A DNA stretch of 31,287 bases from a virus, in the IMG/VR virus record IMGVR_UViG_3300020578_003085, positions 1 to 31,287 of that record; one strand, 5' to 3'. A program made the position numbers and the translations under genes. The notes under the pieces are model-generated. The model was not told where the DNA came from, ran no database searches, and saw nothing but the letters and a program-made list of their open reading frames with translations. Below are positions 1-31,287 of this stretch, in pieces (the stretch's first letter is position 1; the number at the start of each line of letters is the position of its first letter).

Positions 1-1443
1 GAAGAATTAGCAAATTGGAGAGATAAACATTTAAATTCAGTTAGTTGTAGTTTTTGTGCGGCTAAATGGTATAACGTAAGTTTACACCTTGGACACGGTT
101 TTACAAATTCCTGTCACTTACCGTTACCACATCCAATTGATGCTGAAGCAATTAAAACAAATCCATCGGCACTACATAATACCGATTTTAAAAAGAGAAT
201 AAGAAAAATGATGTTGGAGGGAGTAAAACCCGCCGAATGTTCTTATTGTTGGAGGGTTGAGGATATTGGTAGAAATAATATTGCCGACAGGGTGTATAAA
301 AGTATTATTTACGAAGAACAAGATATTGCGAAATTAAAAGAAATTCCTTGGAACGAGGACATCACCCCAAAAACAATTGAGGTGTCTTTTGATAGAACAT
401 GTAATTTCGCTTGTTCATATTGTAACTCAGGATACTCGACAACTTGGGGAAAGGATATTAAAGATAACGGGGCATATCAAAAATTCAAGACAACAAGTGC
501 GGGTGCGTATTATGCTGATGGATCTTGGTCTGAAATATTCGGTAAATACAATGAAAATAATCCATATGTAAAGGCGTTTTTAGAATGGTGGCCCGAACTA
601 TCACAAAAGTTATTGGAGATTCGAGTTACTGGTGGTGAACCTTCACAAAGTAGGAACTTCTGGCAATTTATAGATTTGATGAAACAATACCCGTCACCTA
701 ATTTAAGGTTAGCCATTAATTCAAATTTAGGTTTAAATGATAAGACACTTAAAAAACTCATTAATGTTACACACGAGGTTGAAGTTAAGGAGTTTGATTT
801 ATATACCAGTAATGAGTCCTATGGTCCACACGCCGAATATATTAGAGATGGTTTAAATTACGAATTATGGAAATCAAATCTTGTAAAGTTTATTGAAAAT
901 GCAAACTTTAGACAGGTGGTGATTATGATGACTATTAATAGTTTGTGTTTGTTTAGTATCACAGAGTTTTTAGATGATATGTTATCTCTTAAAGCTAAAT
1001 ATGGTACACATAAACCTATTGTAGATTTAAATATCTTAAGATGGCCGGCGTTTATGTCACCTTTAGTGTTACCAAACGAAATTAAGTATGAATTACACGG
1101 CAAATTATCAATATGGTTTAGAAAACATAAAAATAGTGATTTACTAACCGTTGGAGAGAAGGCTCAAATTCAAAGACTTATTGACTATATTGAAGTTGTT
1201 AATAGAGGACACAACACAACAGAGTTAGATAACTCTTTACAACATCACGACTTTAAAAGTTTTTATGTTCAATACGACATTCGTAGAAACAAAAACTTTC
1301 AACAAACTTTTCCTGAGATAGCTGAATGGTACGATTCATTAGTGGTAGACAACTCAATACCGAATGTTAATGTTACTAACGGTAGAATCACACATTATGA
1401 ACCGGGTGAATATGTCTCAGATAAAGAAAATTACAATAGTTAA
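1..1443 (+). CDS. twitch-type radical SAM protein, 5' end missing
   Basis: The frame is open from base 1, so the first in-frame ATG at 208 is internal and the true start lies outside the window. The visible 480 residues carry the radical SAM motif CNFACSYC at visible residues 134-141, which binds a [4Fe-4S] cluster and S-adenosylmethionine, and a TGGEP segment near 210-214 that matches the SAM-contacting GGE motif. Upstream of the core are five more cysteines (visible 16, 19, 38, 80 and 83, as CSFC, NSCH and ECSYC) that could ligate an auxiliary cluster. The arrangement resembles 'twitch domain' radical SAM proteins common in aquatic phages, whose substrates are unknown. The stop overlaps the next start as TAATG. 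The family call is strong; the reaction cannot be told. Confidence 0.88.
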   Translation, partial: EELANWRDKHLNSVSCSFCAAKWYNVSLHLGHGFTNSCHLPLPHPIDAEAIKTNPSALHNTDFKKRIRKMMLEGVKPAECSYCWRVEDIGRNNIADRVYKSIIYEEQDIAKLKEIPWNEDITPKTIEVSFDRTCNFACSYCNSGYSTTWGKDIKDNGAYQKFKTTSAGAYYADGSWSEIFGKYNENNPYVKAFLEWWPELSQKLLEIRVTGGEPSQSRNFWQFIDLMKQYPSPNLRLAINSNLGLNDKTLKKLINVTHEVEVKEFDLYTSNESYGPHAEYIRDGLNYELWKSNLVKFIENANFRQVVIMMTINSLCLFSITEFLDDMLSLKAKYGTHKPIVDLNILRWPAFMSPLVLPNEIKYELHGKLSIWFRKHKNSDLLTVGEKAQIQRLIDYIEVVNRGHNTTELDNSLQHHDFKSFYVQYDIRRNKNFQQTFPEIAEWYDSLVVDNSIPNVNVTNGRITHYEPGEYVSDKENYNS

Positions 1444-2588
1444 TGGAATACAATAAAACATTAAGATGGTTAGAGCCATATGGTGGTTGGTCGGAAAATG
1501 ATACTGGGTTATGTAATAGAATATTCCATTGGGAAATTGCACATGAAATATGTAAACAAAATAATTACGATTTCAAAATAATACTACAACACCTTCATTG
1601 GCCTGAATTAGATTTGTTATATCTCCCAAATACCGCTACTTTTAAATTTTTAGAATATGAATATGGATTATATCATGAATTTAAATTCCAAAATTTAAGA
1701 TTTAAAACCGTATTCGATTTACAAAACGATGATGTAAGATTGGCATCCAAAATTGACCGAGATATGTTGGACAATATGTTTAAAAATAATTGTTTCGATT
1801 TAACACAGGATAATCATTGGTATTCTGATTTTGGATATGAAGAATTACAAAATTATACTAGAAAAAATGTTAAGTGGAGACCATTAACTTCAATTACTTT
1901 AAGACATCATTTTATAGAGGATTTTTTACGTAGAAATACTAAGGATGTTATTGGTATTCATATCAGAAGAAATTGTGGTGTATCCATCAAAGAAGAGGAT
2001 GTTTTGTCGTTACCTGAACATATTAGAAAAGACTTTGAAGAACTTCACGCCATAAAGGGTGCAGTAAATAGAGGTTACAAATTTTTTAAAGATGAGTTAT
2101 ATTTTAAAATTATAGATAGGATTTTGGAAATTAATCCCGAACAAAAATTTTATATTAGTTGTGATTTGCCTTATGAAATGTTTTCATATTACAAAGACAA
2201 GTATCAAGACAAAATAATTACAAAGGAAGATTTTATTCCCGTAGTTCAAGATTATTTGTTAAGTGCGGGTGTTGATATCAGAAAATTAGTTAGGGGACAA
2301 GTAATCAGTAATATTGTAGATTTATTTTCACTTAGTTTTTGTAAATTTTTAGTTAGATCACATAGGTCAACATGGAGTGAATTTGCGGTTTATTATAGAA
2401 ATCAACCTTGGTCATACCCAACTGATGATTTAGAGAATAAATTACTGAAAAGACTTTTTGGTAAAGAATGGGACCAACCGGGTTCCTATGAGTTTAAAGA
2501 GGAATTATCACATGAATTTAAAAATAAAACATTTATAAAAGATGTTCAAGGAATGGCCATTAGGAAAACCACCAATAAACTTATCTAG
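1443..2588 (+). CDS. Fucosyltransferase-like glycosyltransferase (GT11/GT23/GT65-like)
   Basis: This 381-residue protein resembles GT-B fucosyltransferases. An N-terminal TGLCNRIFHWEIAH segment (about residues 21-34) parallels the GLGNQ/GLCNR loop. HIRRN at 173-177 is the HxRR motif that contacts GDP-fucose in NodZ, FUT8 and GT11 enzymes. A C-terminal stretch near 292-317 (DLFSLSFCKFLVRSHRSTWS) matches the 'D-x-L-x-x-C-x-x-x-x-x-S-x-S-S-x-x-S' block. Expected activity is transfer of a fucose-like sugar from a GDP donor to a glycan, which fits the GDP-mannose-derived sugar genes found later in the window. The exact GT family, donor and acceptor are not resolvable. It starts within the TAATG overlap of the preceding stop, and its 3' end overlaps the next gene by 47 nt. 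Confidence 0.7.
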   Translation: MEYNKTLRWLEPYGGWSENDTGLCNRIFHWEIAHEICKQNNYDFKIILQHLHWPELDLLYLPNTATFKFLEYEYGLYHEFKFQNLRFKTVFDLQNDDVRLASKIDRDMLDNMFKNNCFDLTQDNHWYSDFGYEELQNYTRKNVKWRPLTSITLRHHFIEDFLRRNTKDVIGIHIRRNCGVSIKEEDVLSLPEHIRKDFEELHAIKGAVNRGYKFFKDELYFKIIDRILEINPEQKFYISCDLPYEMFSYYKDKYQDKIITKEDFIPVVQDYLLSAGVDIRKLVRGQVISNIVDLFSLSFCKFLVRSHRSTWSEFAVYYRNQPWSYPTDDLENKLLKRLFGKEWDQPGSYEFKEELSHEFKNKTFIKDVQGMAIRKTTNKLI

Positions 2589-3222
2589 ACCTGAATTAGA
2601 ACAGATAAAAGAATTAGGGTATAATTGGACACAACCACATGAAGTTGTTTCTTTATTTGAAGATAAAGTTGCAAAATTTTGTGGATCAAAGTATGCTGTT
2701 GCGGTTGATTGTTGTACACATGGATTATTTCTTGTTTTGAAATATATAAATCAACCACAAAAATTATACATACCATCACACACATATACCTCAGTTCCTA
2801 TGTATATAAAACACGCGGGATATGATTTTGAATTTGTTGATAAGGAATGGTCCGGTGTGTATAAACTAGAACCATTAGATATATGGGATTCCGCAGGTAG
2901 GTGGACCAAAGATATGTATATAAGCGGATTTCAAATTATTTCATTCCAAATAAAAAAAAGAATACCAATCGGTAAAGGGGGTATGATTTTATGTAATGAT
3001 TATGATGCCTATAAGTGGTTTAAAAAAGTTTGTTATGATGGTAGAAATTTAGACTTACCATACGACCAAGACAATATTGAATTTTATGGTTGGCATTATT
3101 ACATGACACCAGAGGACGCCGCGAGAGGTATTATTTTAATGGATACGATACCAAAAATTAATGACGACTCTCACAACAATAAAAGTTATCCAAACTTAAA
3201 GAACTTTAACGTTTTTAAATAA
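2542..3222 (+). CDS. Short DegT/DnrJ/EryC1-type PLP aminotransferase
   Basis: At 226 residues this resembles the large-domain portion of sugar aminotransferases. It has an N-terminal KPPINLSRPE start, a FCGSKYAVAVDCCTHGLFL cofactor-phosphate region near 46-64, D116 in IWDSAG for the pyridine nitrogen, and SFQIKKRIPIGKGGM at 134-148, where K139 falls at the Schiff-base lysine. MTPEDAARG near 189-196 corresponds to the conserved N-x-R-M-x-x-x-x-A-A-x-x segment. Family members are usually about 360-400 residues; this one stops soon after that segment, so the small C-terminal domain is absent. The reading frame is intact, so it may be a genuinely minimal form. The 47-nt overlap with the preceding gene is accepted because homology begins almost at this ATG. 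Probable role: amination of a nucleotide-linked keto sugar. Confidence 0.75.
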   Translation: MFKEWPLGKPPINLSRPELEQIKELGYNWTQPHEVVSLFEDKVAKFCGSKYAVAVDCCTHGLFLVLKYINQPQKLYIPSHTYTSVPMYIKHAGYDFEFVDKEWSGVYKLEPLDIWDSAGRWTKDMYISGFQIISFQIKKRIPIGKGGMILCNDYDAYKWFKKVCYDGRNLDLPYDQDNIEFYGWHYYMTPEDAARGIILMDTIPKINDDSHNNKSYPNLKNFNVFK

Positions 3223-4064
3223 TGTCGTACATATCAGTTAATAATAGTTGTCCTGTAATCCAAAACACACACAACTCCAACACAACAAAATATTTTAAGG
3301 ACACAGATTCTCCCGAATCTTTTATAAAGAACAAAGATATTTTTGGTACAAATTGGTACTATTATGAAAAACCGATAACATATCAATATAATTCTTGGGG
3401 ATATAGAAGTATGGAATTTGATGAGTTAAAAGATGATTATATATTGGTATTTGGATGTTCTTTTACAGAAGGAGTTGGACTTTATCATAGTGATATGTGG
3501 TCAACAAAACTTGGCCTAATATTAGATATGGACATTTTGAATTTAGGTATGGGAGCAACCGGCCCCGATTTCCAAATGTACAATACACTTTTGTATCAGA
3601 ATTTTATTTTAGGAAATAAAAAATTTCCAAAGTATGTAATTTATCAATGGCCATTTAAACATAGAACGTTCTATACTTTTTTGAATCAAGAAAACAAATC
3701 TTTAGATATCGAATTGTTCTCACCAACTTATCCTGAAGATTTATATCCAAAAAACGCAAAAGAATACGGACCTTGGTATATCACAAGTTATATGGAGAAC
3801 TGTGGTGAAAGAATGAAAAATGTTAATTTTTCAATAATGACCTGTAACAATATTTGGAAATCTATGGATATACCTGTAATTCATTGGACTTGGAATGGTG
3901 ATTTTGATATCGAATATTCTGATTATTTTTTTAAAAACGATATAACCCTACTCTCCATTGATGACACAACAGGAACTACAGGACGTGATTTATCACATAA
4001 CGGACATTTATCTCAAGATATTGTTGTAAATGAAATATTAAAGACTAAACAAATTAATAAGTGA
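3222..4064 (+). CDS. SGNH/GDSL-type hydrolase or acyltransferase
   Basis: In this 280-residue protein an N-terminal 70-residue extension ends in a YQYNSWGYRS segment, followed by the block I motif VFGCSFTEGVG, in which S80 is the likely nucleophile. The C-terminal DLSHNGH (D256, H259) supplies a canonical DxxH pair for the catalytic triad. NLGMGATGPDF near 106-116 can serve as the glycine block. SGNH enzymes hydrolyse or transfer acyl groups such as O-acetyl on carbohydrates; the cluster suggests a glycan substrate. There is no signal peptide, so it should act in the cytoplasm. Of the five SGNH proteins in the window, this one has the most standard DxxH spacing. TAATG coupling to the gene before and GTGA coupling to the gene after suggest co-translation. 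Confidence 0.75.
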   Translation: MSYISVNNSCPVIQNTHNSNTTKYFKDTDSPESFIKNKDIFGTNWYYYEKPITYQYNSWGYRSMEFDELKDDYILVFGCSFTEGVGLYHSDMWSTKLGLILDMDILNLGMGATGPDFQMYNTLLYQNFILGNKKFPKYVIYQWPFKHRTFYTFLNQENKSLDIELFSPTYPEDLYPKNAKEYGPWYITSYMENCGERMKNVNFSIMTCNNIWKSMDIPVIHWTWNGDFDIEYSDYFFKNDITLLSIDDTTGTTGRDLSHNGHLSQDIVVNEILKTKQINK

Positions 4065-4795
4065 TATATTGTTTCGGAGACAGTTGGGGATATGGAAGTG
4101 AATTGGATTTGACTAAAGAAAAACCTTTTGTAAATCTAATTGCTGAAGATTTAAATATTTCTTTTAAAAACAAGAGTGTTGAGGGTGCGTCTTTTGGTCA
4201 AATAACACATGATATTATAAATCATTGTGAATTTAATTTAGAAGATTTTGTGTTAGTAATAGTTCCACCGGACGTTAGGTGGTATTATGAAAATATTGAT
4301 AATAAAATATCCAGTTTATGGGTTCCTGATGAAAGTTTATTCAATGATGATACAATTGATGAGATTAGAAAGTCTGAATTATCATTATATGTAAATACAA
4401 TAACACATAGAAAAATATGGTACGAATATCATCAATCACTTTTTCTATTTGTTTTACAAGAATTTTTTAAAGAAAAACATGTTCACTTTTTATTCGTTCA
4501 CAATTATGGTAAATTAAAAATTTATGAATCATTTAATAATTTATTATTGAAGGAAAATTTTTTAGATTTTGACAGAAGTCTAACCTCAATTTTAACGAAT
4601 TTAGAAGACATAAATTTAATAGAGAATCAGACAGACGGACCCACTAAAAATATGTTTATTGGTGAATTTTTTGAAGGTAATGGGTACCACCCAAATCAAT
4701 TAGGTCATTATGAAATAAAAAACATATTATTAAAAAATAAAAAAATAAAACGATGGTATCAGTTAATAATGAATGGGGTAGACTTAGAGAAATAA
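4061..4795 (+). CDS. SGNH/GDSL-type hydrolase, GTG start
   Basis: This 244-residue protein opens directly with block I, CFGDSWGYGSEL, with S8 as likely nucleophile. The start codon is GTG at 4061, within a GTGA overlap with the preceding stop; a later start would remove block I, so GTG is well supported. VEGASFGQI near 40-48 fits the glycine block and VPPDVRWYY near 68-76 the strand-plus-loop that follows. The C-terminal histidine is in NGYHPNQLGH (H210), but the residue three before it is Asn207 rather than the usual Asp, so the catalytic Asp may be elsewhere or lost. It probably acts on acyl groups of a glycan; a non-catalytic binding role is possible. The last 43 nt overlap the amidinotransferase gene. 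Confidence 0.7.
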   Translation: MIYCFGDSWGYGSELDLTKEKPFVNLIAEDLNISFKNKSVEGASFGQITHDIINHCEFNLEDFVLVIVPPDVRWYYENIDNKISSLWVPDESLFNDDTIDEIRKSELSLYVNTITHRKIWYEYHQSLFLFVLQEFFKEKHVHFLFVHNYGKLKIYESFNNLLLKENFLDFDRSLTSILTNLEDINLIENQTDGPTKNMFIGEFFEGNGYHPNQLGHYEIKNILLKNKKIKRWYQLIMNGVDLEK

Positions 4796-5763
4796 TCGTC
4801 GGCACAATTGACAATGCAAATATGCCAACACATGGTAAAGATTTACATTGTATAAACTACGCGACGGAAAATGAAATACCGAAAGATGAAATCGGTTTTT
4901 GGGATTCTAAAGTGTATGATGAAACTTTTGAAGATTTAGAAAAATTATCAGATTTATTAAAAGATACGGGCGTTAAAGTACATCGTCCAACCCCAATAGA
5001 TACACAAAAACCAGTATCAAATGGTTATTGGGAGACAACACAGTATTATACATTTTGTCCTCGAGATACTGTAACCGTGATTGGTAATAACATATTAGAA
5101 TCACCAATGTCACTTAGATCAAGACAATTTGAAACCGATTGTTTCAGAGATATTTTTATTGGAAAAATGGAACAAGGTGCAAATTGGGTTGCAGCACCAA
5201 AACCGAGATTACTCGATTCAATGTATCAAAGAGAAGATTTATCAAAAATAACATTGAACAATTATGAACCGGTTTTTGACGCAGCAAACATTCTAAGATG
5301 TAATAATGATATTTTATATTTGGTATCTAACACCGGTAACTTAAAGGGCGCTAAATGGTTGCAAAACTTTTTGGGTAAAGATTACAGAATACATACAATT
5401 GAAAATGTTTATTCTTATATCCACATAGACTCAACCATTGCATTACTTCGAGAGGGGCTTTGTTTATTAAATCCTGAAAGAGTAAATGAAAATAACATGC
5501 CGGAGTTTCTAAAATCATGGGATAAAATATGGTGTCCACCTATGGTTGACATAGGTTATCATAAAACAATTAGAGCGTCAGTTTGGATAGGAGTTAACCT
5601 ACTATCAATAGATGAAAATACTGTTATAGTTGATAATAGACAACAGGATTTAATTAAAGAATTAAAAAAATATAATATTGAATCGTTGGATTGCAAGATA
5701 AGACATTCAAGAACTTTGGGTGGTTCTTTTCATTGCGTTACAACTGAATTATTAAGAGACTAA
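4753..5763 (+). CDS. Amidinotransferase of the AGAT/StrB family
   Basis: This 336-residue protein aligns along its length with glycine amidinotransferase (AGAT) and inosamine-phosphate amidinotransferase (StrB). It begins with VNNEWGRLREIIVG. The three catalytic positions known from AGAT are present: D176 in FDAANILR, H224 in YIHIDST, and C328 in LGGSFHCVT (AGAT has GGGFHC). These enzymes move an amidino group from arginine to an amine through an amidino-cysteine intermediate, giving ornithine and a guanidino product. In this setting, shortly after a sugar aminotransferase, the acceptor could be an amino sugar or aminocyclitol rather than glycine; that is inference. The start overlaps the preceding gene by 43 nt but matches the family N-terminus. 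The family assignment is firm, the substrate unknown. Confidence 0.9.
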   Translation: MVSVNNEWGRLREIIVGTIDNANMPTHGKDLHCINYATENEIPKDEIGFWDSKVYDETFEDLEKLSDLLKDTGVKVHRPTPIDTQKPVSNGYWETTQYYTFCPRDTVTVIGNNILESPMSLRSRQFETDCFRDIFIGKMEQGANWVAAPKPRLLDSMYQREDLSKITLNNYEPVFDAANILRCNNDILYLVSNTGNLKGAKWLQNFLGKDYRIHTIENVYSYIHIDSTIALLREGLCLLNPERVNENNMPEFLKSWDKIWCPPMVDIGYHKTIRASVWIGVNLLSIDENTVIVDNRQQDLIKELKKYNIESLDCKIRHSRTLGGSFHCVTTELLRD

Positions 5764-5764
5764 T

Positions 5765-7888
5765 ATGAAAATTTTAATTATAGGAGGTGCTGGTTATTTA
5801 GGTATTCCATTATCCAACAGTCTTATTGATTATGATGTTACAGTATATGATAAATTCTTATACAGTAATATCACTTTTTTGAATAATAATATAAAGGTAA
5901 TTAATGATGATGTATGTAACATCGGGAATTATTCTGATTTGGTTAATTCGATGGATTTAATTATATACTTAGCATCACCGAGGCTTTTAGATTTAACAGA
6001 TGAAATACAATTAATAGAACCGGTAAAAGAATTCAGAAATACTATTAACTTAATTAACAACGAAAACACAAGACTCATTTTCTCAAGCAGTTGTAGTGTT
6101 TATGGAAAAAGAAACGATATAGTTAATGAAAATTCTGAGACACAGATTACGTCTTTATATTCAGAATTAAAAATTAAATGTGAAAATATTATACTTTCAA
6201 AAAATAATCCAAAATTTAAAATTGTAAGATTATCAACTCTTTATGGTGCAAGTAAATTACGTAGGGATGATGTCTTAATAAACAATTTGATTGATGATAT
6301 AAAACATAATAGATTAATAGAAATATTTGACCCGTTAGCCGAAAGACCACACATTCACATTAAAGATTGTGTAAGAGTATTAAAAAGTATAATTGAAAAC
6401 GATTTTGATGGTAAAATTATTAATATAGGTAAAAAGGAGTTAAACATAAGTAAAAAGGATTTAATTGATAGAATAAATAAATCGATAAAACCTGATTTAG
6501 AATATACATTAATCGTAAGTGAAGATAGTAGATCATATAAAGTCGATTTTTCTAAATTAGAAAGTCACATACAATTTAACCACATAACTTTTGAAGATGG
6601 ATTCACAGAACTAATTAATGATGAAAAAATTGTTTGTTCGTTAGAGGACTGGGACACAGTTTTTAATTATTATAGACCTAATGGTTTTTCAAAATCTTGG
6701 TATCTAAAAGAAACAGGTAGTTTTGATTTTCCTAAATCTTGGGGTGTGTGGAATCTATTCAATATAGAAGATTCTAATAAATTATGGCCCGATGATGTGT
6801 TAAGAGAAAACATTACAACAAAATATAATTCTTTAATAAACTACGTTGAAAAAAATAGATTAAATAAAAAAAATCATTTATACCTTATAAATGTTTATGA
6901 CAATAAATTTTTTACTAAAAACATTGACATTGGTTTTAAATGTATTTCTGAAGAATATCTTAAGGATGTACGGGAAGATAGGTGCAAAATTGTTTTAATT
7001 CACCAATTCGAAGGGTATAGTGGAATGAATATATATAATAATGACTTAGAGGTAATAGATAAATGGATTAAAGAATCAAATCTACCCGATAAAAACGTAC
7101 ATTATATTCATGGTAACCTTCTTGTTGATGAAGTTAGGAAACAAAGGGGTCTCAGTTTTACATGTCACCCCATATCAATATTTGATTCGTGGGTGGATTA
7201 TAGACTTCTAAAGAATGATATTGTTAAATTTGAACCAATTGATGATAAGCATTTGATATTATCATATAACAGAAACCCAAGACCACATAGAGTGCATTTG
7301 GTAAATGAATTGATAAAAAATGAACTTTTTAATCGAGGGAAAATAAGTTTGGGTAAGTTTGAACCATATGATGAATATGAAGACTTATCTAAAATAACAC
7401 CTATTGAAATAGATAGAACATTAGATATAAATTGGGCGGTAAACATTGAAATACCTGATTACGAGTCTACATTTATTTCGGTCATTACAGAGACCCTGAT
7501 TGACACCTCCATTCTCTTTATTTCTGAAAAAATTTGGAAACCAATAGTTGCGGGTCAACCATTTATTTTATTGGGAAATTTACATACATTATCGTATCTA
7601 AAAGAACAAGGATTCAGGACATTTGATAGATGGATTGACGAAAGTTACGATTTGGAGCCGGACCATCATAAAAAGATAGAAAAGATTGTAAATGAATTAA
7701 ATAAATTTAAATCAAAATCAATAGAAGAACTCACACAAATTAGAGAAGAAATGTATGAGGTTTGTCTATTTAATAGAAATAGATTTGTGGAAATTATAAA
7801 AGAAAAATATGACTATGATGGACACGGATGGTCTGATAATAAGAAGCCGATTGTAGAAATATTAAGAAAAATTTGGAAAACATTTTAA
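5765..7888 (+). CDS. Fusion of an SDR sugar epimerase/dehydratase and a putative glycosyltransferase
   Basis: This 707-residue protein has two parts. Residues 1 to about 285 form an extended short-chain dehydrogenase: GGAGYLG at the N-terminus binds NAD(P), SSSCSVYG at 107-114 supplies the serine region, and Y132-S-E-L-K136 is the catalytic YxxxK pair. From about 290 to the end lies a domain homologous to five other proteins in this window. Its marks are YNRNPRPHR (HR at 508-509), ITE at 574-576, FISEKIWKP (SEK at 587-589), QPF and DESYD at 625-629. The closest relative is the next gene. I infer that the second domain is a GT-B-like glycosyltransferase because the [ST]EK-x-x-[KR]P region recalls nucleotide-sugar-binding loops such as that of GT10 fucosyltransferases. 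The fusion would couple sugar modification to transfer. Confidence 0.72.
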   Translation: MKILIIGGAGYLGIPLSNSLIDYDVTVYDKFLYSNITFLNNNIKVINDDVCNIGNYSDLVNSMDLIIYLASPRLLDLTDEIQLIEPVKEFRNTINLINNENTRLIFSSSCSVYGKRNDIVNENSETQITSLYSELKIKCENIILSKNNPKFKIVRLSTLYGASKLRRDDVLINNLIDDIKHNRLIEIFDPLAERPHIHIKDCVRVLKSIIENDFDGKIINIGKKELNISKKDLIDRINKSIKPDLEYTLIVSEDSRSYKVDFSKLESHIQFNHITFEDGFTELINDEKIVCSLEDWDTVFNYYRPNGFSKSWYLKETGSFDFPKSWGVWNLFNIEDSNKLWPDDVLRENITTKYNSLINYVEKNRLNKKNHLYLINVYDNKFFTKNIDIGFKCISEEYLKDVREDRCKIVLIHQFEGYSGMNIYNNDLEVIDKWIKESNLPDKNVHYIHGNLLVDEVRKQRGLSFTCHPISIFDSWVDYRLLKNDIVKFEPIDDKHLILSYNRNPRPHRVHLVNELIKNELFNRGKISLGKFEPYDEYEDLSKITPIEIDRTLDINWAVNIEIPDYESTFISVITETLIDTSILFISEKIWKPIVAGQPFILLGNLHTLSYLKEQGFRTFDRWIDESYDLEPDHHKKIEKIVNELNKFKSKSIEELTQIREEMYEVCLFNRNRFVEIIKEKYDYDGHGWSDNKKPIVEILRKIWKTF

Positions 7889-7892
7889 TGAA

Positions 7893-9188
7893 ATGAACTT
7901 TGTATTTGAAGATATAGCAACCCCAAGAAATTTTGTGAACCATTGGGTTATGAATAAAGCGGGTTCCACAAGATTTACACTTTGTCCTTTCTATAATAGG
8001 ATGTCTTTTCTTAGGAGTTTCAATAGATCTTATGAATTTATTTCAAATGATTTCCGTATTGATAATAGACCTAAAACTTATTTAATCCCAATCGGTGTCA
8101 ATAATGATCCAGTCATGTGGACGGGAGGTAAACATTCTGCAGATTCCACAATACCCAGCCTTTTCGAGTTTATTAATGAGACTTTCCTAAAAGATTTGAG
8201 AAATGGTAATGCATATCTATTAATAGACTCAAGTTTTGAAGGATATCATGATGATTGGGTTTTCGATTTTTTTCATAATGAATGTATCGAATATGACATA
8301 TCCCCAAATCAAATATTCTTTGTAACAGGTAATTCGATAATTAAAGAAAGGTATGATATGTGGTTACAAGAAAAACCACAAAAAATCAACATACACGTAA
8401 TTCCATATTCACATTTCGAATCCGATGTGTTTTCACAATCAATAGATATGACAAGAAATGGAACCCCATTGAATACATTTGAAGAACACTATCAATATAA
8501 AATATATAACAACGATAAGATTAAATTATTTAATAATTTAAACAAAAAACCGAGAGAACATAGAATATGGTTTTATGCTAAATTATATTATACAAATTTA
8601 TTAAGTAGGGGACTTGTTAGTATGAATCAGTTCGATGATCCAGAAAGAGGTAGATATTTTTGCGGAATCACTATGGATAATAAATTTACCCAAGAATTGT
8701 ATAAAACATTACCATCAGTAATATACGACACTTCAAATGAAATTCACGACCCTAACTATTACGTTGTAAGAATACATGAAAAACCACATTTAGATTCTTG
8801 GGTGTCTGTCATAAGTGAGGCACAGTATGAGGACAAACAAGGTACGGTATTTTTAAGTGAGAAGATATTTAAACCGATGACATGTTACCACCCATTTATT
8901 GTTATGGGTAATCGTTTTAGTTTGAGAGAATTAAAAAAATTGGGGTATGAAACATTTTCAAATTGGTTTGATGAAAGTTATGATGAAATGGAGGACACCA
9001 AAAGAATTAACGAAATAGTTAAGGTTCTTTATCAAATAGATAAAATAGAAAATAAATTATCTATGTATAGAGATATGGAAAAAACATTGAAACACAACTT
9101 TGAGGTTTTGAGACATAACGCCGGTAATTCACTCCCCTATCCGTATAGTATCATAAAAAAAGAATTAGATAAAAATGCACTGATTTAA
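7893..9188 (+). CDS. Putative glycosyltransferase, paralogous family member (subtype A)
   Basis: This 431-residue protein is the closest relative of the C-terminal domain of the preceding fusion. Shared marks are NLNKKPREHR (HR at 223-224), VISEAQ near 305-311, FLSEKIFKP (SEK at 322-324), HPFIVMGN and WFDESYD ending at 364. The N-terminal 200 residues carry alternating hydrophobic strands (for example YLLIDSSFEG, QIFFVTGNS), consistent with a first Rossmann-like domain of a GT-B enzyme. No transmembrane segment or signal peptide is seen. It starts four bases after the previous stop; the ATG at 7888 opens only a two-codon frame and is not used. I do not recognise a named family. The glycosyltransferase role rests on architecture, motifs and context. 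Confidence 0.6.
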   Translation: MNFVFEDIATPRNFVNHWVMNKAGSTRFTLCPFYNRMSFLRSFNRSYEFISNDFRIDNRPKTYLIPIGVNNDPVMWTGGKHSADSTIPSLFEFINETFLKDLRNGNAYLLIDSSFEGYHDDWVFDFFHNECIEYDISPNQIFFVTGNSIIKERYDMWLQEKPQKINIHVIPYSHFESDVFSQSIDMTRNGTPLNTFEEHYQYKIYNNDKIKLFNNLNKKPREHRIWFYAKLYYTNLLSRGLVSMNQFDDPERGRYFCGITMDNKFTQELYKTLPSVIYDTSNEIHDPNYYVVRIHEKPHLDSWVSVISEAQYEDKQGTVFLSEKIFKPMTCYHPFIVMGNRFSLRELKKLGYETFSNWFDESYDEMEDTKRINEIVKVLYQIDKIENKLSMYRDMEKTLKHNFEVLRHNAGNSLPYPYSIIKKELDKNALI

Positions 9189-10060
9189 TGAAAAACCTTT
9201 TTTCTTTCGGGTGTAGTTTTACTAATTTCAAATATCCAACGTATGTTGATTATCTATCTCCTTATTTTGACCAAACATATAATTATGGTCGATCAGGATC
9301 GGGTAATAAATCTATATTTAATAAAATCGTCAGACTTATTTATGAAAAAAAAATAAAAAAGAATGACTATGTAACAATACAATGGAGTGCATTGGCTCGA
9401 GAGGATATCATGATTAATAATGAGTGGGATTCGGGTGGTTTAATTACGAATTCACCATTATTTGACAATCATTATATTCAAAAATATTTCTCGGTTAATC
9501 AAAAAGGGAATGAATTGTTATCTTATATTGTTGTTTTACTATCATTATTGAAGAGCGAAGGTATTAATTTTAAATGGTTTTATATGTTGGAGCCGTGGAT
9601 TTCTAATGTGATGGGAGAACCGGGAGAAATTCCAAATGAACTGATAAAAAAATATAAAGAGACATCCGAGAGTGGTATTCTTGAGGATTTAAAAATGGTT
9701 GTAGATGAAAATTATATCGATAGTGTTGAAAGTTTTATATTAAATAGTGATATAGATTTTAGAGAAAAATTAACCTATTATTATGAAAATGAAAATAATA
9801 TATATGGGGACGATCACCCATCACCATATTGTCATTTTTTGTTCTCTAAGTATGTTTTAAATTCATTTGATTTAAAAAACAATTCATTCGATGCTGAATT
9901 ACATAAAAATTCTGTGGATTGGACATCTTACATAACAGATAAAGATGAAATTGTTAAAATAGAGAGTGATTTTGAAAAAAATAATGGTAGGAGAATCAAT
10001 TATATTAATAACGAACATCCATATCTAAGATGGCCACCTAAAATTCAAGATTTTTTATGA
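9188..10060 (+). CDS. SGNH/GDSL-like protein
   Basis: This 290-residue protein starts with block I in the form FSFGCSFTNF (S10 as likely nucleophile), followed by YGRSGSGNKS near 33-42, which fits the Gly/Asn blocks. VTIQWSALAREDI near 62-74 resembles the strand after block III seen in the 12437-13180 protein (LIFGWTNPAR). The histidine region is YGDDHPSPYCH at 206-216 with H210; the acidic residues lie one and two positions before His rather than three. It is related to the 3222 and 12437 proteins (FGCSFT type). Probable role is acyl hydrolysis or transfer on a glycan. The gene is coupled to its neighbours by TAATG upstream and ATGA downstream, placing it between two members of the paralogous glycosyltransferase family. 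Confidence 0.65.
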   Translation: MKNLFSFGCSFTNFKYPTYVDYLSPYFDQTYNYGRSGSGNKSIFNKIVRLIYEKKIKKNDYVTIQWSALAREDIMINNEWDSGGLITNSPLFDNHYIQKYFSVNQKGNELLSYIVVLLSLLKSEGINFKWFYMLEPWISNVMGEPGEIPNELIKKYKETSESGILEDLKMVVDENYIDSVESFILNSDIDFREKLTYYYENENNIYGDDHPSPYCHFLFSKYVLNSFDLKNNSFDAELHKNSVDWTSYITDKDEIVKIESDFEKNNGRRINYINNEHPYLRWPPKIQDFL

Positions 10061-11094
10061 CATCAGAAATATTAATATGTAATTCAAACGATTTAAGTCG
10101 ATTTAGTTTTGACGATGTTATAATAAAAATTAACGAAACAAAACCTAAAGATGTTCTTATATTATCATTTGGTGAATTTGCGTTATCTGGAGGTAATGAA
10201 AACTATGATTTTAATTTATTAAATTTGATATGTAAAAAAAATGATACAACAACACATATAATTTTTGGTGCACAAGATGAAAAGTATTATGAAAAAATAA
10301 ATAAATATGAAAAAATTATAATCCATAATTGGCCTACATTTTTATTACATTTTACTTATGCATTTATGTGTCCATATTATTCTAATAATTTAAACAACAT
10401 AAAAATTAATAAAAATTTTGATAAATTATTCATATCGTATAATAATAAACCACATTATCATAGATGTTTGTTGATTGATAAAATTTTTCAAAACGGACTC
10501 GAAAATTATGGAAATATATCTTGGTGTAAACTAAGTGATGAGATATGGTCAAGAGGATATTATAATTTTAAAAATTGGCAGGAAAAAATACTAAATCTAG
10601 ATGAGTTTAATGAGACAAATCACAACGATAGAACTGACTTTTTAATTAATAATAATTCTTTTTTCTTTCTCGTTACAGAATCTAACATTGAGTGTGAGTT
10701 TATAACAGAGAAAACATTCAAACCAATTTTAATGGAACAACCATTTTTATGTTATGGAAGTAAAAATCAAAATTCGATACTAAAAAATTATGGATTTAAA
10801 TTATATGATAATATTTTTGACTATTCTTTTGATTCAGAAGATGACTTAGAAAAAAGAGCAGAAGGTGTTATCCAAAATATAAAAAATCTAAAAGGAATGG
10901 ATTTAAATAAACTATATGAAGAAAATTTTGATATCATATTATACAATAAAAAACGTGCATATGAACTAATTATTCAAGACGAGTATGTACCAAAAATATT
11001 TAAGGAATTGTGTATAAAATATGATTTAAAAAATAATTCAGAGTTTATAGATAAAAGTTACGGTTTTATGAAAAACATATTAAAAAATATATGA
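10057..11094 (+). CDS. Putative glycosyltransferase, paralogous family member (subtype B)
   Basis: In this 345-residue protein the family marks are FISYNNKPHYHR (HR at 135-136), LVTES near 205-209, FITEKTFKP (TEK at 217-219) and EQPFLCYGS with PF at 229-230. Its nearest relative is the protein encoded at 18333-19499. They share a WPTxLLHxT segment before the HR motif (here 92-100), the N-Q-N stretch after PF, and a C-terminal YxPxIxK segment. It is the shortest member, with only about 120 residues before the HR motif against roughly 145-220 in the other stand-alone copies. ATGA overlaps at both ends imply coupled translation. The glycosyltransferase function is inferred from motif layout and location; I cannot name a characterised homologue. 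Confidence 0.58.
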   Translation: MTSEILICNSNDLSRFSFDDVIIKINETKPKDVLILSFGEFALSGGNENYDFNLLNLICKKNDTTTHIIFGAQDEKYYEKINKYEKIIIHNWPTFLLHFTYAFMCPYYSNNLNNIKINKNFDKLFISYNNKPHYHRCLLIDKIFQNGLENYGNISWCKLSDEIWSRGYYNFKNWQEKILNLDEFNETNHNDRTDFLINNNSFFFLVTESNIECEFITEKTFKPILMEQPFLCYGSKNQNSILKNYGFKLYDNIFDYSFDSEDDLEKRAEGVIQNIKNLKGMDLNKLYEENFDIILYNKKRAYELIIQDEYVPKIFKELCIKYDLKNNSEFIDKSYGFMKNILKNI

Positions 11095-12440
11095 GAGTAT
11101 TAAATTTAGTATATGATAATTGGCCAATAGATTCGGAAGAACCAATACCGAATTGCGTCAATATCTATGGTGAAAAAACATTTTGGGATGGGTATAATCT
11201 TATAAACAATTATTTAGATAGGATGTTGAGTTATGAGTTCTTGGAACCCGTGCTTGAAGAGAGCGAAAAATTTACAGTAAAAAGATGTAGATTTAATGAA
11301 ATAAGTGAAAGACCTGAAGAGAATTTTTATTACATTATAAACCATTACAGTTTTGATTTATCAAGATTTTTTTGTATCCCTCATGTTCACGGAGAAAATG
11401 TACAGGCAATATTAGATGGTAAAAAACCACTAAGTAATGAGGTAACCAAATCTTTAATAGAATATGATAATTTATTTTTAATTTTCTTAACTGAACATGA
11501 ACCCGATAGTGAATTAGGTTATAGATTAACGGTCGATTATCTAAAAAAATTAGGTATAAATCTTGAAAAAGTATACTTTGTAAATAATAACGCAAAAATA
11601 CATTGGTTGAAAAAAATACATGGTGATTTTAAAGTAAAAGAACATGCTCTTGAGTTCATTCCAAACTCATCCACTAGAGTTTTACAAAAAATAGGTTCTG
11701 TTTATAAAAAAGAAAAAGAAGGTAAATTTTTTTTATGTCACAATAAATCACCGAAATCACATAGGTATGCCATTTTAGTTCTGTTAAAAAAAATCGGATT
11801 ATTGGATAAAGATGTGAATTGGTCGTTGGTACCGACATATTGGGGGTATCCCGTCGGTAACTTTTATGATTCCCTGTTCGACTCAACAGCAATTGAAATT
11901 TTAGACGAAGAGATCGAATATTTCAATAACATTCAAATGAAAGTTAGTGATTATGAAGGTGACGAAGGATGGTTTAAACCATTACAAGAATTAGACAAAA
12001 CCATGCTACCCAAATGGCAACAAATTCCTGAGAAGAATAAAACATTTGAAGAATCTTATGTGAATATTGTAACAGAATCAATGTTTAGTAATTGTCCAAA
12101 CGTTGTACAAATTACTGAAAAATCATTTAGACCATTTTTCTTTTATCAATTCCCAATTATAATTGCAACCCCACATCATATTTCAATTATGAAACAAAAA
12201 TATGGTTTTGATTTTTTTGAAGATATGATTGATCACAATTACGATGATAAGATGAACGACAAACTAAGGTTTTTCGATATTTTCAGAGAAATAAAAAGAG
12301 TCTATGAAAATAAAGATAAATTTATTAAATTTTATGAAAATAATTTTGAAAGGTTTGAGGCTAATAAACAAAGGGTATTAGATATTTTAAAAATAAAAAG
12401 AGACTATATGTTCTTTAGTAATTTAACAAACAAATCATGA
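11091..12440 (+). CDS. Putative glycosyltransferase, paralogous family member (subtype C)
   Basis: In this 449-residue protein the family marks are FLCHNKSPKSHR (HR at 224-225), SYVNIVTES at 322-330 and ITEKSFRPF (TEK at 342-344). The protein at 23691-24884 is the closest copy. The pair shares a FLxEHExDxxxxYR-like segment near residues 132-144, a D-x-x-W-S-L segment after HR, an F-E-D-M/I-I-D segment after the TEK region, and a C-terminal R-F-E-x-N block ending in D-Y-x-F-F. The distance between HR and TEK (about 118 residues) is longer than in subtypes A and B (about 79-99). There is no membrane segment. The role as glycosyltransferase is inferred. ATGA overlaps join it to both neighbours. 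Confidence 0.58.
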   Translation: MRVLNLVYDNWPIDSEEPIPNCVNIYGEKTFWDGYNLINNYLDRMLSYEFLEPVLEESEKFTVKRCRFNEISERPEENFYYIINHYSFDLSRFFCIPHVHGENVQAILDGKKPLSNEVTKSLIEYDNLFLIFLTEHEPDSELGYRLTVDYLKKLGINLEKVYFVNNNAKIHWLKKIHGDFKVKEHALEFIPNSSTRVLQKIGSVYKKEKEGKFFLCHNKSPKSHRYAILVLLKKIGLLDKDVNWSLVPTYWGYPVGNFYDSLFDSTAIEILDEEIEYFNNIQMKVSDYEGDEGWFKPLQELDKTMLPKWQQIPEKNKTFEESYVNIVTESMFSNCPNVVQITEKSFRPFFFYQFPIIIATPHHISIMKQKYGFDFFEDMIDHNYDDKMNDKLRFFDIFREIKRVYENKDKFIKFYENNFERFEANKQRVLDILKIKRDYMFFSNLTNKS

Positions 12441-13180
12441 GCACACTATGGACATTTGGATGTAGTTTCACCGCAGAATATTACCCTGTAGGACACCCCT
12501 ACATGACAAGCAAATATGACGAATATAAAAAATGTAGAAATAATAACCTTCCCGACGTTTGGCCAACATTATTAGCAAATAAATTAGGGTATGAATGTCA
12601 AAATAGAGCGGTTGGTGGTTCTAGTAATTATTTAATATTTAAACAATTTTTAGAGTTTGTACACTCTATAAAAAAAGACGATATTCTAATATTTGGATGG
12701 ACAAATCCGGCTAGATTTCAATTAGTTAATGAGGAGGAAAACGTCTTCAATCAAATACAACCAAATAGTGTTGGTGGGTTTCCTGGTATAAGTGTATCCC
12801 AAAACGCAATAAATGAGGTATTAATTAATAGAACACACCATTTGTGGATTGAAGAGGTGTTCTCTTGGATGTTATTGATTAACATTTATCTAAACAAAAT
12901 AGGTGCACACGTTTTTCATTGGTCTAGTGATGAACATATAACTATACAATTTAAAACCCTATTTAAAGATGATTATAGAATTATTAAAGGAAATGATTAC
13001 GAGAACATTAATAGAGGTATTATGTCTGAAATTGAGGACCTCTGTAATAAACAACACGATAGACTAATTGCAAAAATTTCTCAAGAAACAAATGAAACCG
13101 TTAATGATGGACATTTCGGCGAATACGGTCACATCACTCAATCAGAGTATATGTATAACTACATTAAAGAATTCCTATAA
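12437..13180 (+). CDS. SGNH/GDSL-like protein
   Basis: This 247-residue protein begins with block I as WTFGCSFTAEYY (S10 as likely nucleophile). QNRAVGGSSNYLIF near 55-68 supplies the glycine block and a following asparagine, and ILIFGWTNPARF the block III strand. The C-terminal histidine motif is NDGHFGEYGHITQ (D224, H226; Asn223 is three before His). Related SGNH proteins act on O-acyl groups of polysaccharides. With no signal peptide, action on a nucleotide sugar, lipid-linked or intracellular virion glycan is more likely than on an exported polymer. It belongs to the FGCSFT subtype with the 3222 and 9188 genes. A TAATG junction couples it directly to a second, differently typed SGNH gene. 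Confidence 0.68.
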   Translation: MSTLWTFGCSFTAEYYPVGHPYMTSKYDEYKKCRNNNLPDVWPTLLANKLGYECQNRAVGGSSNYLIFKQFLEFVHSIKKDDILIFGWTNPARFQLVNEEENVFNQIQPNSVGGFPGISVSQNAINEVLINRTHHLWIEEVFSWMLLINIYLNKIGAHVFHWSSDEHITIQFKTLFKDDYRIIKGNDYENINRGIMSEIEDLCNKQHDRLIAKISQETNETVNDGHFGEYGHITQSEYMYNYIKEFL

Positions 13181-13803
13181 TGAGAATAATTTGTTTTGGT
13201 GATAGTTGGACCGCGGGCCATGGAGTTGAGACAGACGAGTCTTATAAAGAGATACCAAATCCCCCACTTTTTATTGAAAGACTTAGGGAACAGAATTCTT
13301 GGCCGAGATGGACGGCTGAAAAATTAGGGTGTGTATACGTAAATAACGGTGTTTGTGGTGATGGTAACAAATACATTTACAACAATGTGGTGGTTTCATT
13401 ACAAAACGGTTATATCGATACAGATGATGTTATCATAATAATGTTTTCTTGGCCATATAGATATATGAGACATGATAGTGAAACCGTAATTGACATTTAC
13501 AACATGTTAGAAAAAGAACTAATAGGTATAAAACATTTTTATTTTAATTCGTTTTACCCATCTTTTAAAGATTATGAATTCGACACTACCCAATTACCAA
13601 AATATTTCATAAATCCAAATGGTTGTGTTGCGGATGTACTAAGAGATTATGAAATAAAAAATGATATGAGTGTGTGGGAATATGGTAGTAGAAGTATATG
13701 GAATGATGAGAAAAATTTTTACGAAGGAGATTATCATCCAAACTTAGAGGGATATAAAATTATAGGTGATTACATTTATGAAAATATTAAAGATAAATTA
13801 TGA
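13180..13803 (+). CDS. SGNH/GDSL-type hydrolase
   Basis: This compact 207-residue SGNH protein has block I CFGDSWTAGHGVE (S9 nucleophile), NNGVCGDGNKYIYNN near 55-69 as the glycine and asparagine region, and VIIIMFSWPYRYM near 84-96 as the block III strand. The C-terminal EGDYHPNLEGY (D184, H186) is the histidine block. It is the second FGDSW-type copy, similar in layout to the 4061 gene, whereas the 3222, 9188 and 12437 genes are FGCSFT-type. SGNH proteins of about 200 residues are typical single-domain lipase/esterase-fold enzymes, so this copy looks complete. It probably adds or removes an acyl group on a sugar. ATGA overlap with the next gene. Confidence 0.75.
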   Translation: MRIICFGDSWTAGHGVETDESYKEIPNPPLFIERLREQNSWPRWTAEKLGCVYVNNGVCGDGNKYIYNNVVVSLQNGYIDTDDVIIIMFSWPYRYMRHDSETVIDIYNMLEKELIGIKHFYFNSFYPSFKDYEFDTTQLPKYFINPNGCVADVLRDYEIKNDMSVWEYGSRSIWNDEKNFYEGDYHPNLEGYKIIGDYIYENIKDKL

Positions 13804-14561
13804 GTCAAGAATTAATTTATAAAGAGGAAAATTTACTATTGTTTAAAAAATATTTGAAAATTTTTGAGAATAAATTAGAAAATTACATACCCGAGATTGA
13901 CGAAAATTCAAACTATTATGCTTCACTGTTCGATTTAAGATGTTTACCTGAACTATTACCTATTGTAAAAAATCATTTATATTTCTTAAATAATAATAGT
14001 TTAGGTGTTAAGTGGGGATTACAAATTTTTCATAATAGTGAAAATGAATATTATTTAAAAAATTTGTTTAAAGAATTTGAAAACATTGTTTATGAAAATT
14101 TGAATATACCAAATTTTACAAGTAGACAAACTCACACTGAAATTTTGAAATCTACTGAATTTTGGAAAAAATCTATGGGAAATAAGATATTAATTTTTCA
14201 AAATGATTCTATGTTGCTAAAAAGTGGAATCGAGGATTTTTTAAAATGGGATTATATTGGTGCTCCTTGGAAAAAACCAAAAGAAGGTTGTTTTGTAGGA
14301 AATGGTGGTTTATCTTTAAGAACAAGAGACAAAATGATTAAAATAACTGAAAAATACAAATCGGATTACGGAATGTGGGAAGACATATATTTTTCAAAAT
14401 ATTTGTTAGACGATGGTTTAGCCGATTTGGAAAGTGCTAAAAAATTTGCAATGGAAGACGATTATTATTATGACCCCATGGGAATTCATAATCCAATAAA
14501 AATTGAAACTAATTTATTAAAAGAAATATTCGAAAAAAATGTACTTGAATACACCTTATAA
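13800..14561 (+). CDS. DUF5672-like putative glycosyltransferase
   Basis: This 253-residue protein contains the features I associate with DUF5672 proteins. ILIFQNDSMLL at 130-140 has an acidic residue in an N-D-S arrangement at the end of a strand, comparable to a DXD site. IEDFLKWDYIGAPW at 144-157 follows, then VGNGGLSLRTRDKM at 166-179, and WEDIYFSKYL at 193-202. The layout (acidic strand end, GNGG loop, ED pair) is that of a GT-A fold. DUF5672 genes sit in polysaccharide clusters of bacteria and phages; no substrate is known to me. The N-terminal 60 residues are helical and charged and have no signal sequence. It overlaps the oxygenase gene downstream by 23 nt. Confidence 0.7.
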   Translation: MSQELIYKEENLLLFKKYLKIFENKLENYIPEIDENSNYYASLFDLRCLPELLPIVKNHLYFLNNNSLGVKWGLQIFHNSENEYYLKNLFKEFENIVYENLNIPNFTSRQTHTEILKSTEFWKKSMGNKILIFQNDSMLLKSGIEDFLKWDYIGAPWKKPKEGCFVGNGGLSLRTRDKMIKITEKYKSDYGMWEDIYFSKYLLDDGLADLESAKKFAMEDDYYYDPMGIHNPIKIETNLLKEIFEKNVLEYTL

Positions 14562-15195
14562 AATTGATTACGATACAAAAAAGTATCCTTTTAGACAAAT
14601 TGTTTCTCAAATGTTAGAAGTTTGGGAAGGAGAAACCACACCATTAGAAGAGTTACATACTTTAGAACACTATGATGTTTTGATAAGAGAAAAAGACCAA
14701 TCAACTATTTGGCATAAAAGATATTATGATAAATTTAGAAAAGAATTTTTACCAACTTATTTGGAATTGGTAAATGATTTGAAAGAGAGATTTGGTTATA
14801 ACCAAATCGTATATCAAGTTATACCAACATTCAGAGTTCAGTTAGCCAATGGAAACCTTGCAGTAGGTGAATGGCACAAAGATAAAACTTATAACCATGG
14901 TACAACCGAAGTTAATTTCTGGTTACCATTCGTACATACCAATCAATATAATACAATATGGATGGAGAGTAGAGAAAACAAATCAGATTATAAACCATAT
15001 GAAGTAAAGTATGGTGAGATTTTAATATTTGATGGTGCAAATTTAGTACATGGTAATAAACCAAACGAAAGTCAACAAACACGAGTTTCTGTTGATTTCA
15101 GATTGATAGACCCAATAAAATTTGTACCAAATACAGATGGTTCAATCAATATGAAAACTAAATTTATGATAGGGGAATACTTCGATATCATGTAA
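14539..15195 (+). CDS. 2-oxoglutarate/Fe(II) oxygenase, StrG-like
   Basis: In this 218-residue protein a double-stranded beta-helix iron site is visible: H113 and D115 in EWHKDKTYNH, H171 in LVHGNKPN, and R182 in QTRVSVDFR for the 2-oxoglutarate carboxylate. NFWLPFV near 126-132 is the conserved strand between them. The pattern recalls the streptomycin-cluster protein StrG and related phytanoyl-CoA dioxygenase-like proteins; this comparison is from memory. The expected reaction is hydroxylation of a sugar or other small unit with 2-oxoglutarate and O2. The start overlaps the preceding gene by 23 nt, but no later ATG lies close, and YPFRQIVSQML near 16-26 looks like part of the fold. It ends just before the first real intergenic space of the window. 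Confidence 0.72.
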   Translation: MYLNTPYKIDYDTKKYPFRQIVSQMLEVWEGETTPLEELHTLEHYDVLIREKDQSTIWHKRYYDKFRKEFLPTYLELVNDLKERFGYNQIVYQVIPTFRVQLANGNLAVGEWHKDKTYNHGTTEVNFWLPFVHTNQYNTIWMESRENKSDYKPYEVKYGEILIFDGANLVHGNKPNESQQTRVSVDFRLIDPIKFVPNTDGSINMKTKFMIGEYFDIM

Positions 15196-15239
15196 GTTTT
15201 ACTTTACTATCATAAAAGGTTTCTTTATATTTAAATTAT
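15196..15239 (+). promoter_or_regulatory. 44-nt intergenic space, possible promoter or leader
   Basis: This is one of only two non-coding gaps longer than 30 nt. It is very AT-rich and contains ACTTTACTATCAT at 15201-15213, then TATATTTAAATTAT just before the ATG at 15240. A similar ACTTTATCAT occurs at 30812-30821, ahead of the other spaced gene. A weak AAAG/CTTT pairing is the only hairpin and is too short for a terminator. There is no Shine-Dalgarno sequence. A promoter restarting transcription for the downstream deoxysugar genes is plausible but unproven. Confidence 0.25.
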
Positions 15240-16424
15240 ATGAAAAATTATAAATGGCCATTAATAAACAATAATATCTCAGAATCTGATAGAAAAGTAT
15301 TAGCGGATTTTATATTATCAAATCAAAGATTAACTAATGGTGATAAAGTAAAAGAATTCGAAAAATTATGGTCGAAATGGTTAGGAGTTAAACATAGTAC
15401 TATGGTAAATTCCGGTAGTTCAGGAAATTACATTTCAATAGCCATGGTAAAAGAACTGTTAGGTATCGGTGAAGTTATAGTACCACCACTTGGTTGGGTT
15501 TCAGACGTTTCATCAATAGTACAACTTGGTATGACACCTGTTTTTGTTGATATATCAATGGATAATCTTTCGATAACATTGGAAAATATTGAAAAAGCAA
15601 TCACACCCCAAACAAAAGCAATTGTTTTAGTTCATTGTTTAGGTTTTAATGCAATCAATGAAGAAATAGTAAAAATTGCAAAAGAAAAAGATATTCTTTT
15701 AATTGAAGATTGTTGTGAATCACATGGTGCTAGTTATAAAGGTCAAAAAGTTGGTACTTTTGGTGATATATCTATATTTTCATTTTATTTTGGACACCAT
15801 ATAACAACTGTTGAAGGTGGTATGGTTTGTGTTAAGGAAGATTTACACGATGACTTAGCAAGATTATTTCGTTCACACGGAATGACAAGAGAAAGTTCAT
15901 TAGAATCTCAGCAATTTTTTAAAGAAAATTACCCACAATTAAATCCTTTATTCACGTTTGCGGTTGCTGGATTTAATATGAGAAGTACGGAATTGAATGC
16001 CGTTTTAGGTATTGAACAGATGAAAAGAATTGACTATAATGTTGAAAAGAGAAGACATAATTTCAAAGTTTGGTTAGATAATCTTGATTCTAGAAAATTC
16101 AAAACAGAATGGGATGATGGTGAGAATAGTAATTTTGCTTTACCCTTAGTTATGCATCCACATTACACTGATAGATTACATATAAATGATGATTACAGTA
16201 GTGTTTGTGATATTTTAGATTTGTGTGGTGTGGAGTACCGTTTAGGAACATCTGGAGGTGGTAATCAAGTTTTACAACCTTTCTTGGAAAAATATGAACA
16301 TAGAATTGTAGGTAAATTAGATAATGTGAATTACATCCATAACAATTCATTATATATTGGTAATCACACAGATTTGACGGATGAACAAATAATTGAACTA
16401 TGTAAAAAATTAAATGATGTTTAA
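15240..16424 (+). CDS. ColD-like PLP sugar 3-dehydratase (DegT fold, Lys replaced by His)
   Basis: This full-length DegT-fold protein (394 residues) has a phosphate-binding NSGSSGN at 57-63, IEDCCESHGASY at 155-166 with D157 for the PLP pyridine ring, and the cofactor loop SFYFGHHITTVEGGM at 181-195. Where aminotransferases have the Schiff-base lysine, this protein has His186 (with His187 next to it). That substitution defines the 3-dehydratases: ColD (GDP-4-keto-6-deoxymannose 3-dehydratase) and the CDP-linked E1/RfbH enzyme. GDP-mannose dehydratase and GDP-fucose-synthase-like genes nearby favour a ColD-like reaction, removing the 3-hydroxyl to give a 3,6-dideoxy-4-keto sugar. A CDP-linked substrate is the alternative. 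No Shine-Dalgarno sequence precedes the start. Confidence 0.85.
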   Translation: MKNYKWPLINNNISESDRKVLADFILSNQRLTNGDKVKEFEKLWSKWLGVKHSTMVNSGSSGNYISIAMVKELLGIGEVIVPPLGWVSDVSSIVQLGMTPVFVDISMDNLSITLENIEKAITPQTKAIVLVHCLGFNAINEEIVKIAKEKDILLIEDCCESHGASYKGQKVGTFGDISIFSFYFGHHITTVEGGMVCVKEDLHDDLARLFRSHGMTRESSLESQQFFKENYPQLNPLFTFAVAGFNMRSTELNAVLGIEQMKRIDYNVEKRRHNFKVWLDNLDSRKFKTEWDDGENSNFALPLVMHPHYTDRLHINDDYSSVCDILDLCGVEYRLGTSGGGNQVLQPFLEKYEHRIVGKLDNVNYIHNNSLYIGNHTDLTDEQIIELCKKLNDV

Positions 16425-17391
16425 AGATAAAAAAGTATTAATAACAGGTGGTGGTGGAATGATAGGAAGATCCTTAGTGAAATTGTTGTTAGAAAAGGAA
16501 TGTAAAATTTTTATTGCAGATTTAACAAAACCATCTGATTTACCTGAAAGTGTTGAACACTTACAAGTTGATTTAAGGTTTTTCGACAATTGTTTGGATA
16601 TCTGTAAAGGAATGGATTTTGTATTCCATTTGGCTGGTGTTAAAGGGTCACCAAAAATGTGTAAAGAACAACCTGTTGATTTCATGGTTCCCATGTTACA
16701 ATTTAATACCAATATGATACAAGCAGCATATGAAGCGAATGTTGAATGGTTTTTATATACCAGTTCAGTCGGTGTATATGCTCCCGCTCAAATATTCAAA
16801 GAAGACACTGTTTGGGATACATTTCCGTCACCAAATGATAGGTATCCAGGTTGGGCAAAACGAATTGGAGAATTACAAATTGAAACATATAAAATTCAAC
16901 ATGGGTTTGATAGATTTTCAATAGTAAGACCCGCTAATGTTTATGGTCCATATGATAATTTCAATCCTGAAAATGCAATGGTCGTACCATCTCTTATTAG
17001 AAAAGCTAATGAGAATGATGTGTTGGAAGTTATGGGAGATGGTTCAGCAATTAGAGATTTTATTTATTGTGATGATGTGGCAAGAGGAATGATAATGGCC
17101 GTTGAGAATAAAATAACAGAACCAATTAATTTAGGTTCAGGTAATGGACGTTCAATAAGAGATTTAGTTGAATTAGTTTATCTTAATTCGAGTAGAAAAA
17201 ATTTAGTTAAATTTTCAAATTCAAATAATAATAAGGGAGATGACATAAGGTTATTTGATACCACACGTGCAAAATCGTATGGTATTGAACCATTAGTATC
17301 ATTAGAGGATGGTATTAGATTAACCACAGAATGGTATTTGGAAAATAAAGAAATGTTGGATAAGAGATATAACCCATTTGTAAATCATTAA
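16414..17391 (+). CDS. NAD(P)-dependent sugar epimerase/reductase, GDP-fucose-synthase-like
   Basis: This extended SDR of 325 residues has TGGGGMIGR at 11-19 for the dinucleotide, YTSSVGVY at 115-122 for the active-site serine, and NVYGPYDNFNPENAMVVPSL, which matches the substrate-binding NLYGPxDNFxxxxxHVxPAL of GDP-fucose synthases and ColC. The catalytic Tyr-Lys pair is unusual: RYPGWAKR places Tyr144 five residues before Lys149 rather than four, with Pro at the normal tyrosine position. It overlaps the ColD-like gene by 11 nt (an adjacent ATG at 16417 gives 8 nt), supporting a sequential role: 5-epimerisation and/or 4-reduction of the 4-keto sugar, as ColC does. Which of this and the next SDR is the reductase is unclear. 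Confidence 0.75.
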   Translation: MMFKDKKVLITGGGGMIGRSLVKLLLEKECKIFIADLTKPSDLPESVEHLQVDLRFFDNCLDICKGMDFVFHLAGVKGSPKMCKEQPVDFMVPMLQFNTNMIQAAYEANVEWFLYTSSVGVYAPAQIFKEDTVWDTFPSPNDRYPGWAKRIGELQIETYKIQHGFDRFSIVRPANVYGPYDNFNPENAMVVPSLIRKANENDVLEVMGDGSAIRDFIYCDDVARGMIMAVENKITEPINLGSGNGRSIRDLVELVYLNSSRKNLVKFSNSNNNKGDDIRLFDTTRAKSYGIEPLVSLEDGIRLTTEWYLENKEMLDKRYNPFVNH

Positions 17392-17392
17392 T

Positions 17393-18352
17393 ATGAGTAA
17401 TTTTTTAAAAGGAAAAAGAGTAGTCGTAACCGGTGGTTCTGGATTTATTGGTACACATTTTCTAATGAAACTAGTTGAAACAGGTGCATATGTAAGAACA
17501 CACATACATAAAAATGATTTACAATATGAACACAATCATATTCAAATTTTAAGAGATATAGATTTGATGAAATTAGATGATTGTATCAAATTAACTTATG
17601 GTGCCGATTATGTTATTCATTGTGCTGGTGAAATAGCACATCCCTCATCGGTACCAACTGATGTACAAATATCATTAAAACAATTAAATTTAATTGGTAA
17701 TGTTTTAGAAGCTTGTGCAAAAAATGGTGTTAAAAGATTTTTGGATTTAAACAGCTCAACCGGATATCCTGATATTAGAAGACCAATAACTGAAGATGAA
17801 TATTGGGTTGATGAACCATATAAATCATATTACGGATATGGGTGGATGAGAAGGTATCGTGAAAAGTTAATGGAACATGTTTCTAAATTTTCAGGATTAG
17901 AAATCGCACTTGCAAGATGTACAGCAATATTCGGACCAAACGATAATTTTAATTTGAAAAATTGTCATGTCGTACCGGCGCTGATTAAAAGAGTATTAAG
18001 TGATGAAAATCCTTTTACCGCTTGGGGAAGTCCTGACGTTGTTAGAGATTTTTTGTATGTTAAAGATGTGGTAGATGGTGCATTGTTGATATTAGAAAAG
18101 GGGGAATCAATGAGACCATATAATTTAGGATATGGTGGTGGTATCACAATTGGTGAAATATTAGATACAATATTAAAAGTGACAGGTAAAAATCCCGAAA
18201 TTAATTGGGACAATTCAAAACCAACTACAATTCCCTTCAGAGCTGTTAATACAGACAGAATAAAAAATGAATTAGGGTTTGAACCTAAATATACTTTTGA
18301 ACAAGGTATAAAAGAAACTCTAAAATGGTATAATGAATATGGTCAACTATAG
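17393..18352 (+). CDS. NAD(P)-dependent sugar epimerase/reductase, second GDP-fucose-synthase-like copy
   Basis: This 319-residue SDR is paralogous to the preceding gene. TGGSGFIG at 13-20 binds the dinucleotide, LNSSTGYPD near 119-127 replaces the usual S-S-x-x-Y-G, and IFGPNDNFNLKNCHVVPALI at 179-198 repeats the GDP-fucose-synthase-like substrate segment. The catalytic pair appears as YGWMR (Tyr149, Arg153), with Arg where Lys is expected. The two SDRs may therefore be specialised, for example one as epimerase and one as reductase, or act as a heteromeric pair. It starts two bases after the previous stop (TAATATG). The product is most likely a finished GDP-deoxyhexose. The fold is certain, the specific reaction inferred. 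Confidence 0.72.
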   Translation: MSNFLKGKRVVVTGGSGFIGTHFLMKLVETGAYVRTHIHKNDLQYEHNHIQILRDIDLMKLDDCIKLTYGADYVIHCAGEIAHPSSVPTDVQISLKQLNLIGNVLEACAKNGVKRFLDLNSSTGYPDIRRPITEDEYWVDEPYKSYYGYGWMRRYREKLMEHVSKFSGLEIALARCTAIFGPNDNFNLKNCHVVPALIKRVLSDENPFTAWGSPDVVRDFLYVKDVVDGALLILEKGESMRPYNLGYGGGITIGEILDTILKVTGKNPEINWDNSKPTTIPFRAVNTDRIKNELGFEPKYTFEQGIKETLKWYNEYGQL

Positions 18353-19499
18353 ATTTTACAAAAACGTACTTTTAATAAATCCGCCAGACCCTACACAAAA
18401 TCTTAAGGATGTGTCTGACCTCATTGAAGAAATCAAACCAAGTGGTCATATAATTATTTGGCAACCTTGGGAGGCATTCGATGAAAGATTCTTGGATTAT
18501 TTAGAGTATAATTATAAAGATAACAAAAAACATCTTGAAAAATACCAATATTTCGAAAATACATTAGTAAAAAATAATATACAATGTTATCTTTTAGTTG
18601 GATGTGATTATAGTGAAGCCTATTCAAATATTAACACCAATCCCATAAAAAATTTTGAAGTCATTTTTTGGCCCACCGCTTTGTTGCATTATACTTTTTA
18701 TGGGATGACATCTTTTTATAAAAAAGAACCCGCACAATTATTCGACCCTCAAAAGGTAATTAAAAAACTTTATTTGAATTTGAACAACCACGATAGGAAT
18801 CATCGATGTATGTTGATGGATTATCTTTGTAAATATGGATTGTTTGATTATGGGATAAACACGTGGAATTACCCAGACGCTCCATGGAATTTTGAATATT
18901 TTACTCCGAGAAAATTAACCTTTGAAATTGATAAAGATGAAAGGCAGACTCATCAGGTTTTTTCTTCAGAATTACTCAATGCTGGAAATCTGATTGATAT
19001 CGTGAGTGAGACTGCCCCCGGTTGTACGGTGAGTCGTGGAGGGGAAAACACAGAATATATGTTTCATACTGAAAAAACTTTCAGAAGTATTTTATTTGGA
19101 AATCCCTTTTTAGTTTTAGGTAATCGAAATCAAAATGACAATCTGAGAAAATATGGTATAGGATTGTATAGTAAAATATTCAATTATGATTTTGATGATA
19201 GTGACTCTATAAAATTAAGATGCTTAGGAATAATAGATAATTTGTTTGGCATCAAAGATAAAAATTACAACGAAATTAGAGACCACATTCTCGGGGTCGC
19301 CCAAGCAAATATTTACACAGCGACTAGAATTGTTTATTATGATAAATATATACCAAGTATATTAAAATCTTTAGTTGGTGAAAACCGAGAAGAATATAAA
19401 ATTTTACTTCGTGATTTCGATGCTAACTATGCTGAATCTTTCGGGTTACCGAATAATTGGAGTTTAACTGAAAAAATGTTCAAAGAAATATATCAATGA
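18333..19499 (+). CDS. Putative glycosyltransferase, paralogous family member (subtype B)
   Basis: This 388-residue protein pairs with the one at 10057-11094. It has WPTALLHYT at 113-121, YLNLNNHDRNHR (HR at 157-158), DIVSET near 222-227, FHTEKTFRS (TEK at 246-248) and NPFLVLGNRNQN at 257-268. In place of the family's [KR]P after TEK there is Arg-Ser. The insert before TEK contains a GCTVSRGGEN loop not seen in the sister copy. It sits between the GDP-fucose-synthase-like SDRs and the GDP-mannose dehydratase, so it may transfer the sugar made by these enzymes. The ATG at 18333 overlaps the upstream gene by 20 nt; an in-frame ATG at 18339 is equally possible. The end is coupled by ATGA. Confidence 0.58.
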   Translation: MNMVNYRFYKNVLLINPPDPTQNLKDVSDLIEEIKPSGHIIIWQPWEAFDERFLDYLEYNYKDNKKHLEKYQYFENTLVKNNIQCYLLVGCDYSEAYSNINTNPIKNFEVIFWPTALLHYTFYGMTSFYKKEPAQLFDPQKVIKKLYLNLNNHDRNHRCMLMDYLCKYGLFDYGINTWNYPDAPWNFEYFTPRKLTFEIDKDERQTHQVFSSELLNAGNLIDIVSETAPGCTVSRGGENTEYMFHTEKTFRSILFGNPFLVLGNRNQNDNLRKYGIGLYSKIFNYDFDDSDSIKLRCLGIIDNLFGIKDKNYNEIRDHILGVAQANIYTATRIVYYDKYIPSILKSLVGENREEYKILLRDFDANYAESFGLPNNWSLTEKMFKEIYQ

Positions 19500-20503
19500 A
19501 TGTATTAATTACAGGTGTTTTAGGAATGGTTGGTTCACATATGTTGGATTTTCTTTTAGAAAAACCAAACATAAAAATTTATGGATTCTGTAGATGGAAT
19601 GAATCTATGGACAACATTGAACATTTGACCGAAGTGATAAATAAAAAAGACAGAGTCGAACTAATTTATGGGGATTTAAATGATTACGCATCAATACAAT
19701 GTGCAATAGAAAAATCAAAACCTAATTATGTTTTTCACTTAGGAGCACAATCCTACCCTCAAACAAGTTTTGATTCACCAATTGAAACATTACAGACAAA
19801 TATTATTGGGACTACTAATCTTTTGGAAGCAATTAGAAAATCGGAATATAAAGATGCTTTAATACATGTTTGTGCATCAAGTGAAATTTTTGGTAGAGTA
19901 CCTGAACACAAATTACCGATTGATGAGGAATGTAGTATACATCCCGCTTCACCTTATGCAATATCTAAGGTTGGTACTGATCTTATTGGTAGATATTACG
20001 CCGAAGCTTATAGTATGAAAATCATGACTACAAGAATGTTCACTCACACAGGACCAAGAAGAGGAGATGTTTTTCACGAATCGACTTTTGCAAAACAAAT
20101 TGCAATGATTGAATCGGGACTACAAGAACCAAAAATATTGGTAGGTAATCTTAATTCACTTAGAACATATGCGGATGTCAGAGACGCTGTTAGGGCATAT
20201 TGGTTGCTATTAACAATAAACCCAATATCGGGTGAATACTACAACATCGGAGGTAATTTTACCTGTAGTGTTGGTGAAACATTAGAATATCTTTTATCAA
20301 AATCTAAAGTGTCAAATATTGAAGTGGTATTAGATATGAATAGATTTAGACCAATTGATGCTAACCTACAGATACCTAACACAACAAAATTTAAAAACCA
20401 TACGGGATGGGAACCAGAAATACCTTATAATAAAACAATGGAAGACCTATTGGATTATTGGAGATTAAGAATAAATAACGGTCGTAAATTTTTAAACAGA
20501 TAA
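19496..20503 (+). CDS. gmd: GDP-mannose 4,6-dehydratase
   Basis: This 335-residue extended SDR is recognisable along its whole length. TGVLGMVGSH at 6-15 binds NADP, GDLNDYASI at 59-67 follows, LGAQSYPQTSFDSP at 82-95, CASSEIFG at 126-133 with the Ser/Glu catalytic residues, and Y154-A-I-S-K158 as the Tyr-Lys pair. THTGPRRGD and RPIDANLQIPNTTKF match the family's substrate and C-terminal segments. It converts GDP-mannose to GDP-4-keto-6-deoxymannose, the shared precursor of GDP-fucose, GDP-rhamnose, GDP-perosamine and GDP-colitose. With the ColD-like gene and the two GDP-fucose-synthase-like SDRs it can start a 3,6-dideoxyhexose route. A GDP-6-deoxymannose reductase, which belongs to the same superfamily, is a less likely alternative. 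ATGA coupling upstream. Confidence 0.88.
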   Translation: MNVLITGVLGMVGSHMLDFLLEKPNIKIYGFCRWNESMDNIEHLTEVINKKDRVELIYGDLNDYASIQCAIEKSKPNYVFHLGAQSYPQTSFDSPIETLQTNIIGTTNLLEAIRKSEYKDALIHVCASSEIFGRVPEHKLPIDEECSIHPASPYAISKVGTDLIGRYYAEAYSMKIMTTRMFTHTGPRRGDVFHESTFAKQIAMIESGLQEPKILVGNLNSLRTYADVRDAVRAYWLLLTINPISGEYYNIGGNFTCSVGETLEYLLSKSKVSNIEVVLDMNRFRPIDANLQIPNTTKFKNHTGWEPEIPYNKTMEDLLDYWRLRINNGRKFLNR

Positions 20504-20507
20504 AATA

Positions 20508-20918
20508 ATGTCAGAACGTAAGTACTTACCAACATTAGCAGAATTAATTGACAGAATGAGTATTTCTCAATTAAAAGAACAGTTCATACCTGAACATAAA
20601 GAGGAGTATGCTCAAGAAATTAGAGATATTAAACATGATATTGATTTAATATTAAAAAATAGTGATGAATTAATAATGGCCGAGACGATAAGGGCAATTG
20701 TTGTATTAGCTCAAACCAATTTACATATTTGGCATAATGAATCCAACTATAGAAAATACGGTAAAACAGAAGATACTAACTTAGAATTAACACACGGTCT
20801 AAATGGTGTCAGAAACGCCGCCAAAAATAAAATTCAAGAAATTGTTGGGGGTAGAAAAGACTATAAAACAGATTGTCTTGCCTCCGAATTTAAAGATTGG
20901 GGAATTAGTTGGGAATAA
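20508..20918 (+). CDS. Conserved small helical protein of unknown function
   Basis: A 136-residue protein that I cannot assign to a function. The N-terminus, [20 protein letters not shown], followed by an acidic-basic helical stretch ([20 protein letters not shown]), looks like a conserved all-alpha fold. A second part ([15 protein letters not shown], then [14 protein letters not shown]) is also helical, with several aromatic residues that could form a ligand pocket. I recall similar 'PTLxELIDRLSI' proteins next to sugar genes in phages, but cannot verify this here. It is cytoplasmic by composition, with no signal or membrane segment. It starts four bases after the GDP-mannose dehydratase gene and precedes an oxygenase, so it should be co-expressed with the nucleotide-sugar genes. 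Confidence 0.7.
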
Positions 20919-20925
20919 AAAATTT

Positions 20926-21534
20926 ATGAATAACATTAAAACAGAGCTTGTTGAATTAGGATACTCGATTATTGATGATTTTCTTCAATTAGAAGATGCA
21001 ATTAAATTGAATAAATTGTTTGTCGACAATAATAGTTGGGAAAAAAGTATTCAAAAAAGAGAGGAACACTATTCACATGTTTTTAAATCAAATTCACCAT
21101 ATCTACCAAAAAATGGAGAAATTTATACATCAAGTTTTAGTAGGTCACAAGAACTAGAGTCAAATGATGAAATATTAAAATTATTCAATAATAATTTTAT
21201 TAACCTATTAAAAAATGTGTCTCCATTTGAGTTAAATGATTTTGATATTAGATGTTATAAATTAGATGAGGGTGATCATTATAGGACTCATATGGATGAT
21301 TATGCTGGTAAAATAAATGCTATTTATTATGTTAACAAAGATTGGGTTTGGGATTGGGGTGGAATGTTAAACATATGTTCTGATGTTGATTACGAGTTTA
21401 ATAAACAAATTTTTCCGAGATTCAATAGAGTGGTGTTATTGAACAATCAGGTTTTTAGACAACCGCATTTTGTAAGTACTGTTCAACCATACGCAAATAA
21501 TCCAAGATTCAGTATTGTGTCATTTAATAAATAA
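20926..21534 (+). CDS. 2-oxoglutarate/Fe(II) oxygenase, prolyl-hydroxylase-like
   Basis: This 202-residue protein has the double-stranded beta-helix iron site of 2-oxoglutarate oxygenases: H122 and D124 in [10 protein letters not shown]181 in RQPHFVSTV and R194 in [17 protein letters not shown] near 143-150 is the conserved substrate-lid strand. The N-terminus ([15 protein letters not shown]) is typical of prolyl 4-hydroxylase-like members. I place the start at 20926, seven bases after the preceding stop; an in-frame ATG at 20803 would overlap that gene by 116 nt and add 41 residues with no family likeness. Likely role is hydroxylation of a sugar, lipid or protein side chain. It is distinct from the StrG-like oxygenase at 14539. 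Confidence 0.78.
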
Positions 21535-21535
21535 T

Positions 21536-22090
21536 ATGAGTTATAAAGATAAAAAATGGGATGAATGGAATGTTTCTTATTTGAAAACATTCGGATGTGA
21601 AGTACCAATCTTTACACCATCAATTTATAGAGAATATCGAGGAGAAATATTTTCAACTTTTCATTCACAAAAACATCCTGTTTTATTTAATATTCATTAT
21701 GACATAAATGAAATTAATTTTCATACTAAGTTTTCAAAATCCCACAAGGGTGTTTTGAGGGGTTTACATTATGACAAGAAGAGTTGGAAATTAATACAAG
21801 CAATCCAAGGTGAAATTTATTTAGTGGTTTTAGATGTTAGAAATGGTTCGAGCACATTTGGTAAATGGGAATCTTACTTACTTTCTGAAAAAACAAGAGA
21901 CCAGGTTTTAATACCACCAGGTTTTGCAAACGGACATTATGCAGTTACTGATTGTATGTTTTATTACAATTATTTTTATAATGGTGAATATGTTGACGAA
22001 AATCAACAAGGAGTAATTAAATGGGATGATAATAATTTTAATATCGAATGGCCAACAAATAATCCAATATTACAAAAAAGAGATAAATGA
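21536..22090 (+). CDS. RmlC-like sugar 3,5-epimerase
   Basis: This 184-residue cupin resembles dTDP-4-dehydrorhamnose 3,5-epimerase. KGVLRGLHYDKKSWKLIQ at 71-88 contains the catalytic-base histidine (H78), QGEIYLVVLDVR at 91-102 the core strands, and VLIPPGFANGHYAVTD at 124-139 the family's 'IPxGFAHGF' segment with a GFANGH variant. A tyrosine pair at 143-144 and IKWDDNNFNIEWP at 161-173 match the rest. RmlC acts on dTDP sugars. No RmlA or RmlB homologue is seen here, so the substrate may be a different nucleotide keto sugar. The ATG at 21536 (TAATATG after the previous stop) is preferred; a start at 21515 adds seven residues and overlaps the oxygenase gene. ATGA coupling downstream. Confidence 0.83.
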   Translation: MSYKDKKWDEWNVSYLKTFGCEVPIFTPSIYREYRGEIFSTFHSQKHPVLFNIHYDINEINFHTKFSKSHKGVLRGLHYDKKSWKLIQAIQGEIYLVVLDVRNGSSTFGKWESYLLSEKTRDQVLIPPGFANGHYAVTDCMFYYNYFYNGEYVDENQQGVIKWDDNNFNIEWPTNNPILQKRDK

Positions 22091-22716
22091 TTAAAAATTT
22101 AGAACAATATCCGATTGTTAATAAACCTCTATGGGACACATACGGATTAATTGGTTTTGAGAAAAAAATCGCCGACCATTGGGAGTCAGGTAGGATAAGA
22201 GGACCTGTTCATTTAAGTGGAGGAAATGAAAAACACCTTATTGAAATATTCAAAAGAGTGAAAAAAACAGATTGGGTTTTCTCAACTTGGAGATCTCACT
22301 ATCATGCTCTATTAAAAGGTGTACCCTCTGAATGGTTAGAACAAGAAATAGTAGAAGGTAGGTCAATAACAATAATCAATCAAGAAGAAAAATTTTATAG
22401 TTCGGCAATAGTGGGTGGTATTATTCCAATAGCAACAGGAGTTGCGATGATTAATAAAAGAGAAAATAAAGACAATATCGTATGGTGTTTTGTTGGTGAC
22501 ATGACATTTGAAACCGGTACATTTATGGAAAACTATAAGTACGTAAAGAATTTTAATTTACCAGTTAGATTTGTAGTTGAAGACAACGGCGTATCAACGA
22601 ATACACCAACAATAGAAACATGGAATAAAAAATCGGATATACCTAATGATGTTGTTTATTATGAATACAATAAACAATGGCCACATTATGGTACAGGAAA
22701 ATTTGTGGTATTTTAA
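22087..22716 (+). CDS. TPP-dependent enzyme, E1-alpha-like subunit
   Basis: This 209-residue protein resembles the thiamine pyrophosphate-binding half of 2-oxo acid dehydrogenase E1-alpha. It shows WRSHYHALLKGVP at 68-80, EGRSITI, YSSAIVGGIIPIATGVAM at 104-121 and the TPP/Mg site from GDMTFETGTFMEN at 137-149 to EDNG at 165-168. Classical E1-alpha subunits are about 320-400 residues, so this is a short version missing much of the C-terminal region. It should pair with the E1-beta-like protein at 24881-25414. No E2, E3 or lipoyl domain is visible, which argues against an ordinary oxo-acid dehydrogenase. Transfer of a two-carbon unit to a keto sugar is one possible role (inference). Confidence 0.78.
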   Translation: MIKNLEQYPIVNKPLWDTYGLIGFEKKIADHWESGRIRGPVHLSGGNEKHLIEIFKRVKKTDWVFSTWRSHYHALLKGVPSEWLEQEIVEGRSITIINQEEKFYSSAIVGGIIPIATGVAMINKRENKDNIVWCFVGDMTFETGTFMENYKYVKNFNLPVRFVVEDNGVSTNTPTIETWNKKSDIPNDVVYYEYNKQWPHYGTGKFVVF

Positions 22717-22717
22717 A

Positions 22718-23704
22718 ATGAAAAAAATAGTTGTCTTAGGTGGTGGAGGATTTATTGGTGGACATCTTTCAAAACGATTAAAAGATGAAGGTCACTATGT
22801 GCGTTCGGTTGACATAAAAAGACACGAATATTTCCAAGAAAAAGAATTATGTAATGAGTTTTTCTTGGGTGATTTACGTGAACCAAATTTTGTTAAAAGA
22901 GTATTGTTCTCACCGGATGATAACGATTCATTTGACGAGGTCTATCAAATGGCTGCTGATATGGGTGGTGCTGGGTATATCAACACAGGAGAAAATGATG
23001 CAGAAGTTGTTCATAACTCTATGTTGATAAATCTGAATGTTTTGAATATAGGTGCTAAGCTAAAAGTAAAAAAATTTTTCTTTTCTTCCTCTGCTTGTGT
23101 ATACAATGAACATAATCAATTGAATCCTGATGCACCTGTTTGCGAAGAATCGTCAGCGTACCCCGCGAATCCAGATAGTGAATATGGTTGGGAAAAATTA
23201 TTTAGTGAAAGATTATATACAACTTTTAAAAGAAACTATGGTGTGGATGTTAGGATAGGAAGATTTCATAATGTATTTGGACCAAATGGAACATATGATG
23301 GTGGAAAAGAAAAGGCACCTGCGGCAATTTGTAGAAAAGTATCCAAATGTGAAAATGGTGGTATCATAGAAATATGGGGGGACGGTAAACAAACTCGGTC
23401 ATTTCTATATATTGATGAATGTTTGGACGGCGTTTTAAAACTAATGGAGTCAGATTATGATAAACCAATTAACATTGGTAGCGAAGAAATGATTTCCATA
23501 AACGACATGACAAAATTAATTATCAATATAAGTGGTAAAGACATCTCAATTAAGAATGTAAATGGACCACAAGGTGTTAGAGGTAGGAATAGTGATAATA
23601 GATTAATTGAAAAGGTTTTAAATTGGAAACCAAACAAACCATTAAATGAGGGATTAATAAAAACATATCAATGGATAAACAAAGAAATAAATGAGAAAAT
23701 TTAA
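22718..23704 (+). CDS. GDP-mannose 3,5-epimerase-like enzyme
   Basis: This 328-residue extended SDR closely follows plant GDP-mannose 3,5-epimerase (GME). It has GGGGFIGG at 8-15, MAADMGGAGYI at 78-88, SSACVY with Cys127, Y156-G-W-E-K160, RIGRFHNVFGPNGTYDGG at 179-196, EKAPAA with Lys199, WGDGKQTRSF and a GVRGRNSDN segment. In Arabidopsis GME the active-site Cys, Lys (of YxxxK) and distal Lys are, as I recall, 145, 178 and 217. The spacings of 33 and 39 are identical here. GME converts GDP-D-mannose to GDP-L-galactose (and GDP-L-gulose). The start at 22718, one base after the preceding stop, removes 24 residues of no likeness that an upstream ATG would add. Confidence 0.88.
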   Translation: MKKIVVLGGGGFIGGHLSKRLKDEGHYVRSVDIKRHEYFQEKELCNEFFLGDLREPNFVKRVLFSPDDNDSFDEVYQMAADMGGAGYINTGENDAEVVHNSMLINLNVLNIGAKLKVKKFFFSSSACVYNEHNQLNPDAPVCEESSAYPANPDSEYGWEKLFSERLYTTFKRNYGVDVRIGRFHNVFGPNGTYDGGKEKAPAAICRKVSKCENGGIIEIWGDGKQTRSFLYIDECLDGVLKLMESDYDKPINIGSEEMISINDMTKLIINISGKDISIKNVNGPQGVRGRNSDNRLIEKVLNWKPNKPLNEGLIKTYQWINKEINEKI

Positions 23705-24884
23705 TGTTTTATACGATAGTTCTGTTGAGGGTAATAAAGACTTAATTGTAAATACGATGTATGGTTACAAGATTGAGGAAATCGAGTTTATTGATATCAA
23801 TGATATTGTAATAAATGAGTCTGAAAAATATTATTCAATTCTTGTAACCGGTTTTTATATTGAACCTTATTTTTTAAATTATAAATCGTTACCAATACCA
23901 CATAAGACAAAAAACCTTATGAGAAAACATAAAAATGTTTTTTCGGTTTTTTTGTCTGAACATGAATCTGATAATGATAGAGTGATAATTTGTTTAGAAG
24001 AGCAATCAAAAAATGAAAATTTAAATACCGAACAAATTATTTTAATAAATGGAAATGAAATTATTGATGGGTTGGTGTCAGAATCAAATAGTAAAATAAA
24101 GGTACACACATCAAATAGATTACCATTGGTTGCGGTGGAAGGTATGAACACATTTAAGTATAATTTTGAAGAAAATAGAAAAAATACTTTTATGTGTTTT
24201 AATAGAATGAATAAATGTCACAGACTTGCTTTATTGGTATTATTAAGGAATGAAGGTATTTTAGATGAAATTGATTGGTCACTACTTAGAGGTAATGAAA
24301 TAAAAGAAAGATACATCAATTTAGATGGTTCATATTCTTATATCTTATTCTTAGATGTATTAGATAAAGATGATATAAAAAAATATAAAGAACATATTGA
24401 TTATTTGGTAAATTATGGTATTAAAAATAGTATAAATGAAACCGATTACAAAATAGACGAGCCTCCGTATTTTATTGATTTTTATAAATCTTATGAAATG
24501 AATCCATATAAACATTCGTATGTAAATTTAGTTACCGAAACAAGTTATCATAGTGAGAAAGTAATTCATATAACAGAAAAATCTTTAATTCCATTTTATT
24601 ATTCTCAAATAGGATTAATATTAGGTAGTTGTGGTCATAATGAAAGATTCAAAGAAAAATATCAATTAGATATGTTTGAGGATATTATCGATTATTCATT
24701 TGATAAAGAAAAAGACAATAGAGAAAGGTTATTTTTATATTTTGAGCAAGTCAAAAAACTTAAACAAATTGACTTTAAAAAATATTTCTCAGAAAATAAG
24801 AAAAGATTTGAATCGAATATGAAAAGAATAAAAAATATCGTAAACGATAAAAAAGATTATAATTTTTTTAAAAGTTTAATATGA
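23691..24884 (+). CDS. Putative glycosyltransferase, paralogous family member (subtype C)
   Basis: This 397-residue protein pairs with the one at 11091-12440. It has FLSEHESDNDR at 87-97, FMCFNRMNKCHR (HR at 177-178), EIDWSLLRGN at 193-202, SYVNLVTET at 276-284, HITEKSLIPF (TEK at 295-297), DMFEDIIDYSFD after the core, and a C-terminal RFESN block ending in DYNFF. Ile replaces the Lys/Arg that usually precedes Pro after TEK. The HR-to-TEK spacing (about 118 residues) matches its sister copy. It overlaps the GDP-mannose 3,5-epimerase gene by 14 nt and could transfer that enzyme's product. The glycosyltransferase role is inferred. ATGA links it to the E1-beta-like gene. Confidence 0.58.
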   Translation: MRKFNVLYDSSVEGNKDLIVNTMYGYKIEEIEFIDINDIVINESEKYYSILVTGFYIEPYFLNYKSLPIPHKTKNLMRKHKNVFSVFLSEHESDNDRVIICLEEQSKNENLNTEQIILINGNEIIDGLVSESNSKIKVHTSNRLPLVAVEGMNTFKYNFEENRKNTFMCFNRMNKCHRLALLVLLRNEGILDEIDWSLLRGNEIKERYINLDGSYSYILFLDVLDKDDIKKYKEHIDYLVNYGIKNSINETDYKIDEPPYFIDFYKSYEMNPYKHSYVNLVTETSYHSEKVIHITEKSLIPFYYSQIGLILGSCGHNERFKEKYQLDMFEDIIDYSFDKEKDNRERLFLYFEQVKKLKQIDFKKYFSENKKRFESNMKRIKNIVNDKKDYNFFKSLI

Positions 24885-25414
24885 CAAGTTATAAAGAAGA
24901 ATTAACACAAATGATGACTAAGATTGGTCAAATTGATAAAACAATTTTTATTGGTCAGCAAATCCTGTTTCCTGGTAATCCTATGAGTTCTACACTTGAT
25001 GGTGTACCTAAAGAAAAATTAATAGAAGTACCGGTTATGGAAGACACACAAATGGGTATGTCTTTGGGTATGTCTATGAATGGATATCATGTGGTAACCT
25101 TCTACCCAAGATGGGATTTCCTAATTTGTGCAACGAATCAACTTGTAAATCATGTTGATAAAATAAAACTGATGAGTAATAATAAGTGGTTACCAAATAT
25201 GATTATAAGGGTAGGTAAAGGATCAGACGTACCATTAGACCCCGGACATCAACATAAGGGTAATTACATCAATCAATTTAAAACTATGTGTCCCAACATA
25301 CAGATACATGAATTATTGGAAGTGAAAGATATTAGAGCCACGTATGAGAATGCAATAAATAATGGAGGTATACATCTAATTGCGGAATATCCACAATTGT
25401 ATAGTACCACTTAA
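24881..25414 (+). CDS. TPP-dependent enzyme, E1-beta/transketolase Pyr-domain-like subunit
   Basis: This 177-residue protein resembles the pyrimidine-binding domain of E1-beta and transketolase-like enzymes. VPVMEDTQMGMSLGMSMNGY at 50-69 carries the glutamate (E54) that activates the TPP aminopyrimidine. FYPRWDFLICATNQLVNHVDKI follows as the 'F..F..RA.dQI.N..Ak' segment. RVGKGSDVPLDPGHQHKG lines the substrate side. The C-terminal domain of E1-beta (normally about 120-140 further residues) is absent; the protein ends soon after the Pyr domain. It complements the PP-domain-like protein at 22087-22716, giving a split two-gene enzyme with two genes between the halves. The reaction is unknown. Confidence 0.75.
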   Translation: MTSYKEELTQMMTKIGQIDKTIFIGQQILFPGNPMSSTLDGVPKEKLIEVPVMEDTQMGMSLGMSMNGYHVVTFYPRWDFLICATNQLVNHVDKIKLMSNNKWLPNMIIRVGKGSDVPLDPGHQHKGNYINQFKTMCPNIQIHELLEVKDIRATYENAINNGGIHLIAEYPQLYSTT

Positions 25415-25424
25415 ATTTAGTTAA

Positions 25425-26471
25425 ATGAAAATTGTTCACACATATATCAAAACTAAGAATGGTACCGGATTTAATGAGTACACCGCCTATTCTATGTTAT
25501 TATCTGTTTTATTGGCTAAAAAACATTATGAAAGAGTAGAACTTTATTGTAATCAAGAAATACATGATATTGTAAGAGAAATAGGAATACCATACACAAA
25601 TATTAATGTTGAGGTATTGAAGGACGTAAATGTCGACACCTTCTCAATACCCAAATTAATGGTATATTCATTACAAGAAGAACCTTTTATACATATAGAT
25701 TTAGATACCTTTTTATTCAATAAACTTCCTGAATTAGATAGGAACACTATTTGGGGTTGTTACCCAGAGGGTTCTGGTGAATATATTGGATATACAAAAA
25801 ACACAACAAATTTTTTCACAACATACCTACAAGGAGCGTTCAAGATACAAAACGACGTGCCCGAAGAATTTTTAGAGTTTGTTAAATTCAAAGATGTAAT
25901 GAATATGTGTGTATTTGGTGGTTATAATTTTTCCTTAATTAAAAGAGCGTCTCAATATTGTTTAGAAATATATAATAAAAACAAGGAATTCTTCGATTCT
26001 GACTATTATTATTCTTGTATCATAGAACAACTATTTATTCCATCAGCAGTAAGGTATATGGTTAACAGTAAGCTATCAGCAAGAAAAACAGATAGTGAAT
26101 TGTTTACATTCTTTTTTGATAAAAACCCCACTTTAATTCATTACGAGGAAAAGAAACAAATGTATCCATTTATAATTGAATCGAACAGACAAATTTTAAA
26201 TATTAAGAATAGGGATGACATATTTAAAAATATTTCTTATAATTTCAATGGTTTTTTTCATCTAAATGGATATAAAACCATAAAAGAATTGATGTTTTTA
26301 ATTAAACAAAAACTAATACAAGATTTCGGAGCGGTAAATGAGGTTATTAAAATAGATAGAAAATTTAATGAGGTCGGTAATTGTTTAGAATCAACAGAAA
26401 ATTATATGGATTATTTACAAACACAAATGGAGAATATTAATAAAATAAAAAATGGTGTTTATAAAAACTAA
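25425..26471 (+). CDS. DXD glycosyltransferase-like protein (DUF6734-like)
   Basis: This 348-residue protein looks like a GT-A enzyme. After an N-terminal strand and helices (MKIVHTYIKT, EYTAYSMLLSVLLAKKH), IHIDLDTFLFNKL at 89-101 provides the metal-binding D92-x-D94, and a GGYNFSLIKRA segment later in the protein resembles the acceptor-side loop. The layout resembles DUF6734 proteins of Bacteroidota as I remember them. The last 50 residues (FNEVGNCLESTENYMDYL onward) look like an extended helical tail that might mediate oligomerisation. No membrane segment is present. It probably adds a sugar to the glycan built by neighbouring enzymes. It starts ten bases after the previous stop without a Shine-Dalgarno sequence, which suits a host that does not rely on one. 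Confidence 0.65.
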   Translation: MKIVHTYIKTKNGTGFNEYTAYSMLLSVLLAKKHYERVELYCNQEIHDIVREIGIPYTNINVEVLKDVNVDTFSIPKLMVYSLQEEPFIHIDLDTFLFNKLPELDRNTIWGCYPEGSGEYIGYTKNTTNFFTTYLQGAFKIQNDVPEEFLEFVKFKDVMNMCVFGGYNFSLIKRASQYCLEIYNKNKEFFDSDYYYSCIIEQLFIPSAVRYMVNSKLSARKTDSELFTFFFDKNPTLIHYEEKKQMYPFIIESNRQILNIKNRDDIFKNISYNFNGFFHLNGYKTIKELMFLIKQKLIQDFGAVNEVIKIDRKFNEVGNCLESTENYMDYLQTQMENINKIKNGVYKN

Positions 26472-26482
26472 TAATTATTATT

Positions 26483-28111
26483 ATGTATACTATTGGGGTT
26501 TCCGCATATTATCACGATTCGTCCGTTTGTTTATTTCAAGACGGTAACTTAATTTTTGCTTGTGAAGAGGAAAAATTCACAGGTATTAAACACGACTCGT
26601 CTTTCCCCAAAGAATCTTTAAAATATGTTTTTCAAAACTATAATTTAAGTAAAGGAGACATTGAGTGTGTTTGTTATTATGAAAATCCACTATTGAGATT
26701 CAAAAGAAAAAAATCTTTTTTAAAATCACTCGTCAATAATATAAAGGTTAGATACAATTTAGGTAAAATAAGTAAAAAAATATTTTACACTCCTCATCAC
26801 ATGTCTCATATGATGTATTCATATGGTTCATCTAACTTTAAGGAGTCTTTAGTTGTGTCGATAGACGGGGTAGGAGAAACTTCTACCGTGTCCATTGGAA
26901 TTGGTAAAGATGGGTTAGTTGAACAAATTAAGACAATAGAGTATCCACATTCTTTGGGATTATTCTATTCCGCAATGACTGCATACTTAGGATTCAAACC
27001 GAATGAAGGTGAGTACAAAGTTATGGGTTTAGCTTCGTATGGTGATCCGTCACAATATAGAGACGAGGTATCTAAGTTGATTAAATTTGAAAATGGTCAA
27101 ATCATATGTAACATGGATTATTTTTCATGGGATGTATCTGATATTACAATGTTTAATCATAAATTAGAAGATGTTATAGGTTTAGGACCGAGAGACGTAA
27201 AAGATGCGATTGAGCCATCACACAAAAATTTAGCGGCTTCTATACAAGAAAAATATGAAGAAGTTTTTTTTAAATTATTAGAAAATTCTAAAGAATTATA
27301 TAACTCAGATAACCTTTGTTTGGGCGGTGGATGTGCATATAATGGAACCGCCAACGGTAAAATAGTTAACAAGGGTATGTTTAAAAAATTGTGGATACCA
27401 CCGGCACCATCTGACGCAGGAAACGCGATAGGCAGTTGTTTATACTATTTAAGAAAAATAAAAAATATTAAAATAAAACTATCAACAACCCCCTTTTTGG
27501 GACCTAGTTATACTACAAAAGAAATATCTAAAGTGTTAAATGAATACAAACTTTTGGTCCAATATGAACATTTAGAACATCAACAATTATTAACAAGAGT
27601 TGCGAATCATATTTCCCAAGGTAAGGTTATCGGATGGTTTCAAGATAGGATTGAATTCGGTGCAAGAGCATTAGGTAACAGATCAATACTTGCTGACCCA
27701 ACTCATCCTGAAATGAAAAACCAAATAAATCGTGTTATCAAAAAAAGGGAAGGATTCAGACCATTTGCACCTATGGTTTCATTTGAGAACCAAAGTGAAT
27801 ATTTCGAGTCAAAGGAATATGTTCCTTATATGAATCAGGTAGTTATGGTTAAAGAGAAATACAGGGATAAACTACCCGCGGTGACACACGTTGATGGTAC
27901 GGCTAGAATTCAATCAGTGATACCAATGAATCCTATTTATAGATTATTAAAGAAGTTTCAAGAGAAAACGGGATATCCCATATTACTAAACACATCTTTT
28001 AATATTAAAGATAAAACAATGGTATTAACACCTGAAGATGCAATAATAACTTTCTTAGATACTGAAATGGATGTTTTGGTATTAGGAAATTTTATAGTTT
28101 TTAAAAAATAA
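26483..28111 (+). CDS. O-carbamoyltransferase, NodU/CmcH/TobZ family
   Basis: This 542-residue protein has both domains of the family. The N-terminal Kae1-like part starts IGVSAYYHDSSVCLF, has H105-H-M-S-H109 and D128 in SIDGVGE as the iron and nucleotide site, NEGEYKVMGLASYG near 173-186, and CLGGGCAYNGTANG. The C-terminal YrdC-like part has GWFQDRIEFGARALGNRSIL at 384-403 and FRPFAPMV, and ends with LNTSFN and a TPEDAI segment. These enzymes use carbamoyl phosphate and ATP to place a carbamoyl group on a hydroxyl, here probably of a sugar. The length is close to the usual 550-600. A small gene follows almost directly and may be its partner. Confidence 0.92.
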   Translation: MYTIGVSAYYHDSSVCLFQDGNLIFACEEEKFTGIKHDSSFPKESLKYVFQNYNLSKGDIECVCYYENPLLRFKRKKSFLKSLVNNIKVRYNLGKISKKIFYTPHHMSHMMYSYGSSNFKESLVVSIDGVGETSTVSIGIGKDGLVEQIKTIEYPHSLGLFYSAMTAYLGFKPNEGEYKVMGLASYGDPSQYRDEVSKLIKFENGQIICNMDYFSWDVSDITMFNHKLEDVIGLGPRDVKDAIEPSHKNLAASIQEKYEEVFFKLLENSKELYNSDNLCLGGGCAYNGTANGKIVNKGMFKKLWIPPAPSDAGNAIGSCLYYLRKIKNIKIKLSTTPFLGPSYTTKEISKVLNEYKLLVQYEHLEHQQLLTRVANHISQGKVIGWFQDRIEFGARALGNRSILADPTHPEMKNQINRVIKKREGFRPFAPMVSFENQSEYFESKEYVPYMNQVVMVKEKYRDKLPAVTHVDGTARIQSVIPMNPIYRLLKKFQEKTGYPILLNTSFNIKDKTMVLTPEDAIITFLDTEMDVLVLGNFIVFKK

Positions 28112-28114
28112 ATT

Positions 28115-28234
28115 ATGATAACTAAATTAATTAATTGGGTTAAAAATAAACTCAAGGAGAGAAAAAAGAAAAAAGAATTTCAAAAAAAATTAGAGGAGTT
28201 AAGAAAACGTGATCCTTTTATATATAAACACTAA
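28115..28234 (+). CDS. 39-residue basic helical protein next to the carbamoyltransferase
   Basis: A short ATG-to-TAA frame of 40 codons fills most of the longest space between large genes. The product has a mildly hydrophobic N-terminus (MITKLINWVKNKL), a strongly charged lysine/glutamate helix (KERKKKKEFQKKLEELRKR) and the tail DPFIYKH. It starts three bases after the carbamoyltransferase stop and ends five bases before the next ATG, the same tight spacing as real genes here. Carbamoyltransferase loci often carry very small companion genes, such as DUF5989 with a similar 'PFIY' tail; this link is from memory and the full sequences differ. An amphipathic N-terminal helix could associate with a membrane or with the enzyme. 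Confidence 0.62.
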   Translation: MITKLINWVKNKLKERKKKKEFQKKLEELRKRDPFIYKH

Positions 28235-28239
28235 TCTTA

Positions 28240-29589
28240 ATGAAACCCGCCTTTTTGACGTTCATATATGGTGATGAAACTTATGTGAAATTTGGTTCAA
28301 AACTGTTATCTAAGTTTAAACAAAACGGATATGAAACCTTTGTGTATACTGAGAAAAAAAACCAATTTATCGGGCACAATGTAATTTCTTATGAAGAAAA
28401 TACATTTTCATATCACCATAAAATTTTTGCTGTAGAGAAACTACACGACTTAGGTTATAAAGAAATATTACTAATCGACGCTGATTTAATTATCAACGAC
28501 GATGTTTTTTTTAATCTATTGATAGATATCAAATTTGAAGATGGTATTTCATATACCCGTAACGGACTATCAAAAAATTTAGAAGAATTTATAGGTGATA
28601 TAAATTTGGATGTATACAAAGAATCCATAAAAAAATATAATTTAGAAAATTTAAATTTAATACAATCTGTTTGGGAAGATATTATATATTTTAATTTAAA
28701 TAATATAGATTGTAAAAAATTCTTCGATTATTATCATGAACTAACTGATATAAAACATGAGTTTGATAAAGGCATAAGAAAGAGTGACCGATTTGGTGAT
28801 CAAGAAGGATACACAATAGTAATTGCTTCAAAACTATCAAACACACCAATACAGATAAACGAAGACCTCAGAAAAATATCCACCAATATTATTGCATCAA
28901 ATTACACCTATGACAATGATATAATAAAACCAATTCTAAGCGAATTAGATATTATAATACCATATAGAAAAGATAGTGAGGAAAGAAAATTAAATCTATT
29001 AAAAGTAGTTGACTATTATAAAAAACATTTCAAGGATACGAATTTTATAATTTCCGAACAGGGTACTGAATCAACCATTGAAACAGACGGATTCGAGTAT
29101 ACTTTTAGAAAAAAGGATTTACCACATAATCAATCACAATGTATAAACGATGGTATTAAATTATCAAAAAAGAAATACGTTTGTGTAATTGATTGTGACA
29201 TTATTTTGTTGGATTACTATAACATATACACATCCCTAAAACAAATGTTTATGGATGAAATTGATTATTGTTTACCGTATACTGAATGTTTTGATTTACC
29301 CGATTTTAAAACAAGGGAACCTTGGGGAAAGAAATGTGTCGGCGGTATTTTTATTATTAATAGAAAAAAATTTATTGATGTAGGTATGAATGATGAGGGA
29401 TTTGTTGGTTGGGGAAGAGAGGATGACGAAAGACATCATAGATTAATTAATAATGGGTTTCGATTTAAAAGAATGACAGGTTATATAATACACTTGTTTC
29501 ATCCCGACCAAAGAGATATTGTGAAGACAAGTGAAATAAATTTAGACCGTCTAAAAGAAATAACAAATGATAACAGTTATATTAACTAA
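28240..29589 (+). CDS. Two-domain glycosyltransferase (GT8-like plus GT2/GT7C-like)
   Basis: This 449-residue protein has two GT-A domains. Residues 1 to about 230 resemble GT8-like enzymes: FLTFIYGDETYVK at the start, then ILLIDADLIIND at 76-87 with D80-x-D82 as the metal site. Residues about 235-449 resemble GT2 enzymes with a GT7 C-terminal acceptor motif: LDIIIPYRKDSEERK, ISEQG near 271-275, VCVIDCDIILLD with D318-x-D320, and VGWGREDDERHHRL at 389-402 with the G-W-G-x-E-D-D signature of galactosyl and N-acetylgalactosaminyl transferases. HLFH at 418-421 fits the late metal-binding histidine. It may add two sugars alternately, as chondroitin-type polymerases do (inference). Its last 23 nt overlap the next gene. 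Confidence 0.78.
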   Translation: MKPAFLTFIYGDETYVKFGSKLLSKFKQNGYETFVYTEKKNQFIGHNVISYEENTFSYHHKIFAVEKLHDLGYKEILLIDADLIINDDVFFNLLIDIKFEDGISYTRNGLSKNLEEFIGDINLDVYKESIKKYNLENLNLIQSVWEDIIYFNLNNIDCKKFFDYYHELTDIKHEFDKGIRKSDRFGDQEGYTIVIASKLSNTPIQINEDLRKISTNIIASNYTYDNDIIKPILSELDIIIPYRKDSEERKLNLLKVVDYYKKHFKDTNFIISEQGTESTIETDGFEYTFRKKDLPHNQSQCINDGIKLSKKKYVCVIDCDIILLDYYNIYTSLKQMFMDEIDYCLPYTECFDLPDFKTREPWGKKCVGGIFIINRKKFIDVGMNDEGFVGWGREDDERHHRLINNGFRFKRMTGYIIHLFHPDQRDIVKTSEINLDRLKEITNDNSYIN

Positions 29590-30244
29590 ACACAAAAGGG
29601 AGAATTTATTTGAGGAGCAATATGAATCTATTTTATCACAAACAATACCAGTCGATGAAATTCTTATTTGTGATAATACAAAACAAAACACCGGAGTGTG
29701 GGGTAGATTTTCTTTAGCACTACATTCTAAAAATCCGTTTGTTTGTGTTATAGACAACGACACAATACCAGGTATAAAATGGTTAGAAAATTGTCTAAAT
29801 TCGTTTATAATGCAAGAAGGTTTATATGGAACTTGTGGATATGTGTTTAATTCAAATGAAAGATACCAAGACAATTATCAAAGATTCGGTTGGGTAAATC
29901 CAAATGAAAAAATTATGCAAGTTGATTATGTTGTTCACAATTGGTTCTTCAAAAAGGAATGGTTAAAATATTATTGGTCAGAGATACCCGATTCAAAATA
30001 CTGGTTGTGTGGTGAGGATATGAATTTTTCCTATCAACTACAAAAAAGGGGTATCAATACATTCTTACCTCCACACCCTGAAAATGATAAGTCTATATGG
30101 GGAAGTATAAAAGGTTGGGAATACGGAATGGGTCCTGAATCTTTGTGGGAATCAAATATCGAAAACTTTAGATTTAATATGTTCGAGTTTTTTGATAACC
30201 AAATTAAGAAAGGCTGGAAATTACAATATGAATTACGAGGTTAA
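29567..30244 (+). CDS. GT2-family glycosyltransferase
   Basis: In this 225-residue protein the start MITVILTKHKRENLFEEQYES and SQTIPVDEILICDNTK at 24-39 form the nucleotide-binding half of a GT-A fold. VCVIDNDTIPG at 59-69 carries the D63-x-D65 metal site, and a C-terminal WLCGEDMNFSYQLQKRGI is the 'GED' acceptor/catalytic segment with R-G-I. At about 225 residues it is a minimal GT2 domain without membrane segments or extra domains. It likely adds one sugar in the same glycan as the surrounding enzymes. It overlaps the preceding gene by 23 nt and the following one by 17 nt, and no shorter start preserves the first strand. Confidence 0.82.
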   Translation: MITVILTKHKRENLFEEQYESILSQTIPVDEILICDNTKQNTGVWGRFSLALHSKNPFVCVIDNDTIPGIKWLENCLNSFIMQEGLYGTCGYVFNSNERYQDNYQRFGWVNPNEKIMQVDYVVHNWFFKKEWLKYYWSEIPDSKYWLCGEDMNFSYQLQKRGINTFLPPHPENDKSIWGSIKGWEYGMGPESLWESNIENFRFNMFEFFDNQIKKGWKLQYELRG

Positions 30245-30812
30245 AGTTTTATCATTAAAAAGAAGACAAGACAGAAGAGAATATATCACCAATTTAATTG
30301 GGGAAAAATATCCTTTTAGTTTTTTTGATGCGTTAGACGGTAAAACAAATTATATACCCGAAGATTTATTTATAGAATCTGACTATCATCTTTGGAATGT
30401 CGACCCAAACTGCGTGAGAGCGGTTGCACTTTCAAACATAATGATTTGGGAAGAGTGTTTCAATCAGAATAAAAATATATGTGTTTTTGAAGACGATATT
30501 GAATTAATTAATGATTTAACTCTTAATTTGGAAGAGTTGTTTCAAAAAGACTTTGATATATGTTTTTTAAATAATATAACCGAATGGTTTCCAAACTGTT
30601 ATTGTTATTTAATAAAGCCATATGGTGCAAAAAAATTGATTAACCATTTTAAAAAAAATGGATTTAAACGGAGCATTGATTGGGAGTTAGTTTCACTACC
30701 TTCAGATTTTAAAGTTATCCATACAGAACAAAATAATTTCGGGAAAACACCCAACCCCAAGATTTCTAAATCAGACATTGTCACAGAAGGAAATACATAT
30801 AAGACCATTTGA
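30228..30812 (+). CDS. GT25-family glycosyltransferase (LPS-type)
   Basis: This 194-residue protein has the GT25 plan. VKVLSLKRRQDRREYITNLI at 5-24 is the first strand with the family's 'R-R..' segment, and FSFFDALDGK at 30-39 is the characteristic 'f-D-A-v-D-g' sequence. CVRAVALSNIMIWEECF at 62-78 matches 'GE.GC.lSH...w', and ICVFEDDIEL at 84-93 is the acidic E-D-D site. CYCYLIKPYGAKKLI is the acceptor-side block. GT25 enzymes such as LgtB build lipooligosaccharide using UDP-galactose. It is shorter than typical LgtB (about 250 or more residues). I choose the ATG at 30228; one at 30192 adds 12 residues ahead of the conserved strand. Confidence 0.8.
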   Translation: MNYEVKVLSLKRRQDRREYITNLIGEKYPFSFFDALDGKTNYIPEDLFIESDYHLWNVDPNCVRAVALSNIMIWEECFNQNKNICVFEDDIELINDLTLNLEELFQKDFDICFLNNITEWFPNCYCYLIKPYGAKKLINHFKKNGFKRSIDWELVSLPSDFKVIHTEQNNFGKTPNPKISKSDIVTEGNTYKTI

Positions 30813-30844
30813 CTTTATCATTGTAATTTAGTATATTATTATCT
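30813..30844 (+). promoter_or_regulatory. 32-nt intergenic space, possible promoter or leader
   Basis: An AT-rich gap ahead of the APS kinase gene. ACTTTATCAT at 30812-30821 resembles ACTTTACTATCAT in the other clear gap (15201-15213), at a similar distance from the start codon (33 against 39 nt). A TATATT-like hexamer lies at 30832-30837. There is no Shine-Dalgarno sequence and no hairpin. A promoter is possible on this shared pattern alone. Confidence 0.25.
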
Positions 30845-31282
30845 ATGATATACTGGTTTACAGGTCAACCCGCATCGGGGAAAACGACCATAGCAAAACA
30901 TTTAAAATCTTATTTGAGTAATACCGAGAGAGTTATCCATATTGATGGAGATGATTTACGTAAAATCTTCAACAATAAAGATTATTCTGAAACAGGTAGA
31001 AGAAGGAATATAGAAAGAGCTCAAGACATTGCTCGTTTTATGAGTGAAAAGGGATATTCAGTTGTGGTATCACTTGTTTCACCATACAAAGACATGAGAG
31101 ATAGTTTTAAAAAAGATAATAACGTAATTGAAATTTATGTACATACAAAAGACATAAGAGGAAGGGAAGAATATCACGTTGATAATTACGAACCCCCGAC
31201 TGAAAATTATGTTGATTTAGATACCACTAACAAAAGAGATGACGAGTCATTCATCGATTTAATTAAATTTATTGATTTATGA
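30845..31282 (+). CDS. cysC: Adenylylsulfate (APS) kinase-like protein, short form
   Basis: This 145-residue P-loop kinase begins WFTGQPASGKTTIAK, with the Walker A GQPASGKT at 7-14. IDGDDLRKIF at 34-42 binds the APS side, GRRRNIERAQDIAR at 51-64 matches the family's 'R-x-x-N-I-x-R' helix, and SLVSPYKDMRD at 76-86 matches 'ISPYRxxR'. YEPPTENYVDLDT at 115-127 is the conserved tail. APS kinases phosphorylate APS to PAPS, the sulfate donor. Usual length is about 175-210, so this is trimmed, mainly in the lid and middle region. No sulfurylase or sulfotransferase is visible in the window. A related small-molecule kinase is possible. The stop overlaps the next ATG as ATGA. Confidence 0.83.
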   Translation: MIYWFTGQPASGKTTIAKHLKSYLSNTERVIHIDGDDLRKIFNNKDYSETGRRRNIERAQDIARFMSEKGYSVVVSLVSPYKDMRDSFKKDNNVIEIYVHTKDIRGREEYHVDNYEPPTENYVDLDTTNKRDDESFIDLIKFIDL

Positions 31283-31287
31283 AAAAA
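31279..31287 (+). CDS. First codons of a further gene, cut by the window end
   Basis: An ATG at 31279 overlaps the APS kinase stop as ATGA, the junction used by many genes here. Only Met-Lys-Lys can be read. Identity unknown. Confidence 0.4.

What the first reader, a model, noticed from the sequence alone, without database searches (positions are those of the whole stretch)
28115..28234. Unannotated-size gene (39 residues) behind the carbamoyltransferase
A tiny ATG-TAA frame fits exactly in the 128-nt space with 3- and 5-nt spacers. It encodes an amphipathic start, a K/E-rich helix and a DPFIY tail. Small companions occur at other carbamoyltransferase loci, so this may be a conserved partner that gene finders miss.
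Basis: partly seen in the sequence, partly recalled or inferred. Interest (0 to 1): 0.57.

Follow-up and report, generated by a model that had tools for sequence, protein, structure and literature searches.

The report
Missed partner gene of viral carbamoyltransferase
The 39-residue frame is a real gene, kept under strong selection in many uncultivated viruses right beside a carbamoyltransferase, and it is probably a small helper of that enzyme whose exact job is untested.

Summary
Of 80 viral carbamoyltransferase (CT) loci, 78 hold a 35-42 residue ORF ending DPF[ITV]Y plus two residues; 70 start between 17 nt before and 7 nt after the CT stop, 33 as a 4-nt overlap. Codon evolution shows purifying selection (pooled dN/dS 0.10, 28 disjoint pairs). 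Searching by the tail alone still led to the CT in 71 of 80 stretches, and among 80 loci of a frequent neighbour (APS-kinase-like) it was present in exactly the 17 that carry the CT. Pfam, PHROGs and NCBIfam have no significant match; none was found in 296 Bacteroidota genomes or in cultured phages. The nearest known thing is DUF5989, a membrane-spanning mini-protein behind bacterial CTs, ending APFIY[TA][LI]F. The viral proteins lack the span and do not match DUF5989 by profile, but share the terminal PFIY, the position, and a tentatively sister CT clade. Best reading: a soluble, basic, one-helix accessory subunit or adaptor of the CT, whose invariant tail is the likely contact. Contact is not shown: two AlphaFold fusions gave a helix but no confident docking of the tail.

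The parts
28115..28234 (+). 39-residue accessory gene (stop included)
   Evidence: conserved frame in 78 of 80 viral CT loci, dN/dS 0.098
28115..28168 (+). N-terminal segment (residues 1-18), hydrophobic residues plus lysines, possibly an amphipathic helix
   Evidence: hydrophobic moment 0.48; its own shuffles reach it at p 0.08 in the window; p<0.05 in 17 of 50 distinct relatives, so only modest support
28211..28231 (+). C-terminal tail DPFIYKH, the most conserved part
   Evidence: D33, P34, F35, Y37, H39 invariant in 40 rows; AlphaFold confidence low at its end
26483..28111 (+). NodU/TobZ-type carbamoyltransferase, 542 aa, the genetic partner
   Evidence: PF02543 3.3e-62, PF16861 1.2e-64; NovN 9s2t Z 42.9, then GdmN, TobZ, VtdB
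28240..29589 (+). next gene, glycosyltransferase-like; the gene in this place differs from locus to locus
   Evidence: PF02709 2.3e-12; for the varying neighbours
30845..31282 (+). APS-kinase-like P-loop protein, a frequent second neighbour of the small gene
   Evidence: PF01583 2.5e-19

Best explanation
The frame encodes a small accessory subunit (adaptor) of the viral NodU/TobZ-type carbamoyltransferase. Shown: it is a protein-coding gene under purifying selection, found once in nearly all the virus records searched, usually placed so that its translation would be coupled to the CT, with conservation concentrated in the tail KxDPF[ITV]YxH. Inferred: the product is one basic helix whose N-terminal hydrophobic/lysine part lies on a membrane, a lipid-linked glycan or a glycosyltransferase, and whose tail binds the CT, so that the enzyme is held where its sugar acceptor is made. 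It would do without a membrane span what the membrane-spanning DUF5989 mini-protein may do for the related bacterial CTs. My confidence by step: real gene 0.97; works with the CT 0.85; adaptor or anchor rather than another mode of help 0.45.
For: Conservation and position: (78 of 80 loci; 70 abutting or overlapping the CT stop, 33 by a 4-nt overlap). Selection. Linkage seen from the other side: tail-only DNA pattern, CT found in 71 of the 80 stretches examined. Dependence on the CT and not on the other neighbour: 80 APS-kinase-like loci, 17 with both small gene and CT, 63 with neither, none discordant; records with CT and small gene but no APS-kinase-like gene exist (245, 183 and 145 kb). One match per record. 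CT and small-protein distances correlate (Mantel r 0.53, 0 of 5000 permutations as high). Parallel in bacteria: DUF5989 over the cut-off in 57 of 148 Bacteroidota genomes, with a CT in 27 of 30 of its loci. PF[ITV]Y 1-4 residues from the end occurs outside the two families in 1 of 6,372 ORF products counted. The viral CT clade is sister to the DUF5989/SxtJ CT clade in the trees.
Against: No contact is shown: in both fused AlphaFold models the end of the tail has low confidence (mean 56 over the last seven residues, 44 over the last three). Amphipathicity of the N-terminal part is only modest. In two records the small gene is about 40 kb from the CT, and in two more outside the fetched stretch, sitting before an APS-kinase-like gene instead; four records with the small gene show no CT at all, one of them 219 kb long. 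Sixteen of 80 loci in the second check have no copy in the fetched flank. DUF5989 has a strong membrane span and by the positive-inside rule (recalled) its tail should face outwards, so the shared PFIY may not do the same job. The sister grouping has weak support (86/54).
Confidence: 0.5

Rival explanations
1. The small protein serves the whole glycan or nucleotide pathway, or the APS-kinase-like enzyme first of all, and sits by the CT because all three are used together.
For: All 8 tail-pattern stretches without a CT and with sequence beyond the small gene have an APS-kinase-like gene directly downstream; 45 of 80 CT loci have one within the fetched flank; the window has one at 30845.
Against: 63 of 80 APS-kinase-like loci have neither CT nor small gene; 24 of 33 records searched, including ones of 145-245 kb with CT and small gene, have no such kinase.
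Confidence: 0.17
2. A free-acting basic peptide (membrane-active or host-directed) that happens to travel in a CT cassette.
For: Net charge +7 to +12 with hydrophobic N-terminal residues; small basic peptides are common phage host-takeover factors (recalled).
Against: Tight coupling to one enzyme family, an invariant tail rather than an invariant amphipathic face, correlated CT and small-protein distances.
Confidence: 0.13
3. A true DUF5989 descendant that lost its membrane span and kept the tail.
For: Same position, similar N-terminal W/RKK arrangement, shared terminal PFIY, tentatively sister CTs, nearly complementary spread: 1 viral contig matched a DUF5989-type pattern, 0 of 296 bacterial genomes matched the viral profile.
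Against: No PF19451 match; profile-profile alignment covers only 5 tail columns at 10% probability; opposite hydropathy; sister support 86/54.
Confidence: 0.15
4. Not a functional protein: a translation-coupling leader or chance frame.
For: Only its tiny size and the frequent 4-nt overlap with the CT.
Against: dN/dS 0.098 over 28 pairs, invariant residues, persistence after displacement from the CT, no Rfam match in the window.
Confidence: 0.02

Closest known systems
DUF5989 (Pfam PF19451), mini-protein behind bacterial carbamoyltransferases
   Same: About 50 residues, directly behind (or one SxtJ-like gene behind) a NodU/TobZ-type CT, N-terminal W and RKK segment, terminal PFIY
   Different: DUF5989 has a hydrophobic span (19-residue hydropathy 2.65 and 3.03 in the two tested); the viral proteins have none (maximum -0.13) and no profile match
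NodU/TobZ carbamoyltransferase family (TobZ, GdmN, NovN, VtdB)
   Same: The neighbouring enzyme is a clear member by Pfam, PDB sequence and fold
   Different: The solved relatives listed are antibiotic-pathway enzymes (pathways partly recalled); I saw no small partner chain in those listings but did not open the entries. GdmN is described as a homodimer through a C-terminal domain (abstract, PMC9633730)
5-hydroxymethylcytosine carbamoyltransferase of phages (eLife 2021, PMC8670742)
   Same: A phage CT of the same superfamily
   Different: It lies with thymidylate synthase genes and acts on 5hmC; its authors report that CTs of unmodified contigs lie with genes such as glycosyltransferases, as here (passages). 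No small companion is mentioned in the passages seen
Kae1 family with small partners (KEOPS, TsaBD)
   Same: Same fold in the CT N-terminal part (Z about 18-21); those enzymes use small partner subunits such as Pcc1 or GON7 (recalled)
   Different: No sequence or fold link of the viral small protein to those subunits was tested

Membership tests
DUF5989 (PF19451) | match to the PF19451 profile | tested here: not met
   No hit at E<=10; 0 matches in the window
DUF5989 (PF19451) | membrane-spanning hydrophobic segment | tested here: not met
   highest 19-residue hydropathy over 50 viral proteins -0.13; two DUF5989 proteins 2.65 and 3.03
DUF5989 (PF19451) | C-terminal PFIY followed by 2-3 residues | tested here: met
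   (viral tail PF[ITV]Y + 2; DUF5989 PFIY + 3)
DUF5989 (PF19451) | gene near a NodU/TobZ-type carbamoyltransferase | tested here: met
   78 of 80 viral CT loci; 27 of 30 DUF5989 loci
NodU/TobZ carbamoyltransferase (gene 26483-28111) | Carbam_trans_N and Carbam_trans_C domains, TobZ-like fold | tested here: met
NodU/TobZ carbamoyltransferase (gene 26483-28111) | metal-binding histidines and aspartates of the Kae1-like domain | tested here: inconclusive
   H105, H106, H109, D128 and D311 are invariant; that they match TobZ's ligands is recalled, not aligned by residue number
Physical subunit of the CT | complex with the CT | tested here: inconclusive
   Fused AlphaFold models: helix block pLDDT about 71-88, end of tail 44-56; no inter-part error or coordinates available

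The most novel reading that the evidence does not exclude
A virus-specific family of one-helix microproteins that are required partners of a viral carbamoyltransferase clade and that replace, without a membrane span, the DUF5989 mini-protein of the sister bacterial enzymes: the same C-terminal PFIY key used in a soluble and a membrane form, a two-part enzyme module not described for this superfamily in the literature I could search.
Probability: 0.3. Interest if true: 0.7.

Novelty: new variant of a known kind. Interest (0 to 1): 0.52.

Why it matters
NodU/TobZ-type carbamoyltransferases with solved structures (TobZ, GdmN, NovN, VtdB) are listed as single enzymes. If both the viral clade and the bacterial DUF5989 clade depend on a PFIY-ended mini-protein, assays of the enzyme alone would miss a component, and the acceptor or membrane site of many glycan carbamoyltransferases could be approached through it. 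It also gives DUF5989, for which no paper was found, a testable function, and adds a microprotein family with no match in the annotation libraries tried.

Tried and rejected
Chance frame or RNA element: rejected by dN/dS and invariant residues; no Rfam match in the window. Known family: no significant match in Pfam, PHROGs or NCBIfam (best E 0.067), a PDB profile search gave only chance hits (best E 0.32), tblastn in phage records none. Natural CT fusion: the DUF5989 hit in a 434-residue open frame of G094 proved to be an open read-in upstream of an ordinary DUF5989 start, antisense to other genes, not a fusion. APS-kinase-like gene as main partner: suggested, weakened. Homology to DUF5989 by profile: only 5 tail columns. 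The fold table spans model residues 1-541 in most rows, so the small helix is barely tested there; some GdmN rows run into it (to residues 554-566), which I do not interpret. The bacterial genome scan for the CT clade found one partial relative in a Saprospiraceae MAG contig, cut off before its downstream neighbour.

Limits of the counts: viral contigs include near-identical records; one search found 88 stretches, of which the 80 listed were examined; one search kept 80 of 346 APS-kinase-like relatives, ranked by likeness to the window's own, so the more distant kinases found beside CT-less copies are not in that sample; absence means absence from the fetched flank; one search had no bacterial positive control. 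In the tree, CTs labelled 'alone' lack DUF5989 in the fetched flank only.

Full report
OBSERVATION. The frame 28115-28234 is present as described, between the CT stop (28111) and the next start (28240), with spacers of 3 and 5 nt. The window is an uncultivated virus record of 31,287 bases. Much of what I scanned is sugar and glycan genes: nucleotide-sugar epimerases and dehydratases, a DegT-type aminotransferase, glycosyltransferases, a 2OG-oxygenase, and the CT.

CONSERVATION. The CT as query found 121 relatives in viral contigs, 80 of which were returned. In 78 of these 80 loci there is a short ORF ending DPF[ITV]Y and two residues; they are 50 distinct proteins of 35-42 residues. Distances from the CT stop: 70 between -17 and +7 nt, 33 of them the 4-nt overlap; one at +99; five at +677 to +1491, that is with other coding sequence between; two just before the CT. 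What follows the small gene differs from locus to locus: glycosyltransferase-like, APS-kinase-like, SGNH-like and other proteins (identities by eye unless). In the 40-row alignment K31, D33, P34, F35, Y37 and H39 are invariant. Over 28 disjoint pairs pS is 0.485 and pN 0.073, dN/dS 0.098, with substitutions 105/61/264 by codon position. That this is a protein is near certain.

WHAT IT TRAVELS WITH. Three tests. First, a DNA pattern of the tail alone (no CT in the query) found 88 stretches; of the 80 listed, 71 contain the CT: by my count of the rows 59 abut it from downstream, one lies 99 nt off, five have an intervening gene and six lie just before it. Second, of the nine without a CT, one ends at the stretch edge and eight have an APS-kinase-like gene directly downstream (recognised by eye and, for three, aligned). 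Of the nine records, five carry the CT elsewhere and four (51, 219, 39 and 10.6 kb) show none. Third, taking that kinase as query, 80 of 346 relatives were fetched: 17 have both small gene and CT, 63 neither, none only one. Conversely 24 of 33 records searched lack the kinase, among them 145-245 kb records with CT and small gene. So the gene follows the CT; the kinase is a frequent second neighbour. In a wider CT sample 64 of 80 loci have the small gene in the fetched flank; of the 16 without, some belong to records that carry it elsewhere. With the small-protein profile 46 of 49 virus records searched match (8 of 9, 38 of 40), each once; one record has a second, weak match.

WHERE ELSE. tblastn found no copy in cultured phages, whose CTs are at most 36% identical in the rows listed. 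In the seven annotated cultured-phage loci read, another gene overlaps, abuts or closely follows the CT and no gene of this kind is annotated (the record is unannotated). The profile matched 0 of 296 Bacteroidota genomes (no positive control among genomes). The CT clade gave one partial bacterial hit in a genome scan.

THE BACTERIAL COUNTERPART. DUF5989 (recalled as a CT neighbour, then tested) exceeds its cut-off in 57 of 148 Bacteroidota genomes. Of 30 loci fetched, 27 contain a CT, and all 30 hold an ORF ending APFIY[TA][LI]F. The order is CT-DUF5989 or CT-SxtJ-like-DUF5989 (the SxtJ name is recalled). The viral family ends DPF[ITV]Y and two residues. Outside the two families a PF[ITV]Y 1-4 residues from the end occurred once among 6,372 ORF products of these loci. 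One viral contig matched a DUF5989-type pattern. Yet PF19451 does not match the viral protein, profile-profile comparison aligns only five tail columns at 10% probability, and the viral proteins have no membrane span. I therefore do not file it as DUF5989. In a tree with 14 CTs that have no DUF5989 in the fetched flank, the viral CTs (100/100) and the DUF5989/SxtJ CTs (100/100, including two 'alone' CTs whose genomes hold a DUF5989 elsewhere) are sisters at 86/54; in a tree with other rows at 88/72. This is suggestive only.

MECHANISM. The CT has both Pfam domains and the fold of NovN, GdmN, TobZ and VtdB. The small protein is predicted as one helix plus a loose tail. To probe docking I folded CT and small protein as one chain in two forms, with the 34-residue translated gap of locus L023 as linker and with a 2-residue linker (window). 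The CT folds well (mean pLDDT of the whole 87.6 and 89.0), the helix has block means of about 71-88, the end of the tail 56 (last seven residues) and 44 (last three). No docking is shown, and no coordinates or error matrix were available. CT and small-protein distances correlate (r 0.53), as expected of genes inherited together. From the invariant tail, the coupling to the CT and the bacterial parallel I infer an accessory subunit or adaptor. A membrane or lipid-glycan role of the N-terminal part rests on composition and on the DUF5989 parallel and is weaker: amphipathicity exceeds shuffles at p<0.05 in only 17 of 50.

LITERATURE. Search listings for 'DUF5989' (0 papers), CT with SxtJ (7 papers, the titles mostly on saxitoxin), CT with phage and small protein (20 of 1,232 listed), NodU/TobZ (20 of 125 listed), CT with cyanophage (7) and a mixed search (10 of 20 listed) showed no title or abstract describing such a partner. 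Of papers opened: passages of PMC8670742, abstract and outline of PMC9633730, two passages of PMC3037559, which lists the CT gene in cyanophages. The library is open-access only.

VERDICT. Observation confirmed, first interpretation supported in its genetic part. A new viral microprotein family tied to a CT clade, a variant of the DUF5989 kind of CT companion; interest 0.52.

Noticed in passing
window 30845-31282; L095, L102, L117, L131, L138, L140, L144: An APS-kinase-like P-loop gene (about 145 aa) recurs in these glycan regions; in these CT-less loci it is followed by a gene with a GRWQNWHKGH-type motif that looks like a nucleotidyltransferase (by eye).
   Followed up: partly
L028 4986-9527, L206 3986-7253: One CT sub-clade without the adjacent small gene sits just before a gene that looks like a contractile tail sheath (by eye, not tested), not in a glycan region.
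   Followed up: no
L239 and L244, 4001-5680: A deep-branching CT sub-clade (100/99) without the small gene in the fetched flank; the records of L243 and L244 (G342, G343) carry it about 40 kb away beside the APS-kinase-like gene.
   Followed up: partly
L387, L391, L393, L394, L398, L404, L415: Bacterial CT loci with a roughly 140-residue SxtJ-like membrane protein directly behind the CT, in several followed by DUF5989.
   Followed up: partly
record G348 (219 kb; L140): Carries the small gene and an APS-kinase-like gene, but no CT of this clade was found in it.
   Followed up: partly
window 25425-26471 and 13800-14561: Genes matching DUF6734 and DUF5672, families of unknown function, in the same glycan cluster.
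   Followed up: no
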